Of a DNA stretch of 64,000 nt, positions 1-64,000 are shown piece after piece. The notes below the pieces were generated by a model, which was not told where the DNA came from, ran no database searches, and saw nothing but the letters and a program-made list of their open reading frames with translations. Where the stretch lies: NCBI GenBank assembly GCA_021325635.1, contig JAJPGV010000015.1, forward strand, positions 1 to 64,000. Direction: 5' to 3'. Position 1 is the first letter of the stretch. Each line of letters opens with the position of its first letter. Source of the DNA: Chloroflexota bacterium. Lineage in GTDB: Bacteria > Chloroflexota > JAJPGV01. The position numbers and the translations under genes were made by a program.

Positions 1-1
1 C

Positions 2-142
2 AGCGTCGCCACCTTCGTGGACCAGTATTCCGAGATGCTCAACGCCAACAGCAGCGACCACCGCGCCTGGTACCGACATATGCTGGAGATGATCGAGGCC
101 CCGCCGCAATACTGGCAGGGTGAGCTGGTGCAAGAGGGATAA
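2..142 (+). CDS. C-terminal end of an unrecognised protein (partial)
   Basis: The window opens inside an open frame that ends in TAA at 140-142. The 46 visible residues are acidic and aromatic-rich (FVDQYSEML, then APPQYWQGELVQEG at the end). I recognise no family from this tail. The gene points toward the convergent unknown gene at 699-1295, and the RNA locus lies between them. Frame openness and the stop immediately before a non-coding stretch support a real gene end, but the body is outside the window. Confidence 0.5.
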   Translation, partial: SVATFVDQYSEMLNANSSDHRAWYRHMLEMIEAPPQYWQGELVQEG

Positions 143-214
143 CCGGCCAACACGGGGCAATCAACCCGGCTGGACGTTTGTCAAGCCCTCCACACGCCCC
201 GGAATAACCAGCTG

Positions 215-244
215 TTGACAGCTCGTTTGTCGTCCGTTTACAAA
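215..244 (+). promoter_or_regulatory. Sigma-70-type promoter for the structured RNA
   Basis: A consensus -35 TTGACA lies at 215-220. After an 18-bp spacer comes TACAAA at 239-244, a 4/6 match to the -10 box. The predicted transcription start is near 251, where the hairpin-rich stretch begins. No coding region follows, so the promoter appears to serve the RNA. Confidence 0.5.
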
Positions 245-250
245 GTTCAG

Positions 251-665
251 GCTGGCGGACTCATGTCGCGGCAAAACCTACTTGACCAGGATCCTGGCCG
301 GCCTACTATGAGCCCTGCGAATCCCGAGTAACCCGGGAAGCGCGAAGGGAGCCTGAATCACCAGGCCGAGGCAGCGGGCAGGGACCTCGCTGGGCCGGAG
401 GCGAAAGCCGCCGGTTGCGACGAGTGTTTCGGTCCGTATCCGGGGGCAGCCGCAAGGCCAGCCCGGAAGAAGCCCGGTTCGGGGAGGGCTTGGCCGGTAG
501 CCGTAAGGCTGCTTGTCAGGATCTTCTCGGGCCAGGGTCAAAGCCGGAGCCCGGAGGAGCCAGCTCGCTGGGCCCAGGTTGGTGCAAGCCAGCCCAGAGC
601 CCGCTAACGAGCAGCGGTAAAGGCCGACGAAGCGACTTCCCGAGTTTGCTCGGGACTTGCATTTT
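251..665 (+). ncRNA. Candidate structured non-coding RNA, about 400 nt
   Basis: This stretch lies between two convergent genes and has no convincing reading frame. It folds by eye into many GC-rich hairpins. Three have GNRA tetraloops: CCGG-A-GGC/GCC-G-CCGG with GAAA (395-414), GCC/GGC with GCAA inside TCCGGG/CCCGGA (439-467), and GTAGCC/GGCTGC with GTAA (497-512). Others are GCCTG/CAGGC (351-366), CGGGC/GCCCG (528-553), GGTTGG/CCAGCC (577-594), CCGCT/AGCGG (601-617) and a terminal CCCGAG/CTCGGG (639-654). A promoter sits just upstream. I did not find the universal RNase P core, a tmRNA tRNA-like end or tag frame, or the SRP helix 8 signature. Class and function are unknown; the 5' and 3' ends are inferred. 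Confidence 0.5.
639..665 (+). terminator. Terminator-like hairpin ending the structured RNA
   Basis: CCCGAG/CTCGGG forms a 6-bp stem with a TTTG loop (639-654). It is followed by ACTTGCATTTT, a weak T tract. The orientation suits the + strand RNA. The T tract is imperfect, so termination could be partial. Confidence 0.45.
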
Positions 666-698
666 CAGGGACACTTCCCGCCCGCGCCGGACCGGGAT

Positions 699-1295
699 CT
701 AGTTGAACGTCGGCGACATGGCCTGGGCAAGGCGCCGGTTGGCTTCCCAGAAGGCAAACGCCACCCGCCACTCGTTGCGCTGCACCACCCGGTGGAAGCC
801 CGCGTCGCGGGCCTGCAGTGTCACCTCTCGCACCGTGGCCACGGTGCGCACGAACTCCGCCAGGTTGCGAGGGCCCGTCACCGACGCCCGAATAGCAGGC
901 GCCTGATAGAAAGGCGCCTTGACCTGGCGCATGCAGCCGGCGGCCAGGTAGGCGAAGCTGGCGGCCAGGGCTTCGGCCGCGTCGGTCATGCGCAGCTTGG
1001 GCTCGGTCAGCTCGAAGACCCCGAGGCGATCCCACAATGCCTGCCGGATCCGCTCGACGGCAACGTGATCGATGTAGCGGGCATCCTGGCGCGTATAGGT
1101 CGTGAAATACGGCGACTCGACACCCTCTTCGATCTCGGTCAGATAGCTCAGCGCGTCGCCGGCAATGGCCTCGCGCGCCTCCTCCACCTCCGGAGCGCTG
1201 CCGTCCGGCGGCTCCATCACCAACAGCATCTGCGAATTCCTCGCCACCCGACCGTAGCGGGAGAACTCTCGCAAGTTGTCGTTCGCGTCACTCAT
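699..1295 (-). CDS. Conserved-looking hypothetical protein, 198 aa
   Basis: The protein is soluble and charged, with no signal peptide or membrane segment. I recognise no domain. The ATG at 1295 is preceded by AGGAGG at good spacing (complement of 1303-1308), which supports this start. The N-terminal part is acidic (EVEEAREAI), and the middle contains an aromatic patch SPYFTTYTRQDARYIDH. The C-terminal third is helical and rich in Arg and Trp (RNEWRVAFAFWEANRRLAQ). It is transcribed alone, away from glyS, and its 3' end faces the structured RNA. No function is proposed. Confidence 0.7.
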   Translation of the reverse strand: MSDANDNLREFSRYGRVARNSQMLLVMEPPDGSAPEVEEAREAIAGDALSYLTEIEEGVESPYFTTYTRQDARYIDHVAVERIRQALWDRLGVFELTEPKLRMTDAAEALAASFAYLAAGCMRQVKAPFYQAPAIRASVTGPRNLAEFVRTVATVREVTLQARDAGFHRVVQRNEWRVAFAFWEANRRLAQAMSPTFN

Positions 1296-1475
1296 CGGAC
1301 GAGCCTCCTGTCCGGACTATCGACCGTTGGTTGAAAGATTTAACGAAACGATGACTTTCGTATAACGCAATACCAGCACCATTCCAGGCCCAAACCAGGT
1401 CGAATTGGCCAGGAAATCCCGGACCGCTCATGGGCGCTTAGGCGCCGTTCTCCCATCAAAGGGCACCGCGAGGAT

Positions 1476-1494
1476 GACGCCCTTTAGGGGCGTC
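1476..1494 (-). terminator. Weak hairpin downstream of glyS
   Basis: GACGCCC/GGGCGTC forms a 7-bp stem around a short loop, 14 bp past the glyS stop on the minus strand. No T tract follows, so it is at best an atypical terminator or RNA-stabilising end. Confidence 0.3.
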
Positions 1495-1507
1495 GAGGCG
1501 GGGCGGG

Positions 1508-2818
1508 CTAGCCTATGCGGTCGAGAGCGTCCTGCAGCGCTTCGCGCAGCCGGTCGATTGATACGCGCTGCTGCTCCATGCTGTCGCGCTCGCGGATGGT
1601 GACGGCATTGTCTTCCAGGGACTGGAAGTCCACGGTGACGCATAGTGGCGTGCCGATCTCATCCTGCCGGCGATAGCGTTTCCCGATACTGGCCGTCTCG
1701 TCGTAGTCCGTCACGAAATGCGGCCGCAGCTCGTGCTCCAGGCGGAGGGCCAGCTCCGTGAGGTTCTCCTTCTTGGACAGTGGCAGGAAGGCAACCTTGA
1801 TGGGCGCAATGTCCTTGCTGAAGCGCAGGATCACGCGTACGCCATCCTTGTCCGGCTCCTCGTCGTAGGCATCCAGCAGCAGGGTGAGGGCGGCGCGGTC
1901 GGCGCCCGCGGAGGTTTCGATGACCCACGGCAGGAAACGCTCGTTGGCCGCATCGTCGAAGTAGGTGAGGTCCTTGCCGCTGAACTGCTGGTGGCGGCTC
2001 AGGTCCCAATCGCCGCGGTTGTGAATCCCCTCAAGCTCCTTCCAGCCGAACGGGAAGTCGTACTCGATGTCCATGGCTTTGCGCGCATAATGCGCCAGCT
2101 CATCGGGGCCGTGCTCGCGGAAGCGCAGCTTGTCCTTCTTGATCCCCAGGTCCAGGTACCACTGCATGCGCTGGTGCCGCCAGTACTCGAAGGTATCCTC
2201 GTCGGTCCCGGGCTTGATGAAGTACTGCATCTCCATCTGCTCGAACTCACGCGAGCGGAAGATGAAGTTGCCCGGCGAGATCTCGTTGCGGAAGGCTTTG
2301 CCGATCTGCGCGATGCCGAACGGGATGCGCCGGCGGCTACTCTGGCGAACGTTCTCGAAGTTCACGTAGATGCCCTGCGCCGTCTCCGGCCGCAGGTACA
2401 CCACGGCGGCGTCCTCCTCCACCGGACCCATGAACGTCTTGAACATGAGGTTGAACTGCCGAGCCTCGCCGATGTTCGTGCTGCGGCAGTTGGGGCAGCG
2501 GGCGTCCCGGATCTCGTCCGCCCGGAAGCGGTGCCTGCAGTCCCTGCAATCGACCATGGGATCGGTGAAGTTCTCCACGTGGCCCGACGCCTCCCATACG
2601 CGAGGATGCATCAGGATGGCAGCGTCGAGCGGCTCCACGTCGTCACGCAGCTGGGTCATGGTCCGCATCCAGGCAGCCTTGACGTTGCCCTTCAGCCGGA
2701 CGCCGAGCGGGCCGTAGTCCCAACAGGCATTGATGCCACCGTAGATCTCGCTGCTGGGAAAAATGAAGCCGCGCCGCTTGGCCAGCGAAGTGATCTTGTC
2801 GATCAGGGATTCAGGCAA
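1508..2818 (-). CDS. glyS: Glycine--tRNA ligase (single-chain, class II)
   Basis: It charges tRNA-Gly with glycine in the cytoplasm. At 436 aa it matches the homodimeric bacterial/eukaryotic-type enzyme rather than the alpha/beta heterotetramer. A zinc ribbon is formed by C91/C94 and C108/C111. The class II motif 2 region reads [19 protein letters not shown]. The motif 3 region carries GADRAAL, and a C-terminal anticodon-binding domain follows (PIKVAFLPL onward). The start is a TTG 6 nt after the aldolase stop, inside a two-gene transcription unit, so translation is probably coupled. No T-box leader is visible upstream of the unit. Identification is secure; the TTG start is likely. Confidence 0.95.
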
Positions 2819-2823
2819 GGTGC

Positions 2824-3765
2824 CTATGCCACCCCCGCCAGGATTTTGGCGCCGGTGTAGACGTCCATGATCTCGTGCAGCAGGGCGATGCCTTCCTGCA
2901 TCGGGCGCTGGAAGGAGTTGCGGCCCACGATAGACCCGAAGCCGCCGCCCTGGGCAATGCCGCGGATTTCGGCCAGCACCTCTTCGGTGCTCTTGGCCTC
3001 ACCGCCGGAGAAGATCACGATGCGCCGCCCGTTGAACGCGGACTGAACCACGTGGCGCACCCGGTCCGACAGGGTGGCCATCGGAATGCCACAGCGCTCG
3101 AACACCTTGCGCGCCTCTTCCTGCTCGATGTGCTCGCTCGGCGGCTTGACCTTGATGACGTTCGCGCCCATCTGCGCGGCGATCTGCGCCGCGTAGGCCG
3201 ACACGTCCACGGCGGTCTCACCCGCCTTCGACAGGCCGGCTCCGCGCGGGTAGCTCCAGACCACCACAGCGAGCCCTTTGGCCTTGGCTTCCAGCGTCAG
3301 CTCACGCAGCTCCTCGTACATGGTGTTGCGCGCGCTCGAGCCGGGGTAGATGGTGAAGCCGATGGCGCAGCAGCCGAGCCGCAGAGCGTCATCTACCGAG
3401 CCGGTGACCGCCGGGCAGGGCTCCATCTTGGCCAGCGTGTCCGAATTGTTCAGCTTGAGGATGAGCGGCACCTGGCCGGCAAATTCCGCGGCGCCGGCCT
3501 CCAGGAAGCCGAGCGGCGCGGCATAGGCGTTGCAGCCTGCCTCGATCGCCAGCCGGAAGTGATAGCGTGGGTCGTAGCCGTCCGGGTTCGGAGCGAAAGA
3601 GCGCGCGGGGCCGTGCTCGAAGCCCTGGTCCACCGGCAGGATCACCATCTTGCCGCTGCCACCGATGCGACCGTGGTTGAGCATCCGGGCCAGGTTGGTC
3701 AGGACGCCGGGATTCTCGCCGTTGTACCAGGACAGGATCTCTCGAACGCGATCAGTCATACGCAC
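2824..3765 (-). CDS. Fructose-bisphosphate aldolase class I (DhnA/archaeal type)
   Basis: This 313-residue TIM-barrel protein belongs to the DeoC/FbaB family. It cleaves fructose 1,6-bisphosphate to glyceraldehyde-3-phosphate and dihydroxyacetone phosphate. Family-typical segments are [16 protein letters not shown] near residue 45, [19 protein letters not shown], and ANVIKVKPP, which carries the presumed Schiff-base lysine. The phosphate-binding end IFSGGEAK...GSIVGRN is present. It starts at ATG 3765 and is the first gene of the unit with glyS. Related DhnA proteins include transaldolase-like enzymes, but length and motifs fit the aldolase. Confidence 0.9.
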
Positions 3766-3878
3766 TCCCTACGACAAAGTTCAGACCGCGGCGTCTGCCG
3801 GAAATGCCACGCACACTCATCCCAAGGTTACAGCAAGATTAGCGCCCGGATCGGCGTGAAAAGCGTGTTCCGAAGCGG

Positions 3879-4187
3879 TCAGGGAAGGCTGACGTAGGCC
3901 GGCACGCAGATCAGGCACACGCCAAGGTGATCGAGCAGCCAGGCGATTCCCAGGGTGATCCACGGCAGCACCATGATGATCCAGTACGGCCATTCGACCT
4001 GCGGGCCCGACGGACCCGAGTGCCGGGGTGGCGGCCACAGCGGCCCATCCTCGCCAACGGATGGGGGCTGGCCGCTGCTCGGCAGGAACCGCCGGCCAGC
4101 GCGGGCCTTGGCGCGAGCCACGTCGCGGGGACGGCCCGTCCAGGGCGAAGCGCCGGGGCGGAGCGGGGATCGCAACCCGGCCAGCAC
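3879..4187 (-). CDS. Possible small membrane protein, up to 102 aa
   Basis: This frame lies downstream of the RND pump gene on the same strand. Its C-terminal third is a convincing hydrophobic segment (WIIMVLPWITLGIAWLLDHL, then GVCLICVPAYV). The N-terminal part is Arg/Pro/Gly-rich and may be untranslated, with initiation further in. No strong ribosome-binding site precedes the GTG at 4187. I recognise no family. The rest of the 467-bp gap between the aldolase and pump genes shows nothing else. Confidence 0.35.
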   Translation of the reverse strand: MLAGLRSPLRPGASPWTGRPRDVARAKARAGRRFLPSSGQPPSVGEDGPLWPPPRHSGPSGPQVEWPYWIIMVLPWITLGIAWLLDHLGVCLICVPAYVSLP

Positions 4188-4232
4188 CTCGAGCGTGGCT
4201 GCGCGACTGCGCCTCTTCAGGGCAGTGTCCCG

Positions 4233-7200
4233 CTACACCGCTTGGCCCGGAGCATCGTCCGACGCGCCCGCCATAATGGGCGCGGCCTCCATGGAGACTG
4301 GCCGAACGGCATCGGTCTTCCGGCGCAGGACGAAGTTCTGGAAGTCGTCCAGGTAGGTGTAGGCGCAGGGCACGAGCACCAACGTCAGCAACGTCGAGGT
4401 GATCATGCCGCCAAGCACTACGACGGCCATCGGCGAGCGCGACTCTGCGCCGTCGCCAAGCTTGAGCGCCAGCGGAATCATGGCAAACACCAGCGTCATG
4501 GTGGTCATGAGGATAGGCCGCAAGCGAGTGGGTCCGGCCTCCAGCAAAGCCTCGCGGCGAGACATCCCCCGAGACCGCAGTGTGTTGGTGAAATCGACCA
4601 GCAGGATGGCGTTCTTAGCCACCAGACCGACCAGCATGATCATGCCGATCATCGAGAAAATGTTGATCGTGTCGCCCACCACCATGAGCCCGAAGAAGGC
4701 ACCGACCAGCGCGACCGGCAAGCACATGATCACGGCGAAGGGGTAGATGAACGATTCATACAGCGCCGCGGTGAGCATGTACATGAGCACGATGGACAGC
4801 GCCAGCGCCTGCAGCAGCGCCGCGAAGGCGGTATTCAACTGCGTGCCCTGGCCGCTGATGTCGACGGTGTAGCCAACCGGAAGGTCCAGCGTCTTGATCT
4901 GGGTTTGGACATCCCGAATCACGTCACCCACCGACCGCCCACTCACGTTGCCTTGGACCTCGATCTCACGGGCGCGGTTGTACCTGGCAATCGAGGACGG
5001 GCTTGAGCTTCGGACGATTGTGGACACCTGGTCCAGGCGCACGACCGTTCCCTTGGTCGTCAGGATCGGGATCGCTGCCAGCTGGTCGGGCGTGAGGGTT
5101 TCGGCCCCCTTCAATTGCAGCAGAACGTCGATCTGGTCCTGTCCTTCCGGCCGCAGCTGCGTGGCTACCACGCCCTGAACCGCGGTTCGCAAGGTCGAGG
5201 CGATCGTTTGAGCGGTCACGCCCTGGTCGGCCGCCTTCGTGCGGTCGACGACCGCGCGATACTCGGGCGCCGGCGCAATGCGTGACGTCCTGACCTCGAT
5301 GGCTCCGGGCGTGTTCTGCACCATGCTCAACACCTGAGCCGTGAGCGCCTGCAAGGTGGAGTAGTCCTGGCCACGAATCACGACGGTGAGTGGCGAGCCA
5401 CCGCCGCCGATCAGCGGTGAGGGAACCTGGGTTCGAACCTGCGCCCCCACGATCCCGGCCCCGATAGAGCGCACCTGACTCACCACGTCGAACACCGTTC
5501 GCGAGCGCTGTCCCTTGTCAACGAGGCCCACCGCGATAGAAGCGCTCTGCTCGTTGGTGCCGCCGAAGCCGCCTCCGACGCTGGTGTAGACCGACTGCAC
5601 CTCGGGCATCTTCAACAGGGCTGCTTCCATCTGCTGCGCAGCCTTGTCCGTCGCCGATACGGCGGTGCCAACCGGCATCTGGATGTTCACGTTGAACTGG
5701 TTGTCGTCTTCCTGGGGAACGAACTCTGTGCCGACGATATGCAGCGGGATGAAGGAGATGACCAGCGCCAGCATGCCAAAGCCGACGAGGACCGGCAGCC
5801 AGCGGACCCGCAGCGCTCGATCGAGCACCTGCCTGTAGCCGCGTGCCATTCGATTGAAGCCGCGCTCCCAGGCCCTGGTGAACCTGGCCCAGAGGTTATT
5901 CCCGGCGATATGCTCGAGCGCTTCACCTTTGAGCAACCGCGACGCCAGCATCGGCGTCAGGGTGAATGACACGAGCAGCGAGCACAGGGTCGCGGCCACG
6001 ATGGTGAGACCGAATTCCTTAAACAGCTGGCCAATGTTGCCGGCCATGAACGCGACCGGGGTGTAGACGACTACGTCGGTGAAGGTGATGGCTATGGCCG
6101 CCAGGCCAATTTCAGAGCGACCATTGAGGGCGGCATCCCAGGGTTTCTCGCCCATGGCTAAATGGCGGTTGATGTTTTCGAGCACGACAATCGAGTCGTC
6201 GACCAGAATGCCGATCAGCAGCGCCAGCGCCATCAGCGACATCGTGTCGAGATTGAAGCCCAGCAGGTACATCACGAAGAACGTTGTGATGAGCGACGTG
6301 GGGATGGCCACCAGAACCATCAGCGTGTTGCGGATGGTGTGCAGAAAAACGAGGAGCACGCTGGCCGTCAGGAGGATCGCCAGGTACAGGTTGCGCTGCA
6401 CGTCATTCACGGCAGCACGTGTGAAGATGGCCTGATCGTTCACGATTCGGAACTGAATCCCGCTCGCACCCATGGACGCCTGGATCCTGTCCAGCGCGGA
6501 CCGAACGTCGCTGGACAGCTTGATGCCATTCACCCCGGATTGGGCGGTGATGGACATGCCGACGGCGGCGTTGCCATTCAAGCGCTGGAAGGTCGACTGA
6601 GCTGCCGTCGTATCGAGCACCTGAGCGACGTCCTTCAGGTACACGACCTGATTGGACGTACTGCCAACGACCACATTGGCGGCGCCGCTGAGACCCACCG
6701 AGCTTGCTGACGCCGTTGGATTGGCGCTGCTTCCAGCGCCGCCTCCCCCCGCCCCACCCGGCGTATTGATGACGATGAGATTCAGGTCGGCCGGTGTCTG
6801 CGCCAGGGCTTGCGTTCGGGTATTGAAGACCTGAAGGCTGGTGCGGATTGGTCCGCCCGGCTGGCCAACGTTCTGATTGACCAGCGCATTCTGCACCTGG
6901 GTCAAAGACAGGCCGTAGCCGCGCAGCTTGTCGGTGTCCACCCGGACCTGCACCTGTCGAGTCACGCCGCCCGTGACGGTGGCGTCGGCCACACCCGGGA
7001 CCGATTGAATGAGCGGTTGGATGTTGTCGTTGACTGTCTGGGTCAGATCCTGAGGACTGAGCTTGTCGGACGAAACGGCGATGTTCATCACCGGGAAAGC
7101 GGTGATGTCGGCCTTGGAGATGGAAGGATCGCTGGCATCAGTCGGAAGGCGCCGCCGAACCTGATTGACCTTGCGTTCGACGTCGATGGACGCCGCGTTG

Positions 7201-7502
7201 ACGTCCGTGCCCTCGACGAAGCGGATGCCCACACGGGAGCTGCCCTCATTTGAGTCGGAGCTGATGGTGTCGATCCCGTTGAGACCGATAACGGCGTTCT
7301 CGATAGGAATGGTGACCAGCGATTCGACGTCCTCGGGCGCCGCGCCGGGATAGCTGACAAAGATGTTGATCGACGGAAAGCTGATCGGTGGAAAGCGCTC
7401 CACCGGCAGCCGGGTGTAAGCCACGATGCCCATGGCGGCAAGCGCCAGGAACATCATGGTGATGGCCACCGGCCGGATGAGCGCGACGCGTGTAAGACCC
7501 AT
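4233..7502 (-). CDS. RND multidrug efflux transporter, AcrB/MexB (HAE1) type
   Basis: This is a 1089-residue inner-membrane proton-drug antiporter. Twelve membrane spans are organised as 1+5 and 1+5 around two large extracytoplasmic loops. The proton-relay pair occurs in ILVDDSIVVLENI, and the family segment VGLVAKNAILLVDF marks the second half. The N-terminus (LIRPVAITMMFLALAAMGI) is the usual first helix. A Gly/Ser/Ala-rich insertion of about 40 residues (starting GGAGGGGAGSSANP) interrupts the first loop. The start ATG overlaps the adaptor stop as TAATG, so the two are translationally coupled. No outer-membrane factor gene is adjacent. Substrate unknown. Confidence 0.93.
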   Translation of the reverse strand: MGLTRVALIRPVAITMMFLALAAMGIVAYTRLPVERFPPISFPSINIFVSYPGAAPEDVESLVTIPIENAVIGLNGIDTISSDSNEGSSRVGIRFVEGTDVNAASIDVERKVNQVRRRLPTDASDPSISKADITAFPVMNIAVSSDKLSPQDLTQTVNDNIQPLIQSVPGVADATVTGGVTRQVQVRVDTDKLRGYGLSLTQVQNALVNQNVGQPGGPIRTSLQVFNTRTQALAQTPADLNLIVINTPGGAGGGGAGSSANPTASASSVGLSGAANVVVGSTSNQVVYLKDVAQVLDTTAAQSTFQRLNGNAAVGMSITAQSGVNGIKLSSDVRSALDRIQASMGASGIQFRIVNDQAIFTRAAVNDVQRNLYLAILLTASVLLVFLHTIRNTLMVLVAIPTSLITTFFVMYLLGFNLDTMSLMALALLIGILVDDSIVVLENINRHLAMGEKPWDAALNGRSEIGLAAIAITFTDVVVYTPVAFMAGNIGQLFKEFGLTIVAATLCSLLVSFTLTPMLASRLLKGEALEHIAGNNLWARFTRAWERGFNRMARGYRQVLDRALRVRWLPVLVGFGMLALVISFIPLHIVGTEFVPQEDDNQFNVNIQMPVGTAVSATDKAAQQMEAALLKMPEVQSVYTSVGGGFGGTNEQSASIAVGLVDKGQRSRTVFDVVSQVRSIGAGIVGAQVRTQVPSPLIGGGGSPLTVVIRGQDYSTLQALTAQVLSMVQNTPGAIEVRTSRIAPAPEYRAVVDRTKAADQGVTAQTIASTLRTAVQGVVATQLRPEGQDQIDVLLQLKGAETLTPDQLAAIPILTTKGTVVRLDQVSTIVRSSSPSSIARYNRAREIEVQGNVSGRSVGDVIRDVQTQIKTLDLPVGYTVDISGQGTQLNTAFAALLQALALSIVLMYMLTAALYESFIYPFAVIMCLPVALVGAFFGLMVVGDTINIFSMIGMIMLVGLVAKNAILLVDFTNTLRSRGMSRREALLEAGPTRLRPILMTTMTLVFAMIPLALKLGDGAESRSPMAVVVLGGMITSTLLTLVLVPCAYTYLDDFQNFVLRRKTDAVRPVSMEAAPIMAGASDDAPGQAV

Positions 7503-9313
7503 TAGCTGCTAGCCCCCCCAGATGCTTGAGCGCTTGGTCTTGCTGACGCGTTCCCTTGTGACCCTTGGGGCCGGCCCGAAGCGTTCCCGCCCGCTTGGCC
7601 CCCTTGGCCGCCCTGGCCGGCGGGCCGAACCCGCTGATTGTTCGACAGCGACGTCTGCCCCGTTACGACAACGACGTCGCCCGGGTTGAGTCCGCTGACA
7701 ACCTCGACGTTCTTATCGTCCGAGGCCCCAAAGGTCACCGGCTTGAAGGTCGCAACCTGGCCGTTCTGGCCTTCCTGGACGACGTACACGCCCTGCTTTC
7801 CACTGTTATCAGTTGTCACCGCGTCCTTTGGTATGAGCAGCGCGTTGGGCTTCTCGCTCGTCTGAATTCGCACGCCCACGGACATCCCCGGCTTCAGCGT
7901 TCCGTCCTGGGCGCTGGGCACCACCCGCACCAGGAACGTCCGCGACTTAGGATCGGCCGCCGGCGAGATGGTGGCGATCTTGCCGTTGATGGGGCCGGAA
8001 ACCGCGGGCGAGGTCAGCTGCGCAGGCTGCCCTTCTTTAATGGAAGAGATCTGGTCCTGCGCCACGGGCAGGTCGATCTCGACGTCACTCGAAACGATGG
8101 TGAAGACGGGGACAGTCGTCGAGGCGAGCGCACCCTCCGACAGCAGCTTGGCGCTGATGACGCCATCGAATGGCGCCGTCACCTGGGTAAGCTGCTGGTT
8201 GACCTTCTGCACCTCCAGGTTGGCCACCGCCGCGTCGACGTTGGCCTGGGATGCCTGCAGGTCGTACTGGGTGTTCGGAGTAGCGGCCTCCCTGGCCAGC
8301 TGCGTCGCCTGGTCGACCGCCGCCTGCTGCTGCGTCAGGTCCTGCGCCGTGTTGGGCGTCTTGGCCAGAGCGAGCTGGGCCTGGGCCTGAGCAACCGCGG
8401 CTTGGGCCTGCTGCAGGTCGGTCGGGGCCGTCGCCAGGTCGGTGTTCACCTTTGTCTGCGCCTGGTTAACGGCATCCTGAAGCTGCAGCAGCGTATTGGG
8501 GTCCTGGTTGATGGCCAGGGTGTCGAGCGCGGAGTTGAGCGCGCTCTGCTGCGCATTGACGGTCGCGTTGGCAGCGTCGCACGTGCCGCCTGCGGTGCGG
8601 CACGAGGCGTCGCGGGTGATCTGCGACGAGAGCAGGTTATTCCTGGCAACCTCGACCGCCTTCTGGAAAGCATCCTGCTGGGCTCGGCTCTGGAAGACCG
8701 CCAGCTTGGCCTGGGCTGCCTCCAGCGCCGCCTTGTCGTTGGCCAGGGTATTGGCGTCGGTGCCGGACTGCAGCGCCTGGAGCTTGGCATTGGCCGTATC
8801 GAGGTTGGCCTGGGCGGCGGCAACGCTCTCCGACCGTCCCTGCTGCTGCATCAGGTCCAGCTTGGCCTTGGCCGCGGCCAGCGCCGCCTGCGTTCGGGCA
8901 ACTTCCTCGGGACGGCCCTGCGCCTGCGCCTTGGCTTGGTTGGCTTTGGCCACCTCGACGGCCGCTTCAGCCTGGCGGACGGCAGCGTCCTGAGTAACGT
9001 GATCAAGCTCCGCGACCTGCTGGCCGGCCGTGACGTGGTCGCCCACGTCAGCCATCAGCTTGACTACCAGTCCCGAGACCTTAGGAACGAGATTCACCTG
9101 TCGGGACGCGGTGACGTCTCCGGTGAAGCTGAGTCCCGCGGCGATAGGCCCTGTTTGAGCCGGAGCGGTATCCACGGGCGCCGGAGGAGGCCCGGCTGGC
9201 TTCGCCTGGGCCGAGGCGTTCGACGTTGAGCCGCCAGGTGTCCCACAAGCCGCGAGGAGCAGCAGAGCCCCCGAGCTGAGTGCTCCCCACGATGCCAGCC
9301 TTCGGTGAGTCAA
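7502..9313 (-). CDS. RND/HlyD-family membrane fusion (adaptor) lipoprotein
   Basis: This is the adaptor for the RND pump encoded next. The chosen start is TTG 9313, because GGAGG lies 5 nt upstream; it gives 603 aa with a lipoprotein signal ending LLLLAAC (Cys23). A biotinyl-lipoyl half follows (VNLVPKVSGLVVKLMADVGD). Then comes an exceptionally long Ala/Gln-rich coiled-coil hairpin of roughly 280 residues. The second lipoyl half and beta-barrel (QLTQVTAPFDGVISAKL, GQPAQLTSPAV) come next, then a low-complexity Gly/Gln/Ser tail. Typical adaptors have about 380 aa, so the hairpin accounts for most of the excess. An ATG further upstream at 9376 is possible but would bury the signal peptide. Confidence 0.9.
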   Translation of the reverse strand: MTHRRLASWGALSSGALLLLAACGTPGGSTSNASAQAKPAGPPPAPVDTAPAQTGPIAAGLSFTGDVTASRQVNLVPKVSGLVVKLMADVGDHVTAGQQVAELDHVTQDAAVRQAEAAVEVAKANQAKAQAQGRPEEVARTQAALAAAKAKLDLMQQQGRSESVAAAQANLDTANAKLQALQSGTDANTLANDKAALEAAQAKLAVFQSRAQQDAFQKAVEVARNNLLSSQITRDASCRTAGGTCDAANATVNAQQSALNSALDTLAINQDPNTLLQLQDAVNQAQTKVNTDLATAPTDLQQAQAAVAQAQAQLALAKTPNTAQDLTQQQAAVDQATQLAREAATPNTQYDLQASQANVDAAVANLEVQKVNQQLTQVTAPFDGVISAKLLSEGALASTTVPVFTIVSSDVEIDLPVAQDQISSIKEGQPAQLTSPAVSGPINGKIATISPAADPKSRTFLVRVVPSAQDGTLKPGMSVGVRIQTSEKPNALLIPKDAVTTDNSGKQGVYVVQEGQNGQVATFKPVTFGASDDKNVEVVSGLNPGDVVVVTGQTSLSNNQRVRPAGQGGQGGQAGGNASGRPQGSQGNASARPSAQASGGASS

Positions 9314-9462
9314 CGGGACCTCCAGGTATGAGTTCGAGTTCGGGTGTGATACCGAGCCGATCAAGCGAAGTTTCAACCTAGCCGCAATGTCCTAAAGAGA
9401 AAGCGGAATCAGCCAAAGGCCGGACGGCGGACACACATTTGTCGCAAGTACACGCTAGCGCC

Positions 9463-9528
9463 ATTAAGGATGAGCGAAGAAAAGCTGAGAACAGGATAAG
9501 AAGATGCTGAGACCGGCGTAAGAAACAA
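9463..9528. promoter_or_regulatory. 22-bp phased direct repeats, candidate response-regulator sites
   Basis: Two adjacent 22-bp units start at 9485 and 9507, each GCTGAGA-N7-TAAGAA, identical at 15 of 22 positions. The AAGAA part recurs once more exactly 22 bp upstream (9477-9481). A two-turn period is what OmpR/PhoB-type regulators use. The array sits in the divergent region between the pump and two-component operons, so it could control both (inference). Confidence 0.45.
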
Positions 9529-9563
9529 CCATTCGGCAGATGAAAACAGCCAGGATGGATGTT

Positions 9564-9569
9564 TATAGT
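9564..9569 (+). promoter_or_regulatory. Candidate -10 box of the two-component operon
   Basis: TATAGT lies 11 bp before the ATG at 9581, and no ribosome-binding site is visible between them. This would give a leaderless or nearly leaderless transcript. No clear -35 is seen, and the phased repeats end 35 bp upstream, as expected for an activator-dependent promoter. Confidence 0.35.
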
Positions 9570-9580
9570 AGACCAGAGCC

Positions 9581-10252
9581 ATGAAGGAGCGGATCTTAGT
9601 CGTTGATGACGATGAGAAGATCACCAACCTGCTCCGGCGCGCGCTGTCGTATGAGGGATACGTCATCGACGTGGCGCACGATGGCCTGGCCGCGCTTTCT
9701 CAAGCACTCGAACATCACCCCGACCTGGTTGTGCTGGACATTCAGCTGCCGGGCATTGATGGCCTCGAAGTCTGCCGGCGTTTACGCGAGGGCGGTAACG
9801 AGCCGATCCTCATGCTGACTGCGCGGGACGAAGTCTCCGACCGCGTGCAGGGCCTGGACAGCGGAGCGGATGATTACCTCGTCAAGCCGTTTGCGCTGGA
9901 AGAGCTGCTGGCGCGAGTCCGAGCGCTGCTGCGCCGGCGAGAGCCTGAAAGCCGCGCGGAGCTGCGCTTTTCCGACCTTGTGCTCGACTTGGACAGCAGA
10001 GAGGCCAGGCGTGGTGAACGAGTCATCGACCTGTCGGCAAAGGAGTTTGACCTGCTCTCGCTTTTTATGCGGAATCCGCGGCGAGTGCTGACGCGAGAAT
10101 ATATCCTCGAACACGCCTGGGGATATGACTTCTACGGCGAATCGAACGTCATTGAAGTCTACGTTGGCTACCTGCGCCAGAAGCTGGAAGCCAATAGTGA
10201 GCCGCGTTTAATTCAAACGGTCCGAGGCGCGGGCTATGTATTAAAGGAATGA
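9581..10252 (+). CDS. OmpR/PhoB-family response regulator
   Basis: The 223-residue regulator has an N-terminal receiver domain. It carries an acidic pocket (VVDDDEK), phospho-acceptor Asp53 in VVLDIQLPG, a conserved Thr in MLTARDE and Lys in YLVKPF. The C-terminal winged-helix DNA-binding domain contains [16 protein letters not shown] and ends RGAGYVLKE. It forms an operon with the kinase gene that starts 1 nt after its stop. It is divergent from the RND pump, with phased repeats between, so pump control and autoregulation are likely (inference). Confidence 0.95.
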
Positions 10253-10253
10253 C

Positions 10254-11711
10254 ATGAGTCTGCGGCTCCGGTTAACGCTGTGGTACACCGGCATCCTGGG
10301 CGGCACGTTGCTGCTCGTTTCTCTGATCGTGTACTTCACCATGGCCTTCACCCTCGACCGGCAGACGAATCAGTTCCTGAATTCCCGCAAGGATCAGTAT
10401 GCTCTGGCCCTGGTGAGGGCCGGCGGCCCAGCCCGGGGGGCCGCACTATTCGCCAACCTGATCGCCAACTTCAATCCCGACACGTACGCTCAGCTCGTCG
10501 GCTTGGACGGGCAGCCCATTACGCGTACCTCCAACCTGCCGAGCGGCTGGCCGCTCGACAAGAGCACGATCGACCGCGCGCTGAGCGGTGTCGTCGTCGA
10601 TGAAACAGTCCGCACCGGCGATGTGGTGCTGCGGATCGAGAACTTTCCCATCAGCTTTGAAGGGCAGACCATCGGCGTGCTGCAGCTCGGTCGGGACGTG
10701 ACCCAAGCCGAAGCTTCGCTGACCTTTCTCCGGGAAATGCTGGTCCTGGCTAACCTGGCCGGTCTGGCCGCCTCGTTCGGCGCCGGCTGGCTGCTGGCCC
10801 GTCAGGCACTGCGACCCATCGGACGCATCGCCCAGACGGCTCAGGACATCGGCGCGTCCAAGGACTTTGCCCGCCGGGTCGAGTTCGCCGGCTCTCACGA
10901 CGAGCTGGGCCAGCTCACCACGGCCTTCAACGACATGCTCGGCCACATCCAGGCGGCCTACCACCAGATCGAGAATGCCCTGCAGGCCCAACGCCGCTTC
11001 GTGGCCGACGCTTCGCATGAGCTGCGAACCCCGCTGACGACCATCCGCGGGAACATTGGCCTCCTGCGCGGCCCTGAAGTCACCAGCGAAGATCGCCGGG
11101 ATGCGCTGCAGGATATGGCCAGTGAGGCCGAGCGCATGAGCCGGCTGGTTGCCAACCTGCTGGTGCTGGCACGAGCCGACGCCGGTTTGCACCTCCAGAA
11201 GACTCCCGTCCCTATGGGCGAGGTGGTGCGGGATGTGTATCGACAGGCTCGCGTGTTGAGCGACGGCGTGCGATTGCTGGTAAAGGACGATCAGCCGGCT
11301 TATGTGGATGGGAACCCGGACTACCTCAAGCAGCTGCTGCTCATCCTGGTGGACAACGCGCTCAAGAACACACCTGCTGGCGGCAGCGTCGACGTGGCCA
11401 CCGATCAAAACGACGGCTGGGTCCGGCTCACCGTGCGGGACACGGGCAAGGGGATTTCGCGCGAGGCGCTGCCGCACATCTTCGAGCGCTTCTACCAAGC
11501 CGACAAGTCGCGCACCGGCGGAGGCACAGGACTTGGCCTGGCCATCGCCAAGTGGATCGTGGAGGAGCACGGCGGCCGGATAGACGTGGAATCCCAGGTG
11601 GGGGTCGGCAGCACCTTCACCGTCTGGCTGCCGGCAGGAACGGTGCGGCAGGAGCCGCAGGCCGCGGGCTCCGATAGGATCGCCGCCGCGTCAGGCGCGG
11701 CTCTTGGCTGA
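10254..11711 (+). CDS. Membrane sensor histidine kinase
   Basis: This is a 485-aa two-pass membrane kinase, the partner of the upstream regulator. The first span is at about residues 10-30. An extracytoplasmic sensor region of about 130 residues follows, then a second span near 162-185 and a HAMP domain. HisKA has His255 in ADASHELRTPL. The HATPase domain contains LVDNALKNTPAGG, DTGKGIS and GTGLGLAIAKW. The C-terminal 21 bp overlap the 3' end of the convergent FAD-protein gene. The stimulus is unknown; genomic context suggests envelope or drug stress. Confidence 0.95.
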   Translation: MSLRLRLTLWYTGILGGTLLLVSLIVYFTMAFTLDRQTNQFLNSRKDQYALALVRAGGPARGAALFANLIANFNPDTYAQLVGLDGQPITRTSNLPSGWPLDKSTIDRALSGVVVDETVRTGDVVLRIENFPISFEGQTIGVLQLGRDVTQAEASLTFLREMLVLANLAGLAASFGAGWLLARQALRPIGRIAQTAQDIGASKDFARRVEFAGSHDELGQLTTAFNDMLGHIQAAYHQIENALQAQRRFVADASHELRTPLTTIRGNIGLLRGPEVTSEDRRDALQDMASEAERMSRLVANLLVLARADAGLHLQKTPVPMGEVVRDVYRQARVLSDGVRLLVKDDQPAYVDGNPDYLKQLLLILVDNALKNTPAGGSVDVATDQNDGWVRLTVRDTGKGISREALPHIFERFYQADKSRTGGGTGLGLAIAKWIVEEHGGRIDVESQVGVGSTFTVWLPAGTVRQEPQAAGSDRIAAASGAALG

Positions 11712-12962
11712 GTCCTCGATGACGGCCTGAGCAGCGCGCTCCCCACTCGTCAGCGCCGCGTTCAAGGAATTGCCTTCGAGGTATTCACCGGCCAGGTAGA
11801 GGCCGAGGGCTCCAGCGCGGCTGGAGAGGCGGCAGCCTTCGAAGCCTGGCGGCAGGGCGAGACGGCCAAATGGCACCTGGTACGCGGCAAGCGGTGTCAA
11901 GTCGCGCAGGCGGCGCCACGGGAACCAGCGCTGCAGGTCGTCCAACGTCCGTTGAGCCAGCTCCTCGAGGCCCATATCCGGGGCGCCGAGCATGATGGCC
12001 GCCAGCAGGTGCTCGGGCGCCGGCGCGTAGCTCGGAGCCACATTGGTGAGCTCAACCGCATGATGCACAAAGCCGTCCTGGTAGCCACTCACCACGACTT
12101 TCTTGTGGCCGTACAAGGGACACGGGACGTGGAAGTACAGGCAGGTACAGCCGTACGCTTCCTTGGGCAGGGGTATGCCAGCCAGACGCTCGGCTTCCGG
12201 CGCATGGGCAGCCAGCACAACGGCGTCGGCTTCGAGCCCCTCTCTGGAGGTTTGCACGCCCAGCACTCGATCCCCCGATCGCTCCAGCCGTAGGACGGGG
12301 CATTCGAGGCGCACGGCACCCTCGGGCAGATCCGCGGCGATCTGCTCGGCAATGGCTTGCATGCCGGCCGCCGGGAGCACGGCCGGTCCGGACGACAACA
12401 TCTTGTATTCAAAGAGGAACGAGCTCGCGCTGAACGACAACGATGGATCGAAGAACAGTCCACCGAAGACACCGCGCACGAAGAGATCGATGAAGCGCGC
12501 CGAAAAGCCGTAACGGTCGAGGAACTGAGCGGCAGCGACATGACCATCACCCAGGACCTCGCGTACGTCCTTACGCCGAAGGTCACGGCGGAGGCGCATC
12601 GCTAGGCGCTTGTCCCCGGCGGTCGGAACGGCTGACAGCAGTGTGGGGACCACAGCCTTGGGGTCTGCCCAGGGATCGGCCAGCTCGTGCCAGTGCCCCC
12701 CTTCGACCAGGATGATCCCGGCGTCGAAGGCCCGCGGCTTGAGCGCCTTCACGTCGATCTGGCGCCGCACGGCAGGATAGCCGGTAAACAGCGCCTGGAA
12801 GCCGCGATCCAATCGGAAGCCGTCGACCACGTCTGTCCGCACGCGGCCGCCGATGCCATCGCTCGCCTCCAACAGGAGCACTTCCCAACCCGCGCGATAC
12901 AGCTCGCGAGCGCATAACAAGCCGGCCACCCCGGCACCCACGACAATGGCTCTCAACCCCAC
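11691..12962 (-). CDS. FAD-dependent amine-oxidase/phytoene-desaturase-like oxidoreductase
   Basis: The N-terminal Rossmann fold carries VVGAGVAGLLCARELY followed by ASDGIGGRVRTD, the standard FAD-binding signature. The C-terminal FAD contact is YLAGEYLEGNSLNAAL. GTG 12962 is preferred because it puts the glycine motif near residue 8. The frame stays open to ATG 13022, which would add 20 residues. The protein has about 423 aa and belongs to the flavin amine oxidase superfamily (protoporphyrinogen oxidase/desaturase relatives). The substrate cannot be told from sequence, and no carotenoid or heme genes are adjacent. It stands alone, convergent with the kinase gene. Confidence 0.85.
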   Translation of the reverse strand: MGLRAIVVGAGVAGLLCARELYRAGWEVLLLEASDGIGGRVRTDVVDGFRLDRGFQALFTGYPAVRRQIDVKALKPRAFDAGIILVEGGHWHELADPWADPKAVVPTLLSAVPTAGDKRLAMRLRRDLRRKDVREVLGDGHVAAAQFLDRYGFSARFIDLFVRGVFGGLFFDPSLSFSASSFLFEYKMLSSGPAVLPAAGMQAIAEQIAADLPEGAVRLECPVLRLERSGDRVLGVQTSREGLEADAVVLAAHAPEAERLAGIPLPKEAYGCTCLYFHVPCPLYGHKKVVVSGYQDGFVHHAVELTNVAPSYAPAPEHLLAAIMLGAPDMGLEELAQRTLDDLQRWFPWRRLRDLTPLAAYQVPFGRLALPPGFEGCRLSSRAGALGLYLAGEYLEGNSLNAALTSGERAAQAVIEDSAKSRA

Positions 12963-13088
12963 AATGATGACGCCACTCGTCCATCCAGGTTCCAGCGATC
13001 CAACGAAGCCCTCTGGCCTCACACGTCGCTACCACCCCAGCCCGCGTCACTCCGGCAGGGCAACATCAGCGGGCCACCGCGCGGCCTC

Positions 13089-13116
13089 ACTCTTCACTCT
13101 TAACTCTTCACTCTTA
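13089..13116. repeat. Perfect 14-bp tandem repeat (two copies)
   Basis: ACTCTTCACTCTTA occurs twice in tandem, each copy itself nearly two heptamers, and is followed by a partial third copy (AACTCTTC). It lies upstream of the nusA promoter in the 274-bp gap after the FAD gene. Whether it is regulatory or slippage-generated is unclear. Confidence 0.7.
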
Positions 13117-13141
13117 AACTCTTCTCCCGCCCCCTCCGCGC

Positions 13142-13147
13142 TATACT
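13142..13147 (+). promoter_or_regulatory. Candidate -10 box for the nusA operon
   Basis: TATACT is a 5/6 match to the -10 consensus and lies about 30 bp before the leader hairpin. No recognisable -35 is present at 16-18 bp. It would give a leader of roughly 80 nt. Confidence 0.4.
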
Positions 13148-13174
13148 CCCAGCAAACTGCAGAGGTTCCTCACT

Positions 13175-13196
13175 GAAGTGGGTTTCGGCCCACTTC
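13175..13196 (+). promoter_or_regulatory. Leader hairpin before nusA
   Basis: GAAGTGGG/CCCACTTC forms an 8-bp perfect stem with a TTTCGG loop, followed by TTTCATT. Its position in the 5' leader of a NusA operon suggests an attenuator or autoregulatory element, a common place for NusA-responsive control (inference). Confidence 0.5.
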
Positions 13197-13236
13197 TTTC
13201 ATTCTCAGGGCCTTAATTTCGACAGGGAGTGGAGCG

Positions 13237-14331
13237 TTGAACAAAGAATTCTTTGCCGCCATTGCCCAGGTCAGCTCTGAGAAAGGCGTCTCGCGCGAGG
13301 TCGTCCTCGACTCGCTGCGGACGGCGCTTGCCGCGGCCTACCAGCGCTCATATGAGGCGGAGGATCAAGACATCCAGGTGGACGTCGATCCCACCTCGGC
13401 CAAGATCCGGGTAATTCGCACGCAGACGGTTGTCGAAGGCGAAGCTCAGCATCCGAACGAGCTGTCGCTGGCCGAAGCGCGAGAGCGCAAGCGTACCGCC
13501 AAGATCGGCGAGCGAATTGTCGAGGACGTAACGCCCGAAAACTTTGGTCGCATCGCCGCGCAAACCGCCAAGCAGGTCATACAGCAGCGCATCCGCGATG
13601 CCGAGCGGGACAAGGTTTTCCAGGAATACGCGGGGCGGCAGGGCGACGTGATGCTGGGCGTGGTCCAGCGGGTCGACCCTTCGCGAGCCATCTTTCTGGA
13701 CTTGGGCCGCATCGACGTGCAAGCAGTGATGCCGGCTTCGGAGCAGATCCCGAGCGAGCAGTACCGGCCTGGCCAGCGGGTACGAGTGCTCGTGCTCGAG
13801 GTGCAGAAGGTGCCGCGCGGGCCGGTGCAGATCATCTGCAGCCGGGCCAATCGAGCCTTCCTGCGGCGGCTGTTCGAGCTCGAGGTGCCGGAGATCAAGA
13901 ACGGCGCCGTCGAGATCAAGATGATCGCCCGCGAGCCCGGCCAGCGGTCCAAGATCGCGGTTCATGCCGTGCAGGGAGGCGTCGACGCGCAGGGCTCATG
14001 CATCGGACAGCGCGGCATGCGCGTCATGAACGTCGTGAGTGAGCTGAGCGGCGAGAAGATCGACGTCGTGCTGTGGGATCCGGAGCCAGCCAAGTTCGTC
14101 GAGAACGCCCTCAGTCCGGCGCAGGTGCTGTCCGTCCGGATCGATGAAATGGACCGCACGGCACAGGTCGTAGTTCCCGACCGCCAGCTTTCACTGGCCA
14201 TCGGGAAAGAGGGTCAAAACGCCAGACTGGCGGCGAAGCTTACCGGCTGGCGAATTGACATCAAATCGAAATCAGCAGTAGATCGATCCGAGCCACAAGC
14301 GGAGCTCGCGGCGACGGGAACCGAGTCATGA
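13237..14331 (+). CDS. nusA: Transcription termination/antitermination factor NusA
   Basis: NusA binds RNA polymerase and nascent RNA and modulates pausing, termination and antitermination. This 364-aa version has the N-terminal RNAP-binding domain (FFAAIAQVSSEKGVSREVV) and an S1 domain around 130-195 (GVVQRVDPSRAIFLDLG). Two KH domains follow; the second contains the GxxG loop AIGKEGQNARLA. It lacks the C-terminal acidic repeats of proteobacterial NusA, as usual outside that group. The TTG start at 13237 is supported by AGGGAG/GGAG just upstream. rimP, normally the preceding gene, is absent here. Confidence 0.96.
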   Translation: MNKEFFAAIAQVSSEKGVSREVVLDSLRTALAAAYQRSYEAEDQDIQVDVDPTSAKIRVIRTQTVVEGEAQHPNELSLAEARERKRTAKIGERIVEDVTPENFGRIAAQTAKQVIQQRIRDAERDKVFQEYAGRQGDVMLGVVQRVDPSRAIFLDLGRIDVQAVMPASEQIPSEQYRPGQRVRVLVLEVQKVPRGPVQIICSRANRAFLRRLFELEVPEIKNGAVEIKMIAREPGQRSKIAVHAVQGGVDAQGSCIGQRGMRVMNVVSELSGEKIDVVLWDPEPAKFVENALSPAQVLSVRIDEMDRTAQVVVPDRQLSLAIGKEGQNARLAAKLTGWRIDIKSKSAVDRSEPQAELAATGTES

Positions 14332-14613
14332 ATGGCTCACATACCCGAGCGCACGTGCATCGCCTGCCGAACCAAGCGGCCGAAGGCGGAGATGCTGCGG
14401 CTGGTGCGAACAGGCGACGGTCGCGCCGCGCTCGATCCGCAGGCCCGGCAGCCGGGGCGTGGAGCGTACCTGTGCGCCGCGGCGGTATGCTGGCAGGCGG
14501 CGCTGCGCGGCTCACGGCTCGACAGAGCCCTGCGAACAGCCTTACAAGCCTCGACACGGCAAGCGCTGCTCGCGGCGCTGGAGGAGCACTCCGCGGTTAG
14601 GATGAGGGAGTAA
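14332..14613 (+). CDS. YlxR-family (DUF448) RNA-binding protein
   Basis: This 93-residue protein begins immediately after the nusA stop. The hallmark RTCIACRTKRPKAEMLRLVR gives the family name. GRGAYLC follows, with a second cysteine (AAAVCW). The family is found between nusA and infB in many bacteria and has been linked to nucleoid association and to RNase P binding in Firmicutes (established knowledge). An overlapping frame starting 4 nt earlier is a shadow. The ribosomal-protein-like YlxQ gene that often follows is missing. Confidence 0.9.
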   Translation: MAHIPERTCIACRTKRPKAEMLRLVRTGDGRAALDPQARQPGRGAYLCAAAVCWQAALRGSRLDRALRTALQASTRQALLAALEEHSAVRMRE

Positions 14614-14617
14614 AGAT

Positions 14618-16528
14618 ATGGCAAAGAAACAACACCGGCCGTTTTCCAGCCGGCCGCATAAACCCGGAGCGCGAGCTCTGGCCCTGCAGCGGGCGGGCGA
14701 CGCTATTGCGGCGCGTTCGACGGGACTGCCCGAGCCACGCCAGAACGGCCAGCACGGGCCATTCGAGCTCCCTCCGGTCGTCACCGTCAAAGAGATGTCC
14801 GACCTGATGGGCATCTCCGCGGTGGACATCATCAAGGCCTTGATGAAGAACGGGATCATGGCCACCATCAACAATCAGCTGGACTACGAGACGGCGGCCA
14901 TCGTGGCCGGCGATCTGGGCTATGAGACCGCTCCGGCCACCCTGGAAGAGGAGATCATCGAGGGCCCTGATGGCGCCACCCAGGCCGCCATCCACCGGCG
15001 GAACTTCCTGGAGGGCGAAGACGAGGCGAAGCTCGTATCCCGCCCGCCCGTGGTGACCATCATGGGCCATGTGGACCATGGCAAGACCTCCCTGCTGGAC
15101 GCCATACGGCAAACTCGGGTCGCGGCCGGTGAGGCCGGCGGCATCACTCAGCACATCGGCGCCTATCAGATCGAGTACAACGACCAGAAGATCACCTTCA
15201 TCGATACGCCGGGCCATGAGGCGTTCACCGCTATGCGCGCCCGGGGAGCTATGGTGACGGACATCGCCGTGATCGTGGTTGCCGCCGACGACGGCGTGAT
15301 GCCGCAGACGGAAGAGGCCATCAATCACGCCCGAGCGGCCGGCGTGCCCATCGTGGTAGCGCTGAACAAGATCGATCGCGAGCAGGCCGATCCGGCGCGT
15401 GTGAAGCAGCAGCTGCTGCAGGTGGGCGTGACCATCACCGAGTTCGGCGGGGACATCGAGTGCGTCGAGGTCTCCGCCCGAGAAAAGCTCGGCCTGGAAG
15501 ACCTGCTGGAGACCGTGATTCTCGTCTCCCAAATCCAGGAGCTCAAAGCCAACCCGGATCGCGCCGCAGTGGGCACGATCATCGAGGCTGAGCTGGATCG
15601 CAACAAGGGCGTCCTGGCCACGGTCCTGGTGGCCAACGGCACCTTGCACGTGGGCGACAACGTGGTCGTGGCCAGCACGTGGGGCAAGGTTCGAGCTATG
15701 TTCGACGACCGCGGGCATCGCATTCGCGAAGCGCCCCCGGCCTTCCCCGCTGCCATCCTTGGCCTGACCGACGTGCCGGCCGCCGGCGATCACCTGCAGG
15801 TGGTCGAAGACGAGCGCATGGCGCGAACCACCGCCGAGAAGCGCGCGTTTGCAGCCAAAGCTCAAGCGCAAGCCGGTTCTCGGACCACTGTGGAGGACGT
15901 GCTCGCCCGGCTTGGCCCCGGCGGCGCCAAGGAGCTGAACATCATCATCAAGGCCGACGTCCGTGGGTCAGCCGAGGCGGTGCGCCAGTCCCTGGAGCGG
16001 CTGGCGACGGATGAAACTCGTGTGAAAGTCATCCATGACGCCACGGGCAACATCACCGAGTCCGACGTCAACCTGGCCGTCGCCTCGAAGGCGCTCATCG
16101 TCGGGTTCAACGTCAAGGCCGACCCCGCCGCCCAGCGCATCGCCGCCGATGAGGGCATCGAGATGCGCTTCTACAGCATCATCTACAACGTCATCGAAGA
16201 CATCGAGAAGAGTCTCAGCAGCATGCTCGAACCCAAGTTCGAGGAGCGGGTCGAGGGCCATGCAGAGGTTCGGCAGGTCTTCCGAGTTGGGAAGAACGAC
16301 GTCATCGCCGGCTGCTATGTGACCGACGGCCAGATCGTACGCAATTCGAGTGCTCGTATCCTGCGCGGCGTCAATCCTGTCTTCAGCGGCAAGATCAGCT
16401 CGCTGCGCCGGTTCAAGGACGACGTCCGAGACGTAGCCTCCGGCTACGAGTGCGGTATTGGCATCGAGAACGCCGGCGACATCCAGGTTGGCGATGTCAT
16501 CGAGACGTTCTCCATGGTCCAGGTGTAG
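14618..16528 (+). CDS. infB: Translation initiation factor IF-2
   Basis: IF-2 is the GTPase that delivers initiator tRNA to the 30S subunit and promotes subunit joining. This one is short (636 aa), with a Lys/Arg-rich N-terminal extension of only about 50 residues before the IF2N domain ([13 protein letters not shown]). The G domain shows G1 [12 protein letters not shown]3 DTPGHEAF and G4 NKID. Domains II to IV follow, ending with the fMet-tRNA-binding domain ([18 protein letters not shown]). ATG 14618 lies 5 nt after the ylxR stop. Confidence 0.97.
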
Positions 16529-16561
16529 GCGCGGCCTTCGGCCCGCCTGCATTTCCGCGCG

Positions 16562-16921
16562 ATGAGCCGGCGCACGGAGCGCGTCCAGTCTCTGATCCGG
16601 CACGAGCTGGGCGAGATCATCCTGCAAGAGGTAAAGGATCCCCGCGTCGCCGGCCTGGTCTCGATCACGGCTGTCGAGGTGTCTCCGGACCTGCGCCTGG
16701 CCCGCGTGTTCGTGAGCGTCTATGGGCCCGAGGAGAATGAAGCGGCGGCTCTGACTGCCCTGCAGTCAGCCAAGGCGTTTCTCCGCCGCGAGCTCGGCTC
16801 CCGGCTGTCTCTGCGCTACGCGCCGGAGCTCGACCTGCGCATCGACCACTCACTGGAGTACGCCGATCGGGTGAGCAGGCTTCTCAAGACGCTTCCCCCG
16901 CCTTCATCCGAACCCCAGTAG
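16562..16921 (+). CDS. rbfA: 30S ribosome-binding factor RbfA
   Basis: RbfA is a KH-like late 30S maturation factor. The 119-aa protein shows the family core: RVQSLIRHELGEIILQEVKD at the start, then ITAVEVSPDLRLARVFVSVYG and LRYAPELDLRIDHSLEYADR. Its place between infB and truB is the classic order. The ATG at 16562 lies 33 nt after the infB stop. Confidence 0.95.
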   Translation: MSRRTERVQSLIRHELGEIILQEVKDPRVAGLVSITAVEVSPDLRLARVFVSVYGPEENEAAALTALQSAKAFLRRELGSRLSLRYAPELDLRIDHSLEYADRVSRLLKTLPPPSSEPQ

Positions 16922-16934
16922 CTGCCTCTCAGCC

Positions 16935-17759
16935 ATGCGGGGGCACCTATCGGATCCACCAGTTGGGATCCTCAACGTCAACAAACCTGCCGGAATCACC
17001 TCATTCGACGTGGTGGCTCGCGTACGAACAGCGACCGCTGTACGCCGTGTGGGCCACGCCGGCACTCTCGACCCGTTGGCCTCAGGGGTGCTGCTCGTTG
17101 CCGTGGGCAGGGCAACGAGGATCATCCCCTACCTTCAGACTCCACAGAAGGTCTACAGGGCCGAAATGACGTTGGGAATACGTACGACTACGTACGACTC
17201 GGAGGGGGAAGTGGTGGAGCGCCTGGCCGTGCCGGACCACCTCGACCTCAGCCCCTTTGTAGGCGACGTGTGGCAGACCCCTCCACTCTACTCCGCCCTC
17301 AAGAAAGACGGCAAAGCGCTCTACAGGTACGCCCGCGCCGGCCAGACAGTCGACGTCGAGCCCAGGCTGGTACGTATCGATGCGATCGAGCAGATTGCCT
17401 GGAGAGCGCCGGTGGCTGAGCTGCGCATCACCTGCGGTAAGGGCACCTACGTCCGCTCCCTGGCCCACGACCTCGGCGGCCATTTGACCGGCCTGGTTCG
17501 CGAAGCTGTCGGCGGTTTCACCTTGGAGAGCGCTATTACGCTGGACCAGCTCCCCGCATGGGAAAATTATCTGGTGCCAATCCCCGCCGCCCTGGAGAAC
17601 CTGCCGCGGCTGGTCGTCGACACGTCCGACGCCGCTCGCCTGACGCATGGATTGCCGGTAGCCGCCCCTTCGGGCGAGGCGCTGGCCCTGGACAGCGAAG
17701 GCGAAGCCATCGCCATCGTGCGTGATGGGCATCCTGCCGTCGTCTTCGGAACCGGGTAG
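16935..17759 (+). CDS. truB: tRNA pseudouridine(55) synthase TruB
   Basis: TruB isomerises U55 in the T-arm of tRNAs. In this 274-aa protein the N-terminal motif GILNVNKPAGITSFDVV and the catalytic Asp46 in HAGTLDPLASGVL are clear. The Tyr motif QTPPLYSALKKDGKALYRYAR and a second conserved block, GTYVRSLAHDLG, follow. The stop overlaps the ribF GTG start (TAGTG), so the two are coupled. Confidence 0.95.
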   Translation: MRGHLSDPPVGILNVNKPAGITSFDVVARVRTATAVRRVGHAGTLDPLASGVLLVAVGRATRIIPYLQTPQKVYRAEMTLGIRTTTYDSEGEVVERLAVPDHLDLSPFVGDVWQTPPLYSALKKDGKALYRYARAGQTVDVEPRLVRIDAIEQIAWRAPVAELRITCGKGTYVRSLAHDLGGHLTGLVREAVGGFTLESAITLDQLPAWENYLVPIPAALENLPRLVVDTSDAARLTHGLPVAAPSGEALALDSEGEAIAIVRDGHPAVVFGTG

Positions 17760-18694
17760 TGCGCGTCGTTCGCACGCTGGATGAGCTCACGGGTGGCCGT
17801 CCGTTCGCCGTCACGATCGGTGCCTTCGACGGCGTTCACCTCGGGCATCAATCCCTGTTCGCGCAGCTGCGGCAGCAAGCTCTCCTGCACCGCGCCAACA
17901 CCCTGGCCATCACCTTCGATCCCGACCCGGCTGAGGTCGTTTCACCCGATCCCCCACCTCACCTGACCGATCTCGAGCAGCGCATCGAGCTCATCGAACG
18001 CCAGGGCATGGACGAGCTGTGCATCCTGCACTTCGATAGAGCGATGATGGCCCTGTCCGCAGAGCAGTTCATGGACCAGCTCCTCAGCCATGCCCGGGTC
18101 GCCGAGCTGGTCGTCGGACATGACTTCGCCATGGGCCACGACCGTCTGGGTACACATTCCGTTCTGGCTGCCTACGCCAGGCGCCACGACTTCGCCTTCG
18201 CCATGGCAGAGGCATTCATGCTCGACGGGGCGCCAGTGAGCGCGTCTCGCATCCGCCGCCTGCTGCTGGAAGGCGACGTCACCATGGCCGCCGAGCTCCT
18301 TGGGCGGAACCACACGGTACGAGGCCGCGTGGTGGAGGGCGACAAGCGCGGCCGGCAAATCGGCTTCCCCACAGCCAACCTCGGCCTCGATCAGCGCTGG
18401 GCCATCCCGGCCGACGGCGTGTACGTTGCCCGCACTCACGTGCGCGGCCGGTGGTATCCGTCGGCGGTGAACATCGGGCTCCGCCCCACCTTCGATCTTC
18501 ACCAGCGAACCATCGAAAGCCATCTCATCGACTTCTCGGGCGACATCTACGGCGAGCCGATCGCCGTCGAGTTCGCAGCGCGGCTTCGGGCTGAGCAGCG
18601 CTTCTCCGGCCTAAAGGCAATCCGTGCGCAAATCGCACGCGACGTCGAGGCCGCGCGCGACTTCTTCCAGCGCGACCAGCCGCTGTCTTCTTAG
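17759..18694 (+). CDS. ribF: Bifunctional riboflavin kinase/FMN adenylyltransferase
   Basis: RibF makes FMN from riboflavin and then FAD. The N-terminal adenylyltransferase domain shows TIGAFDGVHLGHQSL, and the C-terminal kinase domain shows GDKRGRQIGFPTANL. The length of 311 aa is normal. The start is GTG 17759, overlapping the truB stop. It is the last gene of the nusA operon, and its stop overlaps that of convergent tyrS by 4 bp. Confidence 0.95.
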   Translation: MRVVRTLDELTGGRPFAVTIGAFDGVHLGHQSLFAQLRQQALLHRANTLAITFDPDPAEVVSPDPPPHLTDLEQRIELIERQGMDELCILHFDRAMMALSAEQFMDQLLSHARVAELVVGHDFAMGHDRLGTHSVLAAYARRHDFAFAMAEAFMLDGAPVSASRIRRLLLEGDVTMAAELLGRNHTVRGRVVEGDKRGRQIGFPTANLGLDQRWAIPADGVYVARTHVRGRWYPSAVNIGLRPTFDLHQRTIESHLIDFSGDIYGEPIAVEFAARLRAEQRFSGLKAIRAQIARDVEAARDFFQRDQPLSS

Positions 18695-19896
18695 GCTGCT
18701 ACCAGCCTGCGGTAGTCCTTCTTTCCCCAGCGCAGCATGGCAGGAGCGGCGATGAGCTGCCCCAACCCCACCGGCGCACCGTCGAGATAGGCGCCGCCGG
18801 CCTGAATGACCTCACGCGCCTCACGGCGTGATTTGCCGAAAGCCTCGGCAAAAAGCTCGTGAACCGGAATGCCCGAGCTCAGGCGTCCAGCGTCGACTTC
18901 GAAGGTCGGAGCGGCATCGCCTACGGATCCGGAGCCGGAGAACAGCGCCAGCGACGTGTCCCGCGCTTGCACTGCCTCCTGCTCGCCATGGGTGATGGCG
19001 GTCGCCTCGAAAGCGAGCACCTCCTTGGCTTGCCTGAGATCAGCCCCTTGCAGCGCGCCAAGCGCTCGCACCCGATCCATCGGAAGGAAGGTGAACAGCG
19101 CCAGGAAGCGCTCCACGTCTGCGTCCTCGGCGTTGATCCAGAACTGATAGAAATCGTACGGAGAGGTCAGCGCCGGATCGAGCCACACCGCACCCTTTTC
19201 CGTCTTGCCCATCTTCTGCCCTGAAGCAGTGGTCAAGAGCTCGGTGACTAAGCCGAAGGCCTCGGCGCGCTCTTCCCGGCGAATGAGATCCACGCCTTGC
19301 AGGATGTGGCTCCACTGGTCGCTCCCGCCGACCTGCAGGGTGCAGCCCTGCGTCCGGTAGAGATGCAGGAAGTCATAGGCTTGGAGCAGCATGTAATTGA
19401 ACTCGACGAAGTTGAGCCCGGATTCCAGCCGTGTCTTGTACACCTCGGCCGCGAGCATGTGGTTTACGCTGAAGTGGCGGCCGATGTCACGCAAGAAGTC
19501 GATGTAGTTCAGCTTGGTGAGCCAGTCTGCATTGTTCAGGACCAGCGCGCGATCAGCCTCGAAATCGAGATAGCGGGCCAGCTGCCGCTGCATTGGCGGA
19601 AGGTTGGCATCGATCTCTTCGCGAGAAAGGACGCGGCGCATGCTGCTCTTGCCGCTGGGATCCCCGATCAGCGCCGTGCCGCCGCCGCCCAGGCCAATGG
19701 GGCGGTGGCCGAAGCGTTGAAACCAGGCCAGCATCATCAGGCCTATAAGCGAACCCGCATGGAAGCTGGGCGCCGTTGGGTCGAAGCCCCAGTACAGGGT
19801 GACGGGACGTTCTAGCGCAATGCGCAAGGCCGCCTCGTCGGACACCTGGTAGACGAACCCACGCTCGCATAGCGTGTCGTAAACGTTCGGGGGCAC
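18691..19896 (-). CDS. tyrS: Tyrosine--tRNA ligase
   Basis: This class I synthetase charges tRNA-Tyr. The HIGH-equivalent is FHAGSLIG, the KMSKS-equivalent is KMGKTEKGAVWLDP, and QVGGSDQWSHI is the tyrosine-site block. A C-terminal S4 RNA-binding domain is present (SRREAREVIQAGGAYLDG). The length is 401 aa, typical of the bacterial TyrS family. It is monocistronic and convergent with ribF; no T-box is evident upstream in the 126 bp before ctaG. Confidence 0.95.
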   Translation of the reverse strand: MPPNVYDTLCERGFVYQVSDEAALRIALERPVTLYWGFDPTAPSFHAGSLIGLMMLAWFQRFGHRPIGLGGGGTALIGDPSGKSSMRRVLSREEIDANLPPMQRQLARYLDFEADRALVLNNADWLTKLNYIDFLRDIGRHFSVNHMLAAEVYKTRLESGLNFVEFNYMLLQAYDFLHLYRTQGCTLQVGGSDQWSHILQGVDLIRREERAEAFGLVTELLTTASGQKMGKTEKGAVWLDPALTSPYDFYQFWINAEDADVERFLALFTFLPMDRVRALGALQGADLRQAKEVLAFEATAITHGEQEAVQARDTSLALFSGSGSVGDAAPTFEVDAGRLSSGIPVHELFAEAFGKSRREAREVIQAGGAYLDGAPVGLGQLIAAPAMLRWGKKDYRRLVAA

Positions 19897-20022
19897 GCCT
19901 AATTATGGATGCTGCCCCGGCACGATATGCTCAGCGCTAGATCTCAGCTCGCAGGACGCCTATCCGCTCTACGTAGAGTGCGAAGCGCCCAGAACAGTGC
20001 GATCCCAGGAGGCGCCACTGAC

Positions 20023-20853
20023 ATGCCGGCAGGAGTCGACCTCGTCGCGAGAGGATGGCACGCGGACCCTAGCGTGGTCGGCGCCCTGGCGCTGCTGCTG
20101 GCCGTATGCTGGGCCTGCACCCGCCGCCTAGACCCGCCACTCCTGCTGCTGGCCATCCTGACTGTGCTGGCGCTCGAGTCGCCCATCGATCTCCTGTCCG
20201 ACCGCTATCTCTTCTCGGTGCACATGCTCCAGCATCTGATCCTCATCCTGGCTATCGCCCCCCTGCTCGTAGTGGCGCTTCCGCCCGGTCTGGTCGCCGA
20301 AGTTGGCCGCCGGCTTCCCAATGCGCCAGCACGCTTCCTGTCCCACCCGGCGATTGCGCTCGGCATAGCCAGCTTCACTCTGCTCGTCTGGCATTTGCCG
20401 TCGCTCTACGACGCAGCCCTCAGGTCGGAAGCGCTGCACGCCTTCGAGCACGCGACCTTCGTGGCCACGTCGTATCTCTTCTGGTGGAACGCGCTTGGCC
20501 AGGGTCGAGTTTGGAGGGCATCAATCCTGCCGCGAATGGCCTACCTCTTCCTGGCCGGCCTGCCCTGCGCGCTGCTTGGCGCGATCTTGACGTTCGCTGC
20601 CCGGCCGCTGTACGCAAGCTATGTGAGAGATTTTCCGGAGCTTGGGCTGGGGCAGATCATTCGCCTGCAATGGGGACTCTCCGCCCTGACAGACCAGCAG
20701 CTCGGAGGCCTGTTGATGTGGATAGGTGGCGGCCTGTGCTACGTGGTCATGGCCGGCGTCATGTTCCTGCGCTGGGCCCGCGCCGGCGAGCCCTCGGTGG
20801 ATGCTCCCCCACCCGGCAGGGTCGGAGCGCCGGCGGTCGACGCCTTCAGGTAA
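20023..20853 (+). CDS. CtaG/caa3-type cytochrome c oxidase assembly membrane protein
   Basis: This polytopic membrane protein has about seven helices and the family features SVHMLQHLILILAIAPLLV and FEHATFVATSYLFWW. The caa3-type CtaG family is associated with haem-copper oxidase maturation, probably copper handling. The chosen ATG 20023 has AGGAGG 10 nt upstream and gives 276 aa. The frame is open to 19909, but the added residues are Arg-rich and not membrane-like. No oxidase subunit genes are adjacent. Confidence 0.85.
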   Translation: MPAGVDLVARGWHADPSVVGALALLLAVCWACTRRLDPPLLLLAILTVLALESPIDLLSDRYLFSVHMLQHLILILAIAPLLVVALPPGLVAEVGRRLPNAPARFLSHPAIALGIASFTLLVWHLPSLYDAALRSEALHAFEHATFVATSYLFWWNALGQGRVWRASILPRMAYLFLAGLPCALLGAILTFAARPLYASYVRDFPELGLGQIIRLQWGLSALTDQQLGGLLMWIGGGLCYVVMAGVMFLRWARAGEPSVDAPPPGRVGAPAVDAFR

Positions 20854-20867
20854 CGGAAGCTTGGGCC

Positions 20868-22337
<1,470 letters not shown>

Positions 22338-22345
22338 CGCTGTGG

Positions 22346-23215
22346 TTAACGCCGCCGGTCGACGAAGCGGGAAGATGGCCTCGACTGACGGCTGGGCGAG
22401 CGTGTGTCGCGAGCCCTGGCCTGCCGCGGAGTGGCATCGGGGATCCGCCAGCCTGCTGGTGAGGACGCAGGCCCCTTCTCCAGGTTGAGCAGCCGCCCTT
22501 CCAGCTCTTCGATCCGCCTCACCAGGCGTTCCACGTCCTGCTGCTCGGGATCCGGCATATCGATCCAGTCCAGGTCGGACGCGCGGTTCGTCGTGCGCCG
22601 CCCGTTCTGCATGACCACCCGGCCCGGCACGCCCACGACAGTCGAGTTGGGCGGAACGTCATGCAGCACCACCGCGTTGGCGCCAATCTTGGAGCCCGTC
22701 CCCACGGTAAAGCCTCCGAGCAGCTTTGCGCCCGTGCCTATGGACACGCCGTCCTCGATCGTCGGGTGACGCTTGCCGGCGGTCTTGCCGGTGCCGCCGA
22801 GCGTCACGCCCTGCAGGATGGTGACGTCGTTACCGATCTCCGCCGTCTCGCCAATGACCACGCCCGAGCCGTGGTCGATAAACAGGCCGGCGCCGATCTT
22901 CGCCGCCGGGTGGATCTCCACCTGGGTCAGCATGCGATTGAGCTGGGAGATGATTCGGGCCAGCAACGGGTGATCGTGCTGGTGCAGCCAGTGCGCGACG
23001 CGGTGGAGCTGCAGCGCATGAAAGCCGGAGTAGGTCAACAGGACCTCGAGCGCCGACGTTGCCGCCGGGTCTCGCTCCAGCACGCATTGCAGGTCCCGCT
23101 TCACGACCGGCAGCCAGTCAGAGCTCGCCGCGCGCTCCCTGGTGGAAGGCTCGCTTGAGCTGGCCCGCGACGCGCCTTCGCCTGTAACAGGCGCCGAGAC
23201 CTCCTGAACCGCCAA
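22346..23215 (-). CDS. cysE: Serine O-acetyltransferase
   Basis: CysE acetylates serine with acetyl-CoA for cysteine synthesis. A helical N-terminal domain (VKRDLQCVLERDPAATSALE) is followed by the left-handed beta-helix. This carries IHPAAKIGAGLFIDHGSGVV and ETAEIGNDVTILQGVTLGG, with catalytic histidines in DHG and KRHPTI. A tail of about 90 residues follows; it contains a predicted coiled segment (DVERLVRRIEELEGRLLNLE) and a basic, disordered end. The start is TTG 23215, 1 nt after the ispF stop. Confidence 0.93.
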   Translation of the reverse strand: MAVQEVSAPVTGEGASRASSSEPSTRERAASSDWLPVVKRDLQCVLERDPAATSALEVLLTYSGFHALQLHRVAHWLHQHDHPLLARIISQLNRMLTQVEIHPAAKIGAGLFIDHGSGVVIGETAEIGNDVTILQGVTLGGTGKTAGKRHPTIEDGVSIGTGAKLLGGFTVGTGSKIGANAVVLHDVPPNSTVVGVPGRVVMQNGRRTTNRASDLDWIDMPDPEQQDVERLVRRIEELEGRLLNLEKGPASSPAGWRIPDATPRQARARDTRSPSRQSRPSSRFVDRRR

Positions 23216-23216
23216 C

Positions 23217-23744
23217 CTACGCCTTCAGCACGGTGGCCACGGCTGAGGCCGCGATGCCTTCTTCTCGGCCGGTGAACCCCATCCGGTCGGCGGTTGTCGC
23301 TTTGATGCTCACTGCCTCTAACTCTAGCCCGAGCGCGGCTGCTATGCGGCGGCGCATCTCGGGAACGTGCTGGGCCAGCCGAGGACGCTGGGCCACGATC
23401 GTCGCATCCACGTTCCCTGGCCGCCAGCGATGGTCGCGCAGCAACACGGCCGTCCTTTCCAGCAAGACCAGGCTCGATACCCCTCGCAGGCTTTCGTCGC
23501 TGCCGGGGAAATGCTGTCCGATATCTCCCAGGGCCGCGGCGCCGAGAAGCGCGTCTATCAGCGCGTGGATGACCGCGTCACCGTCCGAATGGCCCTCCAA
23601 GCCGCGATCGTGAGCGACGTCAACTCCACCCAGCACGAGTCGCCGTCCGGACACGAGCTGATGGGCATCGTAGCCGCAGCCCACCCTGACGTGCTGCACG
23701 CTAGGTAAGGGCTGCCCTCCGGGAGCGCCAGGTTCAGCGCTCAT
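23217..23744 (-). CDS. ispF: 2-C-methyl-D-erythritol 2,4-cyclodiphosphate synthase
   Basis: IspF cyclises CDP-ME-2-phosphate in the MEP isoprenoid pathway. Metal ligands sit in GYDAHQLV and in SDGDAVIHALIDALLGAA. The conserved FPGSDESL and C-terminal KATTADRMGFTGREEGI are present. At 175 aa it carries about 20 extra N-terminal residues compared with a minimal IspF. Its ATG overlaps the stop of the preceding ispD-like frame as ATGA. Confidence 0.95.
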   Translation of the reverse strand: MSAEPGAPGGQPLPSVQHVRVGCGYDAHQLVSGRRLVLGGVDVAHDRGLEGHSDGDAVIHALIDALLGAAALGDIGQHFPGSDESLRGVSSLVLLERTAVLLRDHRWRPGNVDATIVAQRPRLAQHVPEMRRRIAAALGLELEAVSIKATTADRMGFTGREEGIAASAVATVLKA

Positions 23745-24046
23745 GAGCCCTTGGCCTCAACGACCGCCGCTCCCTCGAACCAGTCCGGCGGTGGAGGATC
23801 GGACGCCGGCTCCAGCTCACGACGTGAAGCCCAGGCCACCGGCCAGCGCAAACGATCGCGGTCCAGCGTCGCCTGGACCACTCCGTGCTCCGCCAGCTTG
23901 ATGGTGTCGAAAACAGGGCTGACGAAGACGGCTTTGCCATGCTGTCGGGCCTGCCGCATGAGACTTTCGCGCGTCTTCGAAGGCAAGGACTCGACGTGGA
24001 ACAGGGACACTGCCGTCGAGCTCAGCGGCCCGCCGTTTGAAGACAC
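23741..24046 (-). pseudogene. IspD C-terminal-half remnant, 101 codons
   Basis: This frame occupies the place of ispD in the usual yacL-ispD-ispF order. It resembles only the second half of MEP cytidylyltransferase: a helix LMRQARQHGKAV, then SPVFDTIKL, GVVQATLDRDRL. These match the PVxDTxK...V..T.DR..L signature of IspD. The N-terminal nucleotide-binding half (the LxAAGxGxRxG loop) and the HDAxRP motif are missing, and the tail diverges after DRDRLRWP. It starts at GTG 24046, 5 nt after the PIN/TRAM stop, and ends in an ATGA overlap with ispF. It may be a decayed gene kept for coupling, or a small protein with a new role. The match is by eye. Confidence 0.6.
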
Positions 24047-24051
24047 GCCGC

Positions 24052-25146
24052 TTACTTATTCTCCGTTCCGTTTTTGGGATGCGCAAAGATCATCCGCCCC
24101 GCCACGGTCTGGAGCACGCGAGTGACGACCACGTCGAGGCTCGAGTTGAGGTGCTTGCGGCCGTTTTCCACCACGATCATGGTCCCGTCGTCCAGATAGG
24201 CCACGCCCTGGCCCGCCTCCTTGCCCTCCTGGATGATCTGCACCTTCATTTCTTCGCCCGGCAGCACCACCGATTTGACGGCGTTGGCCAGCTCGTTGAT
24301 GTTCAGCACGGAAACGCCCTGCAGCTCTGCGACCCGGTTCAAGTTGAAGTCATTGGTCAGGATGGCCGAGTTCAGCCGCTTGGCCACGACGACGAGCTTG
24401 CCGTCCACGTCGGGCGCCGAATCGGCCTCCACGTCCATGATCCTGATGGGCACCAGCGATTCCTTTTGCAGGCGATTCAGCATGTCCAGCCCTCTGCGTC
24501 CGCGATTGCGCCGCAGCGCATCGGATGAGTCGGCGATATGCTGCAGCTCCTGCAGCACGAAGCGCGGCACGACGAGCTCACCCCAGATGAACCCGGTCTG
24601 GCTGATGTCGGCGATGCGGCCGTCGATGATGGCGCTGGTATCCACCACAATCATCGGCCGACCCGGATGCTCGCGCTGCTGGCCGCGGCTCTCACGCGCT
24701 TCCCTCCGGCGGCTGGCGACCGCCAGCAGCTCGTCTTTGCGGGCAATGCTGAGCTCCACGAAGATCCAGGCGAGGAGCAGGAAAACGGCGATTGGCAGGA
24801 TGCGGCCAAAGTAACCCGGCAGCTGCGATAGCGGCCCTGTGACGATGACGGTGATGATGCCGGCGGCGATCAAGCCCACGAGACCGGCGACGAGGTCGCT
24901 TGCGGGCGCTCGGCGGAGGATCCGCCGGCTGGCTACGAATGGCTCGATGGTGATGTGAGGCGTGATCACCGCTCCCACCAGCGCACCAATCGCGGTGGGA
25001 ATCAGCCGGTAGCCGTTGAGCTCGCTACCCCAAAGCGGGGCGTAGAGGTTCCAGGCAGCCCAGAGAGGCCCGGACAGCGCCCAACCAAGCCAGCCGAAAA
25101 AGATGGCGCCGCCTATCCGGAAATACACGTGCAGACGCATAAACAA
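24052..25146 (-). CDS. PIN/TRAM-domain membrane protein (YacL-like)
   Basis: The 364-residue protein has an N-terminal membrane part with several hydrophobic segments over about 135 residues. A PIN nuclease fold follows, with acidic residues in VVDTSAIIDGRIADI and TNDFNLNRVAELQGV. A C-terminal TRAM RNA-binding domain comes last (GQGVAYLDDGTMIVVENGR). The neighbourhood clpC-radA-yacL-isp matches the Firmicutes block. disA, which sits here in Bacillus, is absent. A role as a membrane-anchored ribonuclease is inferred from the domains. Confidence 0.9.
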   Translation of the reverse strand: MFMRLHVYFRIGGAIFFGWLGWALSGPLWAAWNLYAPLWGSELNGYRLIPTAIGALVGAVITPHITIEPFVASRRILRRAPASDLVAGLVGLIAAGIITVIVTGPLSQLPGYFGRILPIAVFLLLAWIFVELSIARKDELLAVASRRREARESRGQQREHPGRPMIVVDTSAIIDGRIADISQTGFIWGELVVPRFVLQELQHIADSSDALRRNRGRRGLDMLNRLQKESLVPIRIMDVEADSAPDVDGKLVVVAKRLNSAILTNDFNLNRVAELQGVSVLNINELANAVKSVVLPGEEMKVQIIQEGKEAGQGVAYLDDGTMIVVENGRKHLNSSLDVVVTRVLQTVAGRMIFAHPKNGTENK

Positions 25147-25164
25147 AGAGGGGGGCGTCCAATC

Positions 25165-26529
25165 TCACAAACACAACTCAATTGCGTCCATAAGCGTTCG
25201 AGCCCCGGTCAATTCTATGCTACCGAGACGCTCCCCGCCAGCGTTCCGGGCCGGCAGCAGCACTCGCCGAAAGCCGAGGCTCTCCGCTTCCTTGATCCGC
25301 CGCTCGACACTGCCCACCGACCGCAGCTCACCGCCCAAGCCCACTTCGCCGAACAGCGCCATATCGTCCGGCAATGGACGGTCCCGCACGCTCGATGCAA
25401 TAGCCATGGCCAGGGCAAGGTCGGCCGCGGGCTCACTGATGCGCAAACCACCGACGACGTTGACGTAGACGTCCTGGTTGCCCAGGGCCAGGCCCGCACG
25501 CTTGCCAAGCACCGCCAGGAGCAGCGCCAGCCTGCCGGCGTCGATGCCGTTGGCCGACCGGCGGGGCATCGCCAGGAAGCTGGACGAGACGAGCGCCTGC
25601 GTCTCCACGACGAGCGGTCGCGTGCCCTCCAGCGTCACAGTTACCGCGGAGCCGGGTGCCCGCGCCACTCGCTCGGCGAGGAACACCGCCGAAGGGCTGT
25701 CCACCCCCGCCATGCCGGCGTCGGTCATCTCGAAGACACCCAGCTCGTCGACCGATCCGTAACGGTTCTTGACCGCTCGAAGGATGCGGTATGCCTGGAA
25801 GCGCTCACCCTCCAGGTACAGCACCGCGTCGACCATGTGCTCCAGCACTCTCGGCCCGGCGATGGCCCCCTCTTTGGTGACGTGTCCTACCAGGAAGACG
25901 GGCACGTCGGTCCGCTTGGCTAGCCCGATCAGCTGCTGCGCACACTCGCGCAGCTGGCCCACGGTTCCCGGCGCCGAACCGAGCGAGGCGCTGTACATGG
26001 TCTGGATGGAATCGATCACCACCATGCCAGGGCGCTGCCGCTCGACGGCATCGAGCACCACGTCCACGTCGGTCTCGGCCAGGAGCAGCAGCTCCGGCGC
26101 CCGAACGCCGAGCCGTTCGGCGCGCAGCTTGATCTGCCGCGCCGATTCCTCCCCGGAGACATACAGCACAGTCCGGTCCTGGCAGCACATAGCCGCCGCG
26201 AGCTGCAGCAGCAGCGTGGACTTGCCGATGCCGGGGTCACCTCCGATCAACACCACTGAGCCCGGCACCAAACCTCCGCCCAGGACCCGCCGAATCTCTC
26301 CCAGCGGCACGTCCAGCCGTTCCAACGACTCCGGGGCGAGCTCCGCCAGGCGTTGAACTCCCGCGCCCGCTGCTCCGGCCGGCAGCCTCACTGCATCAGC
26401 TTTCCGTGGCTGCTCGATCGTTTCGACCAGTGAGTTCCACTCGCCGCACTCGGCGCAGCGTCCCGCCCATTTCAGCTCTCGATTGCCGCACTGCTGGCAA
26501 ACGAACACCGCCCGCGCTTTAGCTGCCAC
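25165..26529 (-). CDS. radA: DNA repair protein RadA/Sms
   Basis: RadA is a RecA-like ATPase that processes recombination intermediates. It shows an N-terminal C4 zinc finger (CQQCG...CAECGEW), Walker A GGDPGIGKSTLL, Walker B VVIDSIQTM, and the RadA motif KNRYGSVDELGVF. A Lon-protease-like C-terminal domain follows (NQDVYVNVVGGLRISEPAAD). GTG 26529 is chosen because AGGAGGGG lies just upstream; this gives 454 aa. A longer frame reaches 26568. It lies in the clpC-radA order. Confidence 0.95.
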   Translation of the reverse strand: MAAKARAVFVCQQCGNRELKWAGRCAECGEWNSLVETIEQPRKADAVRLPAGAAGAGVQRLAELAPESLERLDVPLGEIRRVLGGGLVPGSVVLIGGDPGIGKSTLLLQLAAAMCCQDRTVLYVSGEESARQIKLRAERLGVRAPELLLLAETDVDVVLDAVERQRPGMVVIDSIQTMYSASLGSAPGTVGQLRECAQQLIGLAKRTDVPVFLVGHVTKEGAIAGPRVLEHMVDAVLYLEGERFQAYRILRAVKNRYGSVDELGVFEMTDAGMAGVDSPSAVFLAERVARAPGSAVTVTLEGTRPLVVETQALVSSSFLAMPRRSANGIDAGRLALLLAVLGKRAGLALGNQDVYVNVVGGLRISEPAADLALAMAIASSVRDRPLPDDMALFGEVGLGGELRSVGSVERRIKEAESLGFRRVLLPARNAGGERLGSIELTGARTLMDAIELCL

Positions 26530-26644
26530 CAACCCCTCCTGCGCCCATCGTGAACAGCTGCTCGCCATTCGCGACTGCTATGCGGCAGCTCGTTCGCGCC
26601 GCCGCGCGCAGTCCTGCCTCCGCGACTGAGCGGAACCGGATGCG

Positions 26645-26672
26645 ACAGAGCCGCCCCGGGGGGCGGCTCTGT
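26645..26672 (-). terminator. Strong hairpin between clpC and radA
   Basis: ACAGAGCCGCC pairs perfectly with GGCGGCTCTGT (11 bp or more) just past the clpC stop. No T tract follows on either strand. It may act as a Rho-assisted terminator or as an mRNA-processing/stability element separating clpC from radA. Confidence 0.45.
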
Positions 26673-26681
26673 GTCAAACGC

Positions 26682-29174
26682 CTAGCTCGTTGCGCCGGCC
26701 AGCTCTGGCGCAGGCTGCTCTTCTCGCGGAGTCGCCGTCATCGCCAGCTCGCCGCCCTCGGCGTCGATCTTGACGTGGTCGCCACGCTTGAAACGACCCT
26801 CCAGGAGCCCGTGTGACAGCGCGTCCTCGACCATGTCCTGAATCACCCTGCGCAGCGGCCTGGCGCCGTTGTTCAGGTCGTAGCCCTTCTCGACAAGCAG
26901 CAGCTTCGCCGCCTCGGTCACCTCAATGGTGATCTCCTGCTCGGTCAGCTGCTTGGTGATGCGATTGATCATCAAGTCCGCGATCTTGATGACCTCGGGC
27001 TGCGACAGCGCGTGGAACACGATCGTGGCGTCGATGCGATTGAGGAACTCAGGCCGGAACGTCTTCTTCAGCTCGTCCATGACCTTGTCCTTCATCGCCT
27101 TGTAGCGCTCTTCCCACGTCTTGGCCTCGTCCTGTCGCGACGGTTGGAAGCCGAGCGACACGCCCTTGACGATCTGCTGAGCGCCGACGTTGGAGGTCAT
27201 GATGATGATGGTGTTGCGGAAGTCGACCGCGCGTCCTTTGGCATCGGTCAAGCGGCCGTCCTCCAGGATCTGGAGCAAGATGTTGAAAACCTCGGGATGA
27301 GCTTTCTCGATCTCGTCCAGCAGCACCACGGAGTAGCTTCGACGTCGAATCGCCTCGGTCAGCTGTCCGCCTTCTTCATAGCCCACGTAGCCCGGAGGCG
27401 CCCCAACCAGGCGCGCAACCGCATGGCGCTCCATGAACTCGGACATGTCGATCTTCACCAGCGCATCTTCGCTGCCGAACATGAACTCGGCCAGCGCCTT
27501 GGCCAGCTCGGTCTTGCCGACGCCTGTAGGGCCAAGGAAGATGAACGAGCCGATTGGCCGCTTGGGGTCTTTGACGCCGGCGCGTGAGCGGCGCACCGCG
27601 CGCGCTATAGTCTGGACCGCCTCCTCCTGGCCGATGATGCGCTTGTGCAGCTCCTCCTCCATCTGGAGCAGCCGCTCGGACTCTTCCTGAGCGATGCGGG
27701 TCACCGGAATACCGGTCCACATGGACACTACCCGAGCAACGTCTTCTTCGCCCACGACCGGCCGCTCGGCGCCCTGCTCGGAGTGCCAGCCTGACTCGAG
27801 CTGTTCGATCTTCTCGCGGAGGGAGATCTCCTTGTCGCGGAGCTGCGCCGCCGTCTCGTACTGCTGACCCTGGATAGCGGACTCTTTCTGCTCGACCGCC
27901 ATCTCCAGATCCTTCAGCGTCTGCTTCAAGGTGGACGGTGGGACCGCCCGCTGCATGCGCACCCGCGACGCAGCCTCGTCGATCAGGTCGATGGCCTTGT
28001 CCGGCAGAAAACGGTCGGTGATGTAGCGGCCACCCATCTCGGCGGCCGCCTTCAAGGCGTCGTCGCTTATGTCAAGGCGGTGGTGCGCTTCATAGCGCGG
28101 CCGGATGCCCTTCAGGATCTCCAGGGTTTCCTCGATAGACGGCTCCTTGACGTACACCGGCTGGAAGCGGCGCTCCAGGGCCGCGTCGCGCTCGATGTAC
28201 TTGCGGAACTCGTCCAGCGTGGTGGCGCCAATGCACTGCAGCTCGCCTCGAGCCAGCGCCGGCTTGAGGATGTTGGCGGCGTCGACTGCGCCCTCGGCGG
28301 CGCCGGCGCCGACCAGCGTGTGCAGCTCATCGATGAACAGGATGCAATCGCCAGAGCTGCGGATTTCCTCGATCACCTTCTTGAGGCGCTCTTCGAATTC
28401 GCCGCGGTATTTGGTCCCCGCCACCAGGGAGCCGATGTCCAGCGTCAGCAGGCGCTTGCCAGCCAGCGTTTCGGGCACGTCGCCCTTCACAATCTGATGG
28501 GCCAGCCCCTCGACGATGGCCGTCTTGCCCACACCAGGCTCGCCGATGAGCGCCGGGTTGTTCTTGGTCCGGCGGCTGAGGATCTGGATGACCCGCTCGA
28601 TCTCCTGCGCGCGTCCGATGACCGGATCTAGCTTGTCGTTGCGCGCGGCCGCCGTCAGGTCCATGCCCAGCTGGTCGATAGTGGGCGTGCGGCTGTGCCG
28701 GCCTTCGCCGTGTGGCGCGCCGCCGGACTGCGACAGCACCTGGATGGTCTGCGTCCGGACCTTCTCCAGATTGACGCCCAAGCTTTCCAGGACGCCCGCG
28801 GCGATGCCCTCGCCTTCACGGACCAGACCCAGCAGCAGGTGCTCGGTGCCGATGTAATGGTGTCCCAGCCGCCGCGCTTCGTCGACGGCCAGCTCGATGA
28901 CCTTCTTGGCGCGAGGCGTCAGGCCGATCTCGCCAACGACCATGCGGTCACCGCGGCCGATAATGAACTCGACCGCGCTGCGGACCTTGTTGAGCTCGAC
29001 TCCCAGGTTGCCGAGCACCTTGGCAGCCACGCCTTCGCCCTCGCGGACGAGCCCGAGCAGCAAATGCTCCGTGCCAATGTAGTTATGGTTGAAGCGCTGC
29101 GCTTCTTCTTGAGCGAGCATGAGCACCTTGCGCGCTCGCTCGGTAAACTTGTCAAAACGGTTAGATTCGTTCAC
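26682..29174 (-). CDS. clpC: ATP-dependent Clp protease ATPase subunit ClpC
   Basis: This is an 830-aa AAA+ unfoldase for ClpP. Two Clp_N repeats fill the first 145 residues ([17 protein letters not shown] occurs twice). The first AAA module carries [15 protein letters not shown] and [18 protein letters not shown]/middle region follows at about 420-460, and the second AAA module carries [17 protein letters not shown]. The presence of the UVR motif and the overall length indicate ClpC rather than ClpA or ClpB. mcsA/mcsB and ctsR are absent here. A TTGACA (complement of 29264-29269) upstream could be a -35 element, but no good -10 is seen. Confidence 0.96.
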
Positions 29175-29276
29175 GATATTCCTCTCCCCTGAGAGATGGA
29201 CGTACCGGGGATTGCGGCTCGAGCAGGGACTGAGCCGCGAGTCTCATCCCCCTCGACTTCTACTGTCAACAGCACA

Positions 29277-30572
29277 TCAGAGACCAACCGTTTCGTCTCC
29301 GAACCGCAACGCTGCTAGCTTCTGCAGTTCTTCATTTGGAGGTTGGGGCTCCTGCTCAAGGATATCACCGGCACCCTCGCGCTCAAAGGCTGCGTGCTCA
29401 CCGACATGGCCCTCCATGAGCTCCTCCAGAGCCTGCCGGATGCTGAGTCCGAGACGCCGCCGAGCCATGTCTATGCTGGTGACCTTCACCTGCACGTTCT
29501 CGCCTTCCTGGACGACTTGGGACGGCGAGCTGATGCGCCTGTCAGCCATTTCGGAGATGTGCACCAGCCCTTCCACCCCACCGGACAAGCGAGCAAATGC
29601 GCCGAACTTGGTCAGACGGGTAATGGTGGCCGGCAGCACCTGGCCCACCGTGATGCTCGACACCAGCTGCGTCCAGGGATCGGGCTGAGCCTGCTTCAGG
29701 CTCAGGGCGATCTTCTTCGTTTCGGGATCGACGCTCACGACCGCGACGTCGAGCTCCTGGCCAACTTGAAGCACGTCGCTGGGATGGGCCACACGCGTCC
29801 AGGAAAGCTCCGAGACGTGGATGAGTCCGTCCGCGCCCCCGAGGTCGACGAAAGCGCCGAACGTGGCCAGGCTGGTGACACGCCCATGCCTGATGTCACC
29901 CGGCCGGAGCTCGGAGAGCAGCGCTTCTTTGCGCTGGCCGCGCCGCTCCTGGACCGCCGCGCGCTGGGACACGATCAATCGATTACGAGGGCGGTTGATC
30001 TCGATGACTTTGACCGCCAGCCGGCGTCCCACGAGCTGCTGCAGCTTGCGCAGCGTGGCCTCCTCGGCACTGGAATCGGCCGCCCCCGCTTCGGCTTGCA
30101 GGTCCTCACGCCGCAGCTCGGCGACCTGCGAGATAGGCACAAAGGCGCGAACGCCCATATCGACGATCAGCCCGCCGCGATTGCAGTCGACCACAGGCGC
30201 TTCGACTATCTCCCCACTGTTGAACAGCTCCTCGGCGCGGCGCCAGCCTGACTCGGCCTGTGCCCGCCGCAGAGACAGCACCACGTGGCCTTCGGCGTTC
30301 TCGGGTTGCAGCACGTAAACGAACACCTTGTCGCCTACGCGCAGCTGCTCGACCTCCTCGGGCGAGCCAAGCTCGCGGCCTGCTATGACGCCTTCGGACT
30401 TGAGGCCTACGTCGACCAGGACCTCTTCGGTGTCGACGTGGACGATGTAGCCCTCGATGATCTGGCCGGGCCGGAGCGACTGCATGTGGCGCTCCGAGGC
30501 ATCCAGCAGATCCCGCATGGAATCGCCATCACCTTCAACTGGCGGCGAGGATGCCTCGGACTGTTCTAGCAC
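29277..30572 (-). CDS. S1 RNA-binding domain protein (ribosomal protein S1-like)
   Basis: About 431 aa with four consecutive S1 domains, starting near GQIIEGYIVHVDTEEVLVDVGLK. Domains three and four are the most canonical (GRVTSLATFGAFVDLGGADG and ATITRLTKFGAFARLSGGVE, each followed by a GLIH/VHISE-type strand). Four-repeat S1 homologues are common in Gram-positives and Chloroflexi and bind mRNA on or near the ribosome. The start is uncertain: GTG 30572 is used here, the frame is open to 30641, and an internal ATG (MRDLLDAS) is also plausible. Confidence 0.9.
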   Translation of the reverse strand: MLEQSEASSPPVEGDGDSMRDLLDASERHMQSLRPGQIIEGYIVHVDTEEVLVDVGLKSEGVIAGRELGSPEEVEQLRVGDKVFVYVLQPENAEGHVVLSLRRAQAESGWRRAEELFNSGEIVEAPVVDCNRGGLIVDMGVRAFVPISQVAELRREDLQAEAGAADSSAEEATLRKLQQLVGRRLAVKVIEINRPRNRLIVSQRAAVQERRGQRKEALLSELRPGDIRHGRVTSLATFGAFVDLGGADGLIHVSELSWTRVAHPSDVLQVGQELDVAVVSVDPETKKIALSLKQAQPDPWTQLVSSITVGQVLPATITRLTKFGAFARLSGGVEGLVHISEMADRRISSPSQVVQEGENVQVKVTSIDMARRRLGLSIRQALEELMEGHVGEHAAFEREGAGDILEQEPQPPNEELQKLAALRFGDETVGL

Positions 30573-30744
30573 GCTTCCAATGCCCTTTTCGGCCCGGCCG
30601 TCCCGCGCGACCCGGCCTTGGATGCAGGCACAATAGCACAATCCGGCCGTTCATTTGGCATCCGACGCCGCAGACGAGCCAAACAGGCTACCGAGCGGCC
30701 TCTCATTGGACCACTTTCATGAGCCAGCGCTGGCGTATTCGGGG

Positions 30745-31467
30745 TTACGAAACCGTCCCCTTTCCGACGGAAATGGCGATGTGGTCTCCCACCTTCACTC
30801 CATGGCCGTCGAAGTACCCTTGGTTGGCCTCGATGGCGTAGGCATAGTTACGAGGCGCATAGTGGATAGTCTCACTCAGCGCCGCCATTTCCTGGATGCT
30901 CTCGATCGCCATGCTCGGCTCGACGAACGCAATCGACAGCGGGATGAGCGTGTCTTTCATCCAGAAACCGATCTGTGTCGCGGCCGCAGGCGGTTGAAAC
31001 ACGAACAGCATGCCCGAGTCCGGCGCCAGGACGGCGCGGTTCATGAGCCCGTATTCACGCTTGGCCTCATCGTCGGCGATCTCGACCTGGAGGGTAGTAG
31101 GCCCGTTTTGCGACTGGATCGTGACGCTGCCACGGGAAAAGGTGGGAGCGGCGCTCGACGCGGATGCAGCAGGGCTAGGGTGCGCCGCTGGCGATCCAGG
31201 GCGTGAGGCTGACAATGATGCACCGGGCTGCGCTAACGGCCTGGGGTCCGGAGAAGCGCTAGCCGGTGCAGAGAACGCCGCGGCCGACGAAGCGCCAGCC
31301 GAAGCCGGTCGAAACGAAGGAACGGACGTCGGCTGCGGCGTGGCCACGAGAGACGGCGCGGCCGTCCCGGCATCCCCAGCGCAGCCCGCGACGAACGCCG
31401 TGACGGCCACGGCCAGCAGGCCTACCGGCAGCCGCTGCCAGGACCATACGAGCTTGCCCGACTTCAC
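30745..31467 (-). CDS. DUF192-domain lipoprotein
   Basis: About 240 aa from GTG 31467. An N-terminal lipoprotein signal (LLAVAVTAFVAGC) is followed by a linker of about 85 residues almost entirely Ala, Ser and Pro. A DUF192 domain follows (REYGLMNRAVLAPDSGMLFVF, GFWMKDTLIPLSIAFV). DUF192 proteins are small exported beta-barrel-like proteins of unclear function. The longer frame to 31527 would run across the divergent CPBP start, so the shorter start is preferred. Divergent from the CPBP gene with a 25-bp spacer. Confidence 0.85.
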   Translation of the reverse strand: MKSGKLVWSWQRLPVGLLAVAVTAFVAGCAGDAGTAAPSLVATPQPTSVPSFRPASAGASSAAAFSAPASASPDPRPLAQPGASLSASRPGSPAAHPSPAASASSAAPTFSRGSVTIQSQNGPTTLQVEIADDEAKREYGLMNRAVLAPDSGMLFVFQPPAAATQIGFWMKDTLIPLSIAFVEPSMAIESIQEMAALSETIHYAPRNYAYAIEANQGYFDGHGVKVGDHIAISVGKGTVS

Positions 31468-31492
31468 CCGAGAATTATGAGATGGAGATGCG

Positions 31493-32401
31493 ATGACCAT
31501 CGGCGGCAAGCTGTGCCTGGCCGGCACGATCGTGGCCCTCGCGGGCGGCGCGCTGCTGGCCCAGTCGCTGCCCTGGCCGCCAACGCCGGTCGAGCTGCGA
31601 CTGCAGCCCGGCGGGGCGGCGCTGGCGGGGGCCGGCGTTCTGCTCGTGGTCGTGGGGCTGGTGGTCTACGTCGTCCAACCGGCCCTCGACCGCAACCTGG
31701 CGGCGCGCGTTCCCATCGCCAGCATCAGAACCAGCCTGGCCATGTTCGCTCTCGCGGTCCTGCTGGCCAACCTGGCCACTATTCCGGTCATCGTCAGGCT
31801 TGGCCCGCGCGCCGTGGCCGGAAGCAGTGTCGGACCCGGCACACTGCTCTACCTGATTGTGGCCAGCGAGATCCCCATCATCTTCGTGGTCTGGCTCAGG
31901 CTGGTGCTGCCGGGAGGCCGAACGTGGGGCGAGCTGGGCCTGCGCCTGCGGCCCATTGACAGCCACGTATCCCTCGGACTCTTGGGGGGACTTGCGCTGT
32001 TCATCTCAGCGGGCATTGTGGGCGCAGTGCTCACCCGCTTTGGCATTCATCAGAACCAGCTCGAGCGATTCGAGGGCATCGAGGGCTCCTCGCCGCTGAT
32101 GTTCCTCCTGGCGCTCCTCGCCGGCTGCGTACTCGCCCCCCTGGCAGAGGAGCTGTTCTTCCGGGGCTACGTGTTCAAAACGTTCCTCGATCAACGCGGC
32201 CCCGCGTGGGCCTACCTCTATTCTTCGGGCCTGTTCGCGCTGGTGCATGCCAACCTGGCTGCAGCGGCGCCGATTTTCGTGCTGGGGCTTATCCTGGCCT
32301 ACCTCTTTCAGCGGTCCAACAGCGCGGTGCCCGGCATGATCGCCCACGGCCTCAACAACGCCATCGCCTTCGTCCTGCTGTACAAAGGCCTTACAGGTTG
32401 A
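31493..32401 (+). CDS. CPBP-family intramembrane metalloprotease
   Basis: 302 aa with about eight membrane helices. The CPBP (Abi) glutamyl motif is present as EELFFRGYVF. The later His/Asn motifs are HANLAAAAPIFVLG and MIAHGLNNA. Family members include Rce1-type CAAX proteases and bacteriocin-immunity proteins; the target here cannot be told. The start ATG 31493 has GGAGATG upstream. The 3' end overlaps the convergent surE by 11 bp. Confidence 0.88.
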   Translation: MTIGGKLCLAGTIVALAGGALLAQSLPWPPTPVELRLQPGGAALAGAGVLLVVVGLVVYVVQPALDRNLAARVPIASIRTSLAMFALAVLLANLATIPVIVRLGPRAVAGSSVGPGTLLYLIVASEIPIIFVVWLRLVLPGGRTWGELGLRLRPIDSHVSLGLLGGLALFISAGIVGAVLTRFGIHQNQLERFEGIEGSSPLMFLLALLAGCVLAPLAEELFFRGYVFKTFLDQRGPAWAYLYSSGLFALVHANLAAAAPIFVLGLILAYLFQRSNSAVPGMIAHGLNNAIAFVLLYKGLTG

Positions 32402-33149
32402 TAGTCCAGTTCCGGACGAGGCTCATGGCGTCGTAGTTCGTCATGTCGAAGTGGATCGGAGTAATCGAGACGCTGTTTCGCCGAACCGCCGCGGCGTCGC
32501 TGCCATCGCGAAGGTCGAGCGTCTGCTCGAGGCCAGCCTGCCAGTAGTAAACCTTGTGTCGCGGATCCAGGCGGCGCTCGAACACGTCCTCATAGCGCGA
32601 CGCGCTGTGGTACGTCACTTCTACACCCTGGATCTGATCCTCCGGGACGGCCGGCACGTTGACGTTCAGCAGGGTACCGTGCGGCAGACCCCGCTCGACG
32701 ACGATCCGCGCCAAGCGGCAGGCGAAGCGCGCCGCAAAAGAGAAGTCCGGATTCTCGAACGTAGCCAGCGAGACGGCTATCGATGGAATGCCCAGGATCG
32801 TCCCCTCAGTCGCGGCCGAGACGGTGCCGGAATAGATCACGCTCGTTCCCAGGTTGGAGCCCAGGTTGACGCCCGACACAATCAGGTCGGGGGGACGGTC
32901 GAGGATCGAATGAACCCCCAGCTTCACGCAGTCGGCCGGCGTGCCGTTCACGGCGTAGCCGAAGAACTCGCCGTGCCTGAACACGTCGTCGGTCCGCAGG
33001 GGAGTAAGCAGCGTTATGGCATGCCCCACTGCGCTCTGCTCGGTCTCCGGCGCGATGACGATGACGTCGCCCAGCTCCAGCAATTCCTGCCGCAGCGCGT
33101 AAATGCCGTCGGCGAAGATGCCGTCGTCGTTTGTGACCAGGATGTTCAC
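32391..33149 (-). CDS. surE: 5'/3'-nucleotidase SurE
   Basis: SurE is a metal-dependent nucleoside monophosphate phosphatase. It shows the metal site TNDDGIFADGI at the N-terminus, then SAVGHAITL, NGTPADCVKLG and SGVNLGSNLGTSVIYSGTVSAA. These are all diagnostic. The length of 252 aa is normal. It is preceded by a small frame 16 bp upstream, possibly in the same transcript. Confidence 0.95.
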   Translation of the reverse strand: MNILVTNDDGIFADGIYALRQELLELGDVIVIAPETEQSAVGHAITLLTPLRTDDVFRHGEFFGYAVNGTPADCVKLGVHSILDRPPDLIVSGVNLGSNLGTSVIYSGTVSAATEGTILGIPSIAVSLATFENPDFSFAARFACRLARIVVERGLPHGTLLNVNVPAVPEDQIQGVEVTYHSASRYEDVFERRLDPRHKVYYWQAGLEQTLDLRDGSDAAAVRRNSVSITPIHFDMTNYDAMSLVRNWTINL

Positions 33150-33165
33150 GGACGGCTAGCTCCAG

Positions 33166-33393
33166 TCAAATGACAGCCACCCAGTCCACCGGGAAGGCCT
33201 TCTCGATGATGACCTCTGGCTGCAGGCCACACACGAAACCGATCCGAGTCAGATTGAACGCCATAACGCCGTCAACGGGGCTCTTGACCTCCACATACGA
33301 CGGCGTGAATGGCAGCTCATCGGGGAAAGGCACGAAGACCGAGTTCCGCAGCGCAGGGAATACGAACCGGCCGTGTCGCGGGCTGAGGTCCAT
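33166..33393 (-). CDS. Small hypothetical protein, 75 aa
   Basis: This short frame precedes surE by 16 bp on the same strand. It has a protein-like composition with several hydrophobic beta-type stretches (GRFVFPALRNSVFVPFP, YVEVKSPVDGVMAFNL). There is no membrane helix and no recognised domain. The ribosome-binding site is weak. Its reality rests on composition and position. Confidence 0.5.
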   Translation of the reverse strand: MDLSPRHGRFVFPALRNSVFVPFPDELPFTPSYVEVKSPVDGVMAFNLTRIGFVCGLQPEVIIEKAFPVDWVAVI

Positions 33394-33433
33394 CTGCTCA
33401 CAGGTTAACGGTAAACTCAGTCGTACCCCAATC

Positions 33434-33507
33434 GGGCGATTAGCTCAGCTGGTCAGAGCGCACGGTTCACATCCGTGAGGTCGAGGGTTCGATCCCCCCA
33501 TCGCCCA
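33434..33507 (+). tRNA. tRNA-Val (anticodon CAC)
   Basis: The 74-nt cloverleaf has acceptor GGGCGAT/ATCGCCC, D-arm GCTC/GAGC, anticodon stem CACGG/CCGTG with loop TTCACAT (CAC at 33468-33470), and T-loop TTCGATC. The T-stem has one A-C mismatch (GAGGG/CCCCC). The discriminator base is A, and CCA is not encoded. It reads GTG codons. Confidence 0.95.
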
Positions 33508-33586
33508 CTGCTGGGTCGTTGCAGAATAGTGACATGCTGACCGCGTGCAGACGATTCCGGCGCCCCAACCGTTCTGATCCACACAT

Positions 33587-34225
33587 ATGCTCGAGCATCT
33601 GATTTCCTGGCCGCGCACAGCAGCGGAGCCGCCGCACCCGTGCATCGTCCTGCTCCATGGGCGAGGCTCGAACGAGCAGGATCTCTTCGGGCTGGTGCCG
33701 GAGCTGCCACGACGGCCGGCCGTGGTCAGCTTGCGCGCCCCGCTGGCGTTCCCTTGGGGAGGGTTCGCCTGGTACGAGCTCAGCGATCAGTCCGCCAAAC
33801 CGGATCAGAGAACGCTCGACGGCTCGCTCGCCCAGCTGACCAGCTTCGTCGGCGAGCTGCCGGCGAAGTATGACGTGGACCCAACTCGTGTCTACGTCCT
33901 GGGCTTCAGCCAGGGCGCGCTCATGGCCAACTGCCTGCTGCTGACCCAACCGTCGAAGGTCGCGGCGGCGGCCATCTTGAGCGGCTACCTGCCGCTCCAG
34001 AATTCGCTGGACGTGAACCGGGCGGGACTCACCGGCAAGCGCGTCTTCCAGGCTCACGGGTCTGACGACGACGTCCTGCCGATTACGCTCGGCCGGCAGG
34101 GCAGAGTACATCTCGAAGGCCTTGGCGTTGACGTGGAGTGGCACGAGTACCAGATGGCTCACCAGGTCATCGAAGACGAGCTGCGCGACCTGCGAGCGTG
34201 GTTCAAGCGCCAGGAGCTCGAATAA
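33587..34225 (+). CDS. Alpha/beta-hydrolase (phospholipase/carboxylesterase family)
   Basis: 212 aa. This family of small serine esterases includes EstB/YpfH-like carboxylesterases and acyl-protein thioesterases. The oxyanion motif is HGRGSNEQDLF, the nucleophile elbow is GFSQGALMA, the acid lies in HGSDDDVLP, and the catalytic His is in YQMAHQV. No signal peptide, so probably cytoplasmic. A strong bidirectional terminator follows immediately. Substrate unknown. Confidence 0.9.
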   Translation: MLEHLISWPRTAAEPPHPCIVLLHGRGSNEQDLFGLVPELPRRPAVVSLRAPLAFPWGGFAWYELSDQSAKPDQRTLDGSLAQLTSFVGELPAKYDVDPTRVYVLGFSQGALMANCLLLTQPSKVAAAAILSGYLPLQNSLDVNRAGLTGKRVFQAHGSDDDVLPITLGRQGRVHLEGLGVDVEWHEYQMAHQVIEDELRDLRAWFKRQELE

Positions 34226-34259
34226 AGAAACCGGGTGGCAAATGCCATCCGGTTTCTTT
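34224..34259. terminator. Bidirectional rho-independent terminator
   Basis: AAAGAAACCGGGTGGC pairs with GCCATCCGGTTTCTTT around a short AAAT loop, giving a 16-bp stem with an A tract on one side and a T tract on the other. It lies between the convergent esterase and glycosidase-like genes and can serve both. Confidence 0.85.
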
Positions 34260-34333
34260 CCCCCCAGCCAGGAGTTTGTACGCCAGGCCGTCGGCCGGCT
34301 GGAGGCCGGCAGCCCTAGACTGCTGAAGGAGGC

Positions 34334-36133
34334 TTAGGCAGCCTCCCAGGGGAATCGCTCCGTATTGAGCCGCTGCTGGATGCCGGCCGGACCGTTGATC
34401 CAGGTGCGGAAGCCATCGGTGAAGGCCGTCCAGTTATCGGCCTTGCGCCATACCAGCAACCCGCCGACCGTATGCTGCAATGCATCCCCATTGGCAGGGT
34501 TGTGGCCCTCGCCGTCCACACAGCCCCCGACTTGAGCCGGCAGCGCATCGTGGATCACCTTGAAGCCCAGCTGGAACGCGCAATTGCCCCCGGCCGCGGG
34601 AGCCGGCGCTGCAGCGGCAGCACCGCCCCCACCACCGTAGGTGAAGCCGGTAGGCGGCACGTCCCCGGAATCGGGTGTGCCAGCTGCCGCGGCGGCCACC
34701 ATCTTGAACGGATCGTAGGTCGGCTTGGAGAGATTATTGGCCGCCTGCACTGGGCCGTTGACGCCGGTCTCCACAATGATGGACGGGCTTCCACCAATGA
34801 GATAGGCGTTCGGGTTGTCCTGGTCGGTGTGCATCGTCGCCCCGGGCAGATTGACGCCATACACGCCTCCGCTGGCCGACAGAGGCTGCGCGTTGCCCAG
34901 CTTGTCGTACAGGGTCGCGCCAGTCCCGGCCGCCGGCACCTGGATGGAGATCGCGTTCGGCGATGCATCCCAAACCACGGTTACCCGCTGCGCGCCCTGG
35001 TCGAACACCACCTCTCGCAGGTCGCCAGGGGCGAACAGCGTTGGCGTACCGTCGCTGAAGAGCTTGACGCCGAGCTGCCAGGAGCTGTATTCGGGGCGCT
35101 TGCTCATATCGGAGCGCACGAGCGCCTCGCCGTTGATGACGTCGCCGTCGCCGTCCTTCATGCGATAAGCCTCGATGTGATCGACGCCCGCCGCGCGGCC
35201 CATGGCCATGGCTTCAATCATGTAGCTGGCCTGCTCGTCCAGCGTGCTGCGCTGCTGCGACGCGCTGCCGTTGGGCGTCCCGGCATTCACCGGGTCGTCA
35301 TAGGGCACGACGTTAGTCTCGTTGACCCAGATCGGCTTGTCGAAGCCTTTGCCCTGCATGAGCTGGTGGAACAGGTTCGGTACCTTGAACAGCCCTTCGG
35401 GGTTGGTGTACAGGTGCAGCGTGGCGATGTCGAAATACCAGTTGTTGGCCGGCGCCGCAGGGTCCTTGGCCAGTGAGTCGAGAATCCGCTGGAAGTACTG
35501 CGGGCGGCTGCTGTGGATGTCGGTCCAGTACGTCACGCCGGCCGTCATGATCTTGACGTTCGGGTTGGCCGCCTTCGCCGCCTGATAGCCGACCTTCAAC
35601 AGCTGGGCATAATCGTCCGGGCTGCCCGACCAGATGTAGTAGGCAGCGTTGGGGTCGCCGGGCGTGATGTCGGGCTCATTCCAGATGGCCCATTGGTCGA
35701 TGTGGCCGGCGTACATCTTCACCACCGCCGAGACGAACTGCCCCCAGTAGTTGTTGGGGTCGTTGAAGGGCAGGTTCAGGTTCTTGGGCACGGAGCGCGG
35801 GCCCTGGCTCGGATCGGCCTGAGCCCAATCGGGGGTGTTGACCAGGACGCCGATGACCTGGATACCGTGCGCCCGCTCCTGGTCGATGTAGTTCATAGGG
35901 AGGTAGAACGGGTTCAATGGCTTGCCTGCGCCGTCCGGCTGCAGCCCGCTCCACCAGAAGGTCAACCGCTCGAACTTGATGCCGGTGTCATAGGCCAGGC
36001 TGGTCTGGTTCGTCCGAAAAGCGTCGGTTGCCCCGAACTGCGCGCTGCCGGCCGCCGAGGCGGTCCCCGACGAAACCGTCGCGGCCAGGACGACCGCGCT
36101 CAGCGCATACTTCCAACTGAATCTCATCCTCAT
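34334..36133 (-). CDS. Secreted clan GH-A-like glycoside hydrolase with C-terminal repeat domain
   Basis: 599 aa with a signal peptide (ALSAVVLAATVSSGTASA). The TIM-barrel catalytic part spans about residues 30-340. The acid/base Glu is likely in QWAIWNEPD and the nucleophile in PIWVNETNV, as in GH39/GH5-like enzymes. A beta-rich region and an Ala/Gly/Pro linker follow. The last 75 residues (FQLGFKVIHDALPAQVGGC, then GGLLVWRKADNWTAFTDG) resemble a domain I associate with exported Chloroflexota proteins. The substrate is not predictable. It lies downstream of the alpha/alpha-barrel gene on the same strand, 120 bp apart. Confidence 0.8.
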   Translation of the reverse strand: MRMRFSWKYALSAVVLAATVSSGTASAAGSAQFGATDAFRTNQTSLAYDTGIKFERLTFWWSGLQPDGAGKPLNPFYLPMNYIDQERAHGIQVIGVLVNTPDWAQADPSQGPRSVPKNLNLPFNDPNNYWGQFVSAVVKMYAGHIDQWAIWNEPDITPGDPNAAYYIWSGSPDDYAQLLKVGYQAAKAANPNVKIMTAGVTYWTDIHSSRPQYFQRILDSLAKDPAAPANNWYFDIATLHLYTNPEGLFKVPNLFHQLMQGKGFDKPIWVNETNVVPYDDPVNAGTPNGSASQQRSTLDEQASYMIEAMAMGRAAGVDHIEAYRMKDGDGDVINGEALVRSDMSKRPEYSSWQLGVKLFSDGTPTLFAPGDLREVVFDQGAQRVTVVWDASPNAISIQVPAAGTGATLYDKLGNAQPLSASGGVYGVNLPGATMHTDQDNPNAYLIGGSPSIIVETGVNGPVQAANNLSKPTYDPFKMVAAAAAGTPDSGDVPPTGFTYGGGGGAAAAAPAPAAGGNCAFQLGFKVIHDALPAQVGGCVDGEGHNPANGDALQHTVGGLLVWRKADNWTAFTDGFRTWINGPAGIQQRLNTERFPWEAA

Positions 36134-36253
36134 CCTCTCCGCTTCATGACGTCCTGAGCGCCCACGATTGGCGCACGCAGCCAGTATCAGCGAAGGTAGG
36201 AAGATCGGACAGGGGAATGACCCGAATGGCCTACGTACCTGTTCCGGTTCGCT

Positions 36254-37297
36254 CTAGGTCCAGCCCTGCTCGATCATGTCCTCGGAAGCGAGCAGCCAGG
36301 CCAGCAGCGATTCTGCTCCCTGGTTGAGGTTCACTCCGGCCGGCTCCAGGCCGTCATAGCAGCCTGCCGTCTGGGGATCGATCATCTGGCTTCGCCCATC
36401 GTTCCGGCCCAAGAACCAATCGAAGCAGCTTCGAGCCCACTGGCGAAACCGATCGTCGCCGCTGCAGCGGTAAGCGCTGACGCAGGCTGATACCGTGGCG
36501 CAGGCATCGATGGCCTGCTGGTCGTGGTCGGCCTTCGACCCACCTCGCGGATACCAGCCGCGGTTGCCAACCAGGCTGGTCCACCCGCGGGGATGCATCT
36601 GCTCGCACAGCCAGGCGAGGCTTTCCATGCCCTGGGACTGCCACTGCGTGTCCATCAGCGCCTGGGGGAGCCGTGCGTTGCAGTACGTCACCACGTCCTC
36701 GAACCAATACCAGCCTGAGCCGGCGCAGCGGCGATACGATTCGACCAGGCCATCGGCGAACGCCACCGCCAGCTCGTCGATCTGCGTCGCTGGCTCCGCC
36801 TGGCGCCATTCGCGCAGCCCGAGCAGCGAAAATGCCAGACCGCGCGGCTCGCGCAGGCCCCACAGCGCGGGGAGCGCCTGGTCGAGGATTTTGAGAGCGC
36901 GAACGCGGACCTCGATCTGAGGGGAGTGCTGCGCCGCGACGCCCAGCGCCCAGATCGTCCGGCCCTGGGAGTCCTCCGAGCCCACCTCGTCCAGCCAGGT
37001 TCCGTCGCTGGCCATGAAGTTGTGAAAGCGGCCATCCGGGCGCTGGCAGCGTTCGACGAACGACAGGTAGTGGCGCACGTAGTCCAGCAAGCTGTTGTCG
37101 CCGGTCAGCCGGTGGGCGCGGATGGCAGCGATGAGCGCACGGGCATTGTCGTCGATGCAGTACCCGAAGGCGGGGTCCGGGCGCGACAGCTTCGCGTGCT
37201 GATAGATGCCGACGTTGTCCGTCAGCCGGTAGAGATGGTCGAGCCGCAGGACCACGGGTTGTGATTCAGCCAGCGTTGCGCCTTGATGAGAGAGCAT
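36254..37297 (-). CDS. Alpha/alpha-barrel (six-hairpin glycosidase-like) protein
   Basis: 347 aa, cytoplasmic by sequence. It is rich in Trp, Arg and Asp, with the block GIYQHAKLSRPDPAFGYCIDD followed by NARALIAAI. A second block is RPDGRFHNFMASDGTWLDEVG. These are typical of the helical toroid domain often fused to or found beside bacterial glycosyltransferases. Repeated helical hairpins are evident (AWLCEQMHPRGWTSL, DACATVSACVSAYRCSG). It probably processes or recognises a carbohydrate, and the neighbouring GH fits. Exact activity unknown. Confidence 0.65.
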   Translation of the reverse strand: MLSHQGATLAESQPVVLRLDHLYRLTDNVGIYQHAKLSRPDPAFGYCIDDNARALIAAIRAHRLTGDNSLLDYVRHYLSFVERCQRPDGRFHNFMASDGTWLDEVGSEDSQGRTIWALGVAAQHSPQIEVRVRALKILDQALPALWGLREPRGLAFSLLGLREWRQAEPATQIDELAVAFADGLVESYRRCAGSGWYWFEDVVTYCNARLPQALMDTQWQSQGMESLAWLCEQMHPRGWTSLVGNRGWYPRGGSKADHDQQAIDACATVSACVSAYRCSGDDRFRQWARSCFDWFLGRNDGRSQMIDPQTAGCYDGLEPAGVNLNQGAESLLAWLLASEDMIEQGWT

Positions 37298-37317
37298 AGC
37301 CGCCGGTCAGCACGATC

Positions 37318-38586
37318 CTAGCCAGCTTTTCCCAACGCCGGAACACTGGCCCCGGAGTTTCGAGTCTCGGGAATCACGGTGACGAGCAGCAAGCCCGTCA
37401 CCAGCGCCGCGGCGGCCACGAAGACGAACGACGCTCCGTAGCCGCTCCGGTCGGCCAGGAAGGCAAAGCCGATCGGGCTGAGCGACGTCCCCAGCTGGCC
37501 GGTGAACCGCCACAGGCCCAGGAACATGCCCCTTGCCTCGGGGGGCGCGACGTCCGTGCCCACGGTTTGGATCGAGCCGCCCGTCAACGATTGCGCCGCC
37601 ACAGTCGTGACGAACGCCACGACGTACCAGAAGAACGAGAGATGGAGCCACGCGGTAACCGCCAGACCGAGCATGGTGACGCCAATGCTGAAAAAGCCCG
37701 GGACCATGGTCAATTTGCGCCCGTAGCGGTCCAGCAGGTAGCCCGCGGCAAAGCCTATAGAGACCACCAGCGCGCTGGACGTCGCCGCCAGGAAGCCGAT
37801 GGTTCGGGCGTTGAGGTTGTAGGCGAAGGCCGCGTACAGATGGAGCATGTCGGCGAAGATGGGGCCGCGCGCCAGCGCCGAGAAGAAGGCGACACCGAAG
37901 AACGCCAGCCGCGGCAGGATGATCTCCCCTATCGACATGCGCCTGCTGTCCTCCCGCCGCTGGGTTACAGGCGACTCCCGCCCCCGTAGGGAGCCAAGGC
38001 TGGGAACGAGCGCCACCAGCGCCAGCAGCGCGTAGGCCCCAAAGGTGGCCCTGGGCCCCCACGCCGCCGCAATGAAGCCGCCGACGAGCGGCCCCGACAG
38101 CCGGCCAACGTTGTCCATGCCGAACATCCAGCTGACCTGCCTTCCGCGCTGGCCTGCCGTGGCTCGAGCCGAGATGCCGGCCAATCGGGCCAGCATCCAC
38201 ATCTGACTGGCCCAGCCGTCCAGGAAGCGGTAGATCAGCAGCTCCGGGAAGGAGTGCGAGAAGACCACCATCAGGGCCATGGCCGAAGTCAGCAGTGGGC
38301 CGGCGATCATCACCGGCCGGCGGCCCAGCTTATCCAACAGCCAGCCCGTCGGCAGAGTGCCGGACAGACCACCGACCAGGAAGGCGGTGATCACGAAGCT
38401 GGCCTGGCCGAAGGTTACGTCGAATGACTTGGCCAGCACGGGGATGGCGGGGAGGGCAATGCCCGCGCCCAGCGACAGCACCATGGCCGGCAGGTAGGTG
38501 GAGAAGAACGTCGCCCACGAAACCGCGTTGCTCTCCAGCGATGGGCGCGGAGCCGCGGGCGCGACAGAGGTTGGGGCGGCGCTCAC
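37318..38586 (-). CDS. MFS transporter
   Basis: 422 aa with about twelve membrane helices. The A-motif-like loop GWLLDKLGRRPVM lies after helix 2, and its second-half counterpart GYLLDRYGRKLTM lies after helix 8. Both are standard for the major facilitator superfamily. The N- and C-terminal tails are short. It sits 20 bp upstream of the alpha/alpha-barrel gene and 25 bp downstream of the amidohydrolase gene on the same strand, so co-transcription is possible. Substrate unknown. Confidence 0.9.
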   Translation of the reverse strand: MSAAPTSVAPAAPRPSLESNAVSWATFFSTYLPAMVLSLGAGIALPAIPVLAKSFDVTFGQASFVITAFLVGGLSGTLPTGWLLDKLGRRPVMIAGPLLTSAMALMVVFSHSFPELLIYRFLDGWASQMWMLARLAGISARATAGQRGRQVSWMFGMDNVGRLSGPLVGGFIAAAWGPRATFGAYALLALVALVPSLGSLRGRESPVTQRREDSRRMSIGEIILPRLAFFGVAFFSALARGPIFADMLHLYAAFAYNLNARTIGFLAATSSALVVSIGFAAGYLLDRYGRKLTMVPGFFSIGVTMLGLAVTAWLHLSFFWYVVAFVTTVAAQSLTGGSIQTVGTDVAPPEARGMFLGLWRFTGQLGTSLSPIGFAFLADRSGYGASFVFVAAAALVTGLLLVTVIPETRNSGASVPALGKAG

Positions 38587-38611
38587 GCCGCCGGCCGGGG
38601 ATCCATTGTCG

Positions 38612-39661
38612 TTACCGCAGAGAGTAGGCTGCTCGAGCCGAATCTCGCAGGATCTTGCGGCGATCGTCGTCGGACATGGCTGGGTCCGTGCGCCAGTGAT
38701 TCATGCGGGACAGGAACTCATCCTCGTCCTCTTCGTGCGGATAGTCGGACGCACAGAACAGGTGGTCGGCGCCAAGCATGTCGATGACCAGCGGCAAGCC
38801 ATGCTCGTACGGCTCCGCGGAGAAGTAGATCGAGCATTCCCGCAGGTAGTCGCTGGGCTTCTTCTTGAGGGGCAGCTTGGCTCGCTGCTGAGCCCACTTC
38901 TCGTCCATGCGGTCCATCATGTATGGCACCCAGCTGGCGCCGGCCTCGAGATGGCCCACCTTCAGCTTGGGAAAGGTCTCGTATACGCCCTCGAACAGCA
39001 GGCTGGCCATTTCGACCATCTGGCCGAAGGGATGCTGAAACACCACCTTGGCTCGCCGCATGCCGCTCATCAGCTCGCTCCCGCGAATCAGGTGCGCGCC
39101 ATGCACGCCGATGAAGCAGCCCAGGCGCTCCGCCTCCTCGTACACCGGCCAGTATTCCGGATCGCCCAGCGGCTTGGGGAGCTGGGTGGCGGGCAGCACC
39201 ACGGGCATGCCCAGCGCGTGCACGCGCCGGACTTCTTTGACCGCCTCTGGGACGTTCTGCAGCGGGATCAGCGCGGCGCAGATCAGACGCGAGCTGAAGC
39301 CCATGTAGCGCTCGTGGGCCCAGCTGTTGTAGGCCCGCGCCAGGTACACCGCCAGGTCGGGGTCGTCGCACATGCCGAAGGTGAGCGCATCCGTCGGGTA
39401 GAGCACGGCCTGCTCCAGCCCGGCCCGGTCGGCGAATGCCAGCCACTTGTCGGGCGTCGGGTTCAAGCGATAGGGCAGCTGCCCGGGACCATGCAGTATG
39501 CGTCGCGAACGGTTCTGCATGCCCTGCCAGTTCGGGAACAGCCCGTGCGTGCGGCCCACAATGCGCTGCGAGGTCAACGGCGGATCGAGATGGTCGATGA
39601 TCTCCTCGGGCTCCTCGTCCAGGTGCCCGTCGGCGTCCACGATGGGCATGGCTGCGCTCAT
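38612..39661 (-). CDS. Amidohydrolase-2 family metal-dependent hydrolase
   Basis: About 349 aa. The N-terminal metal motif reads IVDADGHLDE. Later histidines occur in GVHGAHLI and KVGHLEAGASW, and the terminal ASDYPHEE is typical of the ACMSD/decarboxylase-like amidohydrolases. ATG 39661 is chosen because GGGAG lies 8 nt upstream; the frame is open to 39715. Related proteins decarboxylate or hydrolyse aromatic acids. It is divergent from the LLM flavoprotein gene with a 118-bp spacer, suggesting shared catabolic control (inference). Confidence 0.85.
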   Translation of the reverse strand: MSAAMPIVDADGHLDEEPEEIIDHLDPPLTSQRIVGRTHGLFPNWQGMQNRSRRILHGPGQLPYRLNPTPDKWLAFADRAGLEQAVLYPTDALTFGMCDDPDLAVYLARAYNSWAHERYMGFSSRLICAALIPLQNVPEAVKEVRRVHALGMPVVLPATQLPKPLGDPEYWPVYEEAERLGCFIGVHGAHLIRGSELMSGMRRAKVVFQHPFGQMVEMASLLFEGVYETFPKLKVGHLEAGASWVPYMMDRMDEKWAQQRAKLPLKKKPSDYLRECSIYFSAEPYEHGLPLVIDMLGADHLFCASDYPHEEDEDEFLSRMNHWRTDPAMSDDDRRKILRDSARAAYSLR

Positions 39662-39779
39662 GCTGCTGACTCCCATTGCCGCGACCCTCGCTCGGTCGCG
39701 CGCGAAGACTGGCACCCATTGTGCCAGAGACTCCAGGGTGAGCCTTATGCGAAGCCGGCGGTGTTAGGATGAGCCTCCC

Positions 39780-40778
39780 ATGGGCGTAACCTTCGGACTG
39801 GCGCTGGACTTCGGCAGCCAGACCAGGCCGCTGGCGGCGCAGGCGCGGCGGCAGGCCGACCTGGCGCGCTTCGCCGAGGATCACGGCTTCGAGTCGGTGT
39901 GGGCCGGCGAGAGCTACTTCGCAGGGGCCTTTCACCTGCCATCGCCAATGCTGCTGCTGTCCTACCTGGCTCCTCGAACCCGGCTGCGGCTGGGCACCGG
40001 CGTCACCCTGCTGCCGGCGTGGAACCCGCTGAAGCTGGCCTACGACGCCGCCGTGCTGGACAACATCTCGGACGGCCGTCTGGTGCTCGGCGTAGGTCTG
40101 GGAAGCCCGGCGCTGCAGCAACGCTTTGGCCACGACCCTGCCACCATCGGCCAATGGATGGACGATAGCGTGCAGGCGCTGAAGGCACTGTTTGCCGGAC
40201 AGTCCCGCTTCGCCGGCAGCCAGGTCGACATCCAGGGAGGGATCGCGCCCCTCCCGCTCCAACCAGGCGGCCCGCCGCTGTGGATTGGTGGCGGCGTGCG
40301 GCGCTCGGCCGAGCGGGCAGCGCAGTTCGGTGACGGCTACTACGCCTCCACGAACTACGGTCTCGATCGCATCGGTGTTCAGGCGGAGCGCTACCGCTCG
40401 GCGCTGTCCAGGGCCGGTAAAGACCCGGCTTCCGGGGCCGTCTCCGCCAACCGGCTGACGCTCGTGGCGCCCGACTCAGCGCAGGCGCGCGACGGCGGAC
40501 GGCGGTTCCTCTCAGGCATCATCAAGACGTATGCCCGCATGGGCTCTTGGGGCGAGGACCGCAAGGCAGCTTCGTCAGAGGATCTGTTCGATCAGCTCGC
40601 TTCCCAGCTGTGCCTGGTCGGATCTCCTGAGGAAGTCACAGAGCAGGTGCGCATCTATCAGGCAGCCGGTGTGACCCACATTCAAGCCCGTCTGAGCCCT
40701 GACGACATGCCGGAAGAGCTTGCCCGTCAGACGATCCGGCTGATGGGTGCGGAAGTCATCCCGGCCTTCGCGCGCTAA
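39780..40778 (+). CDS. LLM-class flavin-dependent oxidoreductase
   Basis: 332 aa, bacterial luciferase-like TIM barrel using FMN or F420. The family signatures are ARFAEDHGFESVWAGESYF, GVTLLPAWNPLKLAYDAAVL and GRLVLGVGLGSP. PPLWIGGGVRRSAERAAQFG follows. The C-terminus (GSPEEVTEQVRIYQAAGVTH) is typical of the group. It lies 5 bp before the disulfide oxidoreductase gene. Substrate unknown. Confidence 0.9.
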   Translation: MGVTFGLALDFGSQTRPLAAQARRQADLARFAEDHGFESVWAGESYFAGAFHLPSPMLLLSYLAPRTRLRLGTGVTLLPAWNPLKLAYDAAVLDNISDGRLVLGVGLGSPALQQRFGHDPATIGQWMDDSVQALKALFAGQSRFAGSQVDIQGGIAPLPLQPGGPPLWIGGGVRRSAERAAQFGDGYYASTNYGLDRIGVQAERYRSALSRAGKDPASGAVSANRLTLVAPDSAQARDGGRRFLSGIIKTYARMGSWGEDRKAASSEDLFDQLASQLCLVGSPEEVTEQVRIYQAAGVTHIQARLSPDDMPEELARQTIRLMGAEVIPAFAR

Positions 40779-40783
40779 ACGCT

Positions 40784-42166
40784 ATGGAAACCTTCGACGC
40801 CGTCATCGTTGGATCCGGGCAGGCAGCCGGGCCCCTGGCCACCGCGCTCGCCACTGCCGGCTGGAAGGTCCTGCTGGCCGAAAAAGAACATGTGGGCGGC
40901 ACCTGCATCAATGAGGGCTGCACACCCACCAAGACCATGATCGCCAGTGGCCGCGCCGCATACATGGCAAATCGGGCGGCGGAATACGGCGTGCTGACCA
41001 AGGACGTGCGCATCGACATGGCCACCGTTCGCCGCCGCAAGCGCGACATCGTGGACTCCTTCAGGACGGGCAGCCAAGCACGCATCGAGCGCACGCCGGG
41101 GGTCGAGCTCGTGGCCGGCAGCGCCAGCTTCATCGGGCCAAAGGCGCTGGCCATCGAGCTGCGCGGAGGTGGCCGGAGAGAGGTCACCGCTCCGGTGGTC
41201 GTGATAGACACCGGGACCCGCCCCCGGCCCCTGGAGGTCAGCGGCGCGCAGGACGTCCAGGTCCTCAGCTCGACCAGCGTCATGGAGCTGGACGTGGTGC
41301 CCGAGCACCTGGTCGTCGTCGGAGGCGGCTACGTCGGAGTCGAGTTCGCGCAGCTCTTCAGACGCCTGGGCAGCCAAGTCACCTTGATCCAGCACGGCCA
41401 GCAGCTGCTGCCCAAGGAGGACGCGGATATCGCCGCGGCCGTACTCGAGATCTTCACCGAAGACGGCATCGAGGTGCTCACAGAAACGAAGCTGGCAGGC
41501 GTGAAGAGTGATCCAAGAGGCATCGCGGTCACCGTGAGCTCCAACGGGGCCGAGCGCACAATCGCCGCCTCTCACATCCTGGAGGCTGCCGGGCGTCTAC
41601 CCAACACCGAAGAGCTCGACCTCGCGGCAGCCGGCCTGCAGCCGGACACCCGAGGCTTCATTCCCGTGAACGACCGCCTGGAAACCGCCGTCGAGGGCAT
41701 CTTTGCCGTCGGCGACGTCAATGGCGGCCCGGCGTTCACGCACATCTCGTATGACGACTTTCGGATCTTGCGCGCTAACTTGCTGGAAGACGGGGCGGCC
41801 AGCACGACCGGGCGTCTCGTGCCCTACACGGTGTTCATGGATCCCGAGCTTGGTCGCGTCGGCTTGACGGAATCCCAGGCTCGCCGAGAAGGCCGCGCCA
41901 TACGGGTGGCCAAGATGCCGATGACCCACGTAGCGCGAGCGCTGGAAACCGATGAGAGCCGCGGCTTGATCAAAGCGGTGATCGATGCTCGCACCGATCA
42001 GATACTGGGCTTCGCCATGCTGGGTATCGGCGGCGGCGAAATCATGTCATTGGTGGAAGTGGCCATGATGGGCAAGCTGCCCTACACGGCACTGCGTGAG
42101 GCAGTCTTCGCTCATCCAACGGTGGCCGAGTCCCTGAACAACCTGTTCGCAAACGTCGAGCCTTAG
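40784..42166 (+). CDS. Pyridine nucleotide-disulfide oxidoreductase (class I)
   Basis: 460 aa. FAD-binding VIVGSGQAAGPLATAL is followed by the redox-active disulfide GGTCINEGCTPTKTM. The NAD(P)-binding fold GGGYVGVEFAQLFRRLG comes next, and then the second FAD motif GIFAVGDVNG. The C-terminal dimer-interface active site HPTVAESLNNLF is retained. It resembles mercuric reductase and lipoamide dehydrogenase. Lacking neighbours for either, the electron acceptor is open. It is co-oriented with the LLM gene. Confidence 0.9.
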   Translation: METFDAVIVGSGQAAGPLATALATAGWKVLLAEKEHVGGTCINEGCTPTKTMIASGRAAYMANRAAEYGVLTKDVRIDMATVRRRKRDIVDSFRTGSQARIERTPGVELVAGSASFIGPKALAIELRGGGRREVTAPVVVIDTGTRPRPLEVSGAQDVQVLSSTSVMELDVVPEHLVVVGGGYVGVEFAQLFRRLGSQVTLIQHGQQLLPKEDADIAAAVLEIFTEDGIEVLTETKLAGVKSDPRGIAVTVSSNGAERTIAASHILEAAGRLPNTEELDLAAAGLQPDTRGFIPVNDRLETAVEGIFAVGDVNGGPAFTHISYDDFRILRANLLEDGAASTTGRLVPYTVFMDPELGRVGLTESQARREGRAIRVAKMPMTHVARALETDESRGLIKAVIDARTDQILGFAMLGIGGGEIMSLVEVAMMGKLPYTALREAVFAHPTVAESLNNLFANVEP

Positions 42167-42217
42167 AGCGTCGCCGCGCTCCCGGGTCACCCAGCAGCAC
42201 GCCCTACACTTTCGTGC

Positions 42218-43918
42218 ATGAGCGAAAACGGCAGGCTGCGCAGCTACACCATTACTCAGGGTCGCGAGCGGGCAGGCGCCCGCGCGATGCTCAAGGGCAT
42301 CGGCTTCACAGACGAGGATCTGCGCAAGCCCACTATAGGCGTGGCGCACACCTGGATCGAGACCATGCCCTGCAACTTCAACCTGCGCCGGCTGGCAGAG
42401 CAGGTGAAGCGCGGCATCCGCGAGGCCGGCGGGACACCCATGGAGTACAACACCATCGCCATCAGTGACGGCGTGACCATGGGCACCGAGGGCATGAAGG
42501 CGTCGCTCATCAGTCGCGAGGTCATTGCCGACTCCATAGAGCTCGTCGCCCGCGGCCATTTCTTCGACGGCGTGGTGTGCCTGGTCGGCTGCGACAAGAC
42601 CATTCCCGGCGCAGCCATGGCGCTGGTCCGTTTGGACATTCCGGGGTTAGTGCTGTACGGCGGCTCCATCCAGCCGGGGAAGTTCCGCGGAAAGGACGTC
42701 GACATCGTGTCGGTGTACGAGGCCATCGGCGCCGTATCGGCCGGCAAGATGACCGACGCCGACCTGCTGGAGCTGGAAAACGTCGCCTGCCCCGGCGCGG
42801 GCGCCTGCGCAGGCCAGTACACGGCCAACACCATGGCTATGGCCATGGAATTCCTGGGGTTGGCGCCCTTGGGCTCCGGCAGCGTTGCCGCCACCGACCC
42901 CGCGAAGGATGAGGTTGGGGTGCAGGCCGGCCGCTTGGCGGTGGAGATGGTGCGCCGCAACCGCACGCCCAGCAGCATCCTCACCCGAAGGTCGTTCGAA
43001 AACGCCATCGCCGGCGCCGCGGCCAGCGGCGGCTCCACCAATATCGTGCTCCACGGCCTGGCCATCGCCCACGAGGCTGGTATCCCGCTGGACATCGACG
43101 ATTTCGACCGCGTAAGCAAGCGCACGCCGCTGTTCGTGGATATGCGGCCGGGAGGACGCTACGGAGCGGTCGACCTGGCCCGCGCCGGCGGCATTCAGCT
43201 CGTGGCCCAGCGCATGATCGCGGCCAGCCTGCTCGATGGAAGCCAGCAGACGGTGACCGGCAAGACGCTGGCCGAAGAGTCGAGCACCGCCCGCGAGACG
43301 CCCGGGCAGGACGTCGTCCGACCGGTCTCCGAGCCGCTCAACCCAGAGGGCGGCCTGGTCATCCTCAAGGGCAACCTGGCTCCCGATGGCTGCGTCATCA
43401 AGGTAGCAGGCTACGCCAAGCGCTACCATCGCGGGCCGGCTCGTGTGTTCGATTGCGAGGACGACGCCATGGCGGCCACCACCCGACGAGAGATCGAGCC
43501 CAACGACGTGGTCGTGATCCGTTATGAAGGCCCCCGTGGAGGGCCAGGCATGCGCGAGATGCTCGGTGTCACCGCCGCGCTGGTGGGCGAAGGGCTCGGC
43601 GAAAGCGTCGCGCTGCTGACCGACGGCCGGTTCTCGGGTGGCACCCACGGTTTGATGGCTGGCCACGTTGCCCCGGAGGCGGCCGTGGGCGGCCCTATCG
43701 CGGCGCTGCGTGAAGGCGACACTATCGTCGTGGACATCGAGAAGCGACGCCTGGACGTGGAGCTTTCGGACGACGAGATCCGCCAGCGGCTGGCAGCCTG
43801 GACCCCTCCGGCCAGCCGCTATCCATCCGGCGTCTTCGCCAAGTACGCCGCGGCCGTCTCCTCCGCGGCTAAGGGCGCCGTCACCAGCCCGGGAGCCGCC
43901 GTCGCAGCGGTTCGCTGA
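42218..43918 (+). CDS. ilvD: Dihydroxy-acid dehydratase
   Basis: IlvD makes the 2-keto acid precursors of valine, leucine and isoleucine using an Fe-S cluster. The 566-aa protein has cluster cysteines in VGCDKTIPGAAMAL and GACAGQYTANTMAMAM, and the lysine/serine-site region GRFSGGTHGLMAGH. ATG 42218 follows the oxidoreductase by 51 bp. No other ilv genes are adjacent. Confidence 0.96.
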   Translation: MSENGRLRSYTITQGRERAGARAMLKGIGFTDEDLRKPTIGVAHTWIETMPCNFNLRRLAEQVKRGIREAGGTPMEYNTIAISDGVTMGTEGMKASLISREVIADSIELVARGHFFDGVVCLVGCDKTIPGAAMALVRLDIPGLVLYGGSIQPGKFRGKDVDIVSVYEAIGAVSAGKMTDADLLELENVACPGAGACAGQYTANTMAMAMEFLGLAPLGSGSVAATDPAKDEVGVQAGRLAVEMVRRNRTPSSILTRRSFENAIAGAAASGGSTNIVLHGLAIAHEAGIPLDIDDFDRVSKRTPLFVDMRPGGRYGAVDLARAGGIQLVAQRMIAASLLDGSQQTVTGKTLAEESSTARETPGQDVVRPVSEPLNPEGGLVILKGNLAPDGCVIKVAGYAKRYHRGPARVFDCEDDAMAATTRREIEPNDVVVIRYEGPRGGPGMREMLGVTAALVGEGLGESVALLTDGRFSGGTHGLMAGHVAPEAAVGGPIAALREGDTIVVDIEKRRLDVELSDDEIRQRLAAWTPPASRYPSGVFAKYAAAVSSAAKGAVTSPGAAVAAVR

Positions 43919-43943
43919 GCGGCTGCTGGGCGAATCGCGCTCC

Positions 43944-44486
43944 TTACGCCCGCTGTTGGAGGATGGGCAGGCAGTACAGCACCGCGGTCACGGTCGACAT
44001 GACGACAAGCTCGCCGCGCTGGATCATGGGGAGCAGCAACCCCGGATCGAGGTGCACAAGCTCGATGTCTTCGGTGACGTCGAGCTTCTGCTTGCCGGCG
44101 GAGCGAACCCGTCCGAAATACACGTACTCGAGCGTCCCTTCACGCGTGGGATTGACCACGAACGTAGCCACGTGGTGCAGCTGGCCAGCGTAGCCGGTCT
44201 CCTCCCGCAGCTCCCTGGCGGCCGCGTCCGCTGGGTCCTCACCGGGCTCGGCAAAGCCTGAGGGCAGCTCCAAGGTCGTTCGGGCCAGGCCATGCTTGTA
44301 CTGCCGCACGAACACGACCTTGCCATCCGCCGTCAGCGGGAACACTTTCACGAACGGCGGCTGCTCGACTACGTAGTAATCGTCGAGCTCAACACCGTTG
44401 GGCAGCCGGACGGCATCCTGCCGCACGCTGATCCACGGACTCTCGATCAACTTGCGTGACGACACGACCTCCCACGGCTCAGCCAT
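43944..44486 (-). CDS. NUDIX hydrolase, ADP-ribose pyrophosphatase-like
   Basis: 180 aa. The NUDIX box is intact (SGFAEPGEDPADAAARELRE, then ETGY). The upstream strand pattern ELDDYYVVEQPPFVKVFPLT and the conserved VVFVRQYKHG place it with the ADP-ribose pyrophosphatases. Its start overlaps the end of tsaC by 8 bp, so it closes the DUF2127-rpmE-DUF1385-prfA-prmC-tsaC series. It probably sanitises nucleoside diphosphate derivatives. Confidence 0.9.
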   Translation of the reverse strand: MAEPWEVVSSRKLIESPWISVRQDAVRLPNGVELDDYYVVEQPPFVKVFPLTADGKVVFVRQYKHGLARTTLELPSGFAEPGEDPADAAARELREETGYAGQLHHVATFVVNPTREGTLEYVYFGRVRSAGKQKLDVTEDIELVHLDPGLLLPMIQRGELVVMSTVTAVLYCLPILQQRA

Positions 44487-45015
44487 CGGCCAGCACTCGG
44501 GCCACGTCTTCGGCCGAGATTGCGCCCTGGCGAAGAATGTTGCCCTCGAGATCGACCACCGTCGACTCGCGCCCGCCCGGGCACGGCCCCGCGTCGAGCA
44601 GCGCGTCGATACGCCCGGCGAGCTGGCTCCAGACCTCGTCGGGATCGCCGCTCGCGCCCGCGCCGGAGCGGTTGGCGCTGGTCACGGGCAGGGGACCGGT
44701 CGCTTGCAACAGCGCCACGGCCAGCGGGTGATCGGGCATGCGGTAGGCATCATCCCCGGCCACGATAGTCAGCGCGCCGGGCCAGAAGGCAGCAGCCAGA
44801 CGGCGCGCCGCATCCGGCAGATCAGCCGGCACGGCAGCTACCAGATAGGCGATGCGCTTTTCGCGAGGCCGCTCTTTGGCCTCGTACAGGCGGTCGAGGT
44901 TGAAGCAGCCGAGGCCGTACACCGTATCGGTAGGAAAGGCCACCACCGCCCCGGCGCGTATCAGATCCACCGCGATCGGCAGCTCGCTCTGCGCCAGACG
45001 CCGCGTAGCGATCAA
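44479..45015 (-). CDS. L-threonylcarbamoyladenylate synthase (Sua5/YrdC family)
   Basis: This enzyme makes the activated intermediate for t6A37 modification of ANN-decoding tRNAs. Diagnostic segments are GAVVAFPTDTVYGLGCF, KRIAYLV, FWPGALTIV and TGPLPVTSANRSG. The start is set at TTG 45015, which overlaps the prmC stop as TTGA; this gives 178 aa. The frame extends upstream antisense-like into prmC and is not real there. It is a short YrdC-only form without the Sua5 C-terminal domain. Confidence 0.92.
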   Translation of the reverse strand: MIATRRLAQSELPIAVDLIRAGAVVAFPTDTVYGLGCFNLDRLYEAKERPREKRIAYLVAAVPADLPDAARRLAAAFWPGALTIVAGDDAYRMPDHPLAVALLQATGPLPVTSANRSGAGASGDPDEVWSQLAGRIDALLDAGPCPGGRESTVVDLEGNILRQGAISAEDVARVLADG

Positions 45016-45920
45016 CGAGCGGGACTGGCGAGCTGCAGGATGCGCGGCCGGCCAGCGTAGTCGGAGAACACTGCCGGCTCGAACGCGGTCAGGTAGCGGC
45101 TGGCAAGTCGTTCCAGGGACCGAGACTGCCCTGCGCCGATCTCGAGCAAAAGGGCTCCATTCGGTCGCAGCCGGCCGGGGACTTGAAGGAAGAGTTGCTC
45201 GAACAGCAGCAGGCCATCGGCCTCGTCGGTCAGGGCCGCACGCGGCTCGTACCGAATGGACGTGTGGAGCAGGGCCCTGTATTCCTCCAAGCTCAGATAC
45301 GGCAGGTTGGCAACGATCAGATCCGCCGGCTCCCCCAGCGGCTCCAGCAGTGAGCCCCGGCGGAAGTCGATGTCGGCCATGTGGCGGGAGGCATTCAGCC
45401 GCGCCACCGCGAGGGCCTCCTCCGAAACGTCGGTGGCGATCACCCGTGCATCCGAACACATCGTCTTGATGCCGATGGCGACTGCGCCGGAACCCGTGCC
45501 GACGTCCACGACCAGCGGGGACGCGGAAGCCTTCCGCCGGCGATCCATCCAGGCGGCGGCTCGGCCGACCAACAGCTCCGTCTCGGGCCGGGGAATCAGC
45601 ACCCGCGAGTCGACGAAGAACTCGACACCCAGGAATTCCTTGAGATTGCGAATGTACGCCACCGGCTCGGCGGCCATGCGCCGCTCGACCAGGCGTTCGA
45701 AGCGGTCCAGATCAGCGACGCCCAGGTCTTCATCCCAGTGCGCGAACAGCCGCGATCGCTGCCAGCCCAGCACGAAGCCCATCAGCACTTCGGCATCCAG
45801 GCGAGGCGTCTCCGTCGCTGTCCCAGCCAGCCGCTCGGCCGCCCCATCCACGGCCGCCTTGATGGAGCGCACACCGCTCGGCGGGCTTTGGCTGGGAGCG
45901 ATGGCTGCCACGACGTCCAT
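45012..45920 (-). CDS. prmC: Peptide chain release factor N5-glutamine methyltransferase
   Basis: PrmC methylates the GGQ glutamine of release factors. It has an N-terminal helical domain and then the SAM-binding motif VVDVGTGSGAVAIGI. The catalytic motif reads NLPY (usually NPPY), a variant seen in some lineages. ATG 45920 is preferred because it starts 1 nt after the prfA stop, giving 302 aa; the longer frame to 45980 would lie within prfA. It is directly coupled to its substrate gene prfA. Confidence 0.94.
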   Translation of the reverse strand: MDVVAAIAPSQSPPSGVRSIKAAVDGAAERLAGTATETPRLDAEVLMGFVLGWQRSRLFAHWDEDLGVADLDRFERLVERRMAAEPVAYIRNLKEFLGVEFFVDSRVLIPRPETELLVGRAAAWMDRRRKASASPLVVDVGTGSGAVAIGIKTMCSDARVIATDVSEEALAVARLNASRHMADIDFRRGSLLEPLGEPADLIVANLPYLSLEEYRALLHTSIRYEPRAALTDEADGLLLFEQLFLQVPGRLRPNGALLLEIGAGQSRSLERLASRYLTAFEPAVFSDYAGRPRILQLASPAR

Positions 45921-45921
45921 C

Positions 45922-46974
45922 TCAGTCACCCCCGAGCTGTTGAGCCTGGTCGGCAATGGTGAGCTGGTCGATGAGCCCATCGATTGTGCCCTCCATGAAG
46001 GCCGGCAGGTTATGGACTGACACGTTGATGCGATGGTCGGTGACGCGGTCTTGCGGAAAGTTGTAGGTCCGGATCTTCTCGCTGCGGTCGCCGGTATGCA
46101 CCATGCTGCGGCGCAGCGCGCCCACCTCGGCGTCGTGCTTGGCCCGCTCCATCTCCAGGAGCCGGCTGCGCAGCACCATCATCGCCTTGTTCTTGTTCTT
46201 GAGCTGGCTCTTCTCGTCTTGGCAGGTCACGACCAGGCCCGTTGGGAGGTGCGTGATCCGCACCGCCGAGTCGGTCGTATTCACGCTCTGTCCGCCATGC
46301 CCGGTGGAGCGGTAGACGTCCACGCGCAAGTCCTCTTCACGGACGTTGACGTCGACCTCTTCGGCCTCGGGCATGACCGCCACTGTGGCGGTCGAGGTGT
46401 GGATGCGGCCGCCCGATTCCGTCACCGGGATGCGCTGCACGCGATGGACCCCACCCTCGAACTTCAGCCTGCTGTAGGCGCCCCTGCCGCGGACCTCGAA
46501 GATGACCTCCTTGAAGCCATGCACGCCGTTCTCGCTGGCGCTCACCATTTCCACACCCCAGCGGCGAGCCTCGGCGTAGCGCGTGTACATCCGATACAGG
46601 TCGGCGGCGAAGATCGAAGCCTCGTCGCCACCCGCGCCCGCTCGGATCTCGACAATCACGTTCTTGTCGTCGTTCGGATCCTTGGGGATCAGGGCGGTCT
46701 TGAGAGCCTGCTCGAGCTCCCCTACCCGCTCGTGCAGCGCCTGGATCTCATCCTTGGCCAGCTCACGCAGCTCTTCGTCCTGCTCACCATGCAGCATGGC
46801 CTCGGTGTCGCGCAGCTCTTTGTTGATCGCCTTGTACTGGCGATACAAGCCGACGACCTCCTCCAGCGAGGCGAGCTCCCGGCCGTATTCGGCCATCTGC
46901 TCGGGACTGGCCGTCGCCAGCAGGCGGTTGAGCTCGTCGTAGCGAGCTTCTATGGCGTCGAGTTTGTCAAACAT
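45922..46974 (-). CDS. prfA: Peptide chain release factor RF1
   Basis: RF1 terminates translation at UAA and UAG. The 350-aa protein has the peptidyl-hydrolysis motif [16 protein letters not shown]. The codon-recognition loop shows the PxT-type motif ([15 protein letters not shown]), which marks RF1 rather than RF2. The N-terminal coiled coil is complete. ATG 46974. Confidence 0.96.
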
Positions 46975-47073
46975 GAATCAGTACGTGAACGTGAGGGAGA
47001 TGGGGTTGCAGGTCATGCGCGGTAAGCGCGCCTGCTCTGCAAAGCGTAGCGCAGGCTGGCAGGCAGGCAGCCG

Positions 47074-48033
47074 CTAGCCAGGTTGCGGAGCCAGCGCAGC
47101 CGAGCCGGCTACCGGCGCCGGCTGGGACTCCAGCCCCTCGGCCGCAATGACCGCTCGCAGCGCAGCAATGGACACCTCGAGCTGTCGCAACTCGGGCTCG
47201 CGCGTGGTGAGCTTTTGAAGCGCCATGGCCGGCGTCATGAAGGCGTGCATCAGCGGGTGCTCGATGTGCTTCGCGGCGAAGCGGATCCACTCGTAACACA
47301 CGGCGGCGATGAGGGGCACGCACAGCACTCGGCTGACGACCCTAACGGGCAGCGGGGGTGTGCCGATGGCGGCAAACACGAAAATGGCGATGACCAACAC
47401 AAACAGCAGCAGCGTCGTTCCGCAGCGGGGATGAATCGTGCTGTAGCGTTGGACGGATTCCGGCTCCAGGGCCGCGTTGTCCTCGAAGGCGTTGATCGTC
47501 TTGTGCTCCGCCCCGTGGTACATGAACGTTCGGCGGATGTCCGGCAGACGGCCCATCAACAGCAGGTAGCCCACGAAGAAGGCCAGCCGAATCACGCCCT
47601 CCAGCAGGCTGGCTGCAAACGAGCCATTGATCGAGCGTCCGACGACGTGAGCCAGCAGCAGCGGCACCACGAAGAACAGGCCGATGCCGAACGCGAGCGA
47701 CAGGACCAGCATGCCGTACATCACACCGCTGCCGATCTCGACCTTCTCGCCATCCTCTTCCAGGTCCTCGACGGCCACGTTGGCCGAGAACATCAGCGTT
47801 TTCATGCCGAGGATGAGCATGTCCCACAGCAGGATCAACCCGCGCAGGAATGGGAAGTTGCTCAGCGGGCTGTCGTAGACGCGGCGCGGCAACGGCTCGG
47901 CGTGGAGGACGATCTCGCCCTTCGGATTGCGCACGGCCACGCACAGCTGCTTCTTGCCGCGCATCATCACGCCTTCGATGACTGCCTGCCCGCCGTAGGT
48001 GGGCAGCTTGAGCGGCGTGCTCATGCGAGCCAT
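47074..48033 (-). CDS. DUF1385 multi-pass membrane protein
   Basis: About 319 aa. The family signature PTYGGQAVIEGVMMRGKKQL lies at the N-terminus, and MYHGAEHKTINAFE lies in the middle. About five membrane helices separate them. DUF1385 genes commonly sit beside rpmE and prfA in Gram-positives and Chloroflexi; the function is unknown, with metal dependence sometimes proposed. ATG 48033 lies after the rpmE terminator; the frame upstream of it overlaps rpmE and is not coding. Confidence 0.88.
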   Translation of the reverse strand: MARMSTPLKLPTYGGQAVIEGVMMRGKKQLCVAVRNPKGEIVLHAEPLPRRVYDSPLSNFPFLRGLILLWDMLILGMKTLMFSANVAVEDLEEDGEKVEIGSGVMYGMLVLSLAFGIGLFFVVPLLLAHVVGRSINGSFAASLLEGVIRLAFFVGYLLLMGRLPDIRRTFMYHGAEHKTINAFEDNAALEPESVQRYSTIHPRCGTTLLLFVLVIAIFVFAAIGTPPLPVRVVSRVLCVPLIAAVCYEWIRFAAKHIEHPLMHAFMTPAMALQKLTTREPELRQLEVSIAALRAVIAAEGLESQPAPVAGSAALAPQPG

Positions 48034-48050
48034 GAGCAGGACGATACGAA

Positions 48051-48079
48051 AAAAGGAGGGCACGCGCGCCCTCCTTTTT
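48051..48079 (-). terminator. Rho-independent terminator after rpmE
   Basis: Read on the minus strand, GGAGGGC/GCCCTCC extended by A/T pairs forms a long stem with a short loop. A run of Ts follows toward the DUF1385 start. It separates rpmE from the downstream genes; read-through or a new promoter must serve DUF1385-prfA. Confidence 0.8.
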
Positions 48080-48089
48080 GAGCGTCCCG

Positions 48090-48299
48090 TCAAGAAGCCT
48101 GTTTGCGGTTCAGGCGCCGTTGGAAGCGCTCTACCTGCCCGGCCGTATCGACGATGCGCTGCTGGCCGGTGTAGAACGGGTGACAGGCCGAGCAGACGTC
48201 GATCCGAAGCAGCGGCTTGGTGGACATGGTGGCGAAGGTGTTGCCGCAGCCACACACGACCTTGGCCTCAACGTAGTTCGGATGGATACCCTGTTTCAT
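48090..48299 (-). CDS. rpmE: 50S ribosomal protein bL31
   Basis: 69 aa. It starts [20 protein letters not shown] and carries [19 protein letters not shown]. The C-x-C and C-x2-C cysteines indicate the zinc-binding form. The ATG 48299 overlaps the DUF2127 stop as ATGA. A longer in-frame extension reaching 48485 overlaps the DUF2127 gene and is spurious. A zinc-form L31 suggests that zinc-limitation paralogues, if any, are elsewhere. Confidence 0.95.
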
Positions 48300-48835
48300 G
48301 ACTGGTGCAGTATAGCTCGACGGTGCTCCGCTCGCTTGTCCAGAAGCCGTCTCGTGAGATACCACAGGATGACCAGGTTGGCGGCCAGCGTCCCGCCTTT
48401 GAGGGGCGCCGGTCGCATGACGAGCTCGAATAGCTCCAACGGGATGAAGCTCACCGTGACCAGGATGACTAGCCACTCCGCCCACGGCTTGCGCAGCAGC
48501 AGCCCTATTGCCTCGACCGACTCTATCAACGCATACAGCGCGGTGCCCAGGGCGACGCGGAGCAGCACCGTGCGGCTGATGAATTCGGTGTTCTGGGCGA
48601 TGTAGCGGATCGCCAACCCCGGAGGATTACCCCGAAAGAGCGTCCGAATGAGATGCGAGAAGAAGTCCTGCGGATTGTTGGCGTGCGCCATCAACAGCAG
48701 CGCAAAGGCGGTCCACAGCAGAGCCGCGGTGACAGCCTTCAAGATGACAATCAGCCACAGTCCGAGAGTCATCGGTTCGCTGGGAGGGCGGGATCGACGC
48801 GCGAGGCTGCCTGAGATTGCTTCCGTGGTCACCAT
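48296..48835 (-). CDS. DUF2127-family membrane protein
   Basis: 179 aa with four hydrophobic segments: [58 protein letters not shown] and a C-terminal span. The family is small integral membrane proteins of unknown function. It is translationally coupled to rpmE by an ATGA overlap. It is the first gene of the minus-strand series. Confidence 0.8.
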
Positions 48836-48912
48836 GCCGGGTTCGAATCGTAATCTATCGGCGGTGCACCGGCGTTGGCAAGTGAACCATCCGAAGGTAC
48901 AGTAGCCCTCAC

Positions 48913-49596
48913 ATGACCGATGCCACCGCTCAGAAGCGGCTCGTAGGGCTGGCAGCCGCCGACGAGGTCGAATCCGGCATGGTGCTCGGCCTGGGCAGCG
49001 GCACGACGGTGTACTTCTTCCTCGAGGAACTGGGCCGCCGGGTTCGGGCGGGGCTGCGGGTGGCCGGCATACCCACTTCGCGGCAAACAGCCGAGCTGGC
49101 CACCGAGTTCGGCATTCCGCTCACCACCTTCGAGCTGCACCAGGAGCTGGACCTGGACGTCGATGGAGCCGACGAGGTGGACAGCCAGCTCAATCTGATC
49201 AAGGGCCACGGCGGAGCGCTGCTGAGGGAGAAGATCATCGCCCGCGTATCCAAACGCTGTCTGATCATCGTGGATGAGCGCAAGCTCAGCCCCACCCTGG
49301 GCTGCCAATCGAGCCTGCCGGTCGAGGTCTTGCCCTTCGCCTGTCCGCTGGCTGCGCGAGAGCTGGGCCGCTTCGGCGCTGTCCCCGAGCTTCGTCACGC
49401 GCCCGATGGCCAGCCGTTCGTCACGGACAACGGCAACTGGATCGTCGACTGCACCTTCCACGCTCTGGATGAGCCCGCCGCTGCCGAGGCCCGGATCGAG
49501 CGGATTCCGGGCGTGATGGCCAGCGGGCTGTTCGTCGGGCTGGCGAGCGAGGTGCTGGTTGCGGGCGATGCAACCGTGCGCCGTCTTGTCCGCTAG
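48913..49596 (+). CDS. rpiA: Ribose-5-phosphate isomerase A
   Basis: RpiA interconverts ribose-5-phosphate and ribulose-5-phosphate in the pentose-phosphate pathway. The 227-aa protein shows VLGLGSGTTVYFFLEEL and DVDGADEVDSQLNLIKGHGG followed by ALLREKI. IVDERKLSP and the C-terminal GIMASGLF-type segment (GVMASGLFVGL) are diagnostic. Divergent from DUF2127 with a 77-bp spacer. Confidence 0.95.
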   Translation: MTDATAQKRLVGLAAADEVESGMVLGLGSGTTVYFFLEELGRRVRAGLRVAGIPTSRQTAELATEFGIPLTTFELHQELDLDVDGADEVDSQLNLIKGHGGALLREKIIARVSKRCLIIVDERKLSPTLGCQSSLPVEVLPFACPLAARELGRFGAVPELRHAPDGQPFVTDNGNWIVDCTFHALDEPAAAEARIERIPGVMASGLFVGLASEVLVAGDATVRRLVR

Positions 49597-49609
49597 AGAC
49601 AACTAGCGC

Positions 49610-49639
49610 TTGACAAGTTTTCAACTGCATGTATATAGT
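49610..49639 (+). promoter_or_regulatory. Consensus promoter for the HTH-TPR genes
   Basis: TTGACA at 49610-49615 is followed after 18 bp by TATAGT (49634-49639); TATATA at a 16-bp spacing is an alternative. The region is distinctly AT-rich. GCAT occurs three times around the -10, and ACTAGCG flanks it (49602 and 49651). These could be operator half-sites. Confidence 0.65.
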
Positions 49640-49690
49640 GCATTCGCATACTAGCGTGATAACACGATCTTTAGCCTTAGGGTCAGGCAC

Positions 49691-49888
49691 GTGCTCGATC
49701 AATATGTAGACGTGATGGAGGCCGCCTTGCGCCTCAAGATCAACGTCGATACGGTAAAGCGGCTCATCCGGCAGGGGCGCCTGCCGGCGACTCGCTGGGG
49801 CAACAAGTACATCATCGACCGCGACCAGTTGGAGATGTTCGCCGCGACCTACAATCCCCTTCCCGGCCGCAAGCGGAGGTTGATTTAG
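49691..49888 (+). CDS. Small helix-turn-helix (MerR/excisionase-type) DNA-binding protein
   Basis: 65 aa from GTG 49691. The whole protein is one winged HTH: VMEAALRLKINVDTVKRLI is the helix-turn-helix, then RLPATRWGNKYIIDRDQLEM forms the wing. This excisionase/MerR-like fold is used both by phage Xis proteins and by chromosomal regulators. It is co-transcribed with the TPR gene 4 bp downstream and driven by a strong promoter with possible operators, suggesting autoregulation (inference). Confidence 0.85.
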   Translation: MLDQYVDVMEAALRLKINVDTVKRLIRQGRLPATRWGNKYIIDRDQLEMFAATYNPLPGRKRRLI

Positions 49889-49892
49889 GCCG

Positions 49893-50564
49893 GTGCCGGC
49901 CTACCCGATGAGCGGTCCTCGTTCGTTCGGCCAGGCCCTCGCGCAGGCTCGCGATACCTTCCCCACCCGCTCCGTCCGCCGTCGGGATGAGGTCAATCCC
50001 GACGGACTGTACGAACGCGCGCTGCGTCTGCAGCGCGAGGGCTCGCTGCAGGCTGCCGCCGCAACGTACAGCGAGGTGATCCTGGCCGACCCGGAATTTG
50101 CCGAAGCCTACTACGGTCGAGCCTCGATTTGCTACGCCCTGGGCGACTGCGACCAGGCGATCAACGACTGCACGCGAGCCATTGAGTTGCGGCGGTCCTT
50201 CATGGAAGCGCACCTTATCCGCGGCGCCGCGTGCTGGGGCAAGGCTGCGCAGTGCGAAGAAAACGATCCGTCACTGGCGGGCTACTGCGAGCAGGCCATC
50301 AGTGACTGCACCAGGGTCATCGACGCCGAAACGGGCACCAGCGCATCCAGGGTGAATCGAGGCTGTGCCTACCTGAATCGAGGCCTGGCTTACTGGGCCC
50401 TGGGCAACAAGCCAATGGCCAAGCATGACCTTGAAAATGCGGTCGCGCTTATCCATAATTCAGAGTGGCGAAGCGAAGCGGAACAATGGCTGGTCGAGCT
50501 CAAGAAGCCTCGCTTGCTGGCGAGATACGAAGGAGAAACCTGGCACAGCATCTGTAAGAGATAA
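49893..50564 (+). CDS. TPR-repeat protein
   Basis: 223 aa from GTG 49893; ATG 49908 (MSGPRSFGQ) is an alternative. At least three tetratricopeptide repeats are visible: LYERALRLQREGSLQAAAAT; FAEAYYGRASICYALGDCDQ, then AINDCTRAI; RGLAYWALGNKPMAKHDLEN. A scaffold role is likely. No enzyme domain or membrane segment is seen. It is second in the unit with the HTH gene. Confidence 0.85.
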   Translation: MPAYPMSGPRSFGQALAQARDTFPTRSVRRRDEVNPDGLYERALRLQREGSLQAAAATYSEVILADPEFAEAYYGRASICYALGDCDQAINDCTRAIELRRSFMEAHLIRGAACWGKAAQCEENDPSLAGYCEQAISDCTRVIDAETGTSASRVNRGCAYLNRGLAYWALGNKPMAKHDLENAVALIHNSEWRSEAEQWLVELKKPRLLARYEGETWHSICKR

Positions 50565-50646
50565 GGGGCCAGAAGCATTATTCGGGAACCCTCTTTATTC
50601 GTCAGCTCGGTGTGTCGCACTCCACATCGAGCGGACTTATCCGGTG

Positions 50647-50679
50647 GTCGGGGGCCAGCTGCGACGGCTGGCCCCCGAC
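50647..50679 (+). terminator. Strong terminator hairpin after the TPR gene
   Basis: GTCGGGGGCCAGC pairs perfectly with GCTGGCCCCCGAC (13 bp) around a 7-nt loop, followed by CCGTTTTCGG. It closes the HTH-TPR unit before the tRNA gene. Confidence 0.7.
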
Positions 50680-50733
50680 CCGTTTTCGGCCAAGCGCCCT
50701 CGCCGTCTGGCACAGGCTAGACTAAGAAACGCC

Positions 50734-50805
50734 GCCGGAGTAGCTCAGTGGCAGAGCAGCGGACTCATAAGCCGTTGGTCGTCAGTTCAAATCTGACCTC
50801 CGGCA
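50734..50805 (+). tRNA. tRNA with anticodon CAT (elongator Met or Ile2)
   Basis: The 72-nt cloverleaf has acceptor GCCGGAG/CTCCGGC, D-arm GCTC/GAGC, anticodon loop CTCATAA (CAT at 50766-50768), and T-arm GTCAG/CTGAC. The anticodon stem GCGGA/GCCGT closes with an A-G mismatch and a G-T pair. The paired first base and the stem without three G-C pairs argue against initiator tRNA. Elongator Met and lysidine-modified Ile2 cannot be separated by eye. An integrase relic begins 130 bp downstream. Confidence 0.9.
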
Positions 50806-50934
50806 CTCAAAGTTGAGCACGAATTGAGCGTGAGTCTCACGGCTCGGATGCCCAGAGATGTCCCTCCCACGTTTCGTGGCTGCGCCGAAAAATGTGCCCC
50901 AAGCCGGCAGCAGGCCATCCCGAATAGCCGCGGC

Positions 50935-51345
50935 ACCCGGGCCCGCAATGGCGCCGGCAGCGTTACCTACCTCGAACACGAGCATCGCTGGTGCGCTCTC
51001 ATCCGCGTCGGCGCTCAGGTTATCAAGGCGCTACGGGCAGACGCAAGCGGAAGCCATCTCAAACACGGAGGCCGCGGCGGGGCGAGCCAAGGAGGGTGAA
51101 CTGCTGCCCACCCGAGAAAGCAGCGCTCGTTCACCGTCAAGCAATTGCTCACCGCCTGATTGGCAAATCACAAGACAACCGCGGGGCGCGGAGGGATCGA
51201 GCTACGAACCTACGAGTTCTACGAGTAGATCGTCCGGACGCACCTCATTCCACGGATTGGTCATATTCCGGTCGTTAAGCTGACGGCGCAGCAGGTAAGC
51301 ACGATGATGGCCGATGTCCTGGCGGGGCCCGGCAGTCCACCCGCG
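50935..51345 (+). pseudogene. Decayed tyrosine-recombinase (integrase) N-terminal region
   Basis: Pieces of a phage-type integrase can be read across three frames. The Arm-type DNA-binding start is ARNGAGSVTYLEHEHRWCAL with IRVG (from about 50935). A basic piece GRRKRK comes next (another frame), then AEAISNTEAAAGRAKEGELL and PTRES (third frame). The core-binding (SAM-like) domain runs QLLTA-stop-LANHKTT, TYEFYE-stop-IVRTHLIPRIGHIPVVKL and TAQQVSTMMADVL (51142-51300). The stops are TGA at 51157 (where Trp is expected) and TAG at 51226 (where Gln is expected). The catalytic domain is gone. The position just downstream of a tRNA is typical of integrase insertion sites. The rest of the 745-bp gap (50806-51551) holds no intact gene. 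Confidence 0.65.
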
Positions 51346-51472
51346 CGGGCAAGCGTGGTCAGCCCGTCAAGACTGGAGGGCGCCCCTGACAGCCGCGCGC
51401 TCCTCATGATTATCGCAATTCGACAGTGCCGCCCCATTATCAGCCAGTGGCCCGCGAGGCCCTGTAGTGCAT

Positions 51473-51543
51473 GCTGACAGGGTGGTCGCTTTTTGCTAAA
51501 GTAACGGTCAGCTAGACCAGGCGGTCGCGATTTTTGGCTGGAG
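51473..51543 (+). promoter_or_regulatory. Direct repeats and small palindrome upstream of the biosynthetic cluster
   Basis: Two similar segments, GCTGACAGGGTGGTCGC-T5 (from 51473) and GCTAGACCAGGCGGTCGCGA-T5 (from 51511), both contain GGTCGC about 39 bp apart. Between them lies the imperfect palindrome GGTCAGCTAGACC (51507-51519). They end right before the SnoaL-like start and may form its operator/promoter. No clear -35/-10 pair was found. Confidence 0.35.
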
Positions 51544-51551
51544 GGTGAGTA

Positions 51552-51890
51552 ATGCGCAACGAGGCTGCCGAGCAGAAGGTGCTCACGTGGTTTCAGCGGG
51601 GCCTGAACCACGGCGATTGGGACGTAGCTCGCGAGGTCTTGGCCGATGGCTTCGTCTACCACGGCAGTGACGGCGACCTCGATCTCGATGCCTTCAAGGC
51701 GCGGATCGAGGACTATCGCCGCCGTTATCCGGAGCTGCTGTTCACGGTCAACGGCGTGGTATCGCATGCCGACCGGGCGGGCGTGGAATGGACGGCGGTG
51801 ACCAAGAACGCCAGCTCCAAGGGCGTAGGCGTGGCCCACTTCAGCGCCGGCAAATGCCAGGAGTTCTGGGGAGTCATGCCCAATCTCTAG
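51552..51890 (+). CDS. SnoaL-like/NTF2-fold protein
   Basis: 112 aa. The cone-like alpha+beta barrel family is recognised from VLTWFQRGLNHGDWDVAREV, then DGFVYHGSDGDLDLDAFKAR, and the terminal CQEFWGVMPN. Members include polyketide cyclases, ketosteroid isomerase-like enzymes and many carriers or dehydratases. GAGGGTGAG lies 8 nt before ATG 51552. It is the first gene of the cluster, and its end lies next to the apparent N-terminal coding sequence of the P450. Confidence 0.8.
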   Translation: MRNEAAEQKVLTWFQRGLNHGDWDVAREVLADGFVYHGSDGDLDLDAFKARIEDYRRRYPELLFTVNGVVSHADRAGVEWTAVTKNASSKGVGVAHFSAGKCQEFWGVMPNL

Positions 51891-51975
51891 CCGGCCTCCA
51901 GGGCCGAGGGCGCACCCGCTGTGGGGCCATCTGCGCGAGTTTCGACGCGACAAGGTTGGCCTGTTCCTGCGCTCG

Positions 51976-53220
51976 ATGCAGGACTTCGGCGATGTGGTGA
52001 GCTTGCGGCTTGGCAGCCGGCCGGTTGTCCTGGTAACCAGACCGGCCGAGGTAGTACGGATCCTCGAGCACAACCCCGGCAACTACCGGCCGAGCGCCAG
52101 CTATCGCGAGATAGAAAAGCTGATCGGACAGGGTTTGGTGACGACCGACGGTGAGCTCTGGAAGCGGCACCGCGCGGCGTTGCAGCCGGCCTTTCGCAAA
52201 AGCAGCACGGCTGAACTGGTACCGCTGTGCGCCGAGCGTGTGGCTGCCTTCCTGCGCAGCCGCCCTGCCTGGAGCCAGCCCGATGCAGCCGTCGATCTGC
52301 ATCACGAGATGCGCTGTTTGATGATGTCGCTAACGAGCGCAGCGCTGTTCGGGCTGGACTCGGCGGACGACGCCGAGGAGTTCACGCAGGCGTTCGACGC
52401 CGCCCATGCCTATATCATGCGGCGGATAGAGGCGCTGGTGCGGCTGGACGGGCCAACCGCCGCAAGGCGACGGTTCCTGCGCGCCAAGGCCGCGCTGCAC
52501 CGCTGCGTGGAGAGCCGGATTCGCCGTCAGGCAGCGACCTGCGCCGGCGCTTACCTGCTGGCCCAGCTGATGAAGGGCGGGCCAGAGCAGGACGCTTCGT
52601 TCAGCCAGGAAGAGCTGCGGGACGAGCTGCTGACCATCTTCCTCGCCAGCTACGACACCACGGCCACGGCGCTCACCTGGCTGTGGTTGGTCCTGTCGCT
52701 CCACGGGGAGGTCCGCCGCCGCGTGGCCGAGGAAGTCGCGACTCGGCTGCCGGCCGGCGTGGCCTGCGCGGACGATCTGGCTTCGCTGCACTACACAAGA
52801 ATGGTCGTGCTCGAAACGCTGCGGCTGTTCCCACCCGTTTGGGCTTTCTCGCGGACCGCCGCGGCAGACGACGTGCTGGGCGGCTATCGCATTCCGGCCG
52901 GCACGAAGGTGGCCATCTCGCCCTACTGCACGCACCGCCATCCCGCCGTGTGGGAGGATCCGGATGCGTTTCGGCCGGAGCGCTTCGGTGACGGTCAGCC
53001 TGGCTGGCCCCCAGGAGGGTACTTGCCGTTTGGTCTGGGGCCACGTCATTGCCTGGGACGCAACCTGGCGCTGCAGCTCATGGTGTTGGTCCTAGTGATG
53101 GTTGTCCGGGCTTACAGCGTGGAGGTACTGGGGCCGTCCAACCCCGCCTTCGAAGCCGGCATCTTTCTAAAGCCGCGCCACGGCCTGCCGGCACGCATCG
53201 CCCCGCTGCCGGGCAGCTGA
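51976..53220 (+). CDS. Cytochrome P450
   Basis: 414 aa from the first canonical ATG. The haem-ligand loop is FGLGPRHCLG (Cys359), the ExxR motif is ETLRLFPP, and the oxygen-activation helix is ASYDTTAT (Ala224 onward). There is no membrane anchor, and the enzyme probably uses external redox partners. The frame stays open upstream to 51829 without ATG, GTG or TTG. It encodes PPGPRAHPLWGHLREFRRDK from 51895, which looks like a genuine P450 N-terminus. Initiation may therefore use CTG (51919) or ATC (51883), or a base may be wrong. It is separated by 3 bp from the Rieske gene. Likely role: hydroxylation of the lipid product (inference). Confidence 0.9.
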   Translation: MQDFGDVVSLRLGSRPVVLVTRPAEVVRILEHNPGNYRPSASYREIEKLIGQGLVTTDGELWKRHRAALQPAFRKSSTAELVPLCAERVAAFLRSRPAWSQPDAAVDLHHEMRCLMMSLTSAALFGLDSADDAEEFTQAFDAAHAYIMRRIEALVRLDGPTAARRRFLRAKAALHRCVESRIRRQAATCAGAYLLAQLMKGGPEQDASFSQEELRDELLTIFLASYDTTATALTWLWLVLSLHGEVRRRVAEEVATRLPAGVACADDLASLHYTRMVVLETLRLFPPVWAFSRTAAADDVLGGYRIPAGTKVAISPYCTHRHPAVWEDPDAFRPERFGDGQPGWPPGGYLPFGLGPRHCLGRNLALQLMVLVLVMVVRAYSVEVLGPSNPAFEAGIFLKPRHGLPARIAPLPGS

Positions 53221-53223
53221 GCT

Positions 53224-54243
53224 ATGGATGCAGCGCTCAACTTCTTGCGCCGCTGCTGGCTCCCCGCCGTGTGGTCGAAAGATCTCGCGGACAAGCCGGT
53301 CGGGTTCGAGGCACTCGGCACTCACCTGGTCGCGCTGCGCGGCGCCGGAGGCACGCCGGTGGTGATGGAAGACCGCTGCGCGCATCGCGGGGTCGCCCTG
53401 TCCGACGGCTACGTGGTCGACGGCTCGATCATGTGCCGCTACCATGGCTGGCGATATGACGCCGACGGCCGGTGCCTCAAAGTTCCTAGCCTGTTGCCGG
53501 AGGACAGGCTCCCAGACGCGTGCGTGCCTGTTTTTCGCAGCCGCGAGCAGGAGGACACCGTCTGGTTCACGCTGTCGGAGACGCCCTACACGGACGAGCC
53601 GCCCCACTGGCGACACCTCTCGGCTATGGCCTCACTCAACGTAGTCGAGATCGAGGGCTACTACACCCATCTCATGGAGAACCTGGTGGACAATCCCCAC
53701 GCCGGCTACATCCATGCCGGGCTCATTCGAGGTGAGCCGACCCAGCGCGTCACAGCCGAGATCCAGCAAACCGCGGAGCACATCGTTATCCGCACCACCG
53801 GCGAAAAGACGGGCAGCAGCCTGCTGTTCAAGCTGCTGGGCAAGAAGGGCGAGGCCGTCGGCCACACGGAGGAGTACCTGGCGCCAAACCAGATGGTCAG
53901 CACGTACAGCCAGCTCGGCAGACTCGCGGGCGTGCAGTCGTTCGTCGTCCCGATCGATGAGCACCGCACTCGCTGGTTCTTCCGCCCCTTCTTGAGCTTC
54001 GGTCCCTTGACGTCCCTCGTCTTTCCCCTGTACAACCGCATCGTCCTCACGATCCTGATGCAGGACGCGGAGGTCGTCCGCCAGGTCCATGATCAAGCCT
54101 GCCGCTGGCCGGGCCGGCGCATCCTGTCGACCAAATCGGACGTGCCTTCGCTGCTAGTGGCCAGCGCGGCCCGAGCTTTCGCCCAGCATGGGCCCCAGAG
54201 CGGCGTCGCCGAGCGGACGCGCACTGTCGAATACATGCTATGA
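53224..54243 (+). CDS. Rieske non-haem iron oxygenase
   Basis: 339 aa. The N-terminal Rieske [2Fe-2S] domain has C52-x-H54 (RCAHRGVAL) and C71-x2-H74 (MCRYHGW). The catalytic domain has a mononuclear iron site in NLVDNPHAGYIHAGL. It resembles vanillate-O-demethylase/pheophorbide-a-oxygenase type monooxygenases rather than ring dioxygenases. No reductase is encoded nearby. It lies in the operon between the P450 and the fusion synthase, whose ATG overlaps its stop (ATGA). It could desaturate, hydroxylate or N-oxidise the product (inference). Confidence 0.92.
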   Translation: MDAALNFLRRCWLPAVWSKDLADKPVGFEALGTHLVALRGAGGTPVVMEDRCAHRGVALSDGYVVDGSIMCRYHGWRYDADGRCLKVPSLLPEDRLPDACVPVFRSREQEDTVWFTLSETPYTDEPPHWRHLSAMASLNVVEIEGYYTHLMENLVDNPHAGYIHAGLIRGEPTQRVTAEIQQTAEHIVIRTTGEKTGSSLLFKLLGKKGEAVGHTEEYLAPNQMVSTYSQLGRLAGVQSFVVPIDEHRTRWFFRPFLSFGPLTSLVFPLYNRIVLTILMQDAEVVRQVHDQACRWPGRRILSTKSDVPSLLVASAARAFAQHGPQSGVAERTRTVEYML

Positions 54244-57200
54244 GCCGTTCCAGCCCCGACCCCAACCTGCTCGCATACCTCGCGTATTGGGCGGAGCGGC
54301 AGCCCAACAAGGTGCTCTTCACCTTTCTGTGTGATGGCGAGGATGACTACGAAGATGTCACCTACGGGGAGCTGAACCATCAGGTCGGCAGCGTCGCTGC
54401 ATGGCTGTTCGAGCGCGGCTTGACGGCGGGAGATCGGGCCATCCTGGTCTACCCTCCGGGCTTAGCTTTTCCGGTCGTGCTCCTCGGGTGTTTGTTGGCT
54501 GGCATCGTCCCTGTGCCGGTCTACCCGCCGCGGCTCCACAAGGATGGTCTGGCAAGCCTGCGGGGCATCGTTCGCGACACGCGGGCGAGGGCCATCCTGG
54601 CGTCAACCCCCCTGACGGCGAAGCTGGCCCCGCTGCTTGCGGACGAACCCGGCTTCGGGTCGGAATTTGAGCTGGTCGACCTCGAGCGGGACGCCCCAGC
54701 CACGACCTCGCCCCCGCCGCCGGCGCGTACAGACGGCATCGCCTACCTGCAATACACTTCCGGCGCCACGGGCGTCCCCAAAGGTGTCATCATCGGCCAT
54801 GCCGGGTTGATGGCCAACCTGGCGCACATTGCCGAGAGCTTCGGCTTGAACGAGGACAGTGTTGGGGTGTTCTGGCTGCCGCCCTACCACGACATGGGAT
54901 TGGTAGGCTCTATCTTCTCCACCATCCATTGCGGCGGAAGCTCCGTCCTCATGCCGCCGATCACGTTCATTCAGAAGCCGGTGCGCTGGTTGAGCGCGAT
55001 CTCCAAGCATCGAGGCACCGTCGCGGGCGCGCCCAACTTCGCCTATGACTTATGCACTGACAAGATTTCAGCCGGGCAGCGACAGGGGCTCGATCTGAGC
55101 AGCTGGAGCGTGGCTTTCAACGGAGCGGAGGCAATCCGCCAGCGCACATTGCAAGCCTTTGCCGCTGGTTTCGCGCCATATGGCTTCCGGCCGCAACGCT
55201 TCTTCCCCTGCTATGGCTTGGCGGAAGCCACCTTGCTGGTTACCGGCAGCTTCGGGATGACCTGTTCGGCGCAGCACCACCCTGGAGCTGAGCCGGCCGT
55301 CGGCAGCGGCGCTGTGGAGCCCGCGAGGGCCGATGTCCGCGTCGTGTCAGTCGACTCCGGCCTACCATTGAGCGATGGAGAAGCGGGGGAGATCTGCGTC
55401 TCCGGTCCGAGCCTGGCGCTCGGCTACTGGGACAAGCCGGCAGAGACGCAAGCTACGTTTCAAGGCCGCGTTTTAGCCGGACGGCCGTTCCTGCGCACTG
55501 GAGACATGGGCTTTCTGAGCGAAAACCACCTCTACGTCACAGGCCGGCTGAAGGAGATGATCATCATTCGTGGCCGGAACTACTACCCCGCCGACATCGA
55601 GTCAGCGATCGAGGCCAGCCATCCCGCGCTCCACGCCAACGGCTGCGCGGTGTTTGCGATGGACGAGGGCACCCAGGAGCGCCTAGTCGTGGTCCAGGAG
55701 GTAAGACGCGATCACCTGCGGCGTCTGAACGGTGACGAGGCCATCGACGCCATTCGGCGCGTCATCGCCACGAGCTTCGATCTGCGCCCGGACGCGGTGA
55801 TCCTGATCCGGCCGGCCACGCTGCCGAAGACGGCCAACGGGAAAATCCAGCGTTACGCCTGCCGGCAGGCGTTGCAGGATGGCCTGCTGGAGATCGTCGC
55901 CCAGTGGCAGTCATCTGACAGCCCGCAGTCGGAAGGATCGTCGGACTGGCTGCCACCCCGGACCGATGGGCAAGCGTCGGGCTCCGGGCCTGCCATGCGC
56001 CACTGGGTAGTGCGCCGCATCGCCCGCGAGCTGGGCGTCACCGCCGAGAGCCTGGACCCGGATCGGGCCATCGCGGACTACGGGCTCGATTCGCTCCAGC
56101 AGGCCACGCTGGTCGGTGAGCTGTCCGAGATGGCTGGCTTCTCGCTGCCGATCGAGCTCTTCGCTCGTTATCCCACCGCCGAGGCACTGGCGGGCTACGT
56201 GGCCGTGGCCCTGGACGTTCAGGCGCGGCTTGCGGAGCTCGCTCCCGAGCAGCGGCGTCCACTGCTGACGCAGCTGGCGAACGCTCGAACCGGTCAGGCG
56301 ATCGATCCCGAGGCCGACATTCCACAAGCCTTTTACCGCGTCGACCACTTTCCCGAGGTGCAGGAGCTGCGGCAGCGTGAGGCGAGCCTAGCGGCCGCCA
56401 GGCTGCCCAATCCGTTTTTCATCGTGAGCGACGGCATCAGTAACGACCACCTCGTGCTGGAGGGTCAGGAGTTCCTGAACTACTCCAGCAACAACTACCT
56501 CGGCCTCAACGGACACCCCGAGGTGTCACGCGCGGCGCAGACGGCGATCGAACGCTACGGCACGGGCGCTTCGGCCAGCCGCATCGTCGCCGGGGAGAAG
56601 CCGATCCACCGTGAGCTGGAGCGTGCGCTGGCGGATTTCGTGGGCACAGAAGACTGTCTCACCTTCGTCGGCGGGAACACCGCCAACGTGAGCACCATTG
56701 GGCATCTTCTGGGCGAACGCGACCTGGTGCTGTACGACGAGCGCAGCCACGACAGCGTGCTAAAGGGTATCAAGCTGGCCGGCACCGACTCGTATGCGTT
56801 TCGACACAACAGCTGGCAGGAGCTGGCCAAGGTGCTCGAAGCCAAGCGACGCCGTTATGAGAAGGTACTGGTGTTCGTGGAGGGCATCTACAGCATGGAC
56901 GGCGACATTCCCGACCTGCCGCGGTTTGTGGAGGTCAAGCGGCGCCACGGGGCGTTGCTGATGGTTGACGAATGCCTATCGATTGGTGTGCTGGGCGCCA
57001 CCGGTCGCGGCATCGGGGAGCACTTCGGCCTGGACCCGGCCGACGTCGATATCTGGATGGGCGGCATCAGCAAGGCCCTGGCGAGCTGCGGCGGGTACAT
57101 CGCCGGTAGCGCCTGTCTGATCGACTACCTTCGCTATACCACTCCCGGCTTTGTCTTCACGACCGCCATGTCCCCGGCCAATGCAGCGGCCGCCTACGCG

Positions 57201-57569
57201 GCGCTGCGGGTGCTGCGCAGCGAGCCGTGGCGCGTCGCCAGACTGCACGAACGTTCGGAGCAGTTCCGCTGGCGAGCCCGAGAATCTGGCTTCGATACCG
57301 GCACCAGTGAGGGTACGCCCGTGGTGCCAGTTTTTGCCCGAAGCACTGAGGAGTGCATGATCCTGTACAAGCATCTGCACGACCGTCGCGTGAACGTCCA
57401 GCCGATTTTCTATCCGGCGGTGCCCGCCAATGCGCCGCGGCTGCGCTTTTTCGTCAGCTGTACCCACACCGAGGCAGACGTGGAGTACACGCTCGCCGCA
57501 CTCGCCGAGGCCTGGCGGATGCTGGAGCGGGCGGCCGTCCAAACGGCGCCGCCGGACGCGGCACCATAG
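54240..57569 (+). CDS. Fatty acyl-AMP ligase / acyl carrier / alpha-oxoamine synthase fusion
   Basis: 1109 aa in three parts. Residues 1 to about 575 form a fatty acyl-AMP ligase: P-loop LQYTSGATGVPKGVIIGH, then LPPYHDMGLVGSI and the hinge-side LKEMIIIRGRNYYPADIE. Residues about 580-660 form a phosphopantetheine carrier with Ser618 in ADYGLDSLQQATL. Residues about 700-1100 form a PLP enzyme of the BioF/KBL/serine-palmitoyltransferase family (NYLGLNGHPEVSRAA, FVGGNTANVSTIGHLL). Its PLP Lys945 is in GGISKALASCGGYIAG. The Asp loop reads DECLSIGVLG, with Leu where most relatives have His. Predicted chemistry: fatty acid to acyl-AMP to acyl-ACP, then condensation with an amino acid giving an alpha-aminoketone. 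Start coupled to the Rieske gene by ATGA. Confidence 0.93.
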   Translation: MSRSSPDPNLLAYLAYWAERQPNKVLFTFLCDGEDDYEDVTYGELNHQVGSVAAWLFERGLTAGDRAILVYPPGLAFPVVLLGCLLAGIVPVPVYPPRLHKDGLASLRGIVRDTRARAILASTPLTAKLAPLLADEPGFGSEFELVDLERDAPATTSPPPPARTDGIAYLQYTSGATGVPKGVIIGHAGLMANLAHIAESFGLNEDSVGVFWLPPYHDMGLVGSIFSTIHCGGSSVLMPPITFIQKPVRWLSAISKHRGTVAGAPNFAYDLCTDKISAGQRQGLDLSSWSVAFNGAEAIRQRTLQAFAAGFAPYGFRPQRFFPCYGLAEATLLVTGSFGMTCSAQHHPGAEPAVGSGAVEPARADVRVVSVDSGLPLSDGEAGEICVSGPSLALGYWDKPAETQATFQGRVLAGRPFLRTGDMGFLSENHLYVTGRLKEMIIIRGRNYYPADIESAIEASHPALHANGCAVFAMDEGTQERLVVVQEVRRDHLRRLNGDEAIDAIRRVIATSFDLRPDAVILIRPATLPKTANGKIQRYACRQALQDGLLEIVAQWQSSDSPQSEGSSDWLPPRTDGQASGSGPAMRHWVVRRIARELGVTAESLDPDRAIADYGLDSLQQATLVGELSEMAGFSLPIELFARYPTAEALAGYVAVALDVQARLAELAPEQRRPLLTQLANARTGQAIDPEADIPQAFYRVDHFPEVQELRQREASLAAARLPNPFFIVSDGISNDHLVLEGQEFLNYSSNNYLGLNGHPEVSRAAQTAIERYGTGASASRIVAGEKPIHRELERALADFVGTEDCLTFVGGNTANVSTIGHLLGERDLVLYDERSHDSVLKGIKLAGTDSYAFRHNSWQELAKVLEAKRRRYEKVLVFVEGIYSMDGDIPDLPRFVEVKRRHGALLMVDECLSIGVLGATGRGIGEHFGLDPADVDIWMGGISKALASCGGYIAGSACLIDYLRYTTPGFVFTTAMSPANAAAAYAALRVLRSEPWRVARLHERSEQFRWRARESGFDTGTSEGTPVVPVFARSTEECMILYKHLHDRRVNVQPIFYPAVPANAPRLRFFVSCTHTEADVEYTLAALAEAWRMLERAAVQTAPPDAAP

Positions 57570-57587
57570 GAGGTGGTGTAGCAGGAC

Positions 57588-58562
57588 TCACCAGCGCAAC
57601 AGCACCCCGGCATGTACTAGCCCGCCGCCGAAACCGTACAGCAGGATCACCTGGCCCGGTCGAATACGGCCATCGCGAAGGGCTTCCGCCAGAGCCAGAG
57701 GAATGCTGGCCGAGGACGTGTTGCCATGTAGCTCAACGCTCGACAGCAGGCGGTCGGCACGAATGCCCAAACGCTCGCAAATCGCGTGCAGGATGCGTAG
57801 ATTCGCGCTGTGCGGCACGAACCAGTCGACGTCTTCGGCGTTCAGGCAGGCTTTCTTCAGGAGCTGCTCGATGCCCTGCGGCACGGCCGTGACGGCCCAC
57901 TTATAGACTTCTCGCCCGTTCTGAATAATCAACCCATCGCCCGCCAGGGGAAGCCCAGCCATCCGCCGTGACAAACCCGAGCGATAGAGGTGCCGGCCGC
58001 CCTCTCCGCTCGAACCGAGGTGAGCCGCCAGAAACATGGGCCGCCGATCGTCGACCTCGACAATGACCACGCCGGCGCCGTCTCCCCACAGGATGCAGTT
58101 GGAGCGTTCGCCGTAGTCCGTGACCTTGGTGAGCGTCTCGGCGCCGACGACCAGCACCTTGCGGTGGAGTCCCGCGCTGATCAGTCCATTGGCCAGGTGC
58201 AGGGCGTAGGTAAAGCCGGCGCAGACGGCGTTCACGTCTATGGCGCCGCAGTCCGTCAACCCGAGCCGGTCCTGGAGCACGCAGGCCACGCTGGGAAAGC
58301 CGTAGTCTGGCGTGCTTGTGGCGACGATGATGAGATCAACGCCAGCCAGCGACCCTTCTCCTTGGGCCTCGAGGTCTCGGATGGCCGCCAGGGCGAGATC
58401 GCTGGTGAATTCGTCGGGACCGCTGACTCGGCGTTCGCGAATCCCGGTGCGGCTGACGATCCACTCATCGCTCGTTTCCACCATGGTCGATAGCTGATAG
58501 TTGGTGAGGACGCGTTCGGGAACAGCAACGCCAATGCCTGAGATGCGGGCGCGTGATTGCAT
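57588..58562 (-). CDS. 3-oxoacyl-ACP synthase III (FabH-like)
   Basis: The 324-aa thiolase-fold condensing enzyme has the complete KAS III triad: Cys114 in VNAVCAGFTYAL, His251 in FVPHSANLRI and Asn281 in HGNTSSASIP. ATG 58562 gives the normal FabH length; the frame extends upstream to 58649. It is convergent with the fusion synthase and divergent from the transferase gene. It may supply or extend the acyl chain, or act in acyl transfer, for the cluster. It could equally be a housekeeping FabH, but the absence of other fab genes favours a cluster role (inference). Confidence 0.9.
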   Translation of the reverse strand: MQSRARISGIGVAVPERVLTNYQLSTMVETSDEWIVSRTGIRERRVSGPDEFTSDLALAAIRDLEAQGEGSLAGVDLIIVATSTPDYGFPSVACVLQDRLGLTDCGAIDVNAVCAGFTYALHLANGLISAGLHRKVLVVGAETLTKVTDYGERSNCILWGDGAGVVIVEVDDRRPMFLAAHLGSSGEGGRHLYRSGLSRRMAGLPLAGDGLIIQNGREVYKWAVTAVPQGIEQLLKKACLNAEDVDWFVPHSANLRILHAICERLGIRADRLLSSVELHGNTSSASIPLALAEALRDGRIRPGQVILLYGFGGGLVHAGVLLRW

Positions 58563-58899
58563 GGGTAATTCATACCAGAAGCAAGCGACAGCTGCGCGAA
58601 AACGTTGTGCTGGCGCGCCCTCCGGCCTGTTCCGAGTTACCGGCTCCAAGGCAGTCCATTACCTTTCAGCCTCGAGCGTGCCGGCAGCTTGCAGCATCCG
58701 CTGTTTGGGGGCACGCACTCCTCGCACTCATACTTGTTTCATGTTGCGCGGCTGTTTCGGCAGCTCGCTTCACGATGAGCCGGTTCAGCAGCTCGTTCAG
58801 CGTTACCCTACCAGGAGTAGGGCACGGCACTGTCGGCCGCGCCGTGACAATCACAACAGTGACAAGAGTTGCGCCTTGGAATCCACGGATTGCACTGGC
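58563..58899. promoter_or_regulatory. Divergent intergenic region between the KAS III and transferase genes
   Basis: 337 bp with no supported gene. It must hold the promoters for both flanking genes. Two GTGACAA copies lie 15 bp apart (58844 and 58859), with a TGTC/GACA inverted pair next to them. No consensus -35/-10 pair was recognised. Confidence 0.3.
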
Positions 58900-59703
58900 G
58901 TGACTTCCAAGCTGCGCCTCACCGAGCGAGAGACCCACGTCTGGTCGGTTTTAGTGAGTGAAGAATTGTTGGCGCAGCTGCCCGCCGTGCTGGATGAAAA
59001 CGACGAGGAACGGGCTCGGCGATTGGTTTTTCCCGAGCACAGGGTGCATTTTCGCTGCGTGCGCACGGTTCTGCGGCTCCTTCTGGCGACCTATCTTGCG
59101 ACTGAGCCAGACCACGTGCGGCTGGTCTACGGCCCTCACGGCAAGCCGGGTGTGGATGGGCTCCGCTTCAACATCTCTCACTCTGGTGAGCTCGCCGTCC
59201 TTGCCTTCACGCTACTGCCCGCAGTCGGCATCGACGTGGAAGAGCTCCGTGAGATTCCATCTGCGATCACGATCGCTCGGCACTATTTCTCAGGTGCCGA
59301 GCAACGTGCTCTCGCTACGTTGCCCGAACGCGGGAGCGCTTCGTTCCTGCGCTGCTGGACGCGCAAGGAGGCTTTTGTCAAGGCATTGGGACCCGGGCTC
59401 GCAATCGATCTCACTTCCTTCGATGTGTCGCTCGATGCTGATCGAGCGCAGCTGCTTGACCTGCGCGATGCATCCTCTTCGGCTGCGGATTGGCAGCTGC
59501 ATAACCTGTCGCTGCCGCAGGGCTTTGTTGGCTCCCTCACACTATCTCGATCCGAAGCCACGCATGAGGTGATCGAGCTCACTTTTCCGCGCGTGCTCTT
59601 TCGAAGCCGGACAGGTTCTCACGCGGACGCCGTTCAGCACATCGCGTCGCGACTTGAAAACGCTCAGCAAGCATTTCGCTTCAACGACGGCGCCCATCCA
59701 TGA
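58900..59703 (+). CDS. 4'-phosphopantetheinyl transferase (Sfp/Gsp type)
   Basis: About 267 aa. It activates carrier domains by moving phosphopantetheine from CoA to the conserved serine. The magnesium-site motif GIDVEELREI and the helix CWTRKEAFVKALG are both intact. RFNISHSGELAVLA precedes them. The length fits the two-domain Sfp class that modifies secondary-metabolism carriers. The start is uncertain: GTG 58900 is used, and TTG 58876 is possible. Its presence beside a carrier-containing synthase strongly suggests it primes Ser618 there. Confidence 0.9.
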   Translation: MTSKLRLTERETHVWSVLVSEELLAQLPAVLDENDEERARRLVFPEHRVHFRCVRTVLRLLLATYLATEPDHVRLVYGPHGKPGVDGLRFNISHSGELAVLAFTLLPAVGIDVEELREIPSAITIARHYFSGAEQRALATLPERGSASFLRCWTRKEAFVKALGPGLAIDLTSFDVSLDADRAQLLDLRDASSSAADWQLHNLSLPQGFVGSLTLSRSEATHEVIELTFPRVLFRSRTGSHADAVQHIASRLENAQQAFRFNDGAHP

Positions 59704-59781
59704 CGACGCGCTGCATCGCCATACCAGACAACTCCGGCTACCTGCGTATGACAGAGTCAAGCTTCCAATCAACGAAGTAGA

Positions 59782-59803
59782 GCACGGTATCACGATACCG
59801 TGC
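59782..59803. promoter_or_regulatory. 9-bp-arm inverted repeat upstream of the ribose operon
   Basis: GCACGGTAT and ATACCGTGC flank a 4-bp spacer (CACG), a perfect inverted repeat 124 bp before rbsK and 79 bp after the transferase stop. It could be a repressor operator for the ribose genes or a terminator for the transferase gene. The T tract that follows is weak (GGTTTAG). The 223-bp gap holds no other recognised element. Confidence 0.5.
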
Positions 59804-59926
59804 GGTTTAGTTGGACGGCACAATGCCGGGTTTCTCACGATTTCCACACTTTCTCTCACGCATTTACGACGCGTTTAGTGTTGTCCGCCCACTATCGAGC
59901 TAGACGCTTGCCGTCAACATGCGCTG

Positions 59927-60913
59927 ATGCAAGAGCAACGACCTTCGATTTCCGAACCCCGGATTGTCGTACTCGGGAGTCTGAACGCCGATCTCGTGGT
60001 TGCTGTACCCCATCTTCCGGTTCCGGGCGAGACGGTTATCGGCGGAGACCTCCACGTTTACGCCGGTGGCAAAGGTGCGAACCAGGCGGTGGCCGCGGCA
60101 AGGCTCGGGGTCAAGGTTGTCCTCGTGGGACGCGTTGGCGAGGACGCCAACGGGGCCTTTCTGCTCAAATGCCTGCAGGCCGACGGCGTTGACTGTCGAA
60201 TAGAGCGCGACGCGCAACACGCCACAGGCGTAGCCCTGATTGAGGTCGATAGCCGGGGCCAGAACTGTATCGCTGTCGCACCGGGTGCCAATGGTGCCGT
60301 GGGGCCCGATGAGGTGGCGCTGGCAGCGGCCGAGCTGCAGCCCGGCAGTGTGTTGCTGCTTCAGCTGGAAGTGCCACTAGCAGCCGTCGTACAGGCCGTG
60401 GACGCGGCCCGTTCGCGGGCTGCGCGTGTGATTCTCAATGCCGCACCAGCCCGTTCGCTCCCTCCGGACCTGCTCACGCGGCTCGACGCCCTGCTCGTGA
60501 ACGAGATCGAGGCGTCGACCATCCTGGGTTGCGAGGTTCGAGATGTAGAAAGCGCTAAGCAGGCTGTCGGGGAAGCGCGGCACCACGGGATAAGGGTCGT
60601 GGCGATCACGCTCGGTGCCCTGGGAGCAGTTGTCGGATACGACGGGCAGGTGATGGCCCTGCCCGCTCTGCCGATCTCAGCTGCCGATACCACGGGCGCG
60701 GGCGACGCCTTCGTTGGCGCCTTTGCGGCTGCCCTCTCAGCCGGCCTCGATTACGACGAGGCGACGCGCCTGGGGAATGCGGCGGGCGCTGCCGCGGCGC
60801 TCGTGCCCGGAGCTCAAAGCTCGTTTCCTCGACGCCAGGACCTCGAACGACTGTTCAGCATCCACTGGCCAGACATATCCATCTCTCGAGAACAAGGAGG
60901 ACAGGACATATGA
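59927..60913 (+). CDS. rbsK: Ribokinase
   Basis: This PfkB-family kinase phosphorylates ribose to ribose-5-phosphate. The 328-aa protein shows VVLGSLNADLVVAVPHLPVP, then GGKGANQAVAAARLG near the N-terminus. The C-terminal anion-hole/catalytic Asp motif is DTTGAGDAFVGAFAAAL. It starts the ribose operon, and its stop overlaps the next start as ATGA. Product flux to ribose-5-phosphate links it to rpiA at 48.9 kb. Confidence 0.95.
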   Translation: MQEQRPSISEPRIVVLGSLNADLVVAVPHLPVPGETVIGGDLHVYAGGKGANQAVAAARLGVKVVLVGRVGEDANGAFLLKCLQADGVDCRIERDAQHATGVALIEVDSRGQNCIAVAPGANGAVGPDEVALAAAELQPGSVLLLQLEVPLAAVVQAVDAARSRAARVILNAAPARSLPPDLLTRLDALLVNEIEASTILGCEVRDVESAKQAVGEARHHGIRVVAITLGALGAVVGYDGQVMALPALPISAADTTGAGDAFVGAFAAALSAGLDYDEATRLGNAAGAAAALVPGAQSSFPRRQDLERLFSIHWPDISISREQGGQDI

Positions 60914-61875
60914 AACTACCGCGAGCAACCACCCTGGCGCTGATCGGCGTATCCACGCTGCTCGCGGCCTGCGGGGGCACTGCCGCGCCGGCGCCCTCGC
61001 AAACCGCGTCAGCGTCAGCCAGCCAAGCGCCAGCTAAGAAGGTTGGCCTAGCGCTGTCGACATTGAACAACCCCTTCTTCGTCAGCGTCCAACAAGGAGC
61101 TCTGGGCGCCGCCGGGGCAGCTGGCGTCCAGGTTCTGGTCGCTGATGGCCAGAATGACAACGCAAAGCAGGCCGACGAAATCGCGACCTTCATCGCTCAG
61201 AAGGTCGATGTGATTCTCGTCAACCCGACTGACTCCGACGCGGTCGTGCCGTCGGTGCAGAAGGCCAACCAGGCGAATATCCCAGTTATCGCCCTCGATC
61301 GCGCCGCCAATGGCGGAAAGCTAGCCACGACCATAGCGTCTAACAACGTCCAGGCCGGGCAGCTCGGCGCGCAGCAGCTCATAGCCGCGGTTCAACCGGG
61401 CGCCAAGGTTGCGATGCTCATCGGCATACCCGGGGCTTCCGCGGCCAACGACCGTGGCAAGGGCTTCACCGATAGCCTGGCAGACTCCAGCGTCAATACG
61501 AAAGGACTTGAGCTGGTCGCCCAACAGTCCGCTAACTTCGACCGCACCCAGGGCTTGAACGTGATGCAAAACGTCCTGACGGCCAACCGTGACATCGCCG
61601 GCGTATTCGCCCAGAACGACGAGATGGCTCTCGGCGCCGTGCAAGCCATCAAGGCGGCGGGTTTGAGCGGCAGGGTAGCGGTGGTCGGGGTCGACGGTGA
61701 AGCGGACGCAGTGGCCGCGGTGAAGAGCGGCGATATGTATGCCACGGTTGCGCAGCAGCCGGCCGAGATGGGCAAGCTGGCTGTCCAAGCCGCCGCTCAG
61801 CTCATCGCGGGACAAACACTGCAGCCGAAGGTCGACGTCCCGCTGCAGGTGATCACCAAGGCCAACGCGGGCTAA
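60910..61875 (+). CDS. rbsB: Ribose ABC transporter substrate-binding lipoprotein
   Basis: 321 aa. A lipoprotein signal ending STLLAACGG is followed by a short Ala/Ser linker and a periplasmic-binding-protein fold. Family motifs are VGLALSTLNNPFFVSVQQGA, then DVILVNPTDSDAVVP and FAQNDEMALGAVQAI. A lipid-anchored binding protein is the norm in organisms lacking a conventional periplasm. GGAGG lies upstream of ATG 60910, within rbsK. Confidence 0.94.
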   Translation: MKLPRATTLALIGVSTLLAACGGTAAPAPSQTASASASQAPAKKVGLALSTLNNPFFVSVQQGALGAAGAAGVQVLVADGQNDNAKQADEIATFIAQKVDVILVNPTDSDAVVPSVQKANQANIPVIALDRAANGGKLATTIASNNVQAGQLGAQQLIAAVQPGAKVAMLIGIPGASAANDRGKGFTDSLADSSVNTKGLELVAQQSANFDRTQGLNVMQNVLTANRDIAGVFAQNDEMALGAVQAIKAAGLSGRVAVVGVDGEADAVAAVKSGDMYATVAQQPAEMGKLAVQAAAQLIAGQTLQPKVDVPLQVITKANAG

Positions 61876-61883
61876 CACCCTCC

Positions 61884-62276
61884 ATGCTGCGCTCGGTGTC
61901 GATCCTCAATCCCCAGCTTTTGGCGACGCTGGCAGGCGCCGGCCACACCGACCTGATCGTCGTCGCTGACAGTGGTCTGCCAATACCCCGTGGTGTTGAG
62001 CTGATCGACCTGAGCCTGCTGCCTGGCGTGCCCTCCTTCCTGCAGGTAGTCGACGCCGTGCGCGAGAGCTTGGTCTTCGAGTCAGTCGTGCTGGCCAGCG
62101 AGACTCGAGACCAGGCCCTCTTCGGCGACCTATCACAGCGGCTCGGCGGGCACCAGCTCCATTTCGTGACGCACGAGGAGTTCAAGCAACGTTCAGCGCG
62201 GGCGCTCGCTATCGTCAGAACCGGGGAGCAGACACCCTACGCCAACATCGGCTTCATTGCCTCAGTGCCGTTCTGA
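61884..62276 (+). CDS. rbsD: D-ribose pyranase
   Basis: RbsD equilibrates beta-pyranose and furanose ribose before phosphorylation. The 130-aa protein has the catalytic-type His in GAGHTDLIVVADSGLPIP and the C-terminal EQTPYANIGFIASVPF, both diagnostic. It starts 8 nt after rbsB, and its stop overlaps the rbsA start (TGATG). Confidence 0.95.
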   Translation: MLRSVSILNPQLLATLAGAGHTDLIVVADSGLPIPRGVELIDLSLLPGVPSFLQVVDAVRESLVFESVVLASETRDQALFGDLSQRLGGHQLHFVTHEEFKQRSARALAIVRTGEQTPYANIGFIASVPF

Positions 62277-63766
62277 TGAGCACCGCGACCGCGGAAGCCG
62301 CCGTTCAACTCATCGGCATCGGGAAGGCCTTTGCGGGTGTCCAGGCACTCCGAGACGTCTCGCTCACAGCCAGCGCGGGAGCAGTGACGGGGCTGGTTGG
62401 CGAAAACGGCGCCGGCAAAACCACGCTGCTCAAGATCCTGGCGGGCGTCTACAAACCGGATCGCGGCCGAATTGCGCTCGGCGGCGTACCGGCCTCATTC
62501 AATGATCCGGCCGCCGCCCAAGCGGCCGGGATTGCCATTATCCACCAAGAAGTCAACGTCTTGCCCCACCTTTCGGTGGCGGAGAACATTTACCTCAGCC
62601 ACTTGCCTCGCAGGGGGCCATTCGTCGACTGGCCACGGCTGCGTGATGACTGCGCGGCCGTGCTGGACAACCTGCGGGTCAAGCTCGATCCCGAAACGCC
62701 GGTGGGAGAGCTCTCGCTGGCACGACAGCAGATGGTCGAAATCGCACGGGCAATCGCTCAACACGCCCGTATCCTGGCGATGGACGAGCCTACCGCCTCT
62801 CTCAGCAGCGAAGAGGTCGCCATCTTATTCAGCACGATCCGGCAACTGACGGCTGAGGGCGTGACGGTCATCTTCGTTAGTCACCGCCTCGAGGAAGTGT
62901 TCGAGATCGCCGATCCGATCGCCGTGCTTCGTGACGGGCAGATGGTGGGCACGATGCCCAGAGCACAGGCCACGACTGAGCGGGTTATCGAGCTCATGGT
63001 CGGCAGGCCCATCGATCGGCAGTTCCCCAAGGAAGTGGCCGAGGTGGGGCCCGTTGTTTTGGAGGTGGAGCACCTTTCGACGGAGCAGCTGCTTCGAGAC
63101 GTCTCGCTGACCGTGCACCGCGGCGAAGTCGTGGGCCTGGCCGGCCTGGTTGGTGCGGGCCGCACCGAGCTTGCCCGCGCGATCTTCGGGGTCGATCGCC
63201 TGAGCGCGGGAAGCATCCGCATCCAGGGCAGAGAGGTGCGGATTGGCAGCCCCGCCGATGCGATTCGATTGGGCATAGGCTTCGTTCCCGAAGACCGCAA
63301 ACGCAGCGGCCTGCTGCTCCGCTTCCCGCTGTACGCCAACCATACGCTGCCGTCGCTCAGACGCTTTGTGCGCTCGGGAAGAGTCGTTAAGCGGCTCGAG
63401 ACGAGCGCGTTTCAGCGCTGGACGAAAGAGCTGAGCATCCACGCCCGCGACGCTCTGGAAGAAGCCCGCGATCTGAGTGGCGGCAACCAGCAGAAGGTGG
63501 TGCTGGCGAAATGGCTGGAGCTCTCTCCCCAGCTGCTCATCTTGGACGAGCCAACCCGCGGCATCGACGTCGGGGCGAAAGTCGAGATCTACGACATCAT
63601 GAACCGCCTGGTGAAGTCCGGCACCGCGATCCTGATGATCTCCTCTGACTTGCCGGAAGTCCTCGGGATGAGCGATCGCATCGTGGTCATGCATGAGGGC
63701 CGGATCACCGGCGAATTCGCACGTGGCGCCGCCCGCGAGCAGGTCATGGAGGCGGCAATCGCATGA
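62276..63766 (+). CDS. rbsA: Ribose ABC transporter ATP-binding protein
   Basis: 496 aa with two fused ABC ATPase domains, typical of sugar importers of the CUT2 class. The first domain has Walker A GENGAGKTTLLKIL, the signature-like LSLARQQ, and Walker B ILAMDEPTASL. The second has the degenerate Walker A VGAGRTELARAIFG, signature LSGGNQQ, and LLILDEPTRGIDVG. Coupled at both ends to rbsD and rbsC. Confidence 0.96.
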   Translation: MSTATAEAAVQLIGIGKAFAGVQALRDVSLTASAGAVTGLVGENGAGKTTLLKILAGVYKPDRGRIALGGVPASFNDPAAAQAAGIAIIHQEVNVLPHLSVAENIYLSHLPRRGPFVDWPRLRDDCAAVLDNLRVKLDPETPVGELSLARQQMVEIARAIAQHARILAMDEPTASLSSEEVAILFSTIRQLTAEGVTVIFVSHRLEEVFEIADPIAVLRDGQMVGTMPRAQATTERVIELMVGRPIDRQFPKEVAEVGPVVLEVEHLSTEQLLRDVSLTVHRGEVVGLAGLVGAGRTELARAIFGVDRLSAGSIRIQGREVRIGSPADAIRLGIGFVPEDRKRSGLLLRFPLYANHTLPSLRRFVRSGRVVKRLETSAFQRWTKELSIHARDALEEARDLSGGNQQKVVLAKWLELSPQLLILDEPTRGIDVGAKVEIYDIMNRLVKSGTAILMISSDLPEVLGMSDRIVVMHEGRITGEFARGAAREQVMEAAIA

Positions 63767-64000
63767 TCGGCAAGAGCAGTCTGATAAAGCCTCGCCTGCA
63801 GGTTGAAAGCGAGCTTGCGCCCTCGCGGACGGCCAGCGTGCTGGCCAAGGCGGTACGTGCCGCCCTAAGTTATGGGCTGCTGCTGGGCCTTGTCGCAATC
63901 GCGCTCATCTTGGCTAGTGTTTCGCCTACCTTCCTCACTCGCACGAACCTCCTGAACGTCGCCTTACAAGCGTCAGTCGTCGCGGTGATGGCCTTCGGCG
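63763..64000 (+). CDS. rbsC: Ribose ABC transporter permease (N-terminal part)
   Basis: The frame begins with an ATGA overlap with rbsA and runs out of the window after about 79 codons. After a hydrophilic N-terminus, a first membrane helix (YGLLLGLVAIALILASVSPT) is followed by FLTRTNLLNVALQASVVAV, characteristic of CUT2 permeases. The remainder is outside the window. Confidence 0.92.
   Translation, partial: MIGKSSLIKPRLQVESELAPSRTASVLAKAVRAALSYGLLLGLVAIALILASVSPTFLTRTNLLNVALQASVVAVMAFG

Follow-up and report, generated by a model that had tools for sequence, protein, structure and literature searches.

The window analysed here, a 64-kb stretch of DNA (64,000 nucleotides) from a Chloroflexota-like bacterium, carries a + strand operon of genes for a SnoaL-like protein, a cytochrome P450, a Rieske oxygenase and a fusion of a fatty acyl-AMP ligase (FAAL), a carrier (ACP) and an alpha-oxoamine synthase (AOS). 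The cluster lies between a tRNA-Met (50734-50806) and an rbs-type sugar kinase/ABC operon that starts at 59927. Its features are:

51552..51890, + strand: SnoaL-like small protein, 112 aa, first gene of the operon (Pfam SnoaL_2, E 6e-10)
51976..53220 as called, + strand: cytochrome P450 (Pfam p450, E 7e-71)
53224..54243, + strand: Rieske non-heme iron oxygenase of the VanA_C type, 339 aa (Pfam Rieske and VanA_C)
54240..57569, + strand: FAAL-ACP-AOS fusion, 1109 aa (profile matches, alignments, fold match)
54240..55910, + strand: FAAL domain of the fusion, residues 1-557 (alignment with RsFAAL 7r7e)
56004..56201, + strand: carrier (PP-binding) domain of the fusion, residues 589-654 (phosphopantetheine Ser618, GLDSL)
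56277..57569, + strand: AOS domain of the fusion, residues 680-1109 (residue alignment, fold match)
57588..58649, - strand: KAS III, FabH-type (NCBIfam PRK09352, 377 bits, cut-off 249)
58900..59703 from GTG, + strand: Sfp/HetI-type phosphopantetheinyl transferase (PPTase), 267 aa, divergent from KAS III (profile matches)

The P450 and Rieske genes are separated by 3 bp and the Rieske and fusion genes overlap by 4 bp, so these three are coupled, while the SnoaL ORF ends 85 bp upstream of the P450 start as called. The four-gene operon proposed in an earlier sequence-only reading is thus borne out, most tightly for its last three genes. The catalytic motifs are intact in all four proteins, as checked by eye and by script. 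The P450 retains its heme Cys (FGLGPRHCLG), and the Rieske protein has CxH...CxxH followed by D-x2-H-x4-H; the best PDB relatives of the latter include SxtDIOX, SxtT and DdmC, at about 60 bits. As called, the P450 ORF is missing the N-terminal end of the protein. The open frame extends upstream (RPPGPRAHPLWGHLREFRRDKVGLFLRSM...), aligns there with the P450s of Roseivirga (L029) and Photorhabdus (L030), and contains no ATG, GTG or TTG; the true N-terminus lies at about 51885-51975.

The same reading had counted KAS III and the PPTase as cluster genes. Both are present, but the KAS III gene runs on the minus strand, convergent with the fusion gene, and therefore lies outside the operon. Its likely start is ATG 58562. 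A second FabH in the genome is 44% identical to it and is likewise not in a fab operon. For the PPTase, GTG 58900 is the likely start, the listed ORF beginning far upstream of the real gene, and the only other PPTase of the genome is an AcpS-like protein (180-aa AcpS-size frame). KAS III, PPTase and SnoaL have no counterparts beside any related fusion and are hence candidate members only; given its strand, the missing counterparts and the FabH paralogue, KAS III was left out of the proposed pathway.

Domain matches confirm the three-part architecture of the fusion (AMP-binding 16-397, DIP2-like C-terminal subdomain 438-553, PP-binding 589-654, Aminotran_1_2 745-1088). FAALs are distinguished by bulky residues that close the CoA pocket and by a FAAL-specific helix (PMC8460268). 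Here the pocket is closed by W212, M219 and F267, which correspond to RsFAAL W210, M217 and F265 in the alignment with 7r7e, and the helix at the pocket entrance, TFIQ 242-245, aligns ungapped with RsFAAL AFLQ 240-243; in the region of the FAAL-specific insertion the alignment with RsFAAL is broken by gaps as long as 16 residues, which blur the boundaries of the insertion. Comparison with RsFAAL thus supports the assignment, also made earlier, of the first domain as a FAAL and not a CoA-ligase. The two residues singled out as decisive for function, the carrier Ser618 and the PLP Lys945, are both kept.

The AOS domain is modelled with confidence (AlphaFold2 pLDDT 90.5), and its best Foldseek match is the SPT from Sphingobacterium (E 1e-40, TM 0.85/0.93). 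By fold and descent it belongs to the AOS family; its condensation activity is putative. It has the hallmarks of a type I PLP fold, namely K945, the pyridine-N Asp D910, the stacking His H837 and the substrate Arg R1067/R1069. These residues and S885 are invariant in the AOS alignment, and S944 is kept as well. Seven other positions are replaced (N813, C912, L913, G942, T968, T974 and Y1043). Within the pocket the changes are His to Leu913, Ala to Cys912, Thr to Gly942, aromatic/His to Asn813 and Ser to Thr974, with residue roles taken from PMC10196870 and PMC6148460; the replaced His, Ala and Thr are residues that crystal structures put on PLP. The His that contacts O3' (BioF His207, SmSPT His213, SpSPT His234) is found in 36/36 other aligned AOS domains and in 10/10 further Chloroflexota AOS, as is the Thr at position -3 from the PLP Lys (SmSPT Thr241). 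Since every characterised AOS examined keeps the O3' His, its loss means that normal condensation is not assured. Most likely the pocket has been reshaped to take another amino-acid partner or to send the PLP intermediate along another route.

Searches for the same domain order retrieved at least about 29 other full FAAL-ACP-AOS fusions, spread over several phyla, so the architecture is already known and not unique; no further fusion was found in the plasmid, viral and own-genome searches. Most of the other fusions adjoin a ketoreductase (SDR) and lipid glycosyltransferase or N-acyltransferase-like genes, and CDP-alcohol phosphotransferase genes also occur among their neighbours. Because these neighbourhoods resemble those of sphingoid lipids, a sphingoid/aminoketone-type lipid is the most likely product class, in line with the earlier proposal.

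Among the AOS domains examined and the matches listed, the remodelled pocket occurs only in the window, in Roseivirga and in Photorhabdus, and its signature is unique among 3212 diverged triples. A P450 lies within 7 kb of 2/29 other fusions, and these are exactly the two with the pocket signature; the chance of such a pairing, with the window excluded, is 1 in 406. Thus, of the expected co-occurrence of the gene set, the P450 recurs beside the signature-sharing fusions, while KAS III, PPTase and SnoaL never do. The Roseivirga and Photorhabdus loci share the domain order, the pocket and the adjacent P450 with the window, but add an SDR and PhyH or a carbamoyltransferase-like protein and lack Rieske and SnoaL genes; outside the pocket, their AOS domains are no nearer to that of the window than other AOS domains are. 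The three P450-linked fusions at first grouped as a clade (support 100/99 and 100/98). Without the eight signature columns this clade appears in 3-4% of bootstrap trees, and the FAAL-domain tree does not support it. We have therefore withdrawn it as an independent argument, and the common pocket may stem from convergence or from an old state that all three have kept.

Taken together, we consider it fairly likely that the locus encodes a short lipid pathway whose product is an oxidised fatty aminoketone or amino lipid. What the DNA shows directly is the order of the genes, their domains and catalytic residues, the changes in the pocket and the co-occurrence with a P450; from these we infer substrates, product, order of steps, oxygenase roles and the pairing with the PPTase. 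The FAAL domain would adenylate a fatty acid and transfer the acyl group to Ser618 of the adjacent carrier, which the neighbouring Sfp-type PPTase most likely activates. In the PLP-dependent AOS domain, of the SPT/BioF family, an amino-acid carbanion would then attack the acyl-carrier thioester, and the product, a fatty alpha-aminoketone or something closely similar, would leave the carrier directly, with no CoA involved. The chain or the head may be oxidised by the P450 and the Rieske enzyme, either while still carrier-bound or once released; the P450 is probably the functional partner of the remodelled AOS type. Against this pathway, no ketoreductase (CerR/SDR), glycosyltransferase or N-acyltransferase is encoded in the window at or around the cluster, unlike at most of its relatives, and the cluster has no redox partner for the P450 or the Rieske enzyme.

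An unlikely alternative is that the remodelled AOS has given up decarboxylative Claisen condensation for another PLP reaction (condensation without decarboxylation, transamination or oxidation of an amino acid, for example), yielding a fatty amine or amide head of another kind that the P450 would finish. Four features have gone together, namely the His at O3', the Ala face, the Thr in contact with phosphate and Lys, and the phosphate-cup aromatic (PMC10196870, PMC6148460), while Lys, Asp and the stacking His remain. This pattern points to other chemistry, as does the link between so rare a signature and a P450. However, new chemistry cannot be read from sequence, another residue or a water could stand in for the O3' His, and the residues that the normal reaction requires (Arg, stacking His, Lys) are all retained.

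It is rather unlikely that the protein is a conventional sphingoid-base synthase, a one-chain FAAL/ACP/SPT that feeds a membrane sphingolipid route whose ketoreductase and subsequent enzymes are encoded elsewhere in the genome. Its closest PDB relatives in sequence and fold are SPTs, and the AOS tree sets the group by the SPTLC2/SPT references. Moreover, the Legionella fusion loci carry SDR, PAP2, CDP-alcohol phosphotransferase and glycosyltransferases, and L. gormanii produces ceramides and hexosylceramides (PMC9146996). Yet the domain scores below the cut-off of every curated NCBIfam SPT model (NF047600 320/640, NF047599 287/500 and NF047603 211/670 bits), the SPT pocket residues are lost, and a P450 and a Rieske enzyme adjoin the fusion instead of SDR, GT and GNAT; a pair of oxygenases would be more expected for a tailored small molecule than for a lipid made in bulk for the membrane.

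Chance proximity of a working or decaying lipid enzyme to an unrelated P450, Rieske and SnoaL in an oxygenase-rich genome is very unlikely. The whole gene set was found at no other locus of the related fusions, the P450 upstream frame lacks a start codon, and with 60 Rieske-domain matches in 4.64 Mb the Rieske neighbour alone is weak evidence, although operonic; but the coupling of the three genes, the intact catalytic residues and the recurrence of a P450 at the only other listed fusions with this pocket argue otherwise. That the AOS domain is the BioF of the genome is extremely improbable and was rejected on cut-off and residues: TIGR00858 bioF is its best-scoring AOS profile and searches of the genome gave no second member of the AOS family, but the score (351.6 bits) is under the cut-off (426.45), BioF His207 and Thr233 are missing, the domain is fused to a long-chain-type FAAL, no bio gene follows, and its operon partners are oxygenases.

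The proposed pathway of FAAL loading, AOS condensation and oxidation has partial precedents. The domain order AMP-ligase, carrier, AOS was published in a 2013 in silico survey that lists, without products, Microscilla A1ZVW4, Blastopirellula A3ZWL3 and Synechococcus 7002 B1XHP8 (PMC3870968). The survey reported the PLP-sandwiching Ala211 and O3-binding His212 as invariant in assembly-line AOS domains, whereas the window and its two P450-linked relatives have Cys/Leu; what is new here is the altered pocket tied to a P450. In Caulobacter, an acyl-ACP synthetase (AasR) likewise loads a dedicated carrier (AcpR) before condensation by Spt to 3-oxo-sphinganine, but from three separate genes, with another ligase type, a dehydrogenase and an N-acyltransferase for ceramide, and a standard SPT pocket (PMC9386255). 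CaBioWF, a natural ligase-AOS fusion, also activates fatty acids on a single chain and converts them with Ala, Ser or Gly into aminoketones, but has a BioW-family ligase, a free CoA thioester, a BioF role and no carrier domain (PMC9544090). In Pseudomonas, PfSgaAB makes sphinganines with an AOS that similarly condenses an assembly-line-derived acyl thioester, but the chain is built by an iterative PKS and not FAAL-loaded, and the two-gene cluster has no P450 or Rieske gene (PMC12134224). In the literature searched, which took in few subscription papers, no characterised pathway has the same gene set, in keeping with the sequence-only reading, which recognised none; neither a paper treating FAAL together with AOS nor one on the Photorhabdus cluster was found there, and a 2025 FAAL review nowhere mentions PLP or pyridoxal.

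AOS enzymes supply sphingoid bases, the precursors of haem and biotin, and several natural products. Their PLP pocket has been treated as fixed, but here the O3' His and the facing Ala are both replaced while Lys and Asp are kept, offering a natural test of the roles of these two residues in three phyla, with each such gene beside a P450. A single-chain, CoA-free FAAL-carrier-AOS would be a convenient biocatalyst, and the wider fusion family provides a candidate first enzyme for the reported Legionella ceramides, for which no SPT had been clearly assigned. The pairing of pocket and P450 suggests a group of oxidised amino lipids that has yet to be studied. Tentatively, FAAL-ACP-AOS proteins may have evolved a His-less, Thr-less PLP pocket at least once, possibly independently in three phyla, together with a dedicated P450 and an altered AOS reaction whose products would be oxidised fatty amino metabolites of a new class.

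The fusion of FAAL (fatty acyl-AMP ligase), carrier and alpha-oxoamine synthase (AOS) domains proposed in the sequence-only reading is confirmed from sequence and, for the AOS domain, a structure model. Residues 1-557 match FAALs (492 bits against RsFAAL, 7r7e), and the alignment with 7r7e shows that two of the features used for telling FAALs (PMC8460268) are kept: the CoA-excluding residues (W212, M219, F267) and, at 242-245, the helix typical of FAALs (TFIQ). Where the FAAL-specific insertion would be expected, gaps of up to 16 residues relative to RsFAAL blur its limits. The carrier domain has a GLDSL motif with Ser618. Residues 680-1109 form the AOS domain (AlphaFold2 pLDDT 90.5), for which the SPT of Sphingobacterium multivorum is both the closest structure (E 1e-40, TM 0.85/0.93) and the top sequence match. 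The domain scores under every NCBIfam cut-off for BioF, SPT, KBL and ALAS and is therefore a member of none of these named families. The carrier serine and PLP lysine singled out in the earlier reading are both present, as Ser618 and K945.

The contig that carries the window (GC ~0.65) is 178 kb long and belongs to a 4.64-Mb assembly; the related genomes compared with it have no rank below the phylum in common with it. The cluster is placed as follows.

50734-50806: tRNA-Met, one flank of the cluster
54240-57569 (+): 1109-aa fusion, preceded on the + strand by SnoaL-like, P450 and Rieske oxygenase genes
58562 (-): ATG, most likely start of the KAS III
58900 (+): GTG, most likely start of the PPTase
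from 59927: rbs-type sugar kinase/ABC operon, other flank

The four-gene + strand operon stands, with P450, Rieske and fusion tightly packed (a 3-bp P450-Rieske gap, a 4-bp Rieske/fusion overlap); the KAS III lies on the opposite strand. The P450 frame extends 5' of its called ATG through a typical N-terminal coding stretch (window 51826-51976), which overlaps the SnoaL stop region and in which no ATG, GTG or TTG was found; either an atypical start codon or a misassembly may account for this. As just two PPTases are encoded in the genome, the other being AcpS-size, the window PPTase would be the likely activator of the fusion carrier. The KAS III is a possible partner only: the genome encodes two proteins of FabH type, both outside any fab operon. 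No second AOS-family protein was detected in the genome. With 60 Rieske matches in the genome, it is the operon alone that links the Rieske oxygenase to the fusion; such a number marks an unusually oxygenase-rich lineage.

The AOS pocket is remodelled. Across 39 aligned AOS domains, including 31 from fusions or split clusters (three P450-linked ones among them) and five references, column 913 is Leu in the window and His in 36/36 others, column 942 is Gly against Thr in 36/36, and column 912 is Cys where the others have Ala (35) or Ser (one). The signature also includes N813, T968, T974 and Y1043 and is shared with the Roseivirga (L029) and Photorhabdus (L030) fusions. In SmSPT structures (PMC10196870), the equivalent of Leu913 is His213, which bonds PLP O3'; that of Gly942 is Thr241, touching the phosphate and Lys244; that of Cys912 is Ala212, on the PLP face; that of N813 is Phe114, whose main chain contacts the phosphate; and that of T974 is Ser273, from the partner subunit. 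The His and Ala are described as invariant in embedded AOS domains (PMC3870968). His and Thr are kept in 10 further Chloroflexota AOS domains, and a motif scan of every retrieved AOS-like ORF found no further exceptions. K945, D910, H837, S885 and both Args are still present in the window. Among 3212 equally diverged AOS triples, this one alone has eight signature columns (runner-up, 3) and alone flips near-invariant columns. A His-Ala-Ser triad is reported to be strictly conserved among AOS enzymes (PMC6148460); nearly all fusion-family domains have His-Asn-Ser instead, and those of the window and Photorhabdus have His-Asp-Ser.

When the surroundings of 29 other fusions were scanned over 7 kb in both directions, or as far as the contig reached, exactly two of them, L029 and L030, had a P450 alongside. 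The chance of this pairing with the signature is 1 in 406, excluding the window and assuming independent loci. These P450s are 32-33% identical to that of the window, with PPVWxFSR and SPYC stretches in common; L029 additionally has PhyH and SDR, and L030 a carbamoyltransferase-like protein and SDR. The three fusions group in the whole-fusion tree (100/99) and the AOS-domain tree (100/98), at first read as a clean clade. That reading is weakened by the FAAL-domain tree, in which they do not group, and by column removal: the group appears in 3% of bootstrap trees once the eight signature columns are removed, and in 4% when neighbouring columns are removed as well. Pocket aside, the window AOS is nearest to that of Scytonema (54%), with L029 and L030 at only ~49%. 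The signature therefore either arose by convergence or predates the signal that is left; whichever its origin, it accompanies the P450.

Most likely, a fatty acid would be converted through acyl-AMP to acyl-Ser618, a PLP-dependent step would condense the acyl group with an amino acid and release a fatty aminoketone or a variant of it, and the P450 and Rieske oxygenase would oxidize the product; substrates, product and step order are all inferred. Characterised parallels for each half of this route are found among CaBioWF (PMC9544090), Caulobacter AasR/AcpR/Spt (PMC9386255) and PfSgaAB (PMC12134224). The remodelled pocket may alter the amino-acid partner, the reaction or just the rate.

The domain-order search suggested earlier recovered full fusions of identical order, among the matches listed, in cyanobacteria, Desulfobulbaceae, Roseivirga, Photorhabdus, Myxococcales, Legionella, Planctomycetaceae and Gemmatimonadota; the layout had been listed in 2013 without products (PMC3870968). 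At E <= 1e-160, where some matches may be partial or split, sampled genomes with a match number 6/244 in cyanobacteria, 6/200 in Gemmatimonadota and 1/195 in the phylum of the Myxococcales match. At the same threshold Roseivirga is the sole match in 396 sampled genomes, Photorhabdus in 395 of the order Enterobacterales, and the window's own genome in 400 of its phylum. Such patchy occurrence fits horizontal transfer. Two or more independent origins of the fusion are probable: the AOS domains of three cyanobacterial fusions (L144, L145, L146) group with the Sphingobacterium SPT (98/92), away from all the other fusions.

Comparison of neighbourhoods, as also proposed, shows the P450 recurring at L029 and L030, but most relatives have other partners. 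Downstream of the cyanobacterial fusions lie an SDR (64-77% mutual identity) and MGDG-synthase-like glycosyltransferases. In Scytonema, the nearest AOS found lies in one run (L090:7022-14887) with a split FAAL, desaturase, carrier (ACP), KshA-type Rieske and SDR. Another genome of the window's phylum (G095) has an SgaAB-like PKS-AOS pair (L115:58-8933), in which a one-module PKS directly precedes an AOS with 50% identity to that of the window, together with GDP-mannose/glycosyltransferase genes. A weakly GNAT-like protein adjoins fusions in Legionella and Gemmatimonadota; this conserved ~382-aa protein (L033:8811-9959, L150:6338-7492, L151:6710-7876) is a candidate sphingoid N-acyltransferase. 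Legionella loci also have SDR, PAP2, CDP-alcohol phosphotransferase and glycosyltransferases, the fusion and lipid genes occurring together in L033, L035, L037 and L038. None of these partners (SDR, glycosyltransferase, GNAT-like, PAP2, CDP-alcohol phosphotransferase) is found in the window cluster. Since the relatives have such neighbours, and L. gormanii, for which no SPT has been clearly assigned, produces ceramides and hexosylceramides (PMC9146996), we infer that the fusion family most likely serves sphingoid-type lipids. The Legionella fusion locus is a candidate ceramide/glycolipid locus which, if true, would account for the ceramides reported in Legionella.
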